Below the pieces are notes generated by a model. The model saw only the letters and a program-made list of their open reading frames with translations. It was not told the DNA's origin and did no database searches. From Chitinophagales bacterium (GTDB lineage Bacteria > Bacteroidota > Bacteroidia > Chitinophagales > JADIYW01), in NCBI GenBank assembly GCA_023957245.1, contig JAMLHJ010000005.1, forward strand, positions 126,309-190,308: a DNA stretch of 64,000 nt, written 5' to 3'. Position numbers and translations under genes: made by a program. Numbering within the stretch: the first letter of the stretch is position 1; each line of letters starts with the position of its first letter. Shown here piece by piece: positions 1 to 64,000 of the stretch.

Positions 1-82
1 TTGAATCACAAATACTTTCCTTTTTACATGCTATTGAAAGCACCAGCATCATCGAAAATAGTATAGAAATTTTTTTAATCAT
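1..82 (-). CDS. Lipoprotein, N-terminal fragment (runs off the left edge)
   Basis: Only the first 27 codons lie in the window. They encode a textbook type II signal peptide: MIKK, a hydrophobic stretch, then the lipobox LSIAC at residues 15-19 followed by KK. The mature protein would be lipidated at Cys19. The ATG at 82 lies 2 bp past the stop of the upstream glycosyltransferase, so the two are probably co-transcribed. Function cannot be inferred from the fragment. Confidence 0.75.
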   Translation of the reverse strand, partial: MIKKISILFSMMLVLSIACKKESICDS

Positions 83-84
83 AA

Positions 85-1005
85 TTACATTTTTAATCCT
101 TCAAAATAGGAGGTGTTTAATAGTTTCCAAGTACTGAAATTTACATGATATTTTCCACTAAACAAAAATCTCAAATTCATTCTAAAGAAAAAATAAATCA
201 CATTCCAATATCCGATAAAGCTCTTTTGTTTCATCAAATAATATACCTTATTTCTTGTTGTCAGATGAATATGAAAATTTCCAAACTTAAATTTTGTAAC
301 TGTACCTGACTTAGACTGAGTAAGACCTCCGACTTTGTGATAAAATTTTACAAATGGATAGTATAAAATCTTATGCTCTCCATGCTGGGTTATTCGATAA
401 AAATAATCTGTATCATCAAAATAGGCAAAGTATTTTTCATCCATATATCCAATATCTTCAATGACTTCCCTTTTCATCATCACTAAGCATGTAGGCGCAT
501 AGTCCACATCTATAATTTGATCATATTGTCCTTTGTCTTGCTCTTTTTGTCCTGTATGTGGAGCCATATATCCTCCCTTCACATCCCATTGACAACCAGC
601 GTACCAGATTTTATCCTTTTCACTATCATACATCATTTTGCAAGTGACCAAAGAATGGGCACTCTCTTGCATTGCATTGAGCAATTTTTCAAACAATGTA
701 CTTTCAAATTCAACATCATTATTCAACAACATAACCAATGGAAGTTGAGCTTCCATCGCCATTACCATTCCTTGATTATTGCCAGTAGCAACGCCTACAT
801 TCGTGTCATTTTTCACCACTCTAATTCTTGAGTCAGAATATTGAGCAATTAATTCCAAGGTATTGTCCTGAGAAACATTATCTATGATGTAAAGAATAAA
901 ATCTCGATGCGTCTGAGCCAAAACACTCTCTAAAAATGGAACTATCACTTTCCCACTATTATATGTAATAGTTACTATCCCTATTGTTTGATTTGAGTGG
1001 TTCAT
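85..1005 (-). CDS. Family 2 glycosyltransferase
   Basis: A 306-residue GT-A fold enzyme that probably adds a sugar to a surface glycan using a nucleotide sugar. Visible are the N-terminal IGIVTITYNSG strand and loop, the IDN motif near residue 42, and the metal-binding LNND near residue 97. The central part with FDDTDYFYR resembles rhamnosyltransferase-type GT2 enzymes. I chose the ATG at 1005 (MNHSNQT) because the 11 codons upstream do not look like family sequence. It is followed after 2 bp by a lipoprotein gene. The acceptor and donor are unknown. Confidence 0.85.
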   Translation of the reverse strand: MNHSNQTIGIVTITYNSGKVIVPFLESVLAQTHRDFILYIIDNVSQDNTLELIAQYSDSRIRVVKNDTNVGVATGNNQGMVMAMEAQLPLVMLLNNDVEFESTLFEKLLNAMQESAHSLVTCKMMYDSEKDKIWYAGCQWDVKGGYMAPHTGQKEQDKGQYDQIIDVDYAPTCLVMMKREVIEDIGYMDEKYFAYFDDTDYFYRITQHGEHKILYYPFVKFYHKVGGLTQSKSGTVTKFKFGNFHIHLTTRNKVYYLMKQKSFIGYWNVIYFFFRMNLRFLFSGKYHVNFSTWKLLNTSYFEGLKM

Positions 1006-1065
1006 CTGAACGCCAAAGATACATTTATGAATCGTCAAAAAAATGTTCTTTCTATTATTATAGTT

Positions 1066-1572
1066 CTACTTATTCAAAAAGTAGCTATTTATCCATTGCA
1101 TAACAAGATGCGATTCATATCCTTTTTGAATGGCATATCGATACAATTTTCCTTTCATTGTGAAAATATCTTCTTCCTTCATCATAGCCACTTTACTTTC
1201 CAAAAGTTGATGCAACCTATCGGTATAATTATTCTCATCAATTCCTTCTAGTGAAGACTCAATAATATTTTCATCGATTTGTTTGGCAATCAATGCCGCT
1301 TTAATCTTTTGTTTGCCCCAGTTTTTGATTTTAAACTTACCATTGACAAACAACTGACCATATCTAGATTCAAGGATATATTTATTCTCTTTAAGGAAAT
1401 TAATTGTTTCAGCAAATAAATGTTCAGGAACATTCCAAGATTTCATTTTCTTTATGACATCACTTTCGCAACGTTCCGTATAAGCACAATATCTTTCTAA
1501 CCTACTAATTATCTCTTTCTCGTGTCCTTCTTTAAACTGATATGGCTGCACTTGCTTCTTTAAATGTCCCAT
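1066..1572 (-). CDS. recX: Regulatory protein RecX
   Basis: A 168-residue helical protein matching RecX, which binds and restrains RecA filaments. The evidence is the three-helix repeat pattern: an N-terminal block with RLERYCAYTERCESDV and a central block with RYGQLFVNGKFKIKNWG, where the RY...F...K..KWG-type motif is typical. The C-terminal third (YRYAIQKGYE) is the third repeat. It overlaps the upstream PspC-domain gene by 13 bp, which implies translational coupling. recA itself lies about 34 kb away at 35756, so the two are not an operon here. Confidence 0.85.
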   Translation of the reverse strand: MGHLKKQVQPYQFKEGHEKEIISRLERYCAYTERCESDVIKKMKSWNVPEHLFAETINFLKENKYILESRYGQLFVNGKFKIKNWGKQKIKAALIAKQIDENIIESSLEGIDENNYTDRLHQLLESKVAMMKEEDIFTMKGKLYRYAIQKGYESHLVMQWINSYFLNK

Positions 1573-1802
1573 ACTGGATTTCTTTGAGTTTTGACCATAT
1601 ATCTAAGATTGAGGACAAATGCTAAGGATAGATATATAATCACAGGAGAGCCTAATGCCAAAAAGGATGCATAAACGAAAAATAATCGTACTTTCTTAGA
1701 TGGAATATCTAACTTTCGACCTAAATACGCACAAACTCCATAGATATTGGTTTCTATAAAAGTTCGAGATTTCTCAATAGGTGAATAGTCAAATTTCTTC
1801 AT
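1560..1802 (-). CDS. PspC domain membrane protein
   Basis: An 80-residue protein with the PspC signature: a short soluble start, ETNIYGVCAYLGRKLDIP, then one long membrane segment (LFFVYASFLALGSPVIIYLSLAFVL). PspC-type proteins sit in the inner membrane and are linked to envelope stress in proteobacteria; the role in Bacteroidota is less clear. It overlaps recX by 13 bp. An 8-bp AT-rich hairpin ends immediately before its ATG (see the entry at 1804). Confidence 0.8.
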   Translation of the reverse strand: MKKFDYSPIEKSRTFIETNIYGVCAYLGRKLDIPSKKVRLFFVYASFLALGSPVIIYLSLAFVLNLRYMVKTQRNPVWDI

Positions 1803-1803
1803 A

Positions 1804-1832
1804 TAGCTAATATAATAAAAAGAAATTAGCTA
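1804..1832 (-). promoter_or_regulatory. Hairpin directly upstream of the PspC-domain start codon
   Basis: A perfect 8-bp inverted repeat TAGCTAAT / ATTAGCTA with a 13-nt loop ends one base before the ATG at 1802. It lies in the 45-bp gap between guaB and the PspC-domain gene. There is no T-tract after it, so it is not an obvious terminator. It could limit ribosome access to the start codon or simply be an AT-rich chance palindrome. Confidence 0.35.
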
Positions 1833-1847
1833 ATAAATACAAAAACT

Positions 1848-3332
1848 CTATCTGCTATAATTTGGAGCTTCATGAGTGATAGTCACATCATGAGGATGGC
1901 TCTCTTTTATTCCAGATGCCGTAATTTTTATAAATCTTGCATTCTCTTGAAGTGCAGGAATATCTTTAGCTCCACAATACCCCATTCCTGCTTTTAGACC
2001 GCCAACAAATTGATAAACCACTTCTGATAAAAATCCTTTATAAGGTACTCTTCCGACAATTCCTTCAGGAACCAATTTTTTGATATCATCTTCAACATCT
2101 TGAAAATACCTATCTTTTGAGCCTTCTTGCATCGCTTCTACAGAACCCATACCACGATAAAGCTTATATTTTCTACCTTCAAAAATGATGGTTTTGCCAG
2201 GAGATTCTTCTGTTCCTGCGAATAGCGATCCTGCCATTACTACTGAAGCTCCAGCAGCAAGGGCTTTTACAACATCTCCAGTATATTTGATTCCACCATC
2301 TGCAATCACAGGGATATTTGTTCCTTTTAATGCTTGAGCAACTTCATAAACAGCTGAAAGCTGAGGGACACCGACACCTGCAACAACTCTTGTTGTACAA
2401 ATCGAACCTGGTCCAACACCAACTTTAACTGCATCGACACCTGCTTCTACTAAAGCTAAGGCAGCTTCGCCAGTTGCGATATTTCCTCCAACAACATCTA
2501 ATGTAGGAAATGTCTTTTTTGCTAATCTCACTGCATCTAAAACTCCTTTAGAATGTCCATGAGCAGTATCAATACAAATAAAATCTACACCTACATTGAC
2601 CAATGCTTGTATTCTTTCTATCATATCAGCAGTAACTCCTACTGCTGCTGCTACTCTGAGTCTCCCAAACTCATCTTTACAAGAATTAGGATAATTTTTT
2701 ACTTTCAAAATATCTTTGTAAGTAATCAAGCCCACTAAAGTATTGCTATCATCAACGACAGGAAGTTTTTCAATTTTGTACTCATCTAAAATAAGCTCTG
2801 CTTGTTGAAGAGTTGTGCCCTCTGGAGCAGTAATGATTTGTTCAGAAGTCATAAAATCTTTCACCAAACCACTATGATTTTTACAAAATCTCAAATCTCT
2901 GTTAGTCAAGATTCCTACCAATTTTCGGTTTTCATCTACAACAGGGATTCCTCCAATCTTAAAATTAGCCATTATTTCAACTGCTTCTGCAATTGTCTGA
3001 GAACCTTTTAATGTGATAGGATCTATAATCAATCCGCTTTCAGATCTTTTGACTTTTCTCACCTCTTCGGCTTGGCGTTCAATACTCATATTTTTATGCA
3101 ACACCCCGATTCCACCTTGACGTGCCATAGCCATAGCCATAGCTGACTCAGTCACGGTATCCATAGCTGCTGATAAAATTGGAATATTGACTCGAATATT
3201 CTTAGTTACATTTGAACCTGTATTTGTCTCTCTAGGTAGTACTTCTGAATATTGAGGCACAAGTAAAACGTCATCAAAAGTAACGCCTTCTCCTAAGAAA
3301 TGATTGGAAGAATTAAAAGATAGATTTCCCAT
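1848..3332 (-). CDS. guaB: Inosine-5'-monophosphate dehydrogenase
   Basis: Catalyses IMP + NAD+ to XMP, the first committed step of GMP synthesis. The 494-residue length is normal. Visible: the N-terminal [12 protein letters not shown] signature; two CBS domains at about residues 100-215; the catalytic loop GPGSICTTR with Cys312; the [10 protein letters not shown] phosphate site; and the mobile flap with [11 protein letters not shown] start it at the ATG at 3332 (MGNLSF); a TTG two codons upstream is also in frame. A TACATTTG box ends 4 nt before that ATG, which would leave little or no leader. Confidence 0.97.
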
Positions 3333-3492
3333 GTGCAAATGTACAAAATTGACTTGATACTTATAAATAGATGTTTTGTTAATTTTTGTTTACGCCTCCT
3401 TTTGTCCTTGAAAAACTATCATGATATTATTTTTCATTTGTTTCAGCGAATCATAGTTTTATTTGTATTTTTAAAATTCAACATCAAATCAA

Positions 3493-4179
3493 ATGCAAAA
3501 AATCTCACTTCCACTATCCGAAAGGACTTTAACTTTGGAATATTATTCTGGAGGAGAAGGGCAAAAACCTGCTGTAATCTTTTTTCATGACATTATGGGA
3601 ATTGTACCTGCTCTAAGAAAAACAGCAGAAGCACTCTCAAAAATCGGTGTTCATGTATTTTTACCAGATTTATATACTGATGGCGGTGCAAAATATTGTA
3701 TTCGCTCACTATTTTCTTCTGTTTTTAGAAATAATGAACCTGATAACAATCCATTTTTAGATGAAGTACATGAGATTATTACTGCTATCAATCAAAGAGA
3801 AGATGTCGAAAGTAATAATTTGGGAATAGTTGGACAATGCCTGACTGGGGGATTTGTGCTACATGCAGCGATACGTGATGAGGTAAAAGCACCTATTATT
3901 TTTCACCATTCATTTGGCTGGAAAGGAAGCGGTATTCCTAGTAGTTGTTCTGCACAAATAGAAAAGCAACTTCAAGGACACTTTTGCAATATTGACCCTA
4001 TGTGTCCAGATACAAGAGTCAAAAAGTTAAAAGAAGAAATAGGTTTGCAATTAGAAGATTATTGGTACAATCTCCCTCACGGAATACCCCATTTCTTTTT
4101 CAATACAGACCAAGGGAGAGATGCTTTCGAAAGAATGTTAGCATTTATCAAACTCAACTTATTACAAGAAATAGAATAA
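3493..4179 (+). CDS. Dienelactone hydrolase family protein
   Basis: A 228-residue alpha/beta hydrolase with the cysteine nucleophile typical of the dienelactone hydrolase family: GQCLTGG with Cys116, a likely Asp168 in NIDPMCPD, and His200 in HGIPHFFF. DLH-type enzymes hydrolyse lactones and esters; the substrate here is unknown. It is transcribed divergently from guaB across a 160-bp gap. It is followed by a 570-bp repeat-rich non-coding block. Confidence 0.85.
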   Translation: MQKISLPLSERTLTLEYYSGGEGQKPAVIFFHDIMGIVPALRKTAEALSKIGVHVFLPDLYTDGGAKYCIRSLFSSVFRNNEPDNNPFLDEVHEIITAINQREDVESNNLGIVGQCLTGGFVLHAAIRDEVKAPIIFHHSFGWKGSGIPSSCSAQIEKQLQGHFCNIDPMCPDTRVKKLKEEIGLQLEDYWYNLPHGIPHFFFNTDQGRDAFERMLAFIKLNLLQEIE

Positions 4180-4747
4180 CTAAGACTCCTTGTAATTCAA
4201 TGTCGTTTAGTTATGTATTTTAATGAATCTTAGGATGCTTATCAGCAAGTCAAAAAAATCATAGCGAGGAACGAAGCAATTTATATATGACTTCAATATT
4301 TCCTCTTCATACTTTTCTTTAGAAGAAAAAGTATGCAAAAGAATCGCACCGGATTTTTCGCTGACCCACTAAATACTTGAAAGCTATTTCTTCAAAACTC
4401 GACTTCGTCTCAAACAGTTGAAGAAATTACGCTTTCTTCGTATAGTGGGTGCCCAGCATCAAAATCTATAGTGCAGGACGCATACGCAACGTGTAATTCT
4501 ATCTATATAACTTCCCTGAATTGATTTCAGGGTCGTCTCTTTGGCTACATTGTTCTATGGATGCTTTGCAAGCCCTGCATGACAATACCGCTGTCATTCT
4601 GAAAGAATCTCATAGCGAAGTAATATTATTTAGAGATGCTTAACAACATGACATTTTACTATAAAAAACGAACTATTTCGTGTCATTTTGTAAGAATCTA
4701 AGCCAAACCAATTCTTAACTAAACGACATTACCTTGTAATTACTGAT
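4180..4747. repeat. Repeat-rich intergenic block with nested inverted repeats
   Basis: No gene is visible in this 568-bp gap. It is bounded by a 15-bp perfect inverted repeat: AATGTCGTTTAGTTA at 4199-4213 and its complement at 4716-4730. Inside are a hairpin around 4308-4334 (ATACTTTTCTT / AAGAAAAAGTAT) and a large imperfect palindrome at 4364-4450. Also present are two copies of GATGCTTA-CA-CA-G-C (4235 and 4635 regions) and two copies of TGTCATT-TG-AAGAATCT (4591 and 4681 regions). The pieces resemble intergenic repeats I recall from other Bacteroidota genomes; that recollection is not a search result. Confidence 0.6.
4364..4450. repeat. Large imperfect palindrome (cruciform or stem-loop)
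   Basis: The outer arms are ACCCACTA (4364-4371) and TAGTGGGT (4443-4450). Further in are GAAAGC (4379-4384) with GCTTTC (4431-4436), and ATTTCTTCAA (4386-4395) with TTGAAGAAAT (4418-4427). The apical part holds a small GAC-TTC-GTC hairpin. The pairing gives an 87-nt stem-loop with one internal bulge region. It could be a REP-like or MITE-like unit, or a folded RNA. It is not followed by a T-tract on either strand. Confidence 0.6.
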
Positions 4748-6001
4748 TTATGTGATGCTAAAAAATAAATATGCGACCATTATTGCCATCAGCATACCAA
4801 TAAAATCTGCAAACAAGCCTATTCCTGCTGCATATCTTGTATTTTTGATACTCACAGAACCAAAATATAGTGCCAAAATATAAAAGGTAGTATCTGTTGC
4901 ACCATTCATAATACAAGCCAATCTGCCTGCAAATGAATCTGCTCCAAATTCATTCATCACATCTACCATTAAACCTCTAGCACCACTGCCACTAAATGGT
5001 TTCATCAAAGCAACTGGAAGCGCATCTGTAAATGTAGTATCCATTCCCAACCATGCAATTGTTTTGGATATTCCTAAAGTCAATAAATCCATTGTTCCTG
5101 AACTTCTCAGCAATCCAATACCTACTAACATGGCCACCAAATAAGGTATAATTGTGATAGATACTTGAAATCCTTCTTTGGCTCCTTCAATAAAAGTTTC
5201 ATAGACATTAACTTTTCTGAAAAATGCAAGAGCAATAAATGAAACCACAATACTCAGAATAATCAAATTGCCAAACAAGTCAATGACTTTACTGATTTCA
5301 TTCTCAGGTAAAGAATGAACAAGCCATGCTAATCCAGATATTCCACCTATAATTGCGACAAAATATGCAATCAGTACTTTGTCAAAAAGATTAATTTTCT
5401 GAATAATAGCCAATGTAAGTATTGCTATTACCAAAGAGCCATAAGTAGCAATAATCAATGGAAGAAATATGTCCGTTGGATTGGCTGCACCTGCTTGTGT
5501 CCGAAACGCCATAATACTTACTGGAATAATAGTCAAGCCAGCAGTATTGATAGTCAAAAACATCAACATGGCATTACTCGCTTTTTCCTTGTGAGGATTG
5601 AGTTCTTGCAGTTCTTTCATGGCTTTCAAACCTAATGGTGTTGCTGCATTGTCCAAACCCAACATATTGGCACTGAAATTCATCAAAATACTTCCCATTG
5701 CAGGATGTTCTTTTGGAATTTCGGGAAATAATCTTGAAAAAAATGGTCCTACAATCTTTGACATCAATCTTATCGCTCCTCCAGCTTCTCCAACCTTCAT
5801 CAAACCCAACCATAAAGTCATTACTCCTGTTAGTCCTAAAGATATTTCAAATGCAGTCTTAGACATATCAAATGTACTATTGACCATATCGGGAATCACC
5901 ACTGTATTACCTAAAAACAGTTGAGCGATGGCGACTATAAAAGAAACCAGAAAAAATAAGACCCAGAGATAATTCAATACCATAAGAATAAAAGTAATCA
6001 T
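4748..6001 (-). CDS. SpmA/SpmB-like nucleoside recognition (Gate) domain membrane protein
   Basis: A 417-residue polytopic membrane protein formed by two Gate-type halves. The N-terminal half carries FSANMLGLDNAATPLG and NAMLMFLTINTAGLT, as in SpmA. The C-terminal half carries GFQVSITIIPYLVAMLVGIG, MKPFSGSGARG and MNGATDTTFY, as in SpmB. In Bacillus these are separate spore maturation proteins; fused forms are common in non-sporulating bacteria, where the substrate is unknown. It probably transports or gates a small molecule. It stands alone between the repeat block and a divergent gene at 6172. Confidence 0.8.
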   Translation of the reverse strand: MITFILMVLNYLWVLFFLVSFIVAIAQLFLGNTVVIPDMVNSTFDMSKTAFEISLGLTGVMTLWLGLMKVGEAGGAIRLMSKIVGPFFSRLFPEIPKEHPAMGSILMNFSANMLGLDNAATPLGLKAMKELQELNPHKEKASNAMLMFLTINTAGLTIIPVSIMAFRTQAGAANPTDIFLPLIIATYGSLVIAILTLAIIQKINLFDKVLIAYFVAIIGGISGLAWLVHSLPENEISKVIDLFGNLIILSIVVSFIALAFFRKVNVYETFIEGAKEGFQVSITIIPYLVAMLVGIGLLRSSGTMDLLTLGISKTIAWLGMDTTFTDALPVALMKPFSGSGARGLMVDVMNEFGADSFAGRLACIMNGATDTTFYILALYFGSVSIKNTRYAAGIGLFADFIGMLMAIMVAYLFFSIT

Positions 6002-6171
6002 TCATTGGCTTTTTTATGCAAGTCTTCACTATAAAATCTCAAAGTGATAAATAATATTTTTTGTCGATAAAATCCACTTATAAATCATTAACTCTTTATC
6101 GTTATTTTTAGATATGACGATTCAAGTTTGAAAAAAAACACGCATATTTATTATCAAATACTATTGTGCTT

Positions 6172-7062
6172 ATGTCTGTGTGGGAAAATATTATAAATCA
6201 TTTAGTGAATGTTCAAAATGGGAATATGGAAGCGATTCACACGCTCATGTACGAATATGGACCATTGTTATTTTTGGCATTTATCGCTTTAGTGATTGGG
6301 AAACTTTTTTGGGGAAAAATAAGATTTCATTGGTTTAACTTTTACAAAAACAAGGGCATCTCCAACGCTTGGTCTGAATTGTTAAGTAAAAACAGTCATT
6401 ATCAATTTATTCAATCTTGGAAGAACTATTTTGCAGATAAAACCAATAGAGTTTATTTTATTACTTCTGCTCTTGTCTGTATAGTTGCTTTTGTCCTCAG
6501 TGCTAAATTGATGGCATTTAACGCAGGTGCTCCTGGCAAAATCCTGAATGATCCTATTATGAATTTACTTCCCGTGACAGATTGGTCTAAAGAAATTTTT
6601 ATCATTGAATATATAGCAGTGATTTTAACCTTGTTTAATGTCAGTGAACATCCTCAACGGCTCATTAATGGTCTTTGGGGTGCAACTATTTTACAATTAG
6701 TTCGCTGTTGTTCATTTATTGCTATACGCTTATCTCCTCCTGGAGATATGATATTTTTGGTTGATCCATTTGTGCAGTTTTTTTATGGAGAATCCGTACA
6801 AGTTTCAAATGATTTGTTCTTTTCAGGTCATGTATCTTTAGTCGTTTTATTCTTCTTTTTAGCTCATAACAAATACATCAAAATATATCTTTTCTTTGCA
6901 GCTATTACAGTAGCAACATTATTAGTGTGGCAACATGTCCATTATTCTTATGATGTCTTATTTGCACCGATTGCCAGCTATTGTATATACAAGTTAGTAG
7001 TTGAAAAAGATTGGAGTAGCCAAATCAAAAGAAGATATAGAGAATATATAGAATTGAATTAA
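6172..7062 (+). CDS. PAP2_C (sphingomyelin synthase-like) phosphatase/transferase membrane protein
   Basis: A 296-residue protein with about six membrane segments. The C-terminal half shows a lipid phosphatase/transferase triad: FFSGHVSLVV, where SGH supplies one His, and later QHVHYSYDVL, with His and Asp in HYSYD. That spacing matches the PAP2_C group, which includes sphingomyelin and ceramide phosphoethanolamine synthases. It may transfer or remove a lipid headgroup phosphate. I start it at the ATG at 6172 rather than a GTG two codons upstream. Two genes downstream is a fatty acid hydroxylase, which fits a lipid-modifying neighbourhood. Confidence 0.7.
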   Translation: MSVWENIINHLVNVQNGNMEAIHTLMYEYGPLLFLAFIALVIGKLFWGKIRFHWFNFYKNKGISNAWSELLSKNSHYQFIQSWKNYFADKTNRVYFITSALVCIVAFVLSAKLMAFNAGAPGKILNDPIMNLLPVTDWSKEIFIIEYIAVILTLFNVSEHPQRLINGLWGATILQLVRCCSFIAIRLSPPGDMIFLVDPFVQFFYGESVQVSNDLFFSGHVSLVVLFFFLAHNKYIKIYLFFAAITVATLLVWQHVHYSYDVLFAPIASYCIYKLVVEKDWSSQIKRRYREYIELN

Positions 7063-7102
7063 GCAAAGCATATTTTCAAAAAATCATTCTTATATTCGTA
7101 TT

Positions 7103-7426
7103 GTGGAAATTAAAGGAATTACAGATTCGCCAATCTATCAAAGACTGCAACGTGTGATGCCTAATAAATATCTTGTTGTACTTACAGGATATTTACTCTA
7201 TATGATTTTTTTCGATTCCAACGATTTCAGATCTCAATATCATCTTTGGAAAGAAGTAAAAAATTTGAGAAATGAGAAGCTCAGCTTAGAAGCCTCATTA
7301 CAAGAAGTAAAACTCAAAAAATCTCAGCTTTTTTCTGATAAGAAGAAATTAGAAAAGTTTGCTAGAGAAGAATATTCAATGAAAAAAGATGATGAAACTC
7401 TTTTTGTAGTTGTTGAGCAACCATAA
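7103..7426 (+). CDS. FtsB/DivIC-family septum formation initiator
   Basis: A 107-residue bitopic protein: a membrane segment at about residues 23-38 (KYLVVLTGYLLYMIFFD), then a coiled coil (WKEVKNLRNEKLSLEASLQ), then the end motif KFAREEYSMKKDDETLFVV that is diagnostic of the family. It would take part in the divisome linking FtsL and FtsQ. The only suitable start is a GTG at 7103. It sits 40 bp after the PAP2_C gene and 30 bp before the hydroxylase, so they are likely co-transcribed. Confidence 0.85.
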   Translation: MEIKGITDSPIYQRLQRVMPNKYLVVLTGYLLYMIFFDSNDFRSQYHLWKEVKNLRNEKLSLEASLQEVKLKKSQLFSDKKKLEKFAREEYSMKKDDETLFVVVEQP

Positions 7427-7456
7427 TCAAATTTTAAAAGTCCAGAATTTTATATT

Positions 7457-8698
7457 ATGGATTTAATTGTTTTATCTATACCGATATTTTTCCTTTTGAT
7501 AGGAATAGAATTATTGTATCAGGTCATTAAAAAGAAGAAAATTTATAGACTCAATGATATGATTTCCAATATTAATTGTGGAATCGCTCAACAGATAACT
7601 AATATTTTCAGTAAATCTTTGCTCCTAGTCACTTATTATTGGGTGTATGAAAATTTAAGAGTTTTTACAATAAAAGACACTTGGGTTTCACTTGTTATAT
7701 TGTTATTAGCGATAGATTTTTTATACTATTTTTTTCATCGGTATGCACATGAAATCGCTCTATTCTGGGGTTCACATGCAGTACATCACCAAAGTGAAGA
7801 TTATAATTTTTCAGTGGCACTCAGGCAATCTTCACTTCAGACATTTGTCTCAGCGTGGTTTTATTTGCCATTAGCCTTTTTGGGATTTAGTTTCAAATCT
7901 TTTCTAACTGTAGCAACAATACAGACATTATATCAGTTTTGGATACATACTGAGATGATTCACAAACTCCCTAAATTTATTGAGTTTATTTTTAATACAC
8001 CATCTCATCATAGAGTTCATCACTCTAGCAATCCAAAATATATTGATAAAAATCACGGAGGCACATTTATTATTTGGGATAGAATCTTTGGAACATTTAA
8101 AGAGGAAGAAGACGCTATTGACTATGGTGTAACCAAACCTGTCAACTCATGGAATATTTTGTGGGTCAATTTTGAATATTATAAATGGTTGGGAGCATTA
8201 TTTTTCCAAGCAAAAGGTTGGGACAAACTACGCGTACTTTACAAAAAAACGGGATGGAGACCTGAATATTTAGGAGGGCCGTTGTTGCCAGAAAATCGCC
8301 AAATAGGCTATCAAAAATATGACATTCAAGTGGATGGGAAAATGAAGATTTATTCAACAATACTATTTGTATTGACTTTGCTTTCTGTAGGTGGATTTTT
8401 ATTCATTTCTCCTCAATTGAAAATATTTCACAATTTAATTTACGTTATTTTAATACTGTGGACAATATTAAACATAGGAGCAATTATTGAATCAAAAACA
8501 TGGTCAGGTTGGAGCGAATTGATAAGAGTATCAATTAGTTGTATAATTTTAATATATCTATTTTTCGACTATGAATTGTGGATAAAAATCCTAATTTCAA
8601 TTTTGTCATTTGCCAACTTTATGATTTATTTAACTTTCTATTATGCAAATCAAAGGTCAAAAAGTTCTATTTTAGCAAAAATAAATTCTGGAAATTAA
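7457..8698 (+). CDS. Sterol desaturase / fatty acid hydroxylase superfamily protein
   Basis: A 413-residue integral membrane di-iron oxygenase. The histidine boxes are clear: HRYAH at residues 94-98, HAVHH at 107-111 and HHRVHH at about 189-195. It begins with membrane helices and ends in a four-helix hydrophobic tail (about residues 300-400) that resembles the extension seen in alkylglycerol monooxygenase (TMEM195)-type members. It probably hydroxylates or desaturates a membrane lipid. Its exact substrate cannot be told. Confidence 0.85.
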   Translation: MDLIVLSIPIFFLLIGIELLYQVIKKKKIYRLNDMISNINCGIAQQITNIFSKSLLLVTYYWVYENLRVFTIKDTWVSLVILLLAIDFLYYFFHRYAHEIALFWGSHAVHHQSEDYNFSVALRQSSLQTFVSAWFYLPLAFLGFSFKSFLTVATIQTLYQFWIHTEMIHKLPKFIEFIFNTPSHHRVHHSSNPKYIDKNHGGTFIIWDRIFGTFKEEEDAIDYGVTKPVNSWNILWVNFEYYKWLGALFFQAKGWDKLRVLYKKTGWRPEYLGGPLLPENRQIGYQKYDIQVDGKMKIYSTILFVLTLLSVGGFLFISPQLKIFHNLIYVILILWTILNIGAIIESKTWSGWSELIRVSISCIILIYLFFDYELWIKILISILSFANFMIYLTFYYANQRSKSSILAKINSGN

Positions 8699-8712
8699 TA
8701 AAAGGCCACGTT

Positions 8713-10005
8713 TTGAGACCAAAAATTAAGATCACTTTATTAACGATAAGCATAATTACACTAGGAATTATTTCCTCTGCTTTCAAACTTTTCAATCATC
8801 AAGAATCAGGTTATAGACCACTTGTCAATCAAGTCTGTCAAAATAAATCTTTTCTTTTTGACATCCGAATTGACACATTATCACAAAAAGTATATTATCC
8901 TAAAAAGGGAGAATCTTTCAAGACCGTTCTTTTGAAAAATGGGGTGTCAAGTAGAAAAATTGAACCTTTAAGAAGAGCTTCAAGACAATACCTCAATATC
9001 AATAACAGTGTTTCAGGACTTCCCACTACTCTTTTGAAAGACTCGCATGGCGAATTAAAATATGTTATTTTAGAGAAAAAATTAAATGATTATTTCATTC
9101 TGGATATTGAAGCTGTTTATTCAAAAATAGAAAAGAAAGAAATTGTAGTAGCCAATAGAGAAGTTGTAGGAATTATCAGAGGAGACCTTTATACAACTTT
9201 CAAAGACTTAGACGTTCCAAGAAACTTGATTTATCAGATTGATAAAGTTTACGATTATACTTTCAACTTGTATAAATTGAGAAATGGCGACACTATCCGC
9301 CTCCAATATGAAGAACAATTAGTAGATGGAATTGCCAAAAGTGCTACCCAATTGAATGCTTGTGTTTTATCTAATAAAGGAAAAAGATATTACGCTATTT
9401 ATTACAAAACTCCAGGAGAAAGCAAAGGAGATTATTATGATGAAAATGGAAATGCCCTCAAACGTTCTTTCCTTGAAAAACCATTAAAATACGGTCGTGT
9501 TTCGTCTAAGTTTAGTAAAAACAGATTTCACCCCGTACTAAAGGTTGCAAAAGCACATTTAGGGACTGACTTTGCGGCTCCTCATGGCACACCGATTATT
9601 GCTACTGCTGACGGAGTTATCATGGAAGCTTCTTCTTCAAAGTACAATGGAAATTATGTAAAAATCAAACATAATAACATGTACACGACCCAGTATCTTC
9701 ACATGTCTAGATTTGCAAAAGGCATGAAAAGAGGAAAGTCTGTCAAACAAGGAGATGTAATTGGATATGTTGGTTCTACTGGCTTAGCAACTGGGCCTCA
9801 CGTATGTTATAGATTTTGGAAAAATGGAACTCAAGTAGATCCATTTAAAGAGAATCTTAGATTTGCAAAAGCTATGGATAGCAGAATAAAATCTGGCTAT
9901 CTTAAACAAGTCAAATCTATTGACCAAAAACTAAATCAAATCAAACCTTTGAACCACTCCAATATCTTTAAAACAGCAGTAGCATCTACATCTTCTGCAG
10001 ATTAA
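8713..10005 (+). CDS. M23 family peptidase (LytM/OapA type)
   Basis: About 430 residues: a membrane anchor near the start (ITLLTISIITLGIISSAF), an OapA/LysM-like middle region (FKTVLLKNGVSSRKI), and a C-terminal LytM domain with HLGTDFAAPHGTPI and YLHMSRF. The usual HxH motif reads GPHVCYRF, so the second position is Cys. It would cleave peptidoglycan cross-bridges or regulate an amidase. The reading frame extends upstream into the hydroxylase gene, but the TTG at 8713, 15 bp past that gene's stop and behind AAAGG, gives a clean signal anchor. Confidence 0.82.
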   Translation: MRPKIKITLLTISIITLGIISSAFKLFNHQESGYRPLVNQVCQNKSFLFDIRIDTLSQKVYYPKKGESFKTVLLKNGVSSRKIEPLRRASRQYLNINNSVSGLPTTLLKDSHGELKYVILEKKLNDYFILDIEAVYSKIEKKEIVVANREVVGIIRGDLYTTFKDLDVPRNLIYQIDKVYDYTFNLYKLRNGDTIRLQYEEQLVDGIAKSATQLNACVLSNKGKRYYAIYYKTPGESKGDYYDENGNALKRSFLEKPLKYGRVSSKFSKNRFHPVLKVAKAHLGTDFAAPHGTPIIATADGVIMEASSSKYNGNYVKIKHNNMYTTQYLHMSRFAKGMKRGKSVKQGDVIGYVGSTGLATGPHVCYRFWKNGTQVDPFKENLRFAKAMDSRIKSGYLKQVKSIDQKLNQIKPLNHSNIFKTAVASTSSAD

Positions 10006-10336
10006 CCAAGTACGGTTTTTGTTGAGAAAAGATTGAGTTTATTCCTTTTTCTTGAACCCAAATGGGTAAAAATAAATCAGGTCGAAGCTGTTATCCCCGA
10101 CCTGATTAAAACCAATTAAACATACAATTATCATAGCAATTCGTATGCCAAACATTGATTTTAAAATTTTATTTTTTTCAGATAATTATTGTAAAAATGC
10201 AATAGTTTGAGTATCAACAGCTTGCGATAAAATATTTATTTTTCTTGAATTTATCATTTCAAATACGGAACTAAGCAAAACCCCTTTTCTATTTATCTTC
10301 GTGAAAATCATTTGTATATTTATTTAAGATTTCTCG
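10006..10336. other. 330-bp intergenic region with one strong hairpin
   Basis: No coding potential was recognised. The main feature is a perfect 10-bp inverted repeat, AATCAGGTCG at 10075-10084 and CGACCTGATT at 10098-10107, with a 13-nt loop. On the plus strand it is followed by AAAACC, not a T-tract; on the minus strand it is followed by TTATTTTT. A small ACCCAAATGGGT palindrome lies just upstream, at 10057-10068. The rest is AT-rich leader for the gene at 10337. Confidence 0.5.
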
Positions 10337-12562
10337 ATGAAAAAGTCTAAAATAAAAAAATATGGGTGGTTAGCTGGGCTATATACAATCTTAGGAATGG
10401 GATTCTATTGGTGGCCTATCGTAAGAGATGCACACTTATATGTATTTGGGACTGGAGCCAATAGTATCAAAAGCTATTTCACAACTATATATTATATTTT
10501 ATACGACAAAAACGTACACTTTACAGGACTCAACTATCCATTTGGAGAACATTTGGCCTATGTTGATGCACAACCAGCTATAAGTATTTTTTGCTCATGG
10601 CTCTTAAATGAAAACCACGAGTATATTGGAAACATTGTAGCGATATTAAATCTACTGATGTTAGTATCAGTTCCGATAGGAGCTATTTACCTGTATCGAA
10701 TCTTTACTTTGTGGAAAATGCCGACTTCTTTCAGCACTATCATGGCTGCTTGTATCACATTGCTCAGCCCACAAATCTTACAAACTACTCAAAACTTTGC
10801 ACTATCTTATGTTTGCTTTTTCCCAATGATATGGTTCTACTCAGCCTCATGGATGCAATCTAAAAAATGGACTTCTCTATTATATTTATCTTTAACCTCG
10901 GTATTCTTTAGTTTCATACATGCCAATTATATTATTCTCACTACTATCTTTCTAGGTTTGACCTTTTTGTTTTATACAGTATATGAGATTAAAATTCCTT
11001 TTGCAAAGAAAAAATCAATCTTTTTAGCAATTGTTGCAATATTTCCCTTAGCAATTTACTACGTTTGGCTGCAACAGACTGGAGCACACGCTATATTAGA
11101 TAGACCAGTCCGACCTAATAATTTTCTAGATTACGCAACTGGTTTTAGAGATGTATTTATTCCTGCCAGTGGAAAAATAAAAGAAATTTTTCAAGTGTTC
11201 CTTCCTTTCAGGGAAACTCGACCTGATATATATGCTTATGTTGGTACTGGAGCTATCCTCTCTACTCTTACAGGAGTATGGGTATTAAGAGATAGAATTA
11301 CTGAAAAAGAATTTTTACCATCAGGTTTAGGTGCATTTTTAATGGCTTCGATTGTATGTCTTGCATTTTCAATGTGGATTCCATTTAGATTTATTCCTGA
11401 ATCATGGATGCCAAATTTCTTCCATGTCTTTCAATTAAATTCAGAAGGAGCTTGGGTTTTTTATTATGTATTTTCAGCTACGTCTGTTTGGCTACTATTT
11501 ATATTATCAGAATATTTGAGAAAAAAAAGCCATTCGGTTACAGCTACTACTATAATAATTTTTATCGTCTTAATATGGGTAACTGAAGGACTATCCCTTC
11601 AAAAACAACAATCCAATTATATTAAATCTAAAGGAGCGATTGCAAATGATTATCTCTCTTTTGAAAATAACTATGCTCAATTATTGGAAAAAATCGGTCA
11701 AAGCCCTGAGTATTTTCAAGCGATATTAACTTTCCCTTATTTTAATATTGGAAGCCAACCTTTTTATATCAAAAGAGGAACCCGCTCCTTTTACTATGCT
11801 AGTAAATTAGCAATAGATATGCACCTCCCTATTATTCAAAATTATTCAAATGAAATTTCAATAACAGAAACTTTAAAGTCTATTCAACTATTAAGTCATC
11901 CACTTATAAAAAAAGAGATACTTGAAGATATCAAGGACGAACGGTCCATCTTATTAGTTACAATTGGTAATCAATTTGAAGATGATGAAAAATATCTCAT
12001 ACAGCAATCTAGATTATTACTCTCAGAGAAGGACTTAAACTTATATGACCTTCCATTAAGTGCATTTCAACAAAAAAATCCTAATATCGATTCTCTGAAA
12101 TCTATTTATCCAATAAGGAAGCAAGATGAGATTCAATATGTCGGAGCTCCAAACAGCACTTTTTTTTGGAAACAGTTGAATGGTATAAAAATTAATACCT
12201 CAGAAAGTATTTTAGCTGAATACAAAACTGGAGCAAGAAAAGATACTTTAGAAGCAAGTTTATGGATAGATATCCCTAAGAAAAATATTGGCTTTCCTAC
12301 AATATATGCTGATATCTATAATAAAGAAGACCAACTTATACAAAGCTACCAAAGCTTTCCTTCTTCATCTACAGATATAGAAAACAATCAAGTCAGAACA
12401 AAAATCCTTATTCCATATAAAGAGTCCCAATCTTATATCATCATTCGTGCTAAAGGAAGAGGACAATCTTTTGGTTCATTATTTATAAGGTCTGCCTCAC
12501 AAGACTTTTGGATTGAAACTTCTGAAAAACAACAATTTTTCAATAATTTCCCAATACAATAA
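10337..12562 (+). CDS. Large polytopic membrane protein, GT-C-like (unassigned)
   Basis: A 741-residue protein with about 10-12 membrane segments in residues 10-430 and a soluble C-terminal part of about 300 residues. After the first helix, the large loop has YVFGTGANSIKSYFTTIYY and LNYPFGEHLAYVDAQP, the acidic-loop arrangement seen in GT-C glycosyltransferase-like membrane proteins. I do not recognise a specific family. It lies convergent to the UDP-sugar genes (3 bp between stops), which supports but does not prove a polysaccharide role. Confidence 0.55.
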   Translation: MKKSKIKKYGWLAGLYTILGMGFYWWPIVRDAHLYVFGTGANSIKSYFTTIYYILYDKNVHFTGLNYPFGEHLAYVDAQPAISIFCSWLLNENHEYIGNIVAILNLLMLVSVPIGAIYLYRIFTLWKMPTSFSTIMAACITLLSPQILQTTQNFALSYVCFFPMIWFYSASWMQSKKWTSLLYLSLTSVFFSFIHANYIILTTIFLGLTFLFYTVYEIKIPFAKKKSIFLAIVAIFPLAIYYVWLQQTGAHAILDRPVRPNNFLDYATGFRDVFIPASGKIKEIFQVFLPFRETRPDIYAYVGTGAILSTLTGVWVLRDRITEKEFLPSGLGAFLMASIVCLAFSMWIPFRFIPESWMPNFFHVFQLNSEGAWVFYYVFSATSVWLLFILSEYLRKKSHSVTATTIIIFIVLIWVTEGLSLQKQQSNYIKSKGAIANDYLSFENNYAQLLEKIGQSPEYFQAILTFPYFNIGSQPFYIKRGTRSFYYASKLAIDMHLPIIQNYSNEISITETLKSIQLLSHPLIKKEILEDIKDERSILLVTIGNQFEDDEKYLIQQSRLLLSEKDLNLYDLPLSAFQQKNPNIDSLKSIYPIRKQDEIQYVGAPNSTFFWKQLNGIKINTSESILAEYKTGARKDTLEASLWIDIPKKNIGFPTIYADIYNKEDQLIQSYQSFPSSSTDIENNQVRTKILIPYKESQSYIIIRAKGRGQSFGSLFIRSASQDFWIETSEKQQFFNNFPIQ

Positions 12563-12565
12563 TTT

Positions 12566-13504
12566 TTACTTCAAAATTTCATTGAAATAAGTTATTGTCT
12601 TAAGCAACCCATCTTTTCTATCTACTTTGGGCTCCCAACCTAAAATGTTTTTTGCTTTGTTAATATCTGGGCATCTTTGCTTGGGGTCATCTTCAGGAAG
12701 CGATAAATAAACAATTTTACTATCAGATTGAGTCAATTGAATAATCTCTTCAGCCAATTGTAATAAAGGAATTTCCTGTGGATTACCAATGTTCATCGGT
12801 AAATGATAGTCAGTCATTAAAAGTCGAAAAATCCCTTCTATTAAATCATCAATATAACAAAATGATCTTGTCTGCTTTCCATTTCCAAACAAAGTAAGGT
12901 TTTCATTTTTAATTGCTTGAGACATAAAAGCTGGAATTGCTCTACCATCATTTGCTCGCATACGAGGCCCATAAGTATTGAAAATTCTAGCAATACCAGT
13001 ATTGAGATGATGGTAATTGTGATAAGCCATTGTAATAGATTCCATAAAACGCTTTGCCTCATCATATACCCCTCTAGGTCCTATAGGATTTACATTTCCC
13101 CAATATTCTTCTGGCTGTGGATGAACTAAAGGATCTCCATAAACTTCAGAAGTAGAGGCAACTAAAATTCGAGATTTTTTCTCCTTCGCCAATCCCAATA
13201 AATTATGAGTTCCCAATGCACCAACTTTAAGCGTTTGGATAGGAATTTTCAAATAATCTATTGGACTTGCTGGAGATGCAAAATGTAAAATATAATCTAA
13301 TTTACCAGGGATATGAACAAATTTTGTGACATCATAACTCGAAAACTCAAAACTCCCAGAATTAAACAGATGGTCAATATTGGAAAGTGAACCAGTAGAT
13401 AAATTATCCATTCCAATGACGAAAAAACCTTCTCTTACCATTCTGTCACACAGATGTGAACCTAAAAATCCAGCAGCCCCAGTAATAAGAACAGTTTTAC
13501 GCAT
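12566..13504 (-). CDS. UDP-glucuronate decarboxylase-like SDR (UDP-xylose synthase)
   Basis: A 312-residue extended short-chain dehydrogenase/reductase. The NAD-binding [13 protein letters not shown] is at residues 8-20. The active site STSEVYGDP is followed by Tyr147 and Lys151 in GVYDEAKRF. The strings HFASPASP and NPIGPRG..DEAKR are characteristic of UXS enzymes, which convert UDP-GlcUA to UDP-xylose. Its upstream neighbour, 12 bp away, encodes UDP-glucose dehydrogenase, which would supply its substrate, so the pathway assignment is consistent. Confidence 0.85.
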
Positions 13505-13516
13505 CTTACAAATATT

Positions 13517-14815
13517 TTATCTACCAATACTAAAATAGTTGAATTGTAATGATTTCAGTTTATGAATATCATAGAGGTTTCTCCCATCAAATATTGTCTT
13601 TTCTTTTAGTAATTCAGCCATTTTGGTAAAATCAGGTGTCCTAAAAATTGTCCATTCAGTAGCCACAACTAAAGCATCTGCATCCACCAAAGCATCATAC
13701 GGATTATCAAAATATTGTACCAAATTCTCTAATTTTTTCCGAGCGTTTGAAATTGCCTCTGGATCAAATACAGATATCGACACCCCCAATTGAATAAGAA
13801 CTTCTATCATGGCTATTGAAGGAGCTTCTCTGATATCATCTGTATTCGGCTTGAAAGATAATCCCCAGAACGCAATTTTCTTCCCCGTCAACTCTCCTTT
13901 AAAATGTGAAATGATTTTTGGAAGTAATGCCAATTTCTGATTTTCATTGACCTGATGAACAGCTTCCAATATTTGAAAATCATATCCGTTCTCTTTTGCA
14001 ATAAAATTCAACGCTTTGACATCTTTAGGAAAACAGCTACCTCCGTATCCTATACCTGCAAATAAAAATCTTTTACCGATTCGCTCATCTGAACCAATTC
14101 CTAATCGTATATCATCAATATTGGCACCAACTCGTTCACAAAGCTGAGCGATTTCATTCATAAAAGTAATCTTAGTCGCCAAAAATGCATTTGCAGCATA
14201 CTTTGTCAGCTCAGCAGATTTTTCATCCATAAAATAAATGGGATTACCTTGCCTTACAAAAGGAGCGTATAGTTCTTTCATGATATCTGTTGCCTTTTCA
14301 GAGCTTGTCCCAATGATGATTCTATCTGGTTTCATAAAATCTGCTATTGCCAACCCTTCCCGCAAAAACTCAGGATTAGATACAACATCTACTTCATGAG
14401 AATTATGCTTGGAAACAATATTCTTTACCAATTCAGCAGTCCCAACAGGCACCGTGCTTTTATTGACAATTATTTTATAACCATTGATATGTGGAGCCAT
14501 TTCTTCTACTGCAGCTTTCAAAAATGAAAGGTCTGCAGATCCATTTGGAGCAGAAGGAGTAGGAAGAGCAAGGAAAATAATATCAGAAGCTTTTACGGCT
14601 TGAGTAATATCTGTGGTAAATGAAATTCTTTTATGAAACAAATTTCCTTGAAGAATTCTTTCTAAACCAGATTCGTATATAGTAGGTATTCCTTGTGAAA
14701 GTGTTTTAACTTTATTCTCATCTATATCTACACAAATCACTTGGTTGCCTGTCTCTGCCAAACAAACTCCTGTAACAAGACCGACATATCCTGTCCCTAC
14801 AACTGCAATATTCAT
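13517..14815 (-). CDS. ugd: UDP-glucose 6-dehydrogenase
   Basis: Oxidises UDP-glucose twice with NAD+ to UDP-glucuronate. The protein has 432 residues, the normal length. The N-terminal Rossmann motif is VVGTGYVGLVTG, followed by the TPSAPNGSADLS loop. The substrate region has EFLREGLAI, and the catalytic GYGGSCFPKD contains Cys261. It lies 4 bp after a GT4 gene and 12 bp before the UDP-xylose synthase-like gene, so the three form an operon for a uronate- or xylose-containing glycan. Confidence 0.95.
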   Translation of the reverse strand: MNIAVVGTGYVGLVTGVCLAETGNQVICVDIDENKVKTLSQGIPTIYESGLERILQGNLFHKRISFTTDITQAVKASDIIFLALPTPSAPNGSADLSFLKAAVEEMAPHINGYKIIVNKSTVPVGTAELVKNIVSKHNSHEVDVVSNPEFLREGLAIADFMKPDRIIIGTSSEKATDIMKELYAPFVRQGNPIYFMDEKSAELTKYAANAFLATKITFMNEIAQLCERVGANIDDIRLGIGSDERIGKRFLFAGIGYGGSCFPKDVKALNFIAKENGYDFQILEAVHQVNENQKLALLPKIISHFKGELTGKKIAFWGLSFKPNTDDIREAPSIAMIEVLIQLGVSISVFDPEAISNARKKLENLVQYFDNPYDALVDADALVVATEWTIFRTPDFTKMAELLKEKTIFDGRNLYDIHKLKSLQFNYFSIGR

Positions 14816-14819
14816 CCCT

Positions 14820-15905
14820 CTAATTTATATACTTAAAGTATTCATTAAACATTCTTTCTTGACTAAAATTCTCTTCTGCATATTTTCTCGAAATTTGAGA
14901 CATTTTAGCTACTTGTTCTGGCAAAGCAAATAACACTTCAATTTTTTTAGCTAAATCCTTTTCATCACCAGTTTGAAATAACCATCCATTCACACCATCT
15001 TCAATAATGGCTTTATTGCCTTCAATATCAGAAACCAAACAAGGGAGACTACATGACATTGCTTGCATAATAGCGGTACTCATCGTTTCACACAATGAAG
15101 AATGAATATATAAGTATGATTTTTTTAAATATTCAATTAATTTATCTTCAGATACCATACCTAAAAAGGTAAGTTCGTTTTTTAAATTTAGCGAGGTTGC
15201 TAGAGTAACACTATCTTCCATTGTCTCCCCATCACCAGCAATATATACATGAAAATCAAAAAGATGTCTATCTTTAAGAATTTTAGTAGCTTTTATCAAA
15301 GTTTGAAAATCCTTCATCCACGAGAAGCGACTTGCCATTATTAATGTAAATGAACTCATTTGTTCATAAGATTTTAAGGTAGAAAACAAATGGGTGTCTA
15401 ATCCATTATTGATAATTACAGGATGACCCTTTTGATGATATTTATTTCCAAATCTCTTTTCATAGTCCTCATATTGAGATGTTGTCAGATAAACTTGTAC
15501 GTTGCTAAAATATCGCAATAAATGAATCGCAGTCCATTCACTCTTAGTTTTTGCATCATTTGAATTATGATCAACAGAGATCACTTTTATTCCCAACATT
15601 CTAAAAAATATAACAATTGGGAAAAGAGCAGTACTATGCAAAATAATTGTATCAGGATTTTGATTTTTTATTGTCCAAAATGCTTTCCAAAGAGCCTTCC
15701 ATTTGGGCATATTTCTAATTACAACAGCATCATTATGAATACCCTTACTTGCACATTTTTCTAAATATTCCTTCTTGACAGGCTCTATGCCAAAAAATAC
15801 TAACTGATGTTGAACTTGATGGTTGATATCTCCATCAATAAATGAAAATGCGACACTTCCATGCCCACCTAGTCCGCTATACAATACTTGTGTAACCTTT
15901 TTCAT
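14820..15905 (-). CDS. Family 4 glycosyltransferase
   Basis: A 361-residue GT-B enzyme. The N-terminal half has GLGGHGSVAFSFIDG, a glycine-rich acceptor loop. The C-terminal half has SRFSWMKDFQTLIKA, the YIAGDGE strand and SLCETMSTAIMQAMSCSLP, the donor-binding E-x7-E region of GT4. It probably adds a hexose or a sugar made by the following ugd/uxs genes to a lipid-linked oligosaccharide. It is the first gene of a three-gene minus operon and is divergent from dtd. Confidence 0.85.
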   Translation of the reverse strand: MKKVTQVLYSGLGGHGSVAFSFIDGDINHQVQHQLVFFGIEPVKKEYLEKCASKGIHNDAVVIRNMPKWKALWKAFWTIKNQNPDTIILHSTALFPIVIFFRMLGIKVISVDHNSNDAKTKSEWTAIHLLRYFSNVQVYLTTSQYEDYEKRFGNKYHQKGHPVIINNGLDTHLFSTLKSYEQMSSFTLIMASRFSWMKDFQTLIKATKILKDRHLFDFHVYIAGDGETMEDSVTLATSLNLKNELTFLGMVSEDKLIEYLKKSYLYIHSSLCETMSTAIMQAMSCSLPCLVSDIEGNKAIIEDGVNGWLFQTGDEKDLAKKIEVLFALPEQVAKMSQISRKYAEENFSQERMFNEYFKYIN

Positions 15906-15965
15906 TGAATAAAAATCGTAAATTTACCATTTCTTACTTACTAAATATACATAATAAATATACTA

Positions 15966-16415
15966 ATGAGAGCCATCATTCAACGAGTAAATCAAGCCGA
16001 AGTTGTTTCAGATGGAATATTGACTGGCAAAATCAATCATGGATTATTAATTCTCTTGGGAATACATCCACAAGACGACCACAATGATATTAACTGGATA
16101 ATCAATAAGATCATTCAAATGAGAATCTTTTCAGATAATGATGACAAAATGAATCTGTCTTTAATCGATGTAAAGGGAGAGTTACTTATTGTCAGTCAAT
16201 TTACCTTATTTGCAAGTACAAAAAAAGGAAATAGACCTAGTTTCATTCAAGCGGCTCCTCCTGCAATTGCAATTCCTCTCTACAATCATTTTATAGATGA
16301 AATAAATAAGAAAGGCCTCCAAGCGCAAGCAGGTGTTTTCGGAGCAGATATGAAAGTAAGTTTAACAAATGATGGTCCTGTTACCATCCTTCTTGATTCT
16401 AAAAATCCAGAATAA
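15966..16415 (+). CDS. dtd: D-aminoacyl-tRNA deacylase
   Basis: A 149-residue protein that frees tRNAs wrongly charged with D-amino acids or glycine. Both active-site motifs are present: SQFTLFA with the conserved SQFTL, and NDGPVTILLDS, a conservative form of the NxGPVT motif. The N-terminal MRAIIQRV is typical. It lies divergent from the GT4 gene with a 60-bp gap. Confidence 0.95.
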   Translation: MRAIIQRVNQAEVVSDGILTGKINHGLLILLGIHPQDDHNDINWIINKIIQMRIFSDNDDKMNLSLIDVKGELLIVSQFTLFASTKKGNRPSFIQAAPPAIAIPLYNHFIDEINKKGLQAQAGVFGADMKVSLTNDGPVTILLDSKNPE

Positions 16416-16585
16416 AATAATTCTGAGCACTGCAAAAGATTATCTCCCATTCTATTTCGGACAAAATTGTCATAAATGTTTAATAAAAGTTATTTCTACT
16501 GTTATATTGCTGTGAACTACTTAGATTCATTCTAAGCTTTTGAAATAAAATGCTATTTTTGTTAAAGTTTCTAATAATAAAAAAA

Positions 16586-17674
16586 ATGCAAATAACAGAA
16601 GAAATTGTGCTCAAGGCATTAGGAACAGTTATAGATCCTGACTTTAAAAAAGACTTAGTGTCTTTAAATATGATTAAAGATCTTAAAATTGATGGTTCTG
16701 ATATTTATTTTACGATAGAATTAACCACTCCAGCTTGCCCATTAAAGGATCAATTGGAAAGAGATTCAAGGAATGCCATTAAAGATATGGTCAGTGCAAC
16801 TGCTACTGTACATCTTGAATTCTCTTCAAGAGTAACTACTTTAAGAGATTTTAGATCTGATGTATTACCAGGTGTAAAAAACATCATTGCAGTATCTTCT
16901 GGCAAAGGAGGAGTCGGCAAATCAACAGTATCTGTCAACTTGGCTTTAGCTCTACAACGCAGTGGAGCAAAAGTAGGATTAATAGATGCAGATATTCATG
17001 GGCCTTCTATTCCTACAATGCTAGGCTTGAAAGGATTAAGGCCTGGAATTGAAAACATAGATGGTAAGCCAAAAATTGTTCCTTTATATTACAAAGGATT
17101 AAAAGTGATTTCTATCGGCTTTTTAGTAGAGGAAGGTCAAGCTATTGCTTGGAGAGGCCCGATGGTCACCTCTGCATTGAGACAGTTTATTACTGATTGC
17201 GTATGGGGAGAATTAGACTATATCGTTTTGGATATGCCTCCTGGAACAGGAGATATCCAATTGACCTTGGCACAAATTGTTCCAGTCACAGGAGCAGTAA
17301 TTGTTACTACTCCTCAAGAAGTCGCACTTGCTGATGCTAGAAAAGCTATTGCTTTTTATAATATTGAATCTGTCAAAATTCCTATAATCGGAATTGTTGA
17401 AAACATGGCGTATTTTACTCCTGCAGAACTTCCTGATAATAAATATTATATCTTTGGGAGAGATGGAGGAAAATCTTTAGCAGCAGAATATAGCGTACCA
17501 TTTCTAGGAGAAGTTCCTTTGGTTCAGGCTATCAGAGAAGGTGGAGACATGGGAGTTCCTGCTGTTTTAGACACAGATACTGTTTCTGCAAATGCATTTG
17601 AATCTCTTGCTAGTAATATTGCAAGAAATATTGTTGTAAAAAATGCTGAGATCACTAGTGTTGAAGCATCTTAA
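16586..17674 (+). CDS. Mrp/NBP35-family Fe-S cluster carrier ATPase
   Basis: About 362 residues: an N-terminal MIP18/DUF59 domain (residues 1-90, EIVLKALGTVIDPDF) followed by a P-loop ATPase with the deviant Walker A SSGKGGVGKSTVSVNLA. The chain ends at the DTVSANAF..LA region. The CxxC that some Mrp proteins carry near the C terminus is not evident. It binds and transfers Fe-S clusters. I chose the ATG at 16586 (MQITEE); the 12 codons upstream are hydrophobic and not family-like. An NfuA-like gene follows after 12 bp. Confidence 0.9.
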   Translation: MQITEEIVLKALGTVIDPDFKKDLVSLNMIKDLKIDGSDIYFTIELTTPACPLKDQLERDSRNAIKDMVSATATVHLEFSSRVTTLRDFRSDVLPGVKNIIAVSSGKGGVGKSTVSVNLALALQRSGAKVGLIDADIHGPSIPTMLGLKGLRPGIENIDGKPKIVPLYYKGLKVISIGFLVEEGQAIAWRGPMVTSALRQFITDCVWGELDYIVLDMPPGTGDIQLTLAQIVPVTGAVIVTTPQEVALADARKAIAFYNIESVKIPIIGIVENMAYFTPAELPDNKYYIFGRDGGKSLAAEYSVPFLGEVPLVQAIREGGDMGVPAVLDTDTVSANAFESLASNIARNIVVKNAEITSVEAS

Positions 17675-17686
17675 ATATCTTTTTTT

Positions 17687-17932
17687 ATGGAGGCTGAAGA
17701 AAAAGAAATATTAATAGAACGAGCTCAAAGAGCTTTAGATTCCATTCGTCCATTTTTGGAAGCAGATGGAGGAGACATAGAAGTAATAGATTTGACGGGT
17801 GATTATGAATTGCATGTCTTGATGACTGGTAATTGTGAATCTTGTCAAATGAAAGAATCAACTTTAAAAGGAGGAGTAGAGGGCACTATTTTTAGCTCTG
17901 TCCCTGAAATCAAAAAAGTAGTAGCCATATAA
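17687..17932 (+). CDS. NifU C-terminal-domain (NfuA-like) Fe-S scaffold
   Basis: An 81-residue stand-alone Nfu domain. The cluster-binding CESC motif is at Cys50 and Cys53, preceded by RPFLEADGGDIEVIDL, the hallmark of the family. It would assemble or carry [4Fe-4S] clusters as a dimer. The gene directly follows the Mrp-family carrier, so the two likely form a small Fe-S maturation unit. pyrF follows after 13 bp. Confidence 0.92.
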   Translation: MEAEEKEILIERAQRALDSIRPFLEADGGDIEVIDLTGDYELHVLMTGNCESCQMKESTLKGGVEGTIFSSVPEIKKVVAI

Positions 17933-17945
17933 TTGAATTTTAATT

Positions 17946-18770
17946 GTGAATAGACAGGAGCTCATACATCAAATTAAAACAAAATCATCTTATTTATGTG
18001 TAGGTCTTGATCCTGACATTCAAAAGATTCCTCCTCATTTATTAAAATATGACAATCCTATTCTTGTTTTTAACCAAGCAATAATAGAGGCAACTTCAGA
18101 TATTTGTGTAGCATATAAACCCAATGTTGCTTTTTTTGAAGCATTAGGATTAAATGGTCTTCAAATATTGGATGAAACTCGGAAGTTGATTCCAGAAGAT
18201 TGTTTTACGATTGCTGATGCTAAAAGGGGAGATATTGGGAATACTGCGACTATGTATGCGAAGGCATTCTTAGAATTGATGAATTTTGACTCTATTACTG
18301 TTGCGCCTTATATGGGAAAAGATTCTGTAGAACCTTTCATGCAGTTGAAAAATAAATGGGCAATTGTATTGGGTTTAACTTCCAATCAAGGGAATATTGA
18401 TTTTCAAAAACAACTTATTAATGGAGTTCCATTGTATGAAATCGTAATGAAGACAACAATGCAATGGGGAACAGTTGATAATTTAATGTTTGTAGTCGGA
18501 GCAACTAATGAAGAAGAATTTGCACATATCAGATCATTCTGCCCTGAACATTTTTTATTAGTTCCAGGAGTAGGTGCGCAAGGTGGAGATTTAGAAAAAC
18601 TTTCTCAATACGGATTAACGAAAGATGTTGGGCTGTTGGTCAATTCAACTAGAAGCGTAATATATGCATCGAAAGGGGAAGATTTTGCTGAAAAGGCAAG
18701 AGAAGAAGTATTGGCTCTTAACGAGCAAATGAGTTCTTATATTTCTAAATACTGTTCGTCCTCTATCTAA
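17946..18770 (+). CDS. pyrF: Orotidine 5'-phosphate decarboxylase (type 2)
   Basis: Converts OMP to UMP in pyrimidine synthesis. The 274-residue length and the motif ADAKRGDIGNTA, in which Lys is the catalytic residue, place it in the longer type 2 subfamily. The phosphate loop PGVGAQGGD and the end motif NSTRSVIYA are also visible. The start is a GTG at 17946 (NRQELIHQI). It probably shares a transcript with the two Fe-S genes upstream. Confidence 0.95.
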   Translation: MNRQELIHQIKTKSSYLCVGLDPDIQKIPPHLLKYDNPILVFNQAIIEATSDICVAYKPNVAFFEALGLNGLQILDETRKLIPEDCFTIADAKRGDIGNTATMYAKAFLELMNFDSITVAPYMGKDSVEPFMQLKNKWAIVLGLTSNQGNIDFQKQLINGVPLYEIVMKTTMQWGTVDNLMFVVGATNEEEFAHIRSFCPEHFLLVPGVGAQGGDLEKLSQYGLTKDVGLLVNSTRSVIYASKGEDFAEKAREEVLALNEQMSSYISKYCSSSI

Positions 18771-18810
18771 TAGAAGATTTCATTAACGTAGCTCATTTTT
18801 CAAATTGCTC

Positions 18811-18840
18811 TTTGTCTTCAAAGAGGATTCAGTACATTTG
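18811..18840 (+). promoter_or_regulatory. Bacteroidota-type promoter for thiL
   Basis: A -33 element TTTG (18811-18814) is separated by 18 nt from a -7 element TACATTTG (18833-18840), matching the known TTTG-N19-TAnnTTTG consensus of the Bacteroidota housekeeping sigma factor. The expected transcription start is about 5-7 nt downstream, some 15 nt before the ATG at 18862. This supports the ATG at 18862 as the thiL start over an upstream alternative at 18805. Confidence 0.65.
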
Positions 18841-18861
18841 CATAATAAAACTTTTACGAAC

Positions 18862-19908
18862 ATGTCAGAGTCAAAAACACCCTTCACTCCTATCAGTACA
18901 ATTGGAGAATTTAAACTGATAGATAGAATTGCAGAAGGGATAGAATGTGTACACTCTTCTACAATAAAAGGTATCGGAGATGATGCAGCAGTCATTCATA
19001 CTCCTCTTCATCAGGTTATCACTACTGATTTACTAATAGAAGGCATTCATTTTGACTTGATGTACACACCTTTAAAGCACTTAGGCTATAAGGCTGTTGT
19101 CGTCAATCTTTCTGATGTCTTTGCGATGAATGCCCAACCCAAACAAATACTTGTTTCTTTAGCTCTTTCTAATCGATTTTCAGTTGAAGCTGTAGATGAA
19201 TTATATGAAGGAATAAAAGCTGCATGCAAAAAATACAATGTAGATTTAATTGGTGGAGACACAACTGCATCTCCTAAAGGATTGACTATCTGTATTACAG
19301 CTATTGGTGAGGCAAAAAAAGAAAAGATTGTATATAGAAACTCTGCAAAAGAAGGAGATTTACTTGTTGTCAGTGGAGATTTGGGTGCTGCATATATCGG
19401 ACTACAATTATTAGAAAGAGAAAAGCAAATTTTCATAGAAAATCCCAATGTAAAAACAGATTTAAAAGGTCATGATTATACCGTAGGAAGACAATTAAAA
19501 CCTGAAGCAAGAATGGATATTATAGAACTTTTGGAAAAATTCAATATTCTACCTACATCCATGATAGATATTTCAGATGGATTATCTTCTGAGATTTTAC
19601 ATATCTGTCAGCAATCAAATGTTGGGTGTGTACTTCATGAAGAGTATGTGCCTATCGACCCGAATACTTATAATACAGCATTAACTTTCAATATTGACCC
19701 TATCAATTGCGCATTAAGTGGAGGGGAAGACTATGAATTGTTGTTCACAATTCGTCCTGAAGATGCTTCCAAAATAAAGAATCATCCAGATTTGAGTATT
19801 ATTGGAGAAATCATAGATGCCAATTTAGGAGTAAAACTCCACAGTAAAGGGGATAATTATTACGATTTAATCAGTATGGGATGGGATAATTTAGATGCTG
19901 ATAAGTAG
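18862..19908 (+). CDS. thiL: Thiamine-monophosphate kinase
   Basis: Phosphorylates thiamine monophosphate to the active cofactor. About 348 residues. Motifs: GEFKLIDRIAEG at the start, GIGDDAAVIH with the Asp pair that binds Mg-ATP, TTDLLIEGIHFDL, and LIGGDTTASPKG. SGGEDYELLF lies near the end. The start is set by the promoter just upstream; the frame stays open for 19 further codons but would place the start before the promoter. It stands alone between pyrF and ctaA. Confidence 0.95.
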   Translation: MSESKTPFTPISTIGEFKLIDRIAEGIECVHSSTIKGIGDDAAVIHTPLHQVITTDLLIEGIHFDLMYTPLKHLGYKAVVVNLSDVFAMNAQPKQILVSLALSNRFSVEAVDELYEGIKAACKKYNVDLIGGDTTASPKGLTICITAIGEAKKEKIVYRNSAKEGDLLVVSGDLGAAYIGLQLLEREKQIFIENPNVKTDLKGHDYTVGRQLKPEARMDIIELLEKFNILPTSMIDISDGLSSEILHICQQSNVGCVLHEEYVPIDPNTYNTALTFNIDPINCALSGGEDYELLFTIRPEDASKIKNHPDLSIIGEIIDANLGVKLHSKGDNYYDLISMGWDNLDADK

Positions 19909-19953
19909 TCTTTAAAAATTATTTCTCCCTAAATTTTTACTAAAAATATAAAA

Positions 19954-21012
19954 ATGAAACAAGGTCAAGCTGCCAAATCTGTCCGAATCTGGCTCATCAT
20001 TGGTTTAATCATGGTATTTGTTCAAATATTAATTGGAGGAGTAACAAGATTGACGGGTTCGGGGTTGTCGATTACAGAATGGAGTGTTATTATGGGAACT
20101 CTCCCTCCATTAAATCTAGAGCAATGGAATGAAGCTTTTCATAAATATCAGCAATTTGATCAATTCAAACTCGTCAACAGCCATATTACACTTAGCGATT
20201 TTAAATTCATTTTCTTTTGGGAGTGGTTTCACAGATTGTGGGCAAGAAGCATGGGTTTTGTCTTTCTCTTTCCTTTTATTTATTTCATTATTAAAGGTAT
20301 TATTCCCAAAAATCAGATTATTAGATATGGTATTCTCATGATTTTGGGAGGGCTAGCTGGAGTAGTAGGATGGATAATGGTTGCTAGTGGATTGGAAGAA
20401 AATAAAGTATTAGTCAATCCTATGAAATTAATGCTACACTTATTAGTGGCATGTTCAATTTTTGTTTATCTATTCAGATTGCTTATCGAAGATACTTATC
20501 CTAAAGAGAGAAAAAGATTTGATGCTAAAGTCAGAAATTTGACTACACTTTTATTAGTATTCGTCATCTCTCAAATAGCAATAGGAGCATTAGTCGCAGG
20601 CTCTAAAGCAGCACTGAGCTGTACCACTTGGCCATTGATGAATGGCTCATTTATTCCTCAATACATTGGTTTTCATACTCCTTTTGACGAACATATACCT
20701 GAAAACAATATTACAATACAGTTTCTACATAGAATGATAGCTTATTTTATTACTCTATTTGCTGCATATTACTATTGGCGCACTAGACAAACAATGGCTC
20801 AACCTATCTTCCATTTGTATAGAAACTTAATGCTATTAATAATTGCCATACAAGTAACTTTGGGCATCCTTACACTTATCAATAGTAAAGGAGAAGTTCC
20901 TGTCTTTTTAGGAGTCCTTCACCAAATGACAGCTTTTGTCTTATTAAATATTATTGTAGGATTACATTATTTTGTAAAATACAAATCCATTTCAAGTTCT
21001 AGTCTGAGATAA
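19954..21012 (+). CDS. ctaA: Heme A synthase (COX15/CtaA)
   Basis: A 352-residue, eight-helix inner membrane enzyme that oxidises the heme O methyl group to make heme A for aa3-type oxidase. Motifs: QILIGGVTRLTGSGLSITEW at the first helix; EWFHRLWARSMGF with the heme-ligand His; LHLLVA; LHRMIAYFITL; and LGVLHQMTAFVLLN. The long N-terminal form with WRLxTGSG-like sequence is the type found in Bacteroidota and alphaproteobacteria (COX15 class). Its presence implies aerobic respiration. Confidence 0.93.
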   Translation: MKQGQAAKSVRIWLIIGLIMVFVQILIGGVTRLTGSGLSITEWSVIMGTLPPLNLEQWNEAFHKYQQFDQFKLVNSHITLSDFKFIFFWEWFHRLWARSMGFVFLFPFIYFIIKGIIPKNQIIRYGILMILGGLAGVVGWIMVASGLEENKVLVNPMKLMLHLLVACSIFVYLFRLLIEDTYPKERKRFDAKVRNLTTLLLVFVISQIAIGALVAGSKAALSCTTWPLMNGSFIPQYIGFHTPFDEHIPENNITIQFLHRMIAYFITLFAAYYYWRTRQTMAQPIFHLYRNLMLLIIAIQVTLGILTLINSKGEVPVFLGVLHQMTAFVLLNIIVGLHYFVKYKSISSSSLR

Positions 21013-21172
21013 GATTGCAACTTTATTTACATCAAAATATTGTAGAAAGATAATTTTATTTTAAAAAACAACCTGAAACACCCCTTTTTTATCATTATTT
21101 GATAAATATTTGCATTAATTTGGCTTTTAATTTTGCACACAAAACAAATATTTAATACCTTTAGGCAATATA

Positions 21173-21520
21173 ATGTGGAAAAGATTTACATATAGCATTT
21201 TTTTAGTACTGATTTTATCATTATCATCAGTTCTATTTGCACAATCTAATGCAAGATTGTCAGATGCTGATATGGTAAAAGTTTATCCAAATCCTATTAC
21301 TTCAGAAGCGATTATCAAGCTAGGAGATAATATTGATAAAGACAATCACAAAGTTTCGATTACGTTTTACAATGTAGTAGGTAAAGAGATTTTAAAGTTG
21401 TCAAATATCAGAGAAAGCGAAGTAAGATTCAATAGAGATAATTTTGTTTCAGGGATATACTTCTATCAACTCAGAATTGATGATAGGACTCAATATACAG
21501 GTAGAGTTACTGTGAAGTGA
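21173..21520 (+). CDS. Small secreted protein consisting of a T9SS type A sorting domain
   Basis: A 115-residue protein with a Sec signal peptide (residues 1-24, SSVLFAQ) and, after only about ten residues, a complete type IX secretion C-terminal domain. That domain starts VKVYPNPITSEAIIKL, continues with TFYNVVGKEI and ends GIYFYQLRIDD then GRVTVK. The domain normally follows a large cargo protein; here there is none. It may be exported by T9SS and anchored to the surface on its own, or be a decoy or relic. A strong bidirectional terminator follows. Confidence 0.82.
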   Translation: MWKRFTYSIFLVLILSLSSVLFAQSNARLSDADMVKVYPNPITSEAIIKLGDNIDKDNHKVSITFYNVVGKEILKLSNIRESEVRFNRDNFVSGIYFYQLRIDDRTQYTGRVTVK

Positions 21521-21541
21521 TTTTTAGAAACAAGAGATATA

Positions 21542-21575
21542 AAAAAGAGCGACTTATAAGGTCGCTCTTTTTATT
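21542..21575. terminator. Intrinsic terminator shared by convergent genes
   Basis: A perfect 12-bp stem AAAAAGAGCGAC (21542-21553) / GTCGCTCTTTTT (21561-21572) with a 7-nt loop, followed by T-rich sequence on both strands. It serves the sorting-domain gene ending at 21520. For the minus strand it overlaps the end of leuD: the leuD TAA is in the loop and its last four sense codons form one arm of the stem. Confidence 0.85.
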
Positions 21576-22147
21576 TCAAATTGAGAAATTTCCTCTTTTA
21601 AACTAAGCAAATAATCTATATCATCATATCCATTGATGAGACAAGTCTTTTTGTATGGATTGATATCAAAGCTCACATTAATTCCTATTGAAGGGACTTC
21701 CAAAACTTGCTTTTCTAAATCTACGATTAGTTCAGTTTCAGGTTGAGATTGAATCTGTTGTAAGATTTGTTGCAAGACATCTTCTTCAACTATCAAAGGT
21801 AATAATCCATTATTCAATGCATTATTTTTGAAAATATCTGCAAAAAAGCTAGAAATCACTACCTTAAATCCATAATCATGAATTGCCCAAGCTGCATGCT
21901 CTCTACTACTACCACAACCAAAATTTCGTCCTGCAACTAAGACCTTACCAGAATATTTTGAATTATTGAGTACAAAATCTTGTTTAAGAGTATTATCTGA
22001 ATTAAAACGCCAATCTCTAAAAAGATTATCTCCAAATCCTTCTCTCGTAGTTGCTTTTAAAAATCTCGCTGGAATGATTTGATCTGTATCTATATCTTCT
22101 ACTGCCAAAGGCACTCCAGTTGTGCGTAAAAAAGTAAATTTATCCAT
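21554..22147 (-). CDS. leuD: 3-isopropylmalate dehydratase small subunit
   Basis: With LeuC it isomerises 2-isopropylmalate to 3-isopropylmalate. The protein has 197 residues, the normal length. Motifs: [19 protein letters not shown] at the start, [17 protein letters not shown] in the active-site loop, and [15 protein letters not shown]. It ends inside the terminator hairpin. It is the last gene of a leuA-leuC-leuD minus operon. Confidence 0.96.
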
Positions 22148-22200
22148 TTTTATATTTTTTTGATATCAAAAACTAAGTTGTTATTGATATGTTCATCTAT

Positions 22201-23580
22201 TTACAAAAAATCTCTTACGTCTGTTATTTTACCTGTTATTGCAGCAGCTGCCGCAGTAAGAGGACTTGCTAATATTGTTCTAGCTCCTGGACCTTGACGG
22301 CCTTCAAAATTTCTATTTGAAGTAGAAACACAATATTTTCCTGCAGGAATTTTGTCTTCATTCATTCCTAAACAAGCAGAACAACCAGACTGTCTCAATT
22401 CGATTCCAGCCTCTTCTAATATTTTGTCAATACCTTCTTTTCTAGCAATATCTTCTACTTGCTTAGAACCTGGAACCACCCACACAGTTACATTTTCAGC
22501 CTTTTTCTTGCCTTTAATCAGATTGGCAAAAAGTCTTAAATCTTCAATTCTTGAATTGGTGCAACTCCCTAAAAACACATAATCAATTGGTTTGCCTATC
22601 AACGACTCTCCTTTATGGAAATTCATATATGACAAAGATTTTTCCAATCCAGCATCATCTTTATTTGGAATAAAATCATCAATTTTTATACCCATTCCAG
22701 GATTGGTACCATAAGTTACCATCGGTGAAATATCTGCAGCATCATAAGTGTATTCCAAGTCAAAGACAGCATCATCGTCTGTACATAAAGAAGTCCAATA
22801 GGCTACTGCTTTATCAAAATCTTCTCCTTTGGGAGCAAAATCTCTTCCTTTGATATATTCATAAGTAGTTTGGTCAGGAGCTATCATACCACCACGAGCC
22901 CCCATTTCTATACTCATGTTACAAATAGACATACGAGCTTCCATAGACAAATTGCGAATAGCTGATCCAGCAAATTCAACGAAGTAACCCGTACCTCCAC
23001 TTGCAGAAATCTTGGAAATGATATATAGAATAATGTCTTTTGACACAACACCCTTCCCCAATTCTCCTTCAACGTTGATACGCATCTTCTTTGGCTTGGT
23101 CTGTAAGATGCACTGAGTTGCCAATACTTGCTCTACTTCTGATGTGCCTATACCAAAAGCGACTGCACCAAAAGCTCCATGAGTAGAAGTATGGCTATCT
23201 CCACATACAATAGTCATTCCTGGCTGGGTAATTCCCAATTGAGGCCCAATCACATGAACAATCCCTTGAGAAGGATGACCCAAACCATATAACTCGATTC
23301 CAAACTCTTTACAGTTCTTTATTAAAGTCTCAACCTGATGCCTAGAAAGCGCTTCTTTAATTGGCAGATGTTGGTCTTTTGTCGGAATATTGTGATCGAC
23401 AGTAGCAACAGTATTTTCTGTTCTGAAAACAGAGATCCCACGTTTTCTCAATCCATCAAAAGCCTGAGGGGTTGTCACTTCGTGAATAAAATGTTTATCA
23501 ATATATACTACTTGTGGTCCATCTGGAATAGACTGTACAACGTGACTATCCCAAACCTTATCAAATAATGTTCTTCCCAT
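22201..23580 (-). CDS. leuC: 3-isopropylmalate dehydratase large subunit
   Basis: The aconitase-family [4Fe-4S] subunit of the enzyme. With the ATG at 23580 ([15 protein letters not shown]) it has about 459 residues, close to the usual 465-470. Cluster ligands are visible in [11 protein letters not shown] (Cys) and in [10 protein letters not shown] (two Cys). The substrate-binding [13 protein letters not shown] is present. Upstream codons in the same frame fall in a hairpin and are not family-like, so the shorter start is chosen. Transcribed with leuA (68 bp gap) and leuD. Confidence 0.96.
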
Positions 23581-23599
23581 TCTTGGTATATTTTTAAGC

Positions 23600-23632
23600 C
23601 CTGTAGCTTCTCTCAAAAAGAGTCACTACAGG
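23600..23632 (-). promoter_or_regulatory. Hairpin in the leuA-leuC spacer
   Basis: CCTGTAG (23600-23606) pairs with CTACAGG (23626-23632). Inside, CTCT (23610-23613) pairs with AGAG (23619-23622) across a small loop. On the coding strand it is followed by GGCTTAAAAATAT, which lacks a T-tract. It is more likely a processing or stability element than a terminator. Confidence 0.45.
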
Positions 23633-23648
23633 AATCCTAACTAAAAAA

Positions 23649-25136
23649 TTAAATTTTATTAAGTGCATCAATATATGCTTTAGCAGATGCTAAAACAATA
23701 TTGGTATCCGAACCAAATCCATAATGAAACACTCCATCGTGAGAGATTTGAATATGAACTTTTCCTACATCATTACTGCCTCCAGTAATTGCTTGTACTA
23801 AATATTCTTCCAATTTCACTTCTTGTCCTACAATATTATCAATTGCTTTTACTACTGCATCGACAGGGCCATTTCCATTAGCTTCTGAAGAAAATTTTTG
23901 TTCATTTTTCACTAGAGAAACATAAGCTACAGAATTTTCTCCGACACTATTGACATCTAAAGATTCCAATTGATAGATTCTATTGTCTTTACTATGTCCC
24001 AACATTTCAAGCAAATCTTCGTCATAGACTTCCTTTTTAGTATCTGCTAAATCCAAAAATTTAGTGTACATGATATCCAATTCTTCTTTTTCCATTGGGA
24101 AACCTATTTTCTCCAAACGATGTTTCAACGCTGCTCTTCCACTTCTTGCAGTCAATACGATTAAAGATTCTGGAACACCTACATCATGAGGGTCAATGAT
24201 TTCGTAGTTTTCTCTATTTTTCAATACTCCATCTTGATGTATTCCTGATGAATGAGAAAATGCATTTCTTCCTACAATTGCTTTATTAGGTTGAACTGGC
24301 ATTCTCATCAATCGAGTAATTAAGCGACTTGTTGGATATATCTTTTTGATATTAATATCTGTATATAGATTTAATGATTCTTGATGAGAACGAATCACCA
24401 TTGCTACTTCTTCCAATGATGTATTTCCTGCTCTCTCACCAATACCGTTCATCGTTACTTCTACCTGTCTAGCACCTGCTCTTAATCCAGCGATAGAGTT
24501 GGCAGTAGCCATACCTAAGTCGTTGTGGCAGTGGCACGAAAGAATAGCTTTGTCAATATTAGGGACATTGTTCATCAAATAATTGATTTTCTCATAATAT
24601 TGATCTGGAAGGCAATATCCTGTAGTGTCTGGAATATTTACTACTGTAGCACCATTGGCAATCACAGTTTCTACCATTTTAGCCAAAAAATCCAAATCAG
24701 CTCTACCTGCATCTTCACAGAAAAACTCAACATCATCCACAAAATTTCTTGCAAACTTTGTCGCCCACGCTGCTTTTTCAAGAATTTTTTCTCTGGTAGT
24801 ATGCAACTTATTAATGATATGAATATCTGAGCTACCAATTCCTGTATGAATACGACCTCTTTTAGCAAATTTTAGTGCATCCGCTGCTACTTCAATATCT
24901 TTTTGAACAGCACGAGTCAAGGCACAAATCGTAGGATGGGTAATCACTTTGGAAACTTCTACAACAGAGTTAAAATCCCCTGGACTAGATACTGGAAATC
25001 CTGCTTCTAGTACATCAACACCCAACTCTTCTAAAGCTAAAGCAACTTCAATTTTTTCAATAGTGTTCAATTGACAACCAGGCACTTGCTCCCCGTCTCT
25101 CAATGTGGTGTCAAATATATAGACCTTGTCACTCAT
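23649..25136 (-). CDS. leuA: 2-isopropylmalate synthase
   Basis: Condenses acetyl-CoA with 2-oxoisovalerate, the first step of leucine synthesis. The 495-residue length includes an N-terminal TIM barrel and a C-terminal regulatory domain. Motifs: [14 protein letters not shown] at the start, [12 protein letters not shown] with metal-binding His, and [14 protein letters not shown]. The C-terminal LeuA dimer domain (about residues 370-495) carries the leucine feedback site in homologues. This is the first gene of the leuACD operon; no leader peptide was recognised in the 150-bp gap upstream. Confidence 0.96.
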
Positions 25137-25288
25137 TTCTTTACCCTTTACTATTTTTTTCTGTAACCCATAAAGTTACGATTTATATAATTAAGAATAG
25201 TTAATCTAGCATCTTAAATTATTGTAAAGTCTGATGTAATGAATATTGTGAGAAGTAAAATGTAAAAAGAAAGATGTGAGATGATGTG

Positions 25289-25960
25289 CTAAAATTGATA
25301 TACTATACCAACTCCAAATTTAAGAAAACCTCCACCTCCCCATCTCAGGCTTTCATTGGTTGCTCTATTATAAGCTCTCTTACTCAAATCAGAAAAATAA
25401 TGATGATAACCTGCTACTGTGTTGATTCCCAATCCATTTTTAAAAAAATAAGTATAGCTAAGATTGCCTGACAATCCAAGGTCGTTAAAATTTTCAAATC
25501 TTGAATTGGTATAAACTGAAGCAGGGTCATTAACCCCCAATGGCTGAACCAATCCTATCGTAATAATATCAGACACATTGCGATATTCTATACCCAAGCC
25601 TAACTTCAAGTGGTGATGGTCATTTTGAATACAATAAAAATTGCCCATCACATTCACAAGAATACTTGATGTCATACTTGGAAAATCAAATCCACGACCA
25701 GAAATAGGGTAGTTCAACCAATCTTTTCTCCAATTATTGAGATTGACTTGAGCACGATTCATGCCTATTGAAGCACCGATACCCACCCAACGATTAAAGA
25801 TATATCCATAGCTAGCATCCATCATTATCCCTTTGCTATAATATTGGTTATGAAGGTTGTAGTAAATATTTCCATTGACAAAATGTGGCTTTTCTACTGC
25901 CGAAGCATGATAAGCTAATGAAGAAACAAAAAGGATAGCTAATGTTAAAAATATTTTCAT
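25289..25960 (-). CDS. Predicted outer membrane beta-barrel protein, unassigned
   Basis: 223 residues. A signal peptide (KIFLTLAILFVSSLAYHASAVE) is followed by alternating hydrophobic/aromatic strands typical of a small outer membrane barrel, for example GYIFNRWVGIGASIGMNRAQ and KFGVGIVYQF. It ends in an aromatic residue (Phe), as do many barrel proteins. No specific family is recognised. It lies 64 bp after a lipoprotein gene on the same strand. Confidence 0.55.
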   Translation of the reverse strand: MKIFLTLAILFVSSLAYHASAVEKPHFVNGNIYYNLHNQYYSKGIMMDASYGYIFNRWVGIGASIGMNRAQVNLNNWRKDWLNYPISGRGFDFPSMTSSILVNVMGNFYCIQNDHHHLKLGLGIEYRNVSDIITIGLVQPLGVNDPASVYTNSRFENFNDLGLSGNLSYTYFFKNGLGINTVAGYHHYFSDLSKRAYNRATNESLRWGGGGFLKFGVGIVYQF

Positions 25961-26024
25961 TGAAAATTATTAAATATGAATAATAAAGTATAGTATTTGA
26001 AAATTGAACTTAGGTAGCTGTATA

Positions 26025-26888
26025 TCAATAATATTGAAATGAAAATTTTCCTAATAAATTTGCGTCATCATGATAGCTCATCTTTGTAATCTCTCCATTG
26101 ATATTTGACTCATATTCAAATTTAGAAAATAATCCATCTTCGACTTCCCAATCTTCTATTGTAAAAAGCCATTTATCTGTCAATCGCTGATCTTCCTTCC
26201 AAATATAATATCCTCTCAATGATAAAAAATAAAGCAATAATGGCTCTGCTCTTTGATCTTCAAACCAATAACCAAATTGGCGCAAACTCTGCATTGGCAT
26301 TGGCACTTTTGATTTTTGTTCAGATTTATAAATTTTACTTCCTACATGAATGGTATCTTGTGGAGTCATAGGAGATTCATGGCTTATATACTCTAAATCA
26401 TAGGTATAACCATAATCTACCTGATTAAAATTGTACATCGTAATAGATGATACAAATACGAAAAAAATTCCGTAAAAACAATTAGTAGAATTATATGCAG
26501 TACTGAGAATACCATTTACATATTTGGGGTCATATACATTAGAATTCCCATCATTGATTCGACGTATCAGCTTTCCACTAGTTTCAATCGTATAAACCAT
26601 CTCTTTTGCATTAGAATCAGTATATCTAACTTTAATACTATTTCCGTCTATCGACAGCCATTCCAAACATATTGAGTCATTGCGATACACTCTCAATAGC
26701 TCTCCTTCATCATTATATTGGAAAGAGTATATACCTGTGACAGTATCTCTACCGAAAAGACTTTCTTCAATACGCATTGACTTCAATTTTCCTCTCAAAG
26801 GACTTTCTTTAATAGGTATTCTAATATCCTCCTTTTTACAAGCACCAATGCCTAAAATAAGAACTAATATGACTAATAGTTTTTTCAT
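26025..26888 (-). CDS. Hypothetical lipoprotein
   Basis: A 287-residue protein with a clear lipobox: LVLILGIGACKKED, with Cys at about residue 17. The mature part contains several short beta strands such as YSFQYNDEGELLRVYRND and KMSYHDDANLLGKFSFQYY, a pattern seen in DUF4595/RHS-like YD repeat-type lipoproteins of Bacteroidota. The match to a named family is weak. It sits 11 bp after the esterase gene, so the two are probably co-transcribed. Confidence 0.6.
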   Translation of the reverse strand: MKKLLVILVLILGIGACKKEDIRIPIKESPLRGKLKSMRIEESLFGRDTVTGIYSFQYNDEGELLRVYRNDSICLEWLSIDGNSIKVRYTDSNAKEMVYTIETSGKLIRRINDGNSNVYDPKYVNGILSTAYNSTNCFYGIFFVFVSSITMYNFNQVDYGYTYDLEYISHESPMTPQDTIHVGSKIYKSEQKSKVPMPMQSLRQFGYWFEDQRAEPLLLYFLSLRGYYIWKEDQRLTDKWLFTIEDWEVEDGLFSKFEYESNINGEITKMSYHDDANLLGKFSFQYY

Positions 26889-26899
26889 AATAAATTGAT

Positions 26900-28333
26900 T
26901 TAATGTATGGAAATCCAGTTTATAATATCACTTCTTGTTTTATTAAGAACTTCTGTATGGAAAATAGAATTATTTTCAACAATCATACCATGCCCAACTC
27001 CATTATATAATCTTATCAAATGCTTTTGAGAAAGAGAGGCAGGAAACGCTGTTGATGGGCATACATTATTCTGACTCAAAACATTTCCATTTAAGCTCAA
27101 CTTATTCTCCATATTTAAAGTAGCTTGATTATATGGGACTAAAGCATCATTATTTCCATGAATAATAAAAGTGGGAATATTCCCAACCTTTGTTTGAAAA
27201 GCTGGGCTAATTGATTCATAATCTGAAGAAGTGGGGCTGGGTTTTCCTAATAACACTTTTAGCAAATTAATCCCTTTAAATAATCTAAATGTATTAATAA
27301 GTAGATGAATTCTACATCCATTATCAAAATAATTACTTGAAATCAATGGTAAATTTCTAATAACTAACCAATAGAAAGGAAAATCTATATTAGAGAAAAT
27401 GCTATACAAATTATTATTACAAGTGTTCGCATCAGTATTAGTTCCAGCATTATAACCATTTAAACAATTTAAGTTTGATGCAGGATTTGAAATCCAATTA
27501 GCAAATTGAGACATATTAGTAGGAGCATATAAAGAAGTAACTGATTTCACAAAGGAAGTATCGCCTCTTGTATATGCATACATCAATGCAATATGTCCGC
27601 CTGCACTTTCTCCGACAATATGATATTTAGTATAGTTTTGTGGTAACGCACATTCCCCATCTGACATTTTATTTCTAAAATGCTGTATAGCATCCTCTAT
27701 ATCATTTAAAATTGTATCCATCTTATTACCATTGGATATAATTTGGGCATTTGTAGTTCCTAATTTTGTTAATCGATATAATACTGAAATTACTGTATAG
27801 CCATTATCTCTCAAGTCCTTAACTAAAGATTGAGTATTATCAGTAGAAAACCTTGAAGGAAAACCAAGAACAGTTTCAATATTTGGACCTGAATACCATG
27901 CTCCACCATGTATTAATACTACTACTTCATTTTTGGGATTTACATTTGATGAGGGATTATAAACATAATATTGCTGACGATCATCATTCCCATATTTCCC
28001 ATAAAAGGAAATTGGATTTTCAAATAAATCACATTTTTTTACAGATTCATCTCCAGCCCCACAAAGTGTATAAAAATCTTCACAACTCCCTCTACATCGA
28101 GACCCAATAGGAGAACAAGTTTGAGGAAAAGTATCAGGAGGTCTTAGTTGTTCCATTTTTTCTAAATAAGAATCTGCTGGTACAGCCATATAAGGGTTAA
28201 AAAAATCCAAAATCTCCTTCTCTTTTAATTTAAGATTGAACTCTTCTATATTTTCTTGCCCCATTACAAATGTAATAAAGTTAAATGCTAAGGTTATTAA
28301 AATGACCCTTTTCAAGTTTATACGGGAAGGCAT
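26900..28333 (-). CDS. Secreted Cys-rich alpha/beta hydrolase (carboxylesterase/HSL type)
   Basis: A 477-residue secreted enzyme. A signal peptide (residues 1-26, ITFVMGQ) is followed by a five-cysteine segment at residues 73-101 (Cys73, 80, 84, 91, 101). The catalytic domain has the oxyanion motif HGGAWYSGP at 142-150, the nucleophile elbow GESAGG with Ser243, HGNNDALVPY supplying Asp and GVGHGM supplying His. It probably hydrolyses an ester or acylated glycan outside the cytoplasm. The start is the ATG at 28333. An IS element lies within 60 bp upstream. Confidence 0.75.
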   Translation of the reverse strand: MPSRINLKRVILITLAFNFITFVMGQENIEEFNLKLKEKEILDFFNPYMAVPADSYLEKMEQLRPPDTFPQTCSPIGSRCRGSCEDFYTLCGAGDESVKKCDLFENPISFYGKYGNDDRQQYYVYNPSSNVNPKNEVVVLIHGGAWYSGPNIETVLGFPSRFSTDNTQSLVKDLRDNGYTVISVLYRLTKLGTTNAQIISNGNKMDTILNDIEDAIQHFRNKMSDGECALPQNYTKYHIVGESAGGHIALMYAYTRGDTSFVKSVTSLYAPTNMSQFANWISNPASNLNCLNGYNAGTNTDANTCNNNLYSIFSNIDFPFYWLVIRNLPLISSNYFDNGCRIHLLINTFRLFKGINLLKVLLGKPSPTSSDYESISPAFQTKVGNIPTFIIHGNNDALVPYNQATLNMENKLSLNGNVLSQNNVCPSTAFPASLSQKHLIRLYNGVGHGMIVENNSIFHTEVLNKTRSDIINWISIH

Positions 28334-28343
28334 AATCAAATGT

Positions 28344-28375
28344 AATCAATAAATCAATAAATCAATAAATCAATT
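28344..28375. repeat. 8-bp tandem repeat, about four copies
   Basis: AATCAATA is repeated three times in perfect tandem with a fourth copy AATCAATT. It lies 10 bp upstream of the esterase start codon and 18 bp from the IS left end. Such a repeat could vary in copy number by slippage and so alter promoter or leader spacing. Confidence 0.8.
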
Positions 28376-28393
28376 GAAAAATTGGTATTATTT

Positions 28394-29728
28394 ATCAATC
28401 CTGTCCTAAATAAATTTTATCAGGAATAAATTTGACGTATTTATTGGTTTGTATCAAGGTTTTTCATTTTTTTCAAAATAGAACCCTTTGTAGTGGATTC
28501 GTTTTAGGAGGTGGTTCGATATTAAAGGGCTCATTTATCCATTTTATTAAATCTACTTTGACAAAAAGATTTAATCTTATAAATGCCACTAAATTTGAAA
28601 GATACCAATCATATTTTGCAATAGCTTTCAGATACTTTAAGATAAGTATTGTGATTAAAGCCGTCCATATTTGTATCATCACAGCATTATGTGAAGTTCC
28701 TATAAAAGATTTGATGTGTAAGAGTTGTTTTATCTCTCGAAAGAATATTTCCACCTGCCACCTCGCTTTATAAAGTTCACTTATCGTGTTTGCTGTCCAA
28801 GACATTTGATTGGTGATAAGTTCTATTTCCTGTTGATTCTCTTCATCCCAAATAGCTACTCTTCTCAATTGTTTTGGGTATTTGTTTTTGGCTTCATCTC
28901 TTTGTAATTCAATGATTTCATCTTTTAGTATATGTTGATGTCGGTTATCGGGTAGCTCCCTCTCTTTAATACTTACAAACTTGAGATTCTCTTTATGTCT
29001 AACCACAAAAAACACTTCATTGCTGTCCCAAACGTGTAGAAGTGAAAAATCATTGTAAAAGCGGTCTGCTACTATTACACATTGTTTGATGAGCGGTATG
29101 TCATACGCTCCTTTATTATCTGCTGTTTTCCCATCTGTGACATTTACATAAGCTGGAAGCAGACCATCATATTCTAAGAGTGTATGCATCTTCACTGCTC
29201 CTTTGGCAGTTTTATACTTTGCCCAATCAAATAGGCTTAAACACAATGAAATGACCGTTGAGTCTAGTAAGAATATTTTTGACTTTATCTTGAATTTTAT
29301 CCTTTTGCGAAAAGTCTGTTGTCCTAAAGTTTGAAGTAATACATAATAGTATTCTCTGAATAATTCCCAGTTACGCCGTTGATTTTGATAGCTCACAGTT
29401 GATTTAGATGGGGCAGTTTCTATCCCTAAATGGTTGAGGTTGCCTGTAGCTGAGCGAAGCCCATTACTTATATCTCTTACTGATTGACTTTTGGCAAATT
29501 GGCAGAAAAGCATAGAGATTAAATGCGTCCAACTATTAAACCCCTTATTATGTTTGTCGGTATTCTTTTCTTTGACTATTTTATTGAAAGATGAACGGTC
29601 AAGTTTGCTAATTATTTGAGAAAATAACGTTACATTTGTCATGGGAGGATGTGTTTTTGTTCAACCCCAAAATAATAATTTTGGGATAAATTCATCCTCC
29701 TTTTTAAAACGTTTAGGACGCTATTGAT
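28394..29728 (-). mobile_element. IS4-type insertion sequence
   Basis: The element is 1335 bp and carries one intact transposase. Imperfect terminal inverted repeats match at 14 of 17 positions: ATCAATCCTGTCCTAAA at the left end (28394-28410) and the complement of ATCAATAGCGTCCTAAA at the right end (29712-29728). The 5-bp sequence TATTT directly flanks both ends (28389-28393 and 29729-29733), a possible target duplication. In AT-rich DNA that could be chance, and IS4 elements usually make longer duplications. The right end lies about 8 bp from the 3' end of a group II intron. Confidence 0.75.
28473..29642 (-). CDS. IS4 family transposase
   Basis: A 389-residue DDE transposase. The N-terminal domain (residues 1-80, DUF4372-like: LFSQIISKLDRSSF) is typical of one IS4 branch. 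The catalytic residues are Asp127 in LLDST, Asp193 in VADRFYND and Glu298 in the YREK signature (Tyr291, Arg294, Glu298, Lys305). The frame is intact with no truncation, so it may be active. It is transcribed in the same direction as the esterase downstream and may contribute read-through. Confidence 0.92.
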   Translation of the reverse strand: MTNVTLFSQIISKLDRSSFNKIVKEKNTDKHNKGFNSWTHLISMLFCQFAKSQSVRDISNGLRSATGNLNHLGIETAPSKSTVSYQNQRRNWELFREYYYVLLQTLGQQTFRKRIKFKIKSKIFLLDSTVISLCLSLFDWAKYKTAKGAVKMHTLLEYDGLLPAYVNVTDGKTADNKGAYDIPLIKQCVIVADRFYNDFSLLHVWDSNEVFFVVRHKENLKFVSIKERELPDNRHQHILKDEIIELQRDEAKNKYPKQLRRVAIWDEENQQEIELITNQMSWTANTISELYKARWQVEIFFREIKQLLHIKSFIGTSHNAVMIQIWTALITILILKYLKAIAKYDWYLSNLVAFIRLNLFVKVDLIKWINEPFNIEPPPKTNPLQRVLF

Positions 29729-29789
29729 TATTTATAATCGAGTAGGAAGCAAAGGTAGGTAATTACTCCTAACTTTGCTGTCCTCTCAC

Positions 29790-29822
29790 ACCACCCAACG
29801 TACGTTTCTCGTATTAGGCGGT
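29790..29822 (-). ncRNA. Group II intron domain V
   Basis: On the minus strand, CCGCCTAA pairs with TTGGGTGG (with G-U wobbles). A 2-nt CG bulge follows, then TACG pairs with CGTA around an AGAAA loop. This is the standard architecture: basal stem, dinucleotide bulge on the 3' strand and capped distal stem. The G-U wobble position makes the catalytic triad CGC rather than the commoner AGC. Confidence 0.75.
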
Positions 29823-29833
29823 TTCTTCAATGT

Positions 29834-31231
29834 TTAACCGTAATTTGCAGTTAGACTGTATAATCCTTTTTCCTTGAACCATTTTAGATTCATCCCCTCG
29901 TGAGCAGCTGGGGTATTCGACAGTCTGTACCAACCTTTTGAACTTCCTGCTATTGTCCAGCTTCGATTCCAAGAAACTTTCAGCTTGGTCAAAAACCTAG
30001 CTATACCCAACGCTCGTTTGCATTGCTTTAAACGATAACACCTTAATCTACGCCGAAGCCATGCTTCTGTTTTGCTTAAACGACTTCTCATCTTGGCATT
30101 TTTGAAGTAGTTTAGCCAACCTCGAAGAACCAGATTTAGTTCATCTATCAATTGCTCAAAGCTAATGCCCCTGTTGCGTTTGGTAAGTTGTTTAAGTTTT
30201 GCTTTGAGGCGTTGTTCGCTCTTTGGGCTCAATCCTAAACTTCCATCCTTTAAAATGCTATGTCCAAGATAATTAAGTTGATAAGGTCGGATGACTTGGC
30301 TCTTTTCTCTGTTCACCTTCAATCGCATACGATTTTCAATAAACCCTGAAAGGCTTTCCATCACTCGCTTTGATGCTAATTCGCTTCCAACCATTATAAT
30401 AATGTCATCAGCATAGCGTACAAAACTATGTCCTCTTCGTTCTAATTCCTTGTCCAGCTCGTCTAAAACTATATTAGACAATAATGGAGATAAAGGACTG
30501 CCTTGTGGCGTTCCTTTTATCCGTTGATTAGTCATTCCTCCGCTGAGCATTCCTGCTCGAAGAAATTTACCAATCAGTTTAAGCACTCGATTATCGCCAA
30601 GTCGAGTACTTAATTGCCATAGCAAACGGTCATGGTTGACCTCGTCAAAGAATTTTGCCAAGTCTATATCAACTACCCAATTCTTACCTTGTGCTACATA
30701 GTTGCCCGCTTTGCGCAATGCTTGGTGGACATTGCAATTCGGACGAAATCCGTAGCTATGGTCAGAAAATGTAGGGTCATAGCGTTTCGACAAGACTTGA
30801 CTTATCGCTTGTTGAACCAAGCGGTCTTTGACAGTAGGAATACTGAGTTGGCGTTGACCACCGTTCGGCTTAGGTATCAATACCTCTTTAACTGCTGTAA
30901 CTTGATAGGTGCCTGTCATTAACCAATGTTGTAGCTCTACATAGTGATGGCAAAACCATACCTTGAGTTCTTCAACACTCATCCCGTCGATGCCTGCACT
31001 CCCTCTGTTACTGATTACTTTCCGCAATGCGGTTTTAAGATTCTTTAAGTCCGCTATCTCACTCATCAAATCTTGGGTTAAGGCTCGTTCTTCCCTGCAC
31101 CTTGACAACCACTCACACCGTACCAAACCGCTTCGAGTACTGAATACGTCTGTACCTTTCACCTTTTGGCTACTCTCCCATTCGTCAAAAAGACACATCT
31201 GAAAGTTTTCGTATTTCTCTGGTTTCAACAT
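29834..31231 (-). CDS. ltrA: Group II intron reverse transcriptase/maturase
   Basis: A 465-residue intron-encoded protein. The RT domain has VDIDLAKFFDEVNHD with catalytic Asp near 188-190, KGTPQGSPLSPLLSN, and the active site YADD at 273-276. The maturase (domain X) follows at about residues 350-430 with LRGWLNYFKNAK and AWLRRRLR. There is no C-terminal HNH endonuclease motif, so mobility would rely on an endonuclease-free route. The frame is intact. Confidence 0.93.
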   Translation of the reverse strand: MLKPEKYENFQMCLFDEWESSQKVKGTDVFSTRSGLVRCEWLSRCREERALTQDLMSEIADLKNLKTALRKVISNRGSAGIDGMSVEELKVWFCHHYVELQHWLMTGTYQVTAVKEVLIPKPNGGQRQLSIPTVKDRLVQQAISQVLSKRYDPTFSDHSYGFRPNCNVHQALRKAGNYVAQGKNWVVDIDLAKFFDEVNHDRLLWQLSTRLGDNRVLKLIGKFLRAGMLSGGMTNQRIKGTPQGSPLSPLLSNIVLDELDKELERRGHSFVRYADDIIIMVGSELASKRVMESLSGFIENRMRLKVNREKSQVIRPYQLNYLGHSILKDGSLGLSPKSEQRLKAKLKQLTKRNRGISFEQLIDELNLVLRGWLNYFKNAKMRSRLSKTEAWLRRRLRCYRLKQCKRALGIARFLTKLKVSWNRSWTIAGSSKGWYRLSNTPAAHEGMNLKWFKEKGLYSLTANYG

Positions 31232-31632
31232 GGTTGTTACAATTTGCAGAACTACTGCTCCTTAATTGAAAATTCAGCCCTTCCCTATATTGGCGTTACC
31301 CAATAATTATAACGGTACTATGGCTTCTGCTGACTTCTTCAAACCTCTCGGCTCAAAGACCTCCTACGTTAAGTTCATTATCTTCCAGTTGATACCACTG
31401 CATTTACTACCCCGAATTACGAAAGACTTTGGGGCTTCTGTGTCTTATGCCACATCACCCTTCGGGTAAGCCTTAGTATGCAGTTTCTGTTCGTTAGTAC
31501 CAACCTTTGCTTGTGGCTTCTTTCAGATTCTATCTCACGATAAACACCCTTGCCTTCAGCTAACGGTTCTCGTCTAATTAAGCCCGTTCGGGACTTAAAC
31601 CCTATAGGTAATGAACATGCATAGCAAACATA

Positions 31633-31657
31633 AAAAAAGGGCTTCATAAAAGCCCTT
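31633..31657 (-). terminator. Intrinsic terminator of the beta-barrel gene at 31680
   Basis: On the minus strand AAGGGCT pairs with AGCCCTT across a 7-nt loop (31637-31657), followed by a run of seven T. It lies 23 bp after the stop of the upstream gene. The group II intron starts just beyond its T-tract. Confidence 0.85.
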
Positions 31658-31679
31658 AAAATATTATTTTTTGATTGAT

Positions 31680-32396
31680 CTACAGTCCGTTGATAGATAT
31701 TCCGAATGAAAGCGGAGTCATTCTTGGTCCTTTGTCATTGAAGACATCTGATAAGGAGTAATATGCAAAAAGATTCCAGATACCATAACCTCCTCTCAGC
31801 ATTACGCCATATCTGAATTTATTGACATTTTCAATGTCATAAGTTTTAAACTTCTCTCCTCTACCGAAATCATCTCCTTTGTATTTCCACTTATTCTGAA
31901 TCATTAATCCTGCTTTGATTCCTGCTGCTATTTTCCAAGAATTGCCTTTTTTGTTTAATGGAGATCGATATCTCAGTTCCACAGGGATGTCTGCATAAGA
32001 AAGAGCTATTTTACTTCTTTTTACATTGACACCATCAGGATATTTGCCAAAATATGTTCCCAAAGAATCTGAACTTATCGAATATTTATGAAAATAATTA
32101 TTGTTGCCAATTCCAATTCCTGGAGCAACACTGAATCTAGATTTTCCGATAACAATATCATAAGTAAAATAAACATTCACTCCTCTGGAAAATCCTTTCA
32201 TTTTGATACTATCAGGTAGATTTAAGAGCATATCATAAGAGAAATCCACGACAAATCTATCTTTTGCCTTATTGATATCTTTCTTCAATTCAATAAAATC
32301 ATCTGTATGAGTGTCAATATTTGCAGCAGTTTCTTCTTGTGCTTGGACTGCAGTAGTAGCCATTAATGTAAAAAACAGAAAAAGATATTTATACAT
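31680..32396 (-). CDS. Outer membrane beta-barrel (PorT-like fold) protein
   Basis: A 238-residue protein. The signal peptide ends at VQAQ (residues 1-19). The remainder shows amphipathic strands ending in GISINGL, including SRFSVAPGIGIGNNNYF and ALSYADIPVELRYRS, the IPVE/LRY-type motif of the outer membrane protein beta-barrel 2 (PF13568) family. No specific function can be assigned. It lies 61 bp downstream of the RemB/Wzi-like gene, so it may be the last gene of that transcript. Confidence 0.65.
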   Translation of the reverse strand: MYKYLFLFFTLMATTAVQAQEETAANIDTHTDDFIELKKDINKAKDRFVVDFSYDMLLNLPDSIKMKGFSRGVNVYFTYDIVIGKSRFSVAPGIGIGNNNYFHKYSISSDSLGTYFGKYPDGVNVKRSKIALSYADIPVELRYRSPLNKKGNSWKIAAGIKAGLMIQNKWKYKGDDFGRGEKFKTYDIENVNKFRYGVMLRGGYGIWNLFAYYSLSDVFNDKGPRMTPLSFGISINGL

Positions 32397-32457
32397 AATT
32401 TGTGATTTCGTAATTTAATTTTGCGGTGAAGTTACTATTTTCTTGGAAATTCAATTC

Positions 32458-34188
32458 CTAGAAATTAATTGGAACATCATAATAATGGTTAAACAGTCTA
32501 GTATTGAGTCCTACACTGAACAACTTGAGGTCTGCTGTCTTAGCTGCAGGGATAGAATTGTCCATTTGATATTTTCGCAATTGTAACTTAGCTTCCAACA
32601 TCATATTGAGTTTTGGATTAAGTAAATATCCTACTCTGAATTCGCTATTGACAACTTTATAGCTCAAATACCCTTGTCCTATCTTGGTTTTATCATCAAA
32701 ATAAGCATTGCTTGTAGATAATAAGATATCTGTTCCCACATTGCCATCAATAAAAAATCCGCCTATAGGACTATCAATTGACGATCTCCCCCCATTGATT
32801 TTTATTTCTGTAAAAAATCTTTTATAGCGATAATTTGCCAAGAAAACAAACTCATCAAATCCCGCTCCCATAGGGTGAGCAAGTGCTTGATTATAATGTG
32901 AATAATGCAGTACGCTATCAGTAGCATTCTGATAAGAATATGGTCTTACAATATTATACTCTGCTAGGAAATTCAAATTTTTCACCCCAAAAGCTTCATA
33001 GTATTTAGCACCCAATTGCATACCTGAACGATTATCAATGGAACGAATCTCTGTTGAAAACTGATTAATCATCACCTGACCATATAAAACAATATTTTTA
33101 GGCAGATTTATACTTGCATTGAAGCCGTAAATTTTATTGGCATCGAGATTATTCTGTAAGGCACGAATACCAATTATAGGGTTGAGAAAATTGGCATCAA
33201 ATTTCCTTTTGCCATCAGCGATAGAACTTCTCCAAATAATTCCCTCAAAAACACCGATAGACAACCAAGGTGTTGCTGCCAAACTCAAATAATTAAAAGT
33301 TGCTGTTTTTCTAGGAAAGCCTAATGTGAAATCTGTTTCATTTCTTACATTATTAATCAACTCTGAATAGATATTGACATACTTTATTTTCCAAAACTGG
33401 GTGGAAAGCTTGACATAAGGATATACAAAAGCATTGTCACTCAATAATAAAGAACGATATCCATCGCCAATAAAATGTTTGCCATTCCCTACTTCAAAAT
33501 TAAAGTATTTGCTTGGTGCATAGTTAAGATGACCTATTGCCTGTGAGAAGTCAAATCCATTCTCTTTAAAATTTCTTACTCTTCCATCACCTGGAGCAGT
33601 ACGAGTCTTTTGAACAAATCTTTTGATATAATCTGGGAAGGCTGCTTGGCTTTCAATAAAAGCAGTATAAATAGATAATTTTTCACCAATATTAGCACTG
33701 AACTCTATTCCCCTTTGATTGTATGAGTTTTTGTTTTCGTTATTCCCTTTCCCCAATTCAAAATGAAGAATAGGATTGGCTGAGATATAAAATTTTCTTT
33801 TAGTATATCCCTTATTTACTTTATTTACTTCGATGGTATCACCGTCAACAATCTGAGTTTCAGTAGATTTGACAAATCCTGACTCATCAAAAGCGACCCA
33901 ATCTCCATATCCTATTGAATTGATAGCTTTTTTAAATCCATTTTCTGGATTGAGTTTTTCCAAACCATAAGTAGTATCAGGATATACTTGTTGATATACT
34001 TCGGAAGCTATATAAGGTTTTACAGAGGTATGAAACGGCTTTTTCTTATCTGTATGATAGAGATATTTTTCATAATTCAAGCGATGCTCTCTATTGAGCG
34101 GAAGGCTGTTTTGCTGAGCAAATGATAAAGTTATATTGCAGAAAAATACTGCAAAAAAGATAGTGTTAATAAGCTTTTTCTTCTCCAC
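32458..34188 (-). CDS. RemB/Wzi-like outer membrane protein
   Basis: A 576-residue protein with a signal peptide (IFFAVFFCNITLSFAQQ) and a long beta-strand-rich body. The segment EVGNGKHFIGDGYRSLLLSD resembles the conserved GxNFIGDGYRSLLLS region that I associate with RemB and capsule-assembly Wzi-like proteins; the gliding function is an inference. Wzi-type barrels bind surface polysaccharide. The start is a GTG, 23 bp inside the end of the initiating sugar transferase gene, so translation is probably coupled. Confidence 0.65.
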   Translation of the reverse strand: MEKKKLINTIFFAVFFCNITLSFAQQNSLPLNREHRLNYEKYLYHTDKKKPFHTSVKPYIASEVYQQVYPDTTYGLEKLNPENGFKKAINSIGYGDWVAFDESGFVKSTETQIVDGDTIEVNKVNKGYTKRKFYISANPILHFELGKGNNENKNSYNQRGIEFSANIGEKLSIYTAFIESQAAFPDYIKRFVQKTRTAPGDGRVRNFKENGFDFSQAIGHLNYAPSKYFNFEVGNGKHFIGDGYRSLLLSDNAFVYPYVKLSTQFWKIKYVNIYSELINNVRNETDFTLGFPRKTATFNYLSLAATPWLSIGVFEGIIWRSSIADGKRKFDANFLNPIIGIRALQNNLDANKIYGFNASINLPKNIVLYGQVMINQFSTEIRSIDNRSGMQLGAKYYEAFGVKNLNFLAEYNIVRPYSYQNATDSVLHYSHYNQALAHPMGAGFDEFVFLANYRYKRFFTEIKINGGRSSIDSPIGGFFIDGNVGTDILLSTSNAYFDDKTKIGQGYLSYKVVNSEFRVGYLLNPKLNMMLEAKLQLRKYQMDNSIPAAKTADLKLFSVGLNTRLFNHYYDVPINF

Positions 34189-35581
34189 GAATCATATTAA
34201 ATATAGTCATAAAAACAATACGAATATCTAGCAAAAAGCTCCAATTTTCAATATACCAAATATCCGCCTTCACTCTTTCCTCCATTTCATGTGGATTTTT
34301 GGTTTCTCCTCTGAACCCATTTACCTGCGCCCAACCAGTAATTCCTGGCTTGATAAAATGGCGCACCATAAATTTATCAATTATTTTTGAGTATTCTTCA
34401 GTATGTTTCAACATGTGTGGTCTTGGACCTATAATTGACATGTGTCCTAATAGTACATTTATAAACTGTGGAATCTCATCTAGGTTGGATTTTCTTAAAA
34501 ATGCACCTAATGGAGTAATACGAGTATCGCCCTTTGTTGCTTGTATAGTATTGGCATCTCCATTGACATACATTGTCCTAAATTTGTACACCTTAAAAGA
34601 TTTATTTTTAATACCTGTCCTTTCTTGAACAAAGAACACTGGCCCTTTTGAGCTCAATTTGATTAAAATAGCAATCAATGGAATCAACCACCAAAGAATT
34701 GTCGCAAAAACTGCAATAGTAAATACAAAATCAAAACCTCTTTTTGCTGCCCTATTGATAAATAATTCCAATGGCTCCTGACGAATCATCATGACAGGAT
34801 AAGTGTCAAAATAATCTATCTCCAATTTATGAAACTGATTGGTCAAAAAGTGAGAGAAATCTGGAACAATTTTCAATCGAATTAAATATTTATCAGAAAA
34901 ATTGATGAGGTCAATAATCTTTTCTTCTTGTTTATATGGCAATGCACAGAAAATCTCATCTATCTGATGCTCTCTCGCAAAACGCTTTGCATCACTGACG
35001 TTGCCTTTAATCTGTTGTTGTAATTGAGGGAAACGCTCTGGTTCATCATCAAAAAATCCAAGTACAGCAATTCCAAATTCCATTCTACTTTCTAGCATTC
35101 TTTTAAATTCTTGTGCTGTAGGTCCTGCTCCGATAATTATTGCTTTTTTGATATTGTGACCTCTAGATCTAAAATAACGCACCAATTTAAAAAAGCTAAA
35201 TCGCCAAATTGTTGTCAAAACTAGAGATATACCATAAGTGTATAGCAATACTTCTCTAGAAAGTTTGAAAGTATCGTTAAGGTCTTTGAAAACAACGATA
35301 TATGAAAAAGACAAGATGATTTGAAAGAAAAACAACTTGACCAACATGGCAGCAATTGTGGTCACTTGTGTATTTCTATACATATTAAAAGTGCCACTCA
35401 ATTTCCCTGAAATTAAATAGATTAAATTCAGATAGATAAATAGTTGCTGATATTTAGCATCTAACAAATAATACAAACTCCCTAGCGAGAAATATAACGC
35501 ACACAAGTAGCTTATCAATAAGATAAATAAATCGCCAACCGAGTGTAGAAATATATATATGTTTGTGAATCTACGACTCAT
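34166..35581 (-). CDS. Polyprenyl-phosphate hexose-1-phosphate transferase (WcaJ/WbaP type)
   Basis: A 471-residue initiating enzyme that transfers a sugar-1-phosphate to undecaprenyl phosphate. About four N-terminal membrane helices are followed by a CoA-binding-like domain (KAIIIGAGPTAQEF). Then come a further helix and the C-terminal catalytic PglC-like domain with GPVFFVQERTG, KVYKFRTMY, LRKSNLDEIPQ, GPRPHM and KPGITGWAQVNG. It is followed by the RemB/Wzi-like gene with a 23-bp overlap, which links priming of a polysaccharide to an outer membrane partner. Confidence 0.9.
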   Translation of the reverse strand: MSRRFTNIYIFLHSVGDLFILLISYLCALYFSLGSLYYLLDAKYQQLFIYLNLIYLISGKLSGTFNMYRNTQVTTIAAMLVKLFFFQIILSFSYIVVFKDLNDTFKLSREVLLYTYGISLVLTTIWRFSFFKLVRYFRSRGHNIKKAIIIGAGPTAQEFKRMLESRMEFGIAVLGFFDDEPERFPQLQQQIKGNVSDAKRFAREHQIDEIFCALPYKQEEKIIDLINFSDKYLIRLKIVPDFSHFLTNQFHKLEIDYFDTYPVMMIRQEPLELFINRAAKRGFDFVFTIAVFATILWWLIPLIAILIKLSSKGPVFFVQERTGIKNKSFKVYKFRTMYVNGDANTIQATKGDTRITPLGAFLRKSNLDEIPQFINVLLGHMSIIGPRPHMLKHTEEYSKIIDKFMVRHFIKPGITGWAQVNGFRGETKNPHEMEERVKADIWYIENWSFLLDIRIVFMTIFNMIRGEEKAY

Positions 35582-35755
35582 GATAAATAATTACTGTCTT
35601 TATGGGTGTTAATAAATTAAATTGTGCAAATTTAAACGTTTACCAATATTTAGTTGTCTTTTAATTAACTTTGGTTGCAATATTTATTAAAAGGTTTTAT
35701 GGATTTTTGTTAAAAGTCACTCTTTTAAGTAAATAAAGGTAAAAAAACATCATTT

Positions 35756-36757
35756 ATGTCTGCAAATAGAGAAGAAAAATTGAAAGCTCTCCAACTCACA
35801 ATGGACAAGTTGGACAAGTTGTATGGGAAAGGTGCGGTAATGAAACTAGGAGATACCTCAGTAGTTGAAGCTGACACTATTTCTACGGGTTCATTGAATT
35901 TGGATTTAGCATTGGGAATAGGAGGATTACCTCGAGGTAGAATTATAGAGATTTATGGTCCTGAATCTTCAGGTAAGACGACATTGGCAATTCATGCTAT
36001 CGCTGAAGCTCAAAAGAAAGGTGGATTGGCGGCTATTATTGATGCGGAACATGCTTTTGACAAAGTATATGCTCAAGCTTTAGGTGTAGATGTTGATGGA
36101 TTATTGATTTCTCAACCAGATGATGGGGAACAGGCTTTAGATATTGCTGAACATCTAATACGTTCAGGAGCAGTAGATATCGTTGTTGTGGACTCTGTAG
36201 CAGCATTGGTACCTAGAGGCGAATTAGAAGGAGAAATGGGTGAATCTAAAATGGGTTTACAAGCTCGATTAATGTCTCAAGCAATGAGAAAATTGACAGG
36301 AGCTATCAACAAGACTAATTGTACTTGTATCTTTATCAACCAGTTACGTGATAAAATTGGAGTGATGTTTGGCAGTCCAGAAACCACAACAGGAGGAAAT
36401 GCACTTAAGTTTTATGCTTCGGTTCGTTTAGATATCAGAAGAATAGGTCAAATAAAAGATAAAGAAAACAATATCATTGGCAACCAGACTAAAGTGAAAG
36501 TTGTTAAAAATAAATTAGCCCCTCCTTTCAAGACTGTAGAATTTGATATCATTTATGGCAAAGGGATTTCTAAAGTTGGAGAACTAATAGACATGGGAAC
36601 AGATTTGGGTATTTTCACAAAGAGTGGAACTTGGTATAGCTATAATGGACAAAAATTGGGTCAAGGGAGAGATGCTTCTAAACAATTTTTAGTAGATAAT
36701 CCTGAATTTGCTAGTGAAGTAGAAGCTCAAATCAGAGAGAAAATCAAACCTGCATAA
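35756..36757 (+). CDS. recA: Recombinase RecA
   Basis: A 333-residue RecA with Walker [10 protein letters not shown] at residues 68-76. Also visible are [20 protein letters not shown] (Walker B and L1) and [21 protein letters not shown] (L2). The C-terminal tail is short. A possible -7 box TAACTTTG lies at 35666-35673, but no good -33 partner was found. It stands alone, followed after 67 bp by an unknown gene. Confidence 0.98.
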
Positions 36758-36824
36758 AGATATTTAGTAGCACACAATGTAAATAAGAGTTCGCTAAGAT
36801 TTAAAACTAAACCTTGACGATAGT

Positions 36825-37580
36825 ATGTCACAAGAAAATTTGACAAGTGAGCAACATGTAGTTGAAAAATTCAGGGAGATGGTTGCCAAAAGATATGTCT
36901 ATGAAGATTTAAAAACTCGATTTAATCTTCCATCTACCATTACTCCTGAAGTGATTGATGATGTAAAAGAATATTTTTTAGGCACTATTTATCCAGAATA
37001 TCAGGAAAGGCAACGATTGGAGAACGCATTTGGCAATTTAGCTACTTATATCCGACAACCTAAAAAAGTAATGGGATTGTTTGGGAATATGACGGGAGCA
37101 CTATTTAAATTTGGACGACACTTTTTCCAAGCATTGAAAGCAGGATTCGCTTCTTTAGATTCATTTGTTGGAGCTAAGAAATTTGAACATGGGATGGCTG
37201 AGATTGCTAATAGAAATAGTATTTCACCGCCTATGTCCGACGAAGAATACGAAGATTGTTATTATCAGATGGACAAGGCAGAAATCATTCAATTTATCAG
37301 CGATGTTAAATCTTTATTTGGAGCTATGGTCAACACTCCACTTTTGCTAAAAACAATAAATATCCTTGATGATGTCACCAAAACCATGCAAAAACATCCT
37401 AAAACTTACCCTCAGGAAGATGTTGAAGGCATACAATTAGGAAGAGAATTACTCAACAAAGGCTACAATTTGTTTTCGAAATACGACGAAACAACAAAAC
37501 AAGAAATGGTCGATATTATCTATCAAAATGAAATGTGGTATGTCGATTATATTTACAATAAAAAAGAGAATAATAACTAA
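36825..37580 (+). CDS. Hypothetical protein between recA and ridA
   Basis: A 251-residue, mostly helical acidic protein that I do not recognise. The N-terminal part (residues 1-75) is charged. The middle (residues 85-120) has glycine- and phenylalanine-rich helices, VMGLFGNMTGALFKFGRHFF, that could be amphipathic or membrane-associated. The C-terminal part has charged helices ending in KKENNN. No signal peptide. The ATG of ridA overlaps its stop codon, so the two are translationally coupled. Confidence 0.7.
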   Translation: MSQENLTSEQHVVEKFREMVAKRYVYEDLKTRFNLPSTITPEVIDDVKEYFLGTIYPEYQERQRLENAFGNLATYIRQPKKVMGLFGNMTGALFKFGRHFFQALKAGFASLDSFVGAKKFEHGMAEIANRNSISPPMSDEEYEDCYYQMDKAEIIQFISDVKSLFGAMVNTPLLLKTINILDDVTKTMQKHPKTYPQEDVEGIQLGRELLNKGYNLFSKYDETTKQEMVDIIYQNEMWYVDYIYNKKENNN

Positions 37581-37960
37581 TGGCAAGAAAAATTATTTAT
37601 ACAGAAGCCGCTCCTGACCCTATTGGTCCGTATAGCCAAGCAGTCTTTATCAATGGAATGCTATTTGTTTCTGGACAAATTGCATTAGATGCTTTTTCAG
37701 GAACGCTTATCACTGACAATATTGAAAAAGAAACCTTACAAGTCATGGAAAATATTCGAGCGATACTCCAAGAAGCTGATATGGATTTTTCTAATATAGT
37801 GAAAAGTAGTATTTTTCTAAGCGATATCAATACCTTCCCAAAGGTCAACGAAGTATATGGAAGGCATTTTTCTGAAAACCCTCCAGCTCGTGAAACAGTA
37901 GAGGTGTCAAAGTTGCCAAGAAATGTAAATGTAGAAATTTCAGTGATAGCTGTAAGATAA
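37580..37960 (+). CDS. ridA: RidA family imine/enamine deaminase
   Basis: A 126-residue trimeric enzyme that hydrolyses reactive 2-aminoacrylate and related imines. The active-site motifs are PIGPYSQAV near the start and PARETVEVSKLPRNVNVEI near the end, where Arg is the conserved substrate carboxylate ligand. The start codon overlaps the stop of the gene upstream (TAATG). An intrinsic terminator follows. Confidence 0.94.
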   Translation: MARKIIYTEAAPDPIGPYSQAVFINGMLFVSGQIALDAFSGTLITDNIEKETLQVMENIRAILQEADMDFSNIVKSSIFLSDINTFPKVNEVYGRHFSENPPARETVEVSKLPRNVNVEISVIAVR

Positions 37961-37962
37961 AA

Positions 37963-37984
37963 AAAGCCCCCGATTGGGGGCTTT
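37963..37984. terminator. Intrinsic terminator between convergent ridA and epimerase genes
   Basis: A perfect 9-bp stem AAAGCCCCC / GGGGGCTTT with a GATT tetraloop, flanked by A-rich and T-containing sequence. It lies directly after the ridA stop and 2 bp from the end of the minus-strand epimerase gene, so it can act in both directions. Confidence 0.85.
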
Positions 37985-37985
37985 G

Positions 37986-39128
37986 CTATTTCAATAGACC
38001 TTTTTCTCTCAATTCATCTAAAGATGCCTCATATTTGTCCGAAAGGACGGTTTGTCCATCTACCCATTCCGTAAACCTTTTGATGCCTTCTTTAAAAGAT
38101 ACTTGTGCTTTAAACCCAAGTAGTTTTTCAGATTTTTTCATATCAGCAAAATTATGACGAATATCCCCTTTCCTAAATTGACCAGAAATATGAATCGGCA
38201 CTTCCACACCATAGTTTTTCATCAATTCTTTGGCTACATCTGTAACTGAAGTAGGAATACCAGTCCCTACATTAAAAGATTGATAATTGGCCTCCTCTCT
38301 TTCTATCCCTCTTATAGTAGCATCGACAACATCGTCTATATATACAAAATCTCTACTCTCTGTTCCATCTTCAAAAATATTGATATCCTTATTCCCTTTA
38401 ATTCTTGTCGAGAATATTGACAAAATTCCAGTATAAGGATTATTCAAAGATTGTCCTGGACCATAAACATTCTGATATCTAAAAGCCACACACGGAACTC
38501 TAAGTGCTTGGCAGGTAATCATGATAGATTGCTCTTGATAATATTTTGTCAAGCCATAAATAGAGTTAGGTTGGATTCTAGACCACTCATCTGTAGGCTC
38601 TGGACTAACATTCACCCCTGTTATTGGGCATTTGACTTCAAAATCTCCATTGACCATATCCTCTTCTTCTCTTCCCAATGGATATACAGAAGATTGAAGC
38701 TCAGGTGAAAAATATTTGCCTTCTCCATAAATTGCTCTTGAAGAAGCGACAATTACCTTTTCGACAGTATGCTTCGTATTAGTCAGAATATCTAAAAAAA
38801 TAGATGTGCCAGATACATTGACATTGGAATATTTTTCTATTTGGTACATAGACTGACCAGTACCCGTCTCTGCTGCGAGATGCACAACGATTTGCTGACC
38901 GACTAGTGCTTTTTCCCAATCTGCTTTATTTTGCACATCTCCTAAAATAAAGTTGACTTGATCTTTAATCTCTTGATAGAGTACAGATGTTTCTGGATTG
39001 CCATGAATCTGCGGAGAAAGATTATCTAATACTGTAATTTCATGCCCCTTTTTTATCAATTGCTTGGCTAATCTAGTGCCAATAAATCCTGCTCCTCCAG
39101 TAATAAGTATTTTTTTTGATACGCTCAT
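37986..39128 (-). CDS. NAD-dependent epimerase/dehydratase (dTDP-rhamnose 4-epimerase-like)
   Basis: A 380-residue extended SDR. The NAD-binding ITGGAGFIGTRLAKQ is at the start. The active site has VASSRAIYGEG and, further on, SIYGLTKYYQEQ with the Tyr and Lys pair. The substrate region has YQNVYGPGQSLNNPYTGI and DGTESRDFVYIDDV. That combination and the long insertion (about residues 135-180) resemble dTDP-L-rhamnose 4-epimerases, but the precise substrate is inferred. First-order neighbours are GT2 and a sulfotransferase, so it likely supplies a nucleotide sugar for that cluster. Confidence 0.75.
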   Translation of the reverse strand: MSVSKKILITGGAGFIGTRLAKQLIKKGHEITVLDNLSPQIHGNPETSVLYQEIKDQVNFILGDVQNKADWEKALVGQQIVVHLAAETGTGQSMYQIEKYSNVNVSGTSIFLDILTNTKHTVEKVIVASSRAIYGEGKYFSPELQSSVYPLGREEEDMVNGDFEVKCPITGVNVSPEPTDEWSRIQPNSIYGLTKYYQEQSIMITCQALRVPCVAFRYQNVYGPGQSLNNPYTGILSIFSTRIKGNKDINIFEDGTESRDFVYIDDVVDATIRGIEREEANYQSFNVGTGIPTSVTDVAKELMKNYGVEVPIHISGQFRKGDIRHNFADMKKSEKLLGFKAQVSFKEGIKRFTEWVDGQTVLSDKYEASLDELREKGLLK

Positions 39129-39129
39129 C

Positions 39130-40068
39130 TTATGCTCGTAATATTAATTTTAAAGAATTGTATAGTGTGTTTTTAAAGAATTTGTTTTTGATAATCAACC
39201 ATTTTCTTTTTACTCCTTTGGTAAATTTTAATCGAATAAAATCTTCCAACATTTTATTTTGTTCTTGGGTTAATTGTGCTCCATAAATCTCATGAATAGC
39301 TTGAGCTTGCAAGACTTGTTTATCTAAGTATTTTTGAAAATTCTGATTATTGATTTTATTGGCAAAATCATTAGAAATCTCTTTCTGATGTGCACTTCCA
39401 GCACGACTAGCATTGTTATCATGTATTCTATGATATACCAAGACATCATCAAGATAACATAAACAACCTGACAGAGAAGCTACCAAAGCCAGCCAATGGT
39501 CATGTAGCAATGCTCTATCATCAATCGGTACAGCCGTTTCCAATAGTTTTCTATTGATAATAGAAGCACAACCATAAGGCACATTTTGCATTAATAAGCG
39601 ATGTGTTTTAATCGCTCTCGTGTCCAACCTATCTTTCTCAATTAAAGATGGACTTACCACATTCATGGCTTGGTCACAAATAATCAAATCGCTGAAAACC
39701 ATCACACCTTTATTTGAATGATTATTCTCAATCTTTTGAATAAATGCTATTTGCTTGCTTAGTTTTTCTGGTAGCCATTTGTCATCTTGGTCTGAAAAAC
39801 AAATATATGGTGCTGAAGAAAGCTGCATCAACCGATTGAAATTCTGAGAAGCTCCTAAATTCTTATCTTCATCTTCTATTATCTCTATTTTCTGAGGATA
39901 CAAGCCTTTCCATTTAGCCAATATATTTAAGGTTCCATCAGAAGAACCATCGTCTCTCACCAAAACTCTAAAATGATGATAGTCCTGATTGAAAATAGAT
40001 TCTAACTGTTCGTCTAGGTACTTTTCACCATTATAGGTAGCTAATAATATATCAACTATTACCGACAT
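39130..40068 (-). CDS. Family 2 glycosyltransferase
   Basis: A 312-residue GT-A enzyme with the motifs ILLATYNGEKYLDEQL, VRDDGSSDGT and ICFSDQDDKWLP, where DQDD is the metal-binding site. The C-terminal part (HRIHDNNASR) is typical of rhamnosyl- and related transferases. It lies 9 bp after the sulfotransferase and 1 bp before the epimerase gene. The order suggests one operon for a modified surface glycan. Confidence 0.88.
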   Translation of the reverse strand: MSVIVDILLATYNGEKYLDEQLESIFNQDYHHFRVLVRDDGSSDGTLNILAKWKGLYPQKIEIIEDEDKNLGASQNFNRLMQLSSAPYICFSDQDDKWLPEKLSKQIAFIQKIENNHSNKGVMVFSDLIICDQAMNVVSPSLIEKDRLDTRAIKTHRLLMQNVPYGCASIINRKLLETAVPIDDRALLHDHWLALVASLSGCLCYLDDVLVYHRIHDNNASRAGSAHQKEISNDFANKINNQNFQKYLDKQVLQAQAIHEIYGAQLTQEQNKMLEDFIRLKFTKGVKRKWLIIKNKFFKNTLYNSLKLILRA

Positions 40069-40077
40069 AAATCTGAA

Positions 40078-40929
40078 TTAAATGATATTATCATAGTTCA
40101 ATTGCTTCATCAAAGGTTTATCCTTGACTTTTAAATATACATCTATTGCTTCAGGATTCTTAGTAAATGCAAAGCTTCTATCACTTTTAACAGATTTCAC
40201 CTGTTCATTAATTTGCTGCTCAGTAAAATTTAACCCACAAAAAGTTGCAATGGAATGAAGATGTAAAGAGGGTTCTGCTAAAAAATCTTCATACCTCACA
40301 TGTTTCATATTTGGGAAGAACTGCTCTTGCTGCATACATTTAGTAACATACTCTTCCCATAGATTATATCCTTCTTCTAGAGAATACAATCTAAAGTTGG
40401 AATGATAATTTTTGCTTATCAAAAGCTTCCTCTTCAATGCTTTTTTCCAATTGAGCTGATATTTGTCTTTCATTTTCAAATCTCTCTCAATAAAGCTACT
40501 AATAGAGTCTATAGGATTGCGATAAATATGAAGAACAACCGCATTGGGAAAAATTTCTTTCCATAAATCAATTGTAAATGAATTTTTAGGGTCTTTCCAT
40601 CCCCAAGGGATATCCAAATCTTTTAGACTTTTATATGCATTGTTTTTATCGCCCAAGAATTTTTTCTTCTGACTACTTTGAACAAAATAATTCAAATCGT
40701 CTATTAATATTTGTCTTGTTCTTGGATTGAGGTACTGAAAGTTATGTGGTAAATCTGCCCTACTGCATGCAATTTCAAAAATCCAATTATTGATATCCCA
40801 AAAGAAAAGAGCTTCATTATTGATTTCCTTTTTATCTCCAACAAATAATCCTAGATTTTCCAACATTTTAGTAATCATGGTCGTTCCAGAACGATGCATT
40901 CCTATTATAATAACTGGTGGAATAGGCAT
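40078..40929 (-). CDS. Sulfotransferase family protein
   Basis: A 283-residue PAPS-dependent sulfotransferase-like protein. The 5'-phosphosulfate-binding loop is IIGMHRSGTTMIT (residues 9-20), and a 3'-phosphate-binding motif IYRNPIDSISSFIER lies downstream. No signal peptide or membrane segment is visible, so it would act in the cytoplasm on a sugar or lipid-linked glycan. The start is the ATG at 40929; a TTG three codons upstream is less likely. It is followed by GT2 and epimerase genes. Confidence 0.8.
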   Translation of the reverse strand: MPIPPVIIIGMHRSGTTMITKMLENLGLFVGDKKEINNEALFFWDINNWIFEIACSRADLPHNFQYLNPRTRQILIDDLNYFVQSSQKKKFLGDKNNAYKSLKDLDIPWGWKDPKNSFTIDLWKEIFPNAVVLHIYRNPIDSISSFIERDLKMKDKYQLNWKKALKRKLLISKNYHSNFRLYSLEEGYNLWEEYVTKCMQQEQFFPNMKHVRYEDFLAEPSLHLHSIATFCGLNFTEQQINEQVKSVKSDRSFAFTKNPEAIDVYLKVKDKPLMKQLNYDNII

Positions 40930-41079
40930 TAATATCAATTGATTTGCAACAAAAATATTAAATATTTACCACATAGTTGAAAATAACATGAAATAATAAG
41001 ATGATACAGACGGCTACATGAAGTGCTTAAAAGGTTTTTTCATGATAATGAAGATTTTAAATCTCCACCATACAATTCA

Positions 41080-41799
41080 TTATCTTTTTGCAAAAATATA
41101 GTCTTCCAACTGTTGAACACTACTTGAAAACCTAAATGCATCATTGACTCGATAATAATTTTGTTTGTCCACACAATTATTATAAGCCTCTTTGGCAAAT
41201 TCCAATCTACTGTCCTCATAATCGAAAGCTGTCATGATTTCTCGGATTTGGTAGGTATCCAACAAATTATTGTACAGCCCTTGACGAGCTACAGATAATT
41301 TATCACTCTCAAATTTTTGATTCTTAATCGTATAAAGAAAATCTTTGTAATTGAAGTTGCTTGAGTAAGAAGAATTGTTCCCATAATTAGGACTTACAGT
41401 TTGAACGACTTGCACAACTGGTCGTGGGAATAACACGGGCCTAGGAGTGATAAAGACTGTCGGTCTAGGATAATAGTTTGAACTATGTCCATGATTGCCA
41501 TTGTAATGGTAATTATTGGAATAGCCATAATGATGGTTGTGATTATTATGGCTGTTATTGCCATATTGCCCATGATTATGATTGTTATTATGCCCTGAAC
41601 CATAATGATTGTTTCCATGGTTATTATTCGATGAACCATGGCTCCCATTATGATTATTGCCATAATTGTTATTGGAAGAATTGTTTCCTCCATTATGCGA
41701 ATTACCATGATTGGTATTCTTAGGAAAATCTCTAGGGTTGGCCAATAATATAGATATACCCCAAAAAGAAATTATGCTGAATGTAAATAATCGTTTCAT
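41080..41799 (-). CDS. Secreted DUF4476 protein with His/Asn/Gly-rich region
   Basis: A 239-residue protein. A signal peptide (residues 1-20) is followed by a low-complexity tract at about residues 28-110, made of repeats such as NNHGNNHYGSGHNNNHNHG. Next is a Pro-rich linker, PRPTVFITPRPVLFPRP, and then a DUF4476 domain (about 150-237). The His density suggests metal binding or an unstructured surface spacer, but this is inference. It stands alone and is not obviously part of an operon. Confidence 0.75.
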   Translation of the reverse strand: MKRLFTFSIISFWGISILLANPRDFPKNTNHGNSHNGGNNSSNNNYGNNHNGSHGSSNNNHGNNHYGSGHNNNHNHGQYGNNSHNNHNHHYGYSNNYHYNGNHGHSSNYYPRPTVFITPRPVLFPRPVVQVVQTVSPNYGNNSSYSSNFNYKDFLYTIKNQKFESDKLSVARQGLYNNLLDTYQIREIMTAFDYEDSRLEFAKEAYNNCVDKQNYYRVNDAFRFSSSVQQLEDYIFAKR

Positions 41800-41938
41800 T
41801 TTAAAAGAATTTAAAAAACCATTTGCAATCTGTATGCCATATTTTTTATATTGAGAATCTTGTAATAAATTTGAAAGAACATAATCATGAAAGGAATTTT
41901 CAATTCTTCATTGTTATATCTTTAGTTGATGATTTTTT

Positions 41939-42718
41939 ATGAGTACAAAAAGGCCTGTTGAAGTATGTATTGTTTCAGATGTTCATTTGGGGACTTATGG
42001 TAGTTGTGCTAAAGAACTCAATCAATATCTTAAAAGTATTGACCCGGGTATTATCATCATCAATGGAGACTGGTTGGACATTTGGAATTTTGGATCTAAC
42101 TATTGGAAGCCTGAACACACCGAAAATCTTTATTTAATCTTTGATTTTCTTAGGAGTGGAGTGCCTGTATATTATTTAACAGGTAATCATGATGACTTAG
42201 TAAGAAGATTTTCTGGTTTGAAACTAGATAATTTGGAAATTCGTGATGAATTGATATTAAATCTTGACGGAAAATCACATTGGATTTTTCATGGTGATAT
42301 TTTTGATTTATCTGTAAGTCACAAAGCTCGATGGCTTGCCAAGTTAGGAGGGAAAAGTTATGACTATTTAATCAGACTCAATCGATTGATAAATTTCATA
42401 AGAGATGGCATGGGCATGGAGAAAATTATGCTTTCTAAGGCAATTAAAGATAGTGTGAAAAGTATTGTCAAAAAAAAGGTGTCAGATTTTGAGGAGATAG
42501 CTATCGAACACGCTATCGAACATGGTTATGACTATGTGATATGTGGACATATTCACAAGCCTCAAATCAGAGAAATCGTCACCAAAGAAGGCTCTGTTAT
42601 CTACTTAAACTCAGGAGATTGGGTGGAAAATATGACCGCTTTAGAATACAATAAAGGAGAATGGAATTTATTTTATTACCAGAATGAATTGGCTTTCAAG
42701 GGAATTGATAGGAGTTGA
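41939..42718 (+). CDS. UDP-2,3-diacylglucosamine diphosphatase-like (LpxH-like) metallophosphoesterase
   Basis: A 259-residue calcineurin-fold enzyme. The metal ligands are visible in SDVHLGTYG, NGDWLDIW, TGNHDDLVRRF, FHGDIFD and CGHIHKPQ. The end motif YLNSGDWVENMTALEY is also seen in Bacteroidota LpxH-type enzymes, which cleave UDP-2,3-diacylglucosamine to lipid X in lipid A synthesis. It is convergent with lptC (9-bp gap), which fits the envelope setting, but the two are not in one operon. Confidence 0.85.
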   Translation: MSTKRPVEVCIVSDVHLGTYGSCAKELNQYLKSIDPGIIIINGDWLDIWNFGSNYWKPEHTENLYLIFDFLRSGVPVYYLTGNHDDLVRRFSGLKLDNLEIRDELILNLDGKSHWIFHGDIFDLSVSHKARWLAKLGGKSYDYLIRLNRLINFIRDGMGMEKIMLSKAIKDSVKSIVKKKVSDFEEIAIEHAIEHGYDYVICGHIHKPQIREIVTKEGSVIYLNSGDWVENMTALEYNKGEWNLFYYQNELAFKGIDRS

Positions 42719-42726
42719 TACTCATA

Positions 42727-43272
42727 TTACTTAGGAATATTATCACCTTCTACATTGACGATTCCTGTTATTTTACTCATTTTATAGTTTCTGAAATTGT
42801 CATCAGAAATCAGTCCGTAACCTTGAATAATATCAGTTGGAGTAGAAATTTTCACCTTTCCTTCTATACTTACTTGAGATAAGCTTTCATTCCAGACTAA
42901 ATCTTCGGACTCCATTTTCTCCTTTTTATAATTAATGATTTTGATGCCCTTAGAAGCTTTGACGAGCTTCGTACTCTCATCCTTTTCACCATATCCAGCA
43001 TTGATAATAGCGGTTAGTGTTTCATGCTCATAGAGTTCAATCTGCAACCCTTCAGGAAAGGTCATTTTGTTTTCATTCTTGGTATAATGATACAGAAGAG
43101 GTGCAGTAATAATGGCAGAAGTCTGCCCCAACTCACTATGAATAAGTCTGATATCTTTAGATATCTCTATATAGATATTGTCTGGATCGGCAAATTTCTT
43201 CACATCATCGGTCTTGTTTTCACAAGCAACCAATATGATCATAAAAAAAAGATATCGTCTGATTTTCAACAT
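42727..43272 (-). CDS. lptC: LptC-like LPS export lipoprotein
   Basis: A 181-residue protein with a lipobox MIILVACENK at about residues 11-19, so it is anchored as a lipoprotein rather than by a helix as in E. coli. The body is a single beta-jellyroll typical of LptC/LptA: LGQTSAIITAPLLYHYTKN, EGLQIELYE and STPTDIIQGYGLISDDNF. It would bridge LPS from LptBFG to LptA. An intrinsic terminator lies 20 bp upstream of its start, so its expression needs explaining. Confidence 0.85.
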   Translation of the reverse strand: MLKIRRYLFFMIILVACENKTDDVKKFADPDNIYIEISKDIRLIHSELGQTSAIITAPLLYHYTKNENKMTFPEGLQIELYEHETLTAIINAGYGEKDESTKLVKASKGIKIINYKKEKMESEDLVWNESLSQVSIEGKVKISTPTDIIQGYGLISDDNFRNYKMSKITGIVNVEGDNIPK

Positions 43273-43286
43273 AAAAGTTATAAATA

Positions 43287-43323
43287 TAAAAAACGGGAAA
43301 CAATGTTGTCAATGTTTCCCGTT
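43287..43323 (-). terminator. Intrinsic terminator between the TPR gene and lptC
   Basis: An 11-bp perfect stem AACGGGAAACA (43292-43302) / TGTTTCCCGTT (43313-43323) with a 10-nt loop. On the minus strand it is followed by TTTTTATA. It lies 22 bp after the TPR gene stop and ends about 20 bp before the lptC ATG. Confidence 0.8.
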
Positions 43324-43344
43324 GAATATTTAATTTCTAATCTA

Positions 43345-44697
43345 TTAGTCTTTTGACAAGATGGTAGTTTCTTCTTGTATCCAGCAAGGTACAGTATAAG
43401 TTGCTCCGACTTTCAATCCTTTGGCAGCAATTTCTGACCTCGTAGGTAAATACTTTTTATAGTCATTCATCAACCCATCAACAATCTCAGTATAAGTAGA
43501 GTCTAATTGTTTGGCTTTATTAAAGTAATCAAATGCTGGCCAAATCACTCTTTGAGAATCAAAACCTGTTCCTGGTCCACATTTTTTACCACTAGACAAA
43601 TACAATACCCCGATAAAATAATAAGGTTTTGCAGAAGCAGAATCTAAGCTTATTGCTTTACGAGCAACATCTCTAGCTTCTGGGAATTTGTCTAAATTTC
43701 TATACGTATCTCCTAATGCTAATAACAAGTTGGCTTTGCCTTTAGCATCTTCGGTCAAGTCAATTGCTTTTTCAAAATAAGGAACTGCAGCATCAAATTG
43801 TTTGATTTCATAGAAATGTGCTCCTAAATTATTAGCTCTAATAGCACTTGGATTTCTTTCAAACATCAATTTATCTAATTCATATCTGATATCTGAATTA
43901 CTCAAAGCTGTATCTCTACTAATATTGCTCAAGATATCTTCAATATTTGGAGTAGAATTATCTGAAGCCACCCATTGTTTTACAGAGTCAATCTTTGTCT
44001 GAGTTGACCAAGTATGCCATTGTGCTCCTTCAGCAAATCTTTTGGGCAATACATATTCTTCAAGATTATATGTCATAGATGCTTTAGTCTGAGCATAAGC
44101 ATCAGCGTTCTTCCCAGCTTGAATATTTGCATCACAAATAGCTACTAATTTTTTGTACTCACTTTTGATAAACTCATTACTCACACCAGCTTTGGGGTCA
44201 TCTTTAAGGTTAATCAAAAGATTGAAATAAGTCGCTATTCCATAATATTTGCTATCTGTTTGGTCAATATTGATAGCTTCTTGTAGAATATTTTTAGCTT
44301 CTAGATATTGAGTCGGTCTAAATTTTGCCAAATCACTTCCTTTCAAAGTCAATACATAACCTTTGTCTCCCCAGCATTGAATACGTTTGTCATAAATCGC
44401 CATTAAGGTGTCAATATATCTCTCACGCAATTCGCCATTTTCAGTATTAGAAATCAAGTCAGCATAAATATCTGGACCATCTACAAAAATAGATTTTCTA
44501 TATCCTGGGCTTTTAAAATATGATTCTCTCCAAAAAGGCAATGCTCTATCAAAAGCTCCTTGTTTGAAATACTCTTTATATAAAGAATAGTTTTTTGCTG
44601 CTTCTTTTTCATCTCCAATAGGGCAATTTTGAGCATTGGCTACAGAAACAGAAAGGATTAATCCCAATAAAAAAGTCGGTAAATACATTTTTTTCAT
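43345..44697 (-). CDS. TPR repeat protein, secreted
   Basis: A 450-residue protein with a signal peptide (LGLILSVSVANAQN) and several TPR units, for example AAKNYSLYKEYFKQGAFDRA near the start, then SAIRANNLGAHFYEIKQFDA and KGKANLLLALGDTYRNLDKF. It ends with a short Cys-containing tail (VPCWIQEE). It is likely a periplasmic or outer-membrane scaffold. It lies 25 bp after an OMP gene and before lptC, an arrangement of genes I have seen in Bacteroidota; the exact function is unknown. Confidence 0.75.
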   Translation of the reverse strand: MKKMYLPTFLLGLILSVSVANAQNCPIGDEKEAAKNYSLYKEYFKQGAFDRALPFWRESYFKSPGYRKSIFVDGPDIYADLISNTENGELRERYIDTLMAIYDKRIQCWGDKGYVLTLKGSDLAKFRPTQYLEAKNILQEAINIDQTDSKYYGIATYFNLLINLKDDPKAGVSNEFIKSEYKKLVAICDANIQAGKNADAYAQTKASMTYNLEEYVLPKRFAEGAQWHTWSTQTKIDSVKQWVASDNSTPNIEDILSNISRDTALSNSDIRYELDKLMFERNPSAIRANNLGAHFYEIKQFDAAVPYFEKAIDLTEDAKGKANLLLALGDTYRNLDKFPEARDVARKAISLDSASAKPYYFIGVLYLSSGKKCGPGTGFDSQRVIWPAFDYFNKAKQLDSTYTEIVDGLMNDYKKYLPTRSEIAAKGLKVGATYTVPCWIQEETTILSKD

Positions 44698-44722
44698 CTC
44701 ACAAAACTTCTAAGTGTTGTTG

Positions 44723-46123
44723 TTAATAATATTTTCTTTTTTGAAACCAAGCGTTGTTTAAGTTAATTCCAAGTTTTATTTTGCCGTAATTCTCTTTTAT
44801 CAATTGTCCATTTAGTGTTCCTCTAGAGCCGGCTTCAAAACTTAAATTAAAAGCATACACATACATTTTGGTATTCATTTCATCAAATAATCTTATGACT
44901 ATTGGGATACCAAAACCAAGATTTATGCCAAACTCATTAATAGACTGATTTCCTATCTGCAAATTGGTCTGCGCATAGTGGAATCCTGCACGATATTTCA
45001 ACTTTGAAAAGAACTTAGCACCAGCCGCAAGTGAAGGCAAAAACTCTCCACCTAGACCCATTCTCCAGCTGTTTTGGAAAATAATATCTCCATGATTACC
45101 ATATCCTGAATACTTGCTCCATGACTGATATCTATAGTCCATCCCGACTAACCATCTTGCACTATCTGCCAATGTAAATCCTGCCTGAATATATCCTGGT
45201 ACATGAATTTGAGCTGATTGATTTTTGCTAACGCTAAGAGTGTCAAAACTTTCGGGATAAGAAGTATAAATATCACTTAAAAAATCTTTCCATGATTCTG
45301 ATTCAGATTTAGTACCAATGAATTTACTATCTATTGCAAAGACAGATTCATCCATTGTGGATCTTTTACCTAAGTTGTACCCTGGAGCTCCAGCTAAACC
45401 AACAGTCAATTTGATTTGCTTGTGATTATCTTTTCCATAATGGAAAGCTTTGTGGTATTGAGCTCCTAAATTAAATGTAAAACTTTTGACAATCAATGTA
45501 CTGTTATACCATGAGCCATATCCTGCTAAATCAGGAAAGTCTTGCTTCAGAGCATAAGCAATATTATTATTAGAAAGATTACCAAAAAGATATCCGACAT
45601 TAAGACCCAAGCTATATTCTTTATAGCTGACACCATTGGACCAGAAGAAATTATATAGATTTCCGTTATTCTCGTTTTGTATTAATCCTTTGTGACCATT
45701 GACATCAACACTATCACTACTATAACTATCTTTTGTAGTATAAGGAATCAGCCCTGCTGCCATTCCCCAACGATTTTTGATTACAGGGAAAGACATAGAA
45801 AGATATTGCAATCCTGCACTGCCAATCTTTGCACTGCCAAAATCTGTTTTTCTCTTGCCAAACTTTCCATATCCTCCTGCTTCAAAAGAAGTCAGCATTA
45901 CTGTAGATAAAGAGGCTGGATTATTAAAATTAAATCCATCTGGAGAACGATATGCTGCTCCAAGTCCACCCATAGAAGAACTTGGTACATAATCATTTTC
46001 GTTTAAGGTACCTATCCCATACTGGGCATAAGGTGTGCTTTCGTCTGCAAGGACACCATTGGCTCCAAAACATGAAAAGATGATGATAAAACACCATTGA
46101 AGGTGCGTTTTTGTATTATGCAT
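44723..46123 (-). CDS. Outer membrane FadL-like beta-barrel protein
   Basis: A 466-residue protein. The signal peptide is in MHNTKTHLQWCFIIIFSC and cleaves near VLADES. The mature N terminus, YAQYGIGTLNENDYVPSSS then NFNNPASLS, is the NPA-type start of FadL/OmpP1-like barrels. It then shows strand-rich sequence to the end. I chose the ATG at 46123 because the 30 codons upstream read through coaX. It overlaps the coaX stop by 8 bp, so the genes are coupled. Ligand unknown. Confidence 0.75.
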   Translation of the reverse strand: MHNTKTHLQWCFIIIFSCFGANGVLADESTPYAQYGIGTLNENDYVPSSSMGGLGAAYRSPDGFNFNNPASLSTVMLTSFEAGGYGKFGKRKTDFGSAKIGSAGLQYLSMSFPVIKNRWGMAAGLIPYTTKDSYSSDSVDVNGHKGLIQNENNGNLYNFFWSNGVSYKEYSLGLNVGYLFGNLSNNNIAYALKQDFPDLAGYGSWYNSTLIVKSFTFNLGAQYHKAFHYGKDNHKQIKLTVGLAGAPGYNLGKRSTMDESVFAIDSKFIGTKSESESWKDFLSDIYTSYPESFDTLSVSKNQSAQIHVPGYIQAGFTLADSARWLVGMDYRYQSWSKYSGYGNHGDIIFQNSWRMGLGGEFLPSLAAGAKFFSKLKYRAGFHYAQTNLQIGNQSINEFGINLGFGIPIVIRLFDEMNTKMYVYAFNLSFEAGSRGTLNGQLIKENYGKIKLGINLNNAWFQKRKYY

Positions 46124-46838
46124 TATAAATCGCAATTTTCTGAAGTCCAATAAGAACCAAATTAGGGTTTGCAAATATCTCATTTTTAAGTTTATAAAAA
46201 AATAGGTCAGCATCTCCTCCCGTCAACAATACCACCAAATCTGTATATTTTTCTCGATATTCAGCAATAAAACTATCAATTTCATATACGGTTCCTTTAA
46301 TTGTTCCTATTTGAATACACTCTTTTGTAGATTGTCCAACAAGTTTATCAATCCATTCTTTCTCCACCAAAGGCAATTTTCCTGTATAGTTATGAAGAGC
46401 TCGGAGTCTCATTTTTATACCTGGGTGAATACTTCCTCCATGATATTCTCCAGATTGACTAACAAAATCCAAAGTAATACAAGTTCCTGCATCTATTAAC
46501 AAGCAATTAGTATCAGGATATAAAGAACTTGCAGCAGCAGCAAGAGCATATCTATCAGCTCCCAAAGTACGTGGTGTATGGTATAAGTTTTTAAATGGGA
46601 ATTTTAAATCCGAATTTATAGCCAAAAATCCATTTTGGCTTTTCAAATAATTTTCAATCTCAGCATTAAGTTTTGCTGTAGAAGAAACTATAAATCTACT
46701 TTGAGGATGTTGTTCTTGTAATTCTATGAAAGTATTCAATTCATAATGTTCAAAATGAAGAAATTCAGCATCCTTATCTGGATGGAATATTCCAACTTTC
46801 ATCCTTGTATTTCCAATATCAAGACAAATATGATACAT
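46116..46838 (-). CDS. coaX: Type III pantothenate kinase
   Basis: Catalyses the first step of CoA synthesis. A 240-residue ASKHA-fold kinase. Motifs: CLDIGNTRMKVGIF at the start, GADRYALAAAA in the middle, LLIDAGTCITLDFV and GGSIHPGIKMRLRALH, and the ATP site VVLLTGGDAD. Its ATG overlaps the stop of the amidohydrolase upstream, and the OMP gene overlaps its own stop, so the three are in one transcript. Confidence 0.94.
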   Translation of the reverse strand: MYHICLDIGNTRMKVGIFHPDKDAEFLHFEHYELNTFIELQEQHPQSRFIVSSTAKLNAEIENYLKSQNGFLAINSDLKFPFKNLYHTPRTLGADRYALAAAASSLYPDTNCLLIDAGTCITLDFVSQSGEYHGGSIHPGIKMRLRALHNYTGKLPLVEKEWIDKLVGQSTKECIQIGTIKGTVYEIDSFIAEYREKYTDLVVLLTGGDADLFFYKLKNEIFANPNLVLIGLQKIAIYNA

Positions 46839-48022
46839 TAGGCGATGCGTCTAGAAGTTGAATTGGGTAATAATGTTTTATCTGTTCCGACATTTTCTAT
46901 CAGAACTATTCCTGGCGTTTTATTGACTTCGATTGACCCTATTTCACTGTCCCACCCCAATGCTTCTGCTCCGTTCAATGTTGCCCATTTTAAGACTTGT
47001 TCAAAATCAATATAAGATTGATATTTCAAAATAGTTTTCATTTCTTCTAAAATTGACAATTGCCAGTTGGAGGTCAAACTATCTGTACCTATCGTCATTT
47101 TTGCATCTTTATCTATAAATGCTCGATAGTCTGGTAAACGATTTTCAATATAAAGATTAGCATTGGGACAGGTCGCCCAATAAACCTGTTGAAGTTCATT
47201 GTGAGCTGCTTCAATATCTTCTCTGGTCGTCAAAGTGTTGTGTACAAATAATGTTTTATGATGAGGTGATAAATTTTCCAACACATAATGAATGGCAGAT
47301 TTACCTGTCGGTTTAAAATTATTTAAACTCAAATTAAATCTTTCATAAAAATCATTAAATTGTCCTTCCCCGCTGATAAAAAGTTCATTTTCTGGAGGGG
47401 TTTCTTGATTGTGAATTGATATCGTTAAGTTTGGATTTTGGTTTAGTCCATTAATCAAAGCAAACAACTCTTTGGACACAGAATAAGAGGCGTGAGGAAC
47501 CATACTTTTTTTGAGATGTGCCGATTCTTGTAAAAGGTCATACACTTTTTTATACATTTCAAAGTCAGAGTGTGTTCTTCCTTCCTGCATAAAATCAAAG
47601 TTTTCAATAAAAGTATAATATCTAATCTTAGAATTTTCTTTAGTTAAAAAAGTATCTGATTTATTAGAAATATCACCTACTGCAACAATTCCACTATCCA
47701 ACATATATTGATCTGCTTCTTCAATGCAATGCTGAATCCATGATTCATCAGCGTTCCGTTCTTTAACTACATTTCCAATAAAAGTTAGTAGCCCAGTTCC
47801 TGTAGGTATCTTGCCTTTCATGTGAGAAAGTTCCAGATGACAATGCGTATTGACCATTCCAGGCACAATTACACCTTCAAAAATTTCTAATTCAGATGCA
47901 TTATATTGGTTTCTTTGACCTATTTCTAATACTTTCCCATTATTATCAACAACTACAACTCCTTTTTCGATTTTTGTAGTACTCACTGGATAAATATAGT
48001 CTGCAGATATTTTTCTGAACAT
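46838..48022 (-). CDS. Amidohydrolase family protein (aminohydrolase type)
   Basis: A 394-residue metal-dependent amidohydrolase. Metal ligands are visible in VPGMVNTHCHLELSH (HxH), in IHNQETPP and FVHNTLT, and in the Asp of IGTDSLTSN. The PHASYSV motif and the overall order resemble the cytosine/aminofutalosine/SAH deaminase branch. The substrate cannot be fixed. It is the first gene of a run with coaX and the envelope genes. Confidence 0.8.
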   Translation of the reverse strand: MFRKISADYIYPVSTTKIEKGVVVVDNNGKVLEIGQRNQYNASELEIFEGVIVPGMVNTHCHLELSHMKGKIPTGTGLLTFIGNVVKERNADESWIQHCIEEADQYMLDSGIVAVGDISNKSDTFLTKENSKIRYYTFIENFDFMQEGRTHSDFEMYKKVYDLLQESAHLKKSMVPHASYSVSKELFALINGLNQNPNLTISIHNQETPPENELFISGEGQFNDFYERFNLSLNNFKPTGKSAIHYVLENLSPHHKTLFVHNTLTTREDIEAAHNELQQVYWATCPNANLYIENRLPDYRAFIDKDAKMTIGTDSLTSNWQLSILEEMKTILKYQSYIDFEQVLKWATLNGAEALGWDSEIGSIEVNKTPGIVLIENVGTDKTLLPNSTSRRIA

Positions 48023-48095
48023 AAAATTAAATATACAAAGAAGTATGATTAATGCAGGTCAATAGAAAGTAATTCGTCATAACAATTCACTTTCA

Positions 48096-48920
48096 TTATT
48101 CTTCTTTAAAAATGTCTATTTGCTGTAATGACACTTCTTGATGATAAAATAACTGTGTCGTCTCCTTAAAAGTGTCTGTATAATCTGAAACAAAAAATTG
48201 ATGTTTGCTCTTTGAGCCTAAGCTAATTAAATTATCTCTTTTCAGTGTATCATATACAGCTTGGGCAACAATCTCATTAGTCGCAATAATATTCACCACT
48301 TGATTATTATCTATAAAATACTGTTCGATTTCTTTCTTAATAAGTGGATAGTGCGTACATGCTAACACTAAAGCATCAATCCCATTTAGAGATTTATCTG
48401 CAAGATATGTTTCAATGACAGCCTTGCTAATTTCTCCTTTTACAAATCCAGACTCTATCATTGGAGCCAATAATGGTGTTGCTAAAGCAGATACTTTTAA
48501 TTGTACATCCTTTTGGTGTATTTTTTCAGGAAAAATTTGGGAGCCTATAGTTGCTCTTGTCCCTATCACACCGACATGATGATAATGATGATTGGTAATA
48601 TAATCGACTACAGGGTCTATTACATTGATAACTTCTACTTGTTGCACTTGAGCGAGTTCACGGACATAGTCAAATGCAGCTGAAGATGCACTATTGCAAG
48701 CAATGACAATCATCTTCACATCGCTTTGTAATAAAAATTCAGTGATAGAGCGACTATACTTTCTAATCATCTCTGGAGATTTGTCTCCATAAGGCAAATG
48801 GGCAGTATCTCCAAAATAGACGATGCTTTCATTGGGCAATATCTTTAAAATAGCATTGGCGACCGTTAAGCCGCCAATACCAGAATCAAATATCCCAATA
48901 GATTTTTGAGTTTTAGACAT
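48096..48920 (-). CDS. murI: Glutamate racemase
   Basis: Makes D-glutamate for peptidoglycan. A 274-residue protein with the N-terminal GIFDSGIGGLTVANAIL and the two catalytic cysteines in VIACNSAS (Cys75) and LACTHYPLI. It is the last gene of the uppS-bamA-skp-skp-murI run on the minus strand; the gap to the second skp gene is 2 bp. Confidence 0.96.
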   Translation of the reverse strand: MSKTQKSIGIFDSGIGGLTVANAILKILPNESIVYFGDTAHLPYGDKSPEMIRKYSRSITEFLLQSDVKMIVIACNSASSAAFDYVRELAQVQQVEVINVIDPVVDYITNHHYHHVGVIGTRATIGSQIFPEKIHQKDVQLKVSALATPLLAPMIESGFVKGEISKAVIETYLADKSLNGIDALVLACTHYPLIKKEIEQYFIDNNQVVNIIATNEIVAQAVYDTLKRDNLISLGSKSKHQFFVSDYTDTFKETTQLFYHQEVSLQQIDIFKEE

Positions 48921-48922
48921 TA

Positions 48923-49468
48923 TTATTTAGATGCTGGAGCAGTCACTGGAAGACCAAGCTTCTTTTTCAAGACATTGATAATATTTTCAGAGTCATCTGC
49001 ATGAAGAATTACTCCTGAACTAGAATCAAAGATATAAGTATAACCACCTTCTTTTGCAACATCAGCAATAGCTTTGTTGATTTTGTCAACCAATGGTTGG
49101 TATAGAGTTTGGCGTTTTTTGCCTACCTTTTCTTCAGCTCCATCTTGAAAATCTTGAATTCTTCTTTCTAAGTCTTGAATTTCTTTTCCTTTAAATTCTT
49201 GATCTATTTCAGAGATTTTACCTTCTTGAACTCCTTTTTGGAAATCTTGAATTTTCTTTTGGTACTCACCGTACATCTTTTCTAAACTTGCATATAGTTC
49301 ATTGCCGTATTTATCAATTTCTGCATCAGCCGCTTTCTTTTCAGGGATAGCATCCAACAATTCTAATGAATTAACATAGCCAAATTTATACGCTTTAATT
49401 TGTGCATTCACTTGAGATGCAAACGCTGTCATAACAACTACAGCAAGGGTAAAAAATACTTTTTTCAT
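48923..49468 (-). CDS. OmpH/Skp family periplasmic chaperone (copy 2)
   Basis: A 181-residue protein with a signal peptide (VVVMTAFASQVNAQ), the start FGYVNSLELLDAIPEKKAAD and a long coiled coil (about residues 45-130). The end YIFDSSSGVILHADDSENI is typical of Bacteroidota OmpH proteins. It should hold outer membrane proteins in an unfolded state for BamA. It is one of two tandem copies, separated by 39 bp. Confidence 0.9.
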   Translation of the reverse strand: MKKVFFTLAVVVMTAFASQVNAQIKAYKFGYVNSLELLDAIPEKKAADAEIDKYGNELYASLEKMYGEYQKKIQDFQKGVQEGKISEIDQEFKGKEIQDLERRIQDFQDGAEEKVGKKRQTLYQPLVDKINKAIADVAKEGGYTYIFDSSSGVILHADDSENIINVLKKKLGLPVTAPASK

Positions 49469-49507
49469 TGTAATAATTTCTGGTTTTTAAAATTAGTTAA
49501 GGTTCGT

Positions 49508-50029
49508 TTAAGGTTGAATTGATTTAAGTACTTGTTCACTCAAATCATATTTAGAGTTAGTAAATAAAAGTGTTGCTCCGCTAGATGTTTTGTCCAATAT
49601 AAAGTCATAACCTCCAGTTTTTGCTAATTTTTCTACTGCATTGTAAACTTTCTCTTGGATAGGCTGAATGAGTTCTTGACGTTTTTTGAATAGGTCTCCT
49701 TCATAACCAAATCTTTGCTTTTGCAGGTCATTAGCAATTTGTTCTTTAGCAATGATTTCATCTTGTCTTTTCTTTTTCAGCTCATCAGTCAAAAGAAATT
49801 CTTCTGCTTGATATTTGGAATACATTTGTTTGACTTCTGCATATTTAGCATCAATCTCTTTATTCCAAACTTCTACAACATTATTGATGCTCTTTTGTGC
49901 TTCTTCATAAGCAGGAATCTTATTCAAGATATAGTCAGTATCTACATAAGCAATTCTCTGTGCAAATGCTCCATAAGAACAAAAAATCGTTGCCAATAAG
50001 GTAAATAATAATTTTTTCATGCCTTTCAT
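49508..50029 (-). CDS. OmpH/Skp family periplasmic chaperone (copy 1)
   Basis: A 173-residue protein with a signal peptide (LFTLLATIFCSYGAFAQ), then RIAYVDTDYILNKIPAYEEA, a long coiled coil, and the end motif YDFILDKTSSGATLLFTNSKYDLS. It lies 2 bp after bamA, which is the usual position for skp. Divergence from copy 2 suggests the two may not be redundant. Confidence 0.92.
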   Translation of the reverse strand: MKGMKKLLFTLLATIFCSYGAFAQRIAYVDTDYILNKIPAYEEAQKSINNVVEVWNKEIDAKYAEVKQMYSKYQAEEFLLTDELKKKRQDEIIAKEQIANDLQKQRFGYEGDLFKKRQELIQPIQEKVYNAVEKLAKTGGYDFILDKTSSGATLLFTNSKYDLSEQVLKSIQP

Positions 50030-50031
50030 TT

Positions 50032-52758
50032 TTATTCTGGTTCAAACCCTAATATAATCGTAAAAGAACCGTTTTTCGCTATATAATCGAAAAATCCTTT
50101 TGCTGATTGAATTCGGTTATCGTCATCATTTTTGGGTTGGTCAAATCTTATGCCATAATCTACACCCAACAATCCAAACATAGGCAAAAATGCTCTAATT
50201 CCCAATCCCACACTCTTATTAAGTCTAAAAGGATCATAAGAAGCAAAGTTTCTATAACTATTTCCTGCCTCAGCAAAGACCAATCCATAAATAGTCGCTG
50301 AAGGATTGAGTGAGAATGGATATCTCAATTCCATAGTGAATTTATTGAAGATAGCATCTCCTCCACCGTCAGAATACACACCATAACCTCTTTGTGAAAT
50401 AATATCCTGTCCGAATAACACAATATTACTTGGCAACCCATTTCCTCCGACTTCAAATCTTTCAAATGGAGATAATCCTGTTTTCTTGTTGTAATAGCCC
50501 AAGAATCCAAACTTAGCAGCAGCTCTAAAGACTAATTTATTCTTCTTATCTAAGGCTTGGTACCAATCAACTGTCATTCTCCATTTGTGGTATTCTACCC
50601 ATTTCCATTTGTCCTCTACACTTACATCTTTATAGAAATCATCTTTTCTAAATAGAGAATATGGAAGTGTAAATTGTCCTGAAAGGCTGACATTTGAACC
50701 ACTTGTCGGATACAAAGGCTGGTCTAATGAATTTCTTGACAACGTCAAACGCAAGTTCAAGTTGTTGAAGTTACCATTTTCAATTGTAGTCTTTTCGCTA
50801 TAGATACGTTCACTAAAATTATTTAGTGCATAATTTTGATAGTTCAAAGATGTCTGGAAAATAAAGTAGTCATCAGGGAATTTCAATCTTGTTCCTAAAG
50901 CGACAGACGCTCCATTTGTAATCTGGCTACCATAAGCTTTGTTGGTAGAATAATTCATCAACTGATATCTAGATCTGAAAGCAGAGAAAGATAAAGCATT
51001 TGGTTTACGTCCACCCAACCATGGTTCAGTAAATGAGAAATTATAAGTCTGATATTGTTTACCATTACTTTGAACACGTACACTCAATTTTTGTCCATCG
51101 CCAGTTGGTAAAGGAGTCCATGCTTTTCTGTCTTTAATATTTTTTATAGAAAAGTTATTAAAAGAAAGTCCAAGTGTTCCAATTATTCCTTGTGCGCCAC
51201 CCCAACCAGCAGAAAGTTCTATCTGGTCTGCAGATTTCTCGCTGACAACATATTTGATATCTACTGTTCCATCTTGAGGATTAGGAACTGGAACGACTTG
51301 TGTAGCTTGAGGGTCAAAAAATCCTAAGTTGGCAATCTCTCTCTGAGAACGAATCAAGTCTGTTCTACTGAATTTTTGACCTGGCAATGTTCTCAGCTCT
51401 CGCCTAATGACATTCTCACTCGTCTTATCATTGCCTTCGATAATCACATTTTTGATATTGGCTTGAGGTCCTTCAGAAATTCTGATTTCCAAATCAATAG
51501 AATCACCATAGATTCCCATTTCTTTAGGGTCAACCGAGAAGAAAAGATATCCATCATCATAGTACAAAGAAGAAATATCTGCTCCATTAGGATCCATATT
51601 TAATTTCTTCTGCAATAATTCCGTATTGTAAACATCTCCTTTCTTAATACCTAATACTTTGCTCAACAATTCATTGGAATATTTGGCATTGCCTTTAAAG
51701 TCGATGTTTCTGAAATAATATTTTTTGCCTTCGTCAACTTTGATTTTAATTTTCACCTCATTGGAAGATGGCATATAGACTGTATCGAAAACGATATTGG
51801 CATCTCTATAACCTTCTTTGTTGTAAAGGTCAATAATTGCTCTTTTGTCAGCAATATATTTTTCTTCATTGAACTTGGTACTTTTAAACAAACTAATGGT
51901 TACTCTTTCATCAAAAAACTTTTTAATAGACTTATAGTTAAAATTGGAAAGAGTATAAAGAGCCCTTTTTAAACGTTTTTTATCGGTAAGAATTTCTTTA
52001 TCAGAGGCATTAAACAATTTGATAGCACTCTTTTGGTGAGTATCTTTCATCGCTTTCCTCACTTTGCTATCAGGTAATTGATCGACACCTTCCAATTCGA
52101 TAGAAGATATCTTAGCTTTCAATCCTTTTTTAACATCAATATATAGCGATGCAGTATTCAATGCAAATGTATCTTGTGTAGATTTGAATGTAACCTCAGG
52201 AGATAAATATCCTTTTTCTTTATAAAATTCTAAGACCGTATTTCTAATTGAATTTTCCAATGATGGAGTAATCGGTCTTCCTTTTAGATTGGTGATTTTT
52301 TTAGAAATATCTTCAGCCTGTCCTTTCTTAATTCCTTTGAAATAATAATTAGACATTCTAGGTTTTTCAACTACATACAAACTTAAATCTACTCTATCGC
52401 CATTGATATTGCTAATTCTAAATTCGACATCTGTGAATAATCCTTGCTTCCATAGCGTCTTAATCGCTTTGGCAATTTCATCACCAGGTAATTCAATTTC
52501 TTGTTCAACATAGATTCCTGTAATACTTCTAATAATATTCTTATCAAAATATTGTGAGCCTATAATATCAAATTTATTGATAGTATATTTTTTAGGATCT
52601 TTAAAATTGACAGCAGGTTGTTCTTCTGTATTCTCTTCTTGTTGAGATATTACAGCGATAGAGTCTGTATCAACTTGATTTTCTGTTTCTTGTGCCCAGG
52701 ATTTTCCTGCTATAAGCAATATAAAATATAATGCAAATAAATGCTTAATACGATTCAT
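50032..52758 (-). CDS. bamA: Outer membrane protein assembly factor BamA
   Basis: A 908-residue Omp85 protein. The signal peptide is followed by an acidic N-terminal segment, then about five POTRA domains (residues 55-480, for example TINKFDIIGSQYFDKNIIRS and GPQANIKNVIIEGNDKT). The C-terminal barrel includes GLGIRAFLPMFGLLGVDYG and ends GSFTIILGFEPE. It inserts outer membrane proteins. It overlaps the uppS stop at 52758 and is followed by two skp genes and murI. Confidence 0.95.
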   Translation of the reverse strand: MNRIKHLFALYFILLIAGKSWAQETENQVDTDSIAVISQQEENTEEQPAVNFKDPKKYTINKFDIIGSQYFDKNIIRSITGIYVEQEIELPGDEIAKAIKTLWKQGLFTDVEFRISNINGDRVDLSLYVVEKPRMSNYYFKGIKKGQAEDISKKITNLKGRPITPSLENSIRNTVLEFYKEKGYLSPEVTFKSTQDTFALNTASLYIDVKKGLKAKISSIELEGVDQLPDSKVRKAMKDTHQKSAIKLFNASDKEILTDKKRLKRALYTLSNFNYKSIKKFFDERVTISLFKSTKFNEEKYIADKRAIIDLYNKEGYRDANIVFDTVYMPSSNEVKIKIKVDEGKKYYFRNIDFKGNAKYSNELLSKVLGIKKGDVYNTELLQKKLNMDPNGADISSLYYDDGYLFFSVDPKEMGIYGDSIDLEIRISEGPQANIKNVIIEGNDKTSENVIRRELRTLPGQKFSRTDLIRSQREIANLGFFDPQATQVVPVPNPQDGTVDIKYVVSEKSADQIELSAGWGGAQGIIGTLGLSFNNFSIKNIKDRKAWTPLPTGDGQKLSVRVQSNGKQYQTYNFSFTEPWLGGRKPNALSFSAFRSRYQLMNYSTNKAYGSQITNGASVALGTRLKFPDDYFIFQTSLNYQNYALNNFSERIYSEKTTIENGNFNNLNLRLTLSRNSLDQPLYPTSGSNVSLSGQFTLPYSLFRKDDFYKDVSVEDKWKWVEYHKWRMTVDWYQALDKKNKLVFRAAAKFGFLGYYNKKTGLSPFERFEVGGNGLPSNIVLFGQDIISQRGYGVYSDGGGDAIFNKFTMELRYPFSLNPSATIYGLVFAEAGNSYRNFASYDPFRLNKSVGLGIRAFLPMFGLLGVDYGIRFDQPKNDDDNRIQSAKGFFDYIAKNGSFTIILGFEPE

Positions 52759-53549
52759 TAACTGTTTATTTGTTCACTGGTTTTTCCAAATCTTCTTTCT
52801 CTCTGTTGATATTGATAAATGAAGGAATAAATATCTTCTTTTTCAATTTCTGGCCATAGTTTGTCTGTAAAGATAAATTCTGTATATGCAATTTGCCAAA
52901 GCAAAAAGTTACTTACTCTACATTCTCCACTGGTTCTAATCAATAATTCAGGATCGGGGATTTGATGGGTTTGTAAATAATTTTTAACACTTTCAGGCTT
53001 TAAATCCTGTAAAGAGATTTTTTCATTTTGTAAATCTTGTGCCATTTTCAAAAAGGCTTCAAATATTTCTTCTCTAGCACCATAACTCAATGCCAAAGTC
53101 AAAGTCATTCTTGTGTTGTTCTTTGTCAGCTCAATTGCTTTCAGTAATTCAGCTCTTGTTTTAGCTGGGAGGCTATTTAAGTTACCAATGGCATTCAATC
53201 TGATATTATTTTTCTGCAAGGTTTTTACTTCTCTACCAATTGTCAGCACCAAAAGTTCCATCAATGCAGTTACTTCAAATGAAGGTCTGCTCCAGTTTTC
53301 AGTAGAAAATGCATATAAAGTGAGGTATTTTACACCGATTTCAGCACATGCTTCAGTTGCTTCTCTTACAGCTTTTACCCCATTTTTATGTCCAAAAACT
53401 CTAGGTTTACCTTGCTTTTTTGCCCAGCGACCATTCCCATCCATGATGACAGCAATATGCTCAGGCAAACTATTATAGTCTATTAAGTCTTTGTATCCTT
53501 CTTGTTTTATGCTCTCCATACTTTCAGACTTTATTGAATGGTTGGACAT
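52758..53549 (-). CDS. uppS: Isoprenyl (undecaprenyl diphosphate) synthase
   Basis: A 263-residue cis-prenyltransferase that makes the C55 lipid carrier. Motifs: HIAVIMDGNGRWAKKQGKPR with the catalytic Asp, FGHKNGVKAVREA, YAFSTENWSRP, and RTSGECRVSNFLLWQIAYTE near the end. The ATG at 53549 overlaps the DUF6089 stop by 19 bp; an internal ATG at 53519 (MESIKQE) would avoid the overlap and is also plausible. The C terminus abuts bamA. Confidence 0.95.
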   Translation of the reverse strand: MSNHSIKSESMESIKQEGYKDLIDYNSLPEHIAVIMDGNGRWAKKQGKPRVFGHKNGVKAVREATEACAEIGVKYLTLYAFSTENWSRPSFEVTALMELLVLTIGREVKTLQKNNIRLNAIGNLNSLPAKTRAELLKAIELTKNNTRMTLTLALSYGAREEIFEAFLKMAQDLQNEKISLQDLKPESVKNYLQTHQIPDPELLIRTSGECRVSNFLLWQIAYTEFIFTDKLWPEIEKEDIYSFIYQYQQRERRFGKTSEQINS

Positions 53550-54403
53550 TTAATCGTATTAAAGGTATAGGTTATTCCTATACTGTAAAAATTAAATCTG
53601 TCATTGTCCTTTGAAGACCCTCTTTGCTTGCCTGGATACCCAATAGGAGCTATGCCTAGCTCAGGAGATCTATCAGACAATGCCTCTGAAAAATTGACTC
53701 CATCTTTAATATAATTCAATTCAGAAGCATCTGGATAAACAGCGTGAACATCATCCAGATTGTCATTAAAGGTTTTTCTAGTCATCAGCTCTACTTGAAC
53801 TGTCCAGTTTTTATTCAGACTATATTTTATACCTCCTCCAAATGGGATAGAAATTGCAAAAGGACTATATCCACTTTGAGTCTTTTCACCTATTGCATTG
53901 GGATTCTTTTGACCTTCTGTTCCTATTGGTTCCAAATTGACCTTTTGTCCTTTGTATGTTGTGTAACTGCTAAAATGGTAAAATCCAATACCAACGAACA
54001 TATACGGTGTCCATTTTTTCTTTTTGATAATTGTTTGTTTGGAGCCACCTTGTTCCCAATCAAAAAAATTAATTTCATACAAGCCACTCAGTTCAATAAT
54101 ATTTGACTGAAAACTGAGATTTCTTGCTTGTAAATAAGGTTGGTGTTGCGATAATTTTTCATCAGAGGCAGCAACCCATGCATGAGAAACCCCCACTCTG
54201 ACAGCCATTCTATTGTTGAGATTTAATCTGTAAAACAATCCTTCTCCAATTCTGTTTTGTTTGAAAGAATAGTTGGGGTTCAAATCTCCAAAATAGTTTG
54301 TAGAGGCTAAGAATAGACCATATTCACTCTTTTGCGCACTTACATTAAAGGCACACAAGCAAATTGATATGATGCTGAGATATGTTTTCAGCTGTTGAGA
54401 CAC
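53531..54403 (-). CDS. DUF6089 outer membrane protein
   Basis: A 290-residue protein. The signal peptide (SIISICLCAFNVSAQ) is followed by YGLFLASTNYFGDLNP, the conserved start of the DUF6089 family, usually found next to uppS/bamA in Bacteroidota. The strand-rich remainder, with GIGFYHFSSYTTY and VQVELMTRKTFNDNLDDVHA, supports an outer membrane barrel. The start is a GTG. Specific role unknown. Confidence 0.85.
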   Translation of the reverse strand: MSQQLKTYLSIISICLCAFNVSAQKSEYGLFLASTNYFGDLNPNYSFKQNRIGEGLFYRLNLNNRMAVRVGVSHAWVAASDEKLSQHQPYLQARNLSFQSNIIELSGLYEINFFDWEQGGSKQTIIKKKKWTPYMFVGIGFYHFSSYTTYKGQKVNLEPIGTEGQKNPNAIGEKTQSGYSPFAISIPFGGGIKYSLNKNWTVQVELMTRKTFNDNLDDVHAVYPDASELNYIKDGVNFSEALSDRSPELGIAPIGYPGKQRGSSKDNDRFNFYSIGITYTFNTIKCPTIQ

Positions 54404-54519
54404 TTATTCTTTAATATTTTTGAGAGAACAAAGATAGATAAATAACGAAGAAAATAAACTTGATTATATAATGGATTGAGATATTGAAATTTTTAACGTT
54501 TTTTATCGCAATTTGTCAG

Positions 54520-55398
54520 TTAATTTCTAGTGTCTTCTCCCCACATTAATTTCTTTCTGAGCGTCTTGATATATGAAGCCTCTGACAATCTTAATAGTTT
54601 GAAATCAAAAGACGCTTTTCTAATTGCTAACTTAAAATCTTTCTCTACTTTTTTATACCTCGAATCTATAGAACATAGAAAACTTTTGGCTCTGGTTTCG
54701 ACTTCAAAAGACAAGATTGTATTATCAGGAATAATCATCGGTCTTGCATTCAAATTATGTGGAGCCACAGGCGTTAAAACAAAAGAATGTGCAATCGGAA
54801 AAACAATTGGACCTCCACAACTTAGAGAATAAGCTGTTGAGCCTGTAGGTGTACAAGCAATCAATCCATCAGCCCAAAAGGAGTTGAGAAATTCTCCATT
54901 CAGATAAGTATGGACAATAATCATTGAAGAAGAGTCCGTTTTAGTCAATGTTACTTCATTCAATCCAAAATTTACTTCCCCAAAAATAGGTCTTGCAGTG
55001 TCAACATGAATCAAAGATCTATTTTCTATGCTATAATTATGAGTATGAAGAGCAGCAACAAGAGCATTGATATCACTCTTATTGATATCTGCCAAAAAAC
55101 CCAATCGACCAATATTAATCCCAGCTACAGGAATCCCACTATTTCTTACAAAATGAACAGTATCCAACAATGTCCCATCTCCTCCAATTGAAATCATCAA
55201 ATCAACATTATTGACCAAATCAGTATGAGTTTTGAAAGAATGAAGTGTAGGTAAATTGGGTATCTGCTTATAAAATGACTTTAAATAAGGTTCATACACA
55301 AGTATTTTATATCCCAAATGGTTCAAAGCATTTAGCAACTCTGGCAAATGAGCAGATTGATCTTTCTTAAATACTCTACTATATATCGCAATATTCAT
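54520..55398 (-). CDS. nadK: NAD kinase
   Basis: Phosphorylates NAD to NADP. A 292-residue protein with GGDGTLLDTVHF, the NADK signature, then GINIGRLGFLADI, NEVTLTKTDSS and DGLIACTPTGSTAYSLSCGG. All key motifs are intact. It is separated from the DUF6089 gene by 116 bp. Confidence 0.95.
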   Translation of the reverse strand: MNIAIYSRVFKKDQSAHLPELLNALNHLGYKILVYEPYLKSFYKQIPNLPTLHSFKTHTDLVNNVDLMISIGGDGTLLDTVHFVRNSGIPVAGINIGRLGFLADINKSDINALVAALHTHNYSIENRSLIHVDTARPIFGEVNFGLNEVTLTKTDSSSMIIVHTYLNGEFLNSFWADGLIACTPTGSTAYSLSCGGPIVFPIAHSFVLTPVAPHNLNARPMIIPDNTILSFEVETRAKSFLCSIDSRYKKVEKDFKLAIRKASFDFKLLRLSEASYIKTLRKKLMWGEDTRN

Positions 55399-55506
55399 TT
55401 CCTAATACTATCTATCAACAAATAAAGTTAATGTAAAAATTCATAGTGAAAAAATAAACTCCATGAACATCACAGATAAGACAATTTAATACTATTTTAA
55501 TACTTT

Positions 55507-56700
55507 TTAATTTTCAATAGCTTGTATCACTTTGTCAAACACAGACTTCCAAGTGTAAAGTTCTTCTGCCAATTGTCTAGAATGGAAAGAAATTTTCTCC
55601 CATAATTCTTTATTTTCCAATAGTTGCAAAGTATCATCAGCAAATTGCTGAGCTTCATCTGTTACCATCATTGAATTTGCATTCACCACTTTCAATCCTT
55701 CAGCTCCTATTGTAGTTGAAACGGTAGGAATTCCACGATATAAAGCATTCATCACTTTGACTTTTATACCACTCCCAAATCTCAAAGGAGAAATAAATAC
55801 TTTACATTTTGTGTAGTAATCATCCAAATTCTGAACAAAACCAGTAAGAACAACATTTCTACTAGCATTTGCAGCTTGAATAATTCTGACATCTGGATTC
55901 TTCCCTACAACGAAAAACATTGTTTCAGGCTGTTGGGCTAATATTTTAGGCCAGATATCTCGTATAAAATATAATACTGCATCAATATTGGCTTCCCAAG
56001 TCAATGTACCAATAAATAATACGGCATTTTCTGCATTTCCCCAATTCAAAGGAGGCAAACTCAGCATTTCCTCATCTCCTAAATGATATGTTTCATAAAA
56101 TTTGGAGGCATTAGCTCCTATTTTGACCAATTCCTCTTTATCATTTGGAGCTGCTAGTATCGTATCTGCACGCTGGCAAATTTTACTTTCATAATTTTTA
56201 ATCCAAAAAGCTTGATTTTTTAAAGCTAGTTTTTTGACAAAGGATTTCTCCAATTGAGCAAATCTATCCCAAATTAAGTACTCACAATTATGTTGGTGTA
56301 AAATCACTTTCCCTTTAAAATTCTTTGGTACATATTGAAACATTTCATAGTGGTCAACAAAAATTGCATCTACTTGCTGAGCCCAACTTTGAATCTGTTG
56401 AGAAAATTTTGGAGAGCGATTGCGATACAGATTGAGTGGTTGGAAAAGAAGGTTAGATTTTATCAGATTCATTCCTGTTCTAGGGATATCCAACTGTTCA
56501 AAATAATAGTCGTCTAATTTTACTAAAGAAAGAAATGTCTGGACGTCTTGTTCCTCATCGTTCTTCAAAAAAGTGGCCAAACGCAATTGATATTTCTGGC
56601 TTAAGAACTCCACAAGTCGCCAACTTTTTATCACGCCGCCACTGATTGGAGGATATGGCAATTGTGTACTTATAAATAATATCTTTTGAATTCCACTCAT
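55507..56700 (-). CDS. GT4-type glycosyltransferase
   Basis: About 397 residues, GT-B fold. The N-terminal FISTQLPYPPISGGVIKSW is followed by AVLFIGTLTWEANIDAVLYF. The donor half has ISPLRFGSGIKVKVMNALYRGIPTVS and GAEGLKV. This arrangement resembles the glycosyltransferase 4 family used in exopolysaccharide synthesis. The start is the ATG at 56700 (MSGIQK), 2 bp past the stop of the sulfotransferase. It is the last gene of the minus-strand polysaccharide locus. Confidence 0.85.
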   Translation of the reverse strand: MSGIQKILFISTQLPYPPISGGVIKSWRLVEFLSQKYQLRLATFLKNDEEQDVQTFLSLVKLDDYYFEQLDIPRTGMNLIKSNLLFQPLNLYRNRSPKFSQQIQSWAQQVDAIFVDHYEMFQYVPKNFKGKVILHQHNCEYLIWDRFAQLEKSFVKKLALKNQAFWIKNYESKICQRADTILAAPNDKEELVKIGANASKFYETYHLGDEEMLSLPPLNWGNAENAVLFIGTLTWEANIDAVLYFIRDIWPKILAQQPETMFFVVGKNPDVRIIQAANASRNVVLTGFVQNLDDYYTKCKVFISPLRFGSGIKVKVMNALYRGIPTVSTTIGAEGLKVVNANSMMVTDEAQQFADDTLQLLENKELWEKISFHSRQLAEELYTWKSVFDKVIQAIEN

Positions 56701-56702
56701 GG

Positions 56703-57659
56703 TTATAGCCAATTCTTTAAATCTCTTTGAATCAATTTCTCAAGTAATAAAATATCTGAACGATAATATTCTATCAGATATTGACGTTCTTCATCCGTCA
56801 TTTGGGGAATATCTTCTTTCCCTGATTTATACATCCATCTTTTAAATGGTGTTCTCCAACTATGTGGCAAATTGTTTTTTGCCCAGCTGATAAGCCCATA
56901 TTGATTTAGCCAATAATTGATTTTTTTTAATTTAGGCACTCCTCCTTCATTAGCCTTTTCTTCAGTATTGATTGGCACATTTGGATTTACTCCTAAAAAC
57001 TCAAACATTTCTTTAACGATTTTCGTTGGATTCTCTTTATAATCATCAAAAAGAAAGATTTTGATTTGTTCTTTGGGGAAGATGTCATAATATCTTTTAA
57101 GCTGCTCATAATACTTGCCTATCATTAAGTACTGATGATTAGCTCCCCAGCCTTTGTGCTTGGCTTTGTCATCATTGATTATCTCATTGAGAAAATCTTG
57201 TTCTAAGATTTTACCTTGCTTGAGATTCATGATATATTGAGAAAAAGCCCTTTCTGCTGGATTTCTAAGCATCGCCATAATTTTTGCATTGGGATAGGCT
57301 TCAAAAATCTTTTGAGGAGCATTTTCATACAACATATAAGAAAGGCTCATTTCCCCAATTGCCTTTTGGTTCTTGACATTTGAAAACAGATGTAGATAGT
57401 CTTTCTCTTTTGTAATATGTGCAATATGAACTGGATAAGACATCCCTTCCTTAAAATATCTTTCAAGGTCTATCGATATATCATGTCGGTAATCTCTTGC
57501 AAACAATGATTCGTCAATATCCAATCGAGAAAAATAATTGACTTCCTTTATCGGACTTAGATAAATCTCTGGATGTTGATCTAAATATCTATGCAAAGAA
57601 GTCGTACCTCCTTTAACAGTGCCGATTAGAAAAAAATTGGGATGATGAACTTGTTCCAT
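56703..57659 (-). CDS. Sulfotransferase domain protein
   Basis: A 318-residue protein with the 5'-phosphosulfate loop FLIGTVKGGTTSLHRYL (residues 10-25) and the 3'-phosphate motif MLRNPAERAFSQYIM. LSPIKEVNYFSR is typical of heparan-type N- and O-sulfotransferases. It would use PAPS to sulfate a glycan or lipid. No signal peptide. It starts directly at the stop of the glycosidase gene, so the genes are coupled. Confidence 0.85.
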   Translation of the reverse strand: MEQVHHPNFFLIGTVKGGTTSLHRYLDQHPEIYLSPIKEVNYFSRLDIDESLFARDYRHDISIDLERYFKEGMSYPVHIAHITKEKDYLHLFSNVKNQKAIGEMSLSYMLYENAPQKIFEAYPNAKIMAMLRNPAERAFSQYIMNLKQGKILEQDFLNEIINDDKAKHKGWGANHQYLMIGKYYEQLKRYYDIFPKEQIKIFLFDDYKENPTKIVKEMFEFLGVNPNVPINTEEKANEGGVPKLKKINYWLNQYGLISWAKNNLPHSWRTPFKRWMYKSGKEDIPQMTDEERQYLIEYYRSDILLLEKLIQRDLKNWL

Positions 57660-59312
57660 TTATAACGCAATTTCAAGATATCCAACACTATATCCTGGTA
57701 CAGAAAAATCTTTAGCGTCTTTTTTGTTAGGAATATATTGAATCATATCCACCATATTAGGAAGTGTTTTATAAAAACCATTCAGTCCAGCAAGCGACCA
57801 TGGATATTTTCCTTGAATACCTTCTATTTTCTTTATTTCTTTTGCTCCTTTCACTTCAAAAGCTATTTTTTCAGCAGATTTATTGATAAAATAGAGGAAG
57901 ATAGAAGATTTGTCTTTGCTAACAAATGTTTTAAAAACAACATTTTTGACAGTGATATTTTGAGGATAAGAAATCTTTTCATCCATTCTTAGAGCCTCAA
58001 GATTGAGAAGCTCTCTGAAATATAAAAAAGGGAAATAAGTAGAATTGTATGCAATATTTCCTTCTCTTTTCAAATAATTGACTTTTTGTTGCTGTGTATA
58101 TGTAAATAAAGGTGCCGCATAACCTCCAGAACCATAATTGTGAAAAAATGCATATTCTAATTCATTGTTCTTAGCACACAAATCTATTAGCCCCATTAAT
58201 GATTCGCCTACAAACTCCGCATGTCTAATAGTGTTTGCAACAGTACTAGCTGCATCAACATTCCATTCTGTCACCCACATTTTTTTATTGCCATAAAATG
58301 ACTTGTAGTGCTCTAAGACAATTTGATGATAATGGTAGTATTCTGGCGCCAATGTTAAATCGGTACAACCGAATACTGCTTTCAAATCATCGCCTCCCTT
58401 CTTTTCACACGTAGAAACATTTGAATAAAGATGAGGAATATAAAAGTCATAAAAAATTTCTTTACCTAATGTAGCATTCCAAAGGTTTTGAAATTTCTGA
58501 TAACTTCCTTGAGGATTGGCTTCAGTAGGGTCAGCAGCCACCACCCCTAGTTTCATTTGAGGATATTTTTTCCTGATTGCGCTCGCATATTCTTTGGCTT
58601 TTTGAATATAACTTTCTACTGTAGGAAAATATTTTCTATACTGAGTCAAATAGAACTCATTGCCCAATTCAACTCCTATTACTTGGATATTCTGAGATTT
58701 AAAATAATCTAATGCCCACAAAGTTTCATCGACCGTTCCAGTCATTAGGTTAGCAACATAAACTACTTGGCTATTCGCCATTTTACAGACAGTTGTGAAG
58801 TGATAAATTGCATTTTTGTCAAACAAAGCCATTGCTCTAGTGATTTCAGGAAATCCACCTTTCACATCTTCTTGTCGAAAGCCGTAGCCTTTACCATCAG
58901 GGTGATAGTAATTGGCGAGTGTTCCTCCAGGGAAACGCAAAGCTTTAGGTCTTAATATCTGTGTTATTGTTTTAACTGCAGGTTCGGTTTCAATAGGAGC
59001 AGTAAATAAAAATCCTGTATTAAATGAAATTAAATTAGGATTGGGGACATACTGCTTGGAATAATCTGGCTGAATAACCACTTTATTCGACAGATTGGGA
59101 ATAACAATTTGCTGAGAAGAATTATTTGTATTCTCGACAGGTTTAGATGAAGGAATATTGGGTTGAGTTGGAGTTGGTTTACTTCCTGTAGAAGGAGATG
59201 AAACCGGAAACTGTGTACAAGATATCCACCAAAAACTAAGTAGCCATAGAAGAATCACCGAGTAATGCTTCTTGGTCTTTCCTGAATTTTTTAACTTTTT
59301 CAATTTTATCAT
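57660..59312 (-). CDS. Lipid-anchored clan GH-A glycoside hydrolase-like protein
   Basis: A 550-residue lipoprotein. A signal peptide (VILLWLLSFWWISC, Cys32) is followed by a Ser/Thr/Pro-rich linker to about residue 80. The catalytic domain has LRFPGGTLANYYHP at about 125, the acid/base candidate Glu219 in GVELGNEF, and the nucleophile candidate Glu349 in WVTEWN. That layout fits the GH51/GH39/GH79 type. It sits in a polysaccharide locus and may trim or remodel the product. The ATG overlaps the ligase-like gene by 77 bp. Confidence 0.75.
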   Translation of the reverse strand: MIKLKKLKNSGKTKKHYSVILLWLLSFWWISCTQFPVSSPSTGSKPTPTQPNIPSSKPVENTNNSSQQIVIPNLSNKVVIQPDYSKQYVPNPNLISFNTGFLFTAPIETEPAVKTITQILRPKALRFPGGTLANYYHPDGKGYGFRQEDVKGGFPEITRAMALFDKNAIYHFTTVCKMANSQVVYVANLMTGTVDETLWALDYFKSQNIQVIGVELGNEFYLTQYRKYFPTVESYIQKAKEYASAIRKKYPQMKLGVVAADPTEANPQGSYQKFQNLWNATLGKEIFYDFYIPHLYSNVSTCEKKGGDDLKAVFGCTDLTLAPEYYHYHQIVLEHYKSFYGNKKMWVTEWNVDAASTVANTIRHAEFVGESLMGLIDLCAKNNELEYAFFHNYGSGGYAAPLFTYTQQQKVNYLKREGNIAYNSTYFPFLYFRELLNLEALRMDEKISYPQNITVKNVVFKTFVSKDKSSIFLYFINKSAEKIAFEVKGAKEIKKIEGIQGKYPWSLAGLNGFYKTLPNMVDMIQYIPNKKDAKDFSVPGYSVGYLEIAL

Positions 59313-60582
59313 CTTTTTGTTTATAATATTCCAATACCATAAAGATACTCAACATAGAAACTGGAGCAAATGCAAATCCTCCTGTAAAAACAGAGGTAAT
59401 GAGCAAGTAAAAAACACTCGTTATAATCGTATTGAAAATTAGATCATACTTAAAGTTTTTAATCTTATGGATAACAAAAGCTGGATATAAGAAAAAAAGA
59501 AATAATAAAATTGTCCCAATAATTCCAAATACAAACAAAATTCCGAAAATACCTATATCCGTAAAATACAAATATCCAAAACGAAGCCACATTTCATCTC
59601 TTGGAATAAACCCAATGCCAAAAAACCAATGCCCTGGATATTTATCAAAATGACTCAATACTGTTCCGATTTCTACCCATCGCATATCTGCCGAACTCTC
59701 CCCCGTTTCGATTCCAAATATAGCATCCACAAACACCATAAACATATTGACAACAACAGTCAATAGCTCTGGTTGTATCCAGTAAACTATCAATAGCATG
59801 ATAGCAGTGATTAGAATGATATCTATCATTCTGAATATAATACTTTTGAATGGAATAAATAAAATAGTATGCATTGCTAAAGATCCAATAATAGCAATAA
59901 ACTGAATACGCCCTTTGTCTAAAAATAAGATATAAGCGATTAACACAAAACTCAATAACAAGCTAAATCTATTCTTATTGAGTGTATAATCTAAAAAGTA
60001 AAATACAATGCCATAGACAATAAAGTTAGGAGGGAAATTGAATACATATCCTCCTTTTGAAGGGTTAAAACCCACCATGTCTGTTGTCTCCTTATAAATA
60101 GCAGGGTTGATTGTAAACATGAGAATGACATATAAAACCAAATTGACCCAGCAAATTATTAGCATAGAAAAATTATACTGATACATTGAAATAATCTCAG
60201 TCTTCAGTAGATAATATAATAAAAAGATACTGATAATAGGCAGATAGGTCTTCCCCGAAATCAAGATACTTTTTAATAATGGTTGATCAAATACAGCATT
60301 GGCTGTCAATGCAGTATAGAATGTGAACAAAGACATTAAAACAACCAAACCATCTATCGTAGAAAATCGCTTTTTTATAAAAACTTTGTCAAAAACATAT
60401 AACAATCCAAAAGGTATTAATATCCCAACAATGACATAAGTCATGATGTTATACACTGGAGCCAATGGCGTCACAGACAAAACCGGGCTACCATAAAACA
60501 ACAAATAAGTGGACATTAGAAAAACCTTCAGGTAAAATAAAGGGCTGTCTTTCTTGAATAAGGTAATATCTATATTTGCCAT
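59236..60582 (-). CDS. O-antigen ligase/polymerase-like membrane protein
   Basis: A 448-residue protein with about ten membrane helices and a large soluble loop at about residues 290-330 (ETGESSADMRWVEIGTVLSHF then FGIGFIPRDEMW). The SADMRW and GIGF motifs are typical of the Wzy/WaaL type: G-S-R-W like sequence in the loop. It would polymerise or attach the polysaccharide in the periplasm. The last residues overlap the glycosidase gene. The gap from the upstream gene is 4 bp. Confidence 0.8.
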   Translation of the reverse strand: MANIDITLFKKDSPLFYLKVFLMSTYLLFYGSPVLSVTPLAPVYNIMTYVIVGILIPFGLLYVFDKVFIKKRFSTIDGLVVLMSLFTFYTALTANAVFDQPLLKSILISGKTYLPIISIFLLYYLLKTEIISMYQYNFSMLIICWVNLVLYVILMFTINPAIYKETTDMVGFNPSKGGYVFNFPPNFIVYGIVFYFLDYTLNKNRFSLLLSFVLIAYILFLDKGRIQFIAIIGSLAMHTILFIPFKSIIFRMIDIILITAIMLLIVYWIQPELLTVVVNMFMVFVDAIFGIETGESSADMRWVEIGTVLSHFDKYPGHWFFGIGFIPRDEMWLRFGYLYFTDIGIFGILFVFGIIGTILLFLFFLYPAFVIHKIKNFKYDLIFNTIITSVFYLLITSVFTGGFAFAPVSMLSIFMVLEYYKQKDDKIEKVKKFRKDQEALLGDSSMAT

Positions 60583-60586
60583 CTAA

Positions 60587-62251
60587 TTATTTTCCTAAAA
60601 GATTTTTACGAATATACAAATATGGTACATGATTGCCTGTAATTACTTTCTCAAAACCATATTGTTCTGGTCGAGCTTTAAAATCATACCAAGTAGAATC
60701 ACTTTTTAGCGTTGGATATTTGGTCAAAGAAGGAGTTACATAAATAATATCTACGTGTTCTCTTTCAATATAAGCAGTCCATGTTGTGTCTTTAGCAAAT
60801 CCACGTATCCATATATAATTATTAGGCAAAAACAAGTTCATTCCTCCTTCATTCTCTAAGAGTCGAATTGGAGTAGTAAAGTTGTATGCTCTTAATTTTT
60901 TTACTGTATTCAGATTGGCTTGAGAAGTTTCTTTTCGCCACATATCAAAATGATGATAGCTTTTTGTTGAAGGCATTAGCACCCAGATGATACAAACGAT
61001 AATAAAAGAAAGAATTACTGATTTTTTATCAATAGCAGCAACATCTTTAGGTTTTGAAAATACCAAAATGCTGATAATAAAAGATAATAGAAAAAAATGA
61101 AAAAGCATATAATGCATTCTCGGGTATATCACAATACTAGATATCAAGGTCGGCCCCACCATGACTGTCAAAAGAATAAGTACTAAAATATTTCTTTTAA
61201 ACCCATTTAGAATATTTTCCAAATACTTGTCTTGAGAAACAAACAAAAGCATCAAAACTCCACCTATAGCTAGAATCATTAATCTCCAAACCAATGAAAG
61301 ATGAATCAGTTGTTGTGGGAGCATTGCATCACTAAATAAAAGCAATGCATTGGAGAAATAATTTTGAATATTGGTAAGGAAATGTAATTGGAAAAGCGTA
61401 GGATTAATTTGATATGCTTCTTTGATTGAAGATGCATTATGAAAGAGATCTTGATAATAGGTCATCCAAGTGATCCAAAAATCTTGATCGATATGTTTCC
61501 ATTGAAAATAATTGAACATAAAATGCTGAGCAAAAGCCAAGGCACTTCTATCTCCGTTAAAATTAAATAATGGATTACCCATTTTTAGCTGTATCAACAC
61601 TCCTATTCCCAATAATACAAGAGAAGAAATGATAGCATTTTTTGACCTAAAAGATTTGACACATAAAGCCAACACCCATAATGCCAGTATTACCAAATAA
61701 GATAGATAAAACTCTGGTCTTGCATAAGATATATTTAATGCAAATAAAGAAATGACAGCCACCTTAATCAATGGTGCATTAATATATTTCACCAATATCA
61801 ACCCTATTAAAAATATGGAAATACAATAGTGAGAAATCTTAGGCCAAACAGGCAGATTTATATCTGTGAATAAAAATAAAAGACAAACACCTAAACTTGT
61901 CCAAAAGCGAACATTGGATAATACTAAAAAAATGAAAAATACTGCTGCTGGCAATATTGTCATCCATCTATAATTGAGAAAATATAACTCAATGGTATCC
62001 TTTTCAAATAGTGACAAAAATTTGTACCAAATAGCATAAGATGGACCCCAAGAATGATTGAATTTTCCTGGCATCAGCATGCCTGACTTCATATAATTGG
62101 CTTCATCCCAAAATAAAAGATCTAAGGATTGACTCAAATCTTTTGTAAAATACCATCCAGTAAGAATAATTAAAACCACTCCTATTGCTAAAGCAGGATA
62201 GGAAACATGAGCTCGCTTATCTGAGAAAATACCTTGAATGACGTCCTTCAA
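60587..62251 (-). CDS. Polytopic membrane protein, GT-C-like (paralogue of the gene at 62358)
   Basis: A 554-residue protein with about 11 membrane helices. The first loop has LDLLFWDEANYMKSGMLMPG, an acidic loop typical of GT-C glycosyltransferases that use polyprenyl-linked sugars. Conserved with its divergent neighbour are KISHYCI, YARPE and a SALAFAQHFMFNYFQW segment. It is probably a sugar transferase or flippase partner in the locus. The only good start is a TTG at 62251. First gene of the minus-strand locus. Confidence 0.65.
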   Translation of the reverse strand: MKDVIQGIFSDKRAHVSYPALAIGVVLIILTGWYFTKDLSQSLDLLFWDEANYMKSGMLMPGKFNHSWGPSYAIWYKFLSLFEKDTIELYFLNYRWMTILPAAVFFIFLVLSNVRFWTSLGVCLLFLFTDINLPVWPKISHYCISIFLIGLILVKYINAPLIKVAVISLFALNISYARPEFYLSYLVILALWVLALCVKSFRSKNAIISSLVLLGIGVLIQLKMGNPLFNFNGDRSALAFAQHFMFNYFQWKHIDQDFWITWMTYYQDLFHNASSIKEAYQINPTLFQLHFLTNIQNYFSNALLLFSDAMLPQQLIHLSLVWRLMILAIGGVLMLLFVSQDKYLENILNGFKRNILVLILLTVMVGPTLISSIVIYPRMHYMLFHFFLLSFIISILVFSKPKDVAAIDKKSVILSFIIVCIIWVLMPSTKSYHHFDMWRKETSQANLNTVKKLRAYNFTTPIRLLENEGGMNLFLPNNYIWIRGFAKDTTWTAYIEREHVDIIYVTPSLTKYPTLKSDSTWYDFKARPEQYGFEKVITGNHVPYLYIRKNLLGK

Positions 62252-62357
62252 AAGAATATTTTTAGAAAACTGACAAAGTTACATATTTTATTTGCTAGAA
62301 TATAGCTGTTTTTGATTTGAATTAAGAGAGATTCCATATTTTTGGGATTCCGTAAAT

Positions 62358-64000
62358 ATGAAAAAGTATATCCCTCTCTCATTTTTAAAAGATTTTATTT
62401 CTATTCTCTGTATTGTCCTATTGGGTATTATTGTATTAAAGGGATTTGGAGAACGGGTAGATGTCAACCTGACGGATGACTCAGGATACTTAGTTTTAGG
62501 ACTTAGAATTACTCAAGGTGTTTTGGTTGGCTTTGGGCCTCTGTACTCCATTTTGTTTAAAATTATTAAGCAATTCACTGATGATCCTGTAGTGATTTAC
62601 GATATTGTCATGTATCTCATGTATTTGCTTCCGCCAATAGTAGCGTATATGATGATGAGAAGATTAGGATTAAAATCTCCATTAGCATTATTATTAAGTG
62701 CTGGTTTTCTGTTTTCTCCCAATATCCTATCTTTTATTACTTGGTCAAAGATTTCTCATTATACCATCATCATCATAATGTTGTGGGTCATATTGGCTAC
62801 AAGATTAAAAACAACATTTTCAATCTTATTTTCTTTAGTTATAGTTACCTTTTTATTAGGCTATATTCGACCAGAATCTCATCTTTCATGGTATATTTCT
62901 AGTGTCGTCTTTATAGTTTATTGGCTTTGGAATAAGTCAGAAAGATTTACCAAAGAACGATTGTTTAAAGTGATACCTATTGTAGGATTGCTTTTCCTAT
63001 TTGTAGTATTAACAGTATTTGGCAATAAAGGAATAATTGGGCTATTCAACACATTGCTAAATCCTATGGCTGGAGGAAGAAGTAATATCGCTTTTGCACA
63101 ACAATTCAGTTATAATTACTGCGAATGGAATGGCTTGAACAATTTTGATTGGATACAATGGAGAGATTTTGCTCGTCAAAATTTTGGGAACTTCCAATCT
63201 TTAGGAGATGCTTTCCAACACAATCCGTCCTTATTTATTCAACATCTACTCTATAATATTCAGCAGTATATTCTGAAATTTTCAGTTGGAGTATCTTCTA
63301 TTTTCTTTCCTCCTTCTATTTTCAAATGGAATCCATTGATTTCCTTTACTCTTTTTGTTATTATCATTATTGGTAGAATTTTATTTGTAGGAGCAAAAAA
63401 ATGGTGGGTCAAATTCAAACAATTATTCCTTCAATATGGCTTCATTATTTTAGGTTTGGTCATAATCAGTGTACCTTCAATTATTGCTTCTATTATTTTT
63501 TATACCAGAGAGCATTATCTTTTGTTAGTGATGCCTTTGGTTTTATTCATGGTTAGTTTGGTTTTTCTACCTCAAAAAACGGAGAAAGATACAACTCCTC
63601 GAATTTTCAATAAATTGAGTTCGATAGGTGCTATAATTGCTATATTTGTTTTATGCCCTTCATTGTCAGACTATAAAACCTTTGATGTATGGGAAGAATA
63701 TACTTATCCTTCCAATAGAAAAACAATTGAAACAATTCGCGCTATGAATATTCAACAAGAGGTGCATGAGGTAGATTATGAAGGAGGATTAGCAACATAT
63801 CTAGGTAAAAATTTCAAATGGGCAAATCCTTTTAATAAAGAAACAGAGCCTTACTCTGAATTTGAAGCCAAGCATCAGCCCAATTTATACTATGTAACAA
63901 AAGCATTGCTCAGCAATAAATTTCTTACCGAAGATCCTGAATTCATGGATATAATCCACAATCCCGAGAAGCACGGATTACATAAAATCGAACTACATAA
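62358..64000 (+). CDS. Polytopic membrane protein, paralogue of 60587 (3' end outside the window)
   Basis: The frame from the ATG at 62358 is open to the window edge: 547 codons, with perhaps 15 missing. An acidic first loop (VNLTDDSGYLVLGLRIT) is followed by about ten membrane helices. Shared with the divergent gene at 60587 are KISHYTI, YIRPE, a SNIAFAQQFSYNYCEW segment, NPSLF..H.L.NIQQY and the end PEKHGLHKI (PEQYGFEKV in the other). The two start 106 bp apart, head to head. Likely GT-C-like; function inferred only. Confidence 0.7.
   Translation, partial: MKKYIPLSFLKDFISILCIVLLGIIVLKGFGERVDVNLTDDSGYLVLGLRITQGVLVGFGPLYSILFKIIKQFTDDPVVIYDIVMYLMYLLPPIVAYMMMRRLGLKSPLALLLSAGFLFSPNILSFITWSKISHYTIIIIMLWVILATRLKTTFSILFSLVIVTFLLGYIRPESHLSWYISSVVFIVYWLWNKSERFTKERLFKVIPIVGLLFLFVVLTVFGNKGIIGLFNTLLNPMAGGRSNIAFAQQFSYNYCEWNGLNNFDWIQWRDFARQNFGNFQSLGDAFQHNPSLFIQHLLYNIQQYILKFSVGVSSIFFPPSIFKWNPLISFTLFVIIIIGRILFVGAKKWWVKFKQLFLQYGFIILGLVIISVPSIIASIIFYTREHYLLLVMPLVLFMVSLVFLPQKTEKDTTPRIFNKLSSIGAIIAIFVLCPSLSDYKTFDVWEEYTYPSNRKTIETIRAMNIQQEVHEVDYEGGLATYLGKNFKWANPFNKETEPYSEFEAKHQPNLYYVTKALLSNKFLTEDPEFMDIIHNPEKHGLHKIELH

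Follow-up and report, generated by a model that had tools for sequence, protein, structure and literature searches.

The window analysed here is a stretch of 64,000 nucleotides from a Chitinophagales genome (3.09 Mb, 23 contigs) with uncultured Chitinophagales MAGs as its close relatives; some isolate names of Chitinophagales MAGs hint at sludge. Between positions 55507 and 62251 it holds a block of five ORFs, all on the minus strand and all with checked coordinates, and a paralogue of the outermost gene is transcribed divergently from it:

60587..62251, minus strand: GTC, polytopic membrane protein, putatively GT-C-like (alignment motif)
59236..60582, minus strand: LIG, predicted WaaL/Wzy-type O-antigen ligase or polymerase-like membrane protein (AF2 model, WaaL fold)
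57660..59312, minus strand: GH, putative lipoprotein and clan GH-A glycosidase without an assigned family (AF2 fold, catalytic residues)
56703..57659, minus strand: ST1, PAPS-dependent sulfotransferase, PF00685/PF13469 (Pfam, PDB matches, motifs)
55507..56712, minus strand: GT4 glycosyltransferase (Pfam; best NCBIfam TIGR03087)
62358..63998, plus strand: GTC2, GTC paralogue running past the window edge (sequence, alignment)

The genes are as tightly packed as an earlier note on this DNA had described them, with 4, −77, 0 and −10 bp between neighbours. The −77 bp overlap of LIG and GH presumes the first ATG of the GH gene (a GTG at 59258 would make it smaller), and the −10 bp overlap of ST1 and GT4 presumes a TTG start for GT4 (an ATG at 56700 would give +2). 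The block is not a chance arrangement: the same order is found in each of the three genus members searched and in one genome of another genus (G001). Pfam matches agree with the earlier naming of a GT4 and a PAPS-type sulfotransferase, the best NCBIfam match of GT4 (TIGR03087) scoring under its cut-off. GTC, LIG and GH of the window gave no significant match to a curated family, and their identity is therefore taken from folds and neighbourhood.

ST1 matches PF00685/PF13469 (E 5.3e-17 and 2.2e-15; 62.5 and 58.0 bits) and the second sulfotransferase of the window, ST2, matches PF13469 (E 6e-22; 79.4 bits), all above cut-offs of 22–27 bits. Over its length ST1 aligns with the sulfotransferase 3rnl (E 1.7e-50) and, more weakly, with heparan sulfate N-/3-O-sulfotransferases (1nst, 7.1e-12), while ST2 found no sequence match in the PDB. 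The 5'-PSB loop GxxK/RxGTT and the 3'-PB Arg/Ser are invariant in 14 aligned locus-linked sulfotransferases, and both PAPS-site motifs are present in ST1 and ST2. The Pfam scores, the relation to 3rnl and NDST and the PAPS-site motifs rule out a non-sulfating P-loop family for ST1, an option that the earlier note had left standing; judged by these sequence features, ST1 is a genuine sulfotransferase-family protein. The search for PAPS synthesis genes proposed in that note returned cysC-cysD-cysN in a row in the window's genome, and an APS kinase was found in all eight further genomes checked.

ST2 lies with a GT2 and an epimerase at 37986–40938, a grouping noted earlier and backed by Pfam, and two further genes are found at lower coordinates:

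40078..40938, minus strand: ST2, second sulfotransferase, PF13469 (Pfam, PAPS motifs)
39130..40068, minus strand: GT2 glycosyltransferase of the ST2 operon (Pfam, conserved order)
37986..39128, minus strand: NAD-dependent sugar epimerase/dehydratase of the ST2 operon (Pfam, conserved order)
34166..35581, minus strand: polyprenyl-phosphate sugar phosphotransferase that probably starts the repeat unit (sequence; homologues inside GH/ST loci)
32458..34188, minus strand: outer-membrane beta-barrel-like protein of putative function (barrel profile)

Of seven relative loci examined across the family, six keep the ST2-GT2-epimerase operon and one has ST2 alone. Homologues of the initiating transferase are located inside the GH/ST loci L061, L063 and L048, accompanied in L061 and L048 by the barrel protein (profile scores of 1089 and 569 bits).

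The AF2 model of GH (mean pLDDT 86.2) points to a TIM-barrel with a C-terminal beta domain, resembling GH51 and GH79. With VIA-align, it scores Z 30.1 against GH51 arabinofuranosidases (rmsd 3.3 over 403 residues), 29.3 against a GH79 beta-glucuronidase and 29.2 against a bacterial heparanase, but only 22.6 against GH39; the likeness to GH51/GH79 spans residues 74–550 at Z 28–30, although GH is only about 15% identical to these arabinofuranosidases and glucuronidases/heparanases. In the alignment of 22 GH sequences from which the model was built, the predicted acid/base E219 (in LGNE) and nucleophile E349 (in TEWN) are invariant in all, as are the RFPGGT residues, which are reminiscent of GH51; the GNE acid/base motif likewise aligns with GH51, and the alignment profile matched GH51 chains in the PDB (E 5.8e-9). 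Among the same 22 homologues, the Pfam GH51 profile had no match and Pfam GH79 a single weak GH79n match (E 0.035). The best Pfam line for GH itself is AAA_26, under its cut-off. Since the folds tie and the curated GH51 profile matches no member and the GH79 profile only one, weakly, we do not place GH in either family; going by the model, it is a clan GH-A enzyme of unassigned family with no convincing Pfam GH match. The structure prediction and family assignment suggested for the glycosidase in the earlier note have thus returned a GH-A fold, a GH51–GH79 tie and no curated family, and its description as a lipoprotein with both catalytic Glu of the clan agrees with the modelled fold and the two invariant residues. 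The homologues mostly begin with a signal-anchor or lipobox-like segment that ends in a nearly invariant Cys (Cys32), and the gammaproteobacterial L068 version has, as judged by eye, an apparent ordinary signal peptide instead. These N-termini therefore point to the periplasm as the compartment that the homologues probably have in common. At a threshold of 1e-15, GH was found in one of 395 sampled Bacteroidota genomes, namely the window's own; it is therefore a rare family and not a general EPS component.

For LIG, the AF2 model (pLDDT 78.2) matches the ligase WaaL (7tpg) with Z 16.6 and rmsd 5.4 over 349 residues (VIA), which accords with the earlier description of a ligase/polymerase-like protein. 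The next-best fold is FtsW at 13.8 (FtsW/RodA range 11–14), and since Z near 13 may carry little meaning among helical membrane proteins, the lead of WaaL is only modest. PF04932 (Wzy_C) matches one of 13 LIG homologues (1.9e-5), the window LIG being without a match. From its predicted fold, LIG is a member of the WaaL/Wzy superfamily, and may be polymerase or ligase alike. GTC has a C-terminal soluble domain and, in its first loop, a DExxY-type motif with D49 and Y53 invariant and E50 near-invariant in the alignment. Topology and motif fit the GT-C-like character proposed earlier, which sequence profiles do not establish, as GTC has neither a Pfam match nor a PDB sequence match; it is a probable periplasmic polyprenyl-phosphate-sugar transferase.

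We compared the searched stretches of 13 genomes of the family, in some of which contigs are cut. The GTC-LIG-GH trio is present in most of them; G010 lacks a GH of full length, and of the two GH loci in G001 one is without the trio. ST1 and GT4 follow the trio only in the window's genus (3/3) and in G001. In a third genus, of which three genomes were read in detail, the trio is adjoined by an MBOAT/SGNH O-acyltransferase-like pair, a GT4 and a Wzx, and in two of the three also by a nearby Acyltransferase-3-like gene (the acyltransferase names were assigned by eye; Wzx and GT4 rest on profile matches), with no sulfotransferase within 10 kb of the trio. In G001 both kinds of decoration gene occur, and a stretch of about 16 kb there also holds Wzx, the initiating transferase and the barrel. 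Since ST1/GT4 and the acyltransferase-like genes are limited in this way, the trio is a conserved core and the decoration genes vary; and since most of the family has the trio with no sulfotransferase close by, it is the polysaccharide machinery, rather than sulfation as such, that the hydrolase goes with.

The pairing of GH with sulfotransferases recurs well outside this family. Two other Bacteroidota MAGs (L061 and L063) have the order Wzx-ST-ST-LIG-GH-ST-ST plus an initiating transferase. Within the taxonomic order that includes the Lamellibrachia symbiont, GH is found in 11 of 195 genomes, with a Wzx match within 10 kb in all 11 loci and a sulfotransferase within 10 kb in 10; as a rough background from another lineage, 3 of the 60 Wzx genes counted across the window's family (13 genomes) have a sulfotransferase within 10 kb. 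Six gammaproteobacterial genomes share the order Wzc-Wzx-ST-CysQ-like-GH-Wzy-GT4-ST-ST-ST, in which the phosphatase is a PF00459 protein; we read it as CysQ-type, which would clear the by-product PAP. The GH tree needs four changes of the sulfotransferase label, at least two of them forced by supported branches, and a single origin of the pairing is not upheld. Given these label changes and the long branches of the tree, common descent followed by losses looks the same as gain on several occasions. We found no paper joining tubeworm symbionts with sulfotransferase-bearing EPS loci, subscription papers lying outside the search.

Taken together, the sequence evidence suggests that the block probably makes a surface polysaccharide carrying sulfate and cuts the same polymer back with a glycosidase of its own. 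We consider it rather likely that these genes form the periplasmic end of a Wzx/Wzy-type route to a sulfated EPS (or capsule) with a PslG-like editing hydrolase. On the cytoplasmic side, the initiating transferase (34166–35581), GT2 and GT4 would put together a lipid-linked repeat unit, which ST1 and ST2 would sulfate there with PAPS from CysDN and CysC. As PAPS is cytosolic, sulfation is placed ahead of flipping; a Wzx flippase would then move the unit across, and GTC, LIG and GH would act afterwards. GTC may add a sugar from a polyprenyl-phosphate donor, LIG may polymerise or ligate in the periplasm, and the lipid-anchored GH may cut chains that are still growing or have stalled, much as PslG acts on Psl, the role of GH most likely being chain-length editing, chain release or periplasm clearing. 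We infer that the polymer would carry sulfate, that the steps would run in this order and that GH would face the periplasm with this polymer as its substrate. Wzx, Wzy-like and initiating transferase genes are linked in L061, L063 and G001, and Wzx, Wzy-like and Wzc genes in the gammaproteobacterial loci; in the window's genome these functions are dispersed, with all Wzx and all Poly_export (Wza-type) genes on contigs other than the window's. The earlier proposal of a sulfated surface glycan that would be cut by its own hydrolase is partly supported, by the PAPS genes, the ST1 motifs, the recurrence in unrelated lineages of a GH amid sulfotransferase, Wzx and Wzy-like genes and the lack of sulfatases described below; it overstated the bond between hydrolase and sulfation, the trio often standing apart from any sulfotransferase.

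The closest fold to LIG is that of WaaL, a ligase, and no Wzx, Wzc or Wza adjoins the window's own locus, both of which would suit a LIG that acts as an O-antigen or protein-glycan ligase, so that the locus puts a short sulfated glycan on LPS or glycoproteins and GH trims acceptors or lipid-linked donors. We regard this as unlikely: GH stands with Wzx in L061, L063 and the gammaproteobacterial loci, and in the last it is also joined by Wzc and a separate Wzy-like gene, as would suit a long polymer. In another alternative, the glycan is O-acylated and ST1 and ST2 act elsewhere, on a lipid or small molecule, in keeping with the MBOAT/SGNH-type acyltransferase genes that flank the trio of the third genus in place of sulfotransferases. 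We give this hardly any credence, for ST1 overlaps GT4 and abuts GH in the window's genome, follows GH in all members of the genus and matches carbohydrate sulfotransferases, and sulfotransferases recur beside GH in another phylum.

It is also very unlikely that GH degrades foreign glycans, for example algal or animal ones, with its position in the locus incidental, even though lipid-anchored GHs of Bacteroidota are often catabolic and its fold resembles GH51/GH79 degraders. Profile searches gave zero PF00884 sulfatases in the window's genus and in G001, the nearest sulfotransferase-bearing relative, and GH therefore probably has no part in feeding on glycans that carry sulfate; the organism is unequipped to strip such glycans, yet predicted to be able to make them. 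The one SusD of the window's genome is on another contig, and the zero sulfatases and missing SusD linkage led us to reject a catabolic locus. Moreover, GH is co-directional and overlapping with LIG, a pair kept in two genera of the family and in L060, L061 and L063.

Among known systems, GH differs in family from PslG, a GH39 enzyme (Z 22.6 for GH39 against 30.1 for GH51), and Psl is not known to be sulfated. The likeness to the Psl/PslG system of Pseudomonas aeruginosa lies in a hydrolase that is encoded in the locus, has two catalytic Glu and is located at the inner membrane/periplasm; PslG is mainly at the inner membrane, and its hydrolytic activity matters for Psl production (PMC9075953). 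Hydrolases of EPS loci are common, PslG, AlgL and PelA being examples (PMC9075953), and the earlier view that an own hydrolase is uncommon in capsule loci was overstated. What is little described is the repeated pairing of GH with sulfotransferases. The nearest described combination is wps-1 of Actinoplanes missouriensis, a Wzx/Wzy cluster that combines two sulfotransferases with a glycoside hydrolase and which differs in being Gram-positive and having a GH26, and where sulfation is, as here, only predicted (PMC13390465). The synechan xss cluster of Synechocystis 6803 is likewise of Wzx/Wzy type with two sulfotransferases, and its EPS has measured sulfate, but it is cyanobacterial, and the parts of the source available to us mention no hydrolase gene (PMC8205485). 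The sulfated capsule cluster of Vibrio sp. KMM 8419, with a structure solved by NMR, shares sulfotransferases and PAPS synthesis genes but is of ABC-transporter type, an AB-hydrolase being the sole hydrolase in the portion of the source consulted (PMC11641403).

In the literature searched, subscription papers lying outside it, we found no description of this GH family or of its pairing with sulfotransferases in Bacteroidota or tubeworm symbionts. Among bacteria, sulfated polysaccharides have been described as nearly exclusive to cyanobacteria (PMC8205485, PMC13390465), and the GH/ST loci recur in other Bacteroidota and tubeworm-symbiont-type Gammaproteobacteria, where such polymers are hardly known. 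In granular sludge, sulfated GAG-like polymers have been measured, with their producers and sulfotransferases unknown (PMC10483923, PMC7356697). The loci offer concrete candidate genes for sulfated polymers beyond cyanobacteria and for these sludge polymers, and GH is a candidate tool to cut them. More speculatively, and with considerable doubt on our part, the GH family might have self-made sulfated, glycosaminoglycan-like bacterial polymers as its dedicated target, a bacterial analogue of heparanase acting on its own sulfated matrix, common to Chitinophagales, other Bacteroidota and tubeworm-symbiont-type Gammaproteobacteria by deep divergence or gene transfer.

A second, shorter paralogue of GH, the predicted lipoprotein glycosidase of clan GH-A, is present in the window's genus (3/3 genomes); it spans 368 aa, is devoid of the C-terminal beta domain and is sited away from the five-gene locus:

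L036:9024-10130 (own genome, C9), shorter GH paralogue; also in L049, L071 and L072

Beyond the genus, Flavobacteriales/Bacteroidetes MAGs (L064-L067) encode proteins some 1000 residues long that contain a GH homologue; neither a sulfotransferase nor a Wzx flippase was found near these genes. In one Lamellibrachia symbiont MAG, GH is broken into two overlapping frames (L069:6764-8348), a split that is a frameshift or assembly error. In the third genus (L141, L142 and L143), polyketide/fatty-acid-synthase-like megasynthase genes adjoin the exopolysaccharide region of the GTC-LIG-GH trio.

Two further features were recorded in and beyond the window:

Window 28473-31231 (-), transposase-like gene and adjoining group II intron-type reverse transcriptase/maturase
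L034:11836-19857, repeat protein of 2673 residues, about 12 kb past the window end

The latter displays repeats of the right-handed beta-helix protein kind and a T9SS-like C-terminus. The transposase-like/maturase pair lies directly past the block of the probable initiating transferase, a polyprenyl-phosphate sugar phosphotransferase.
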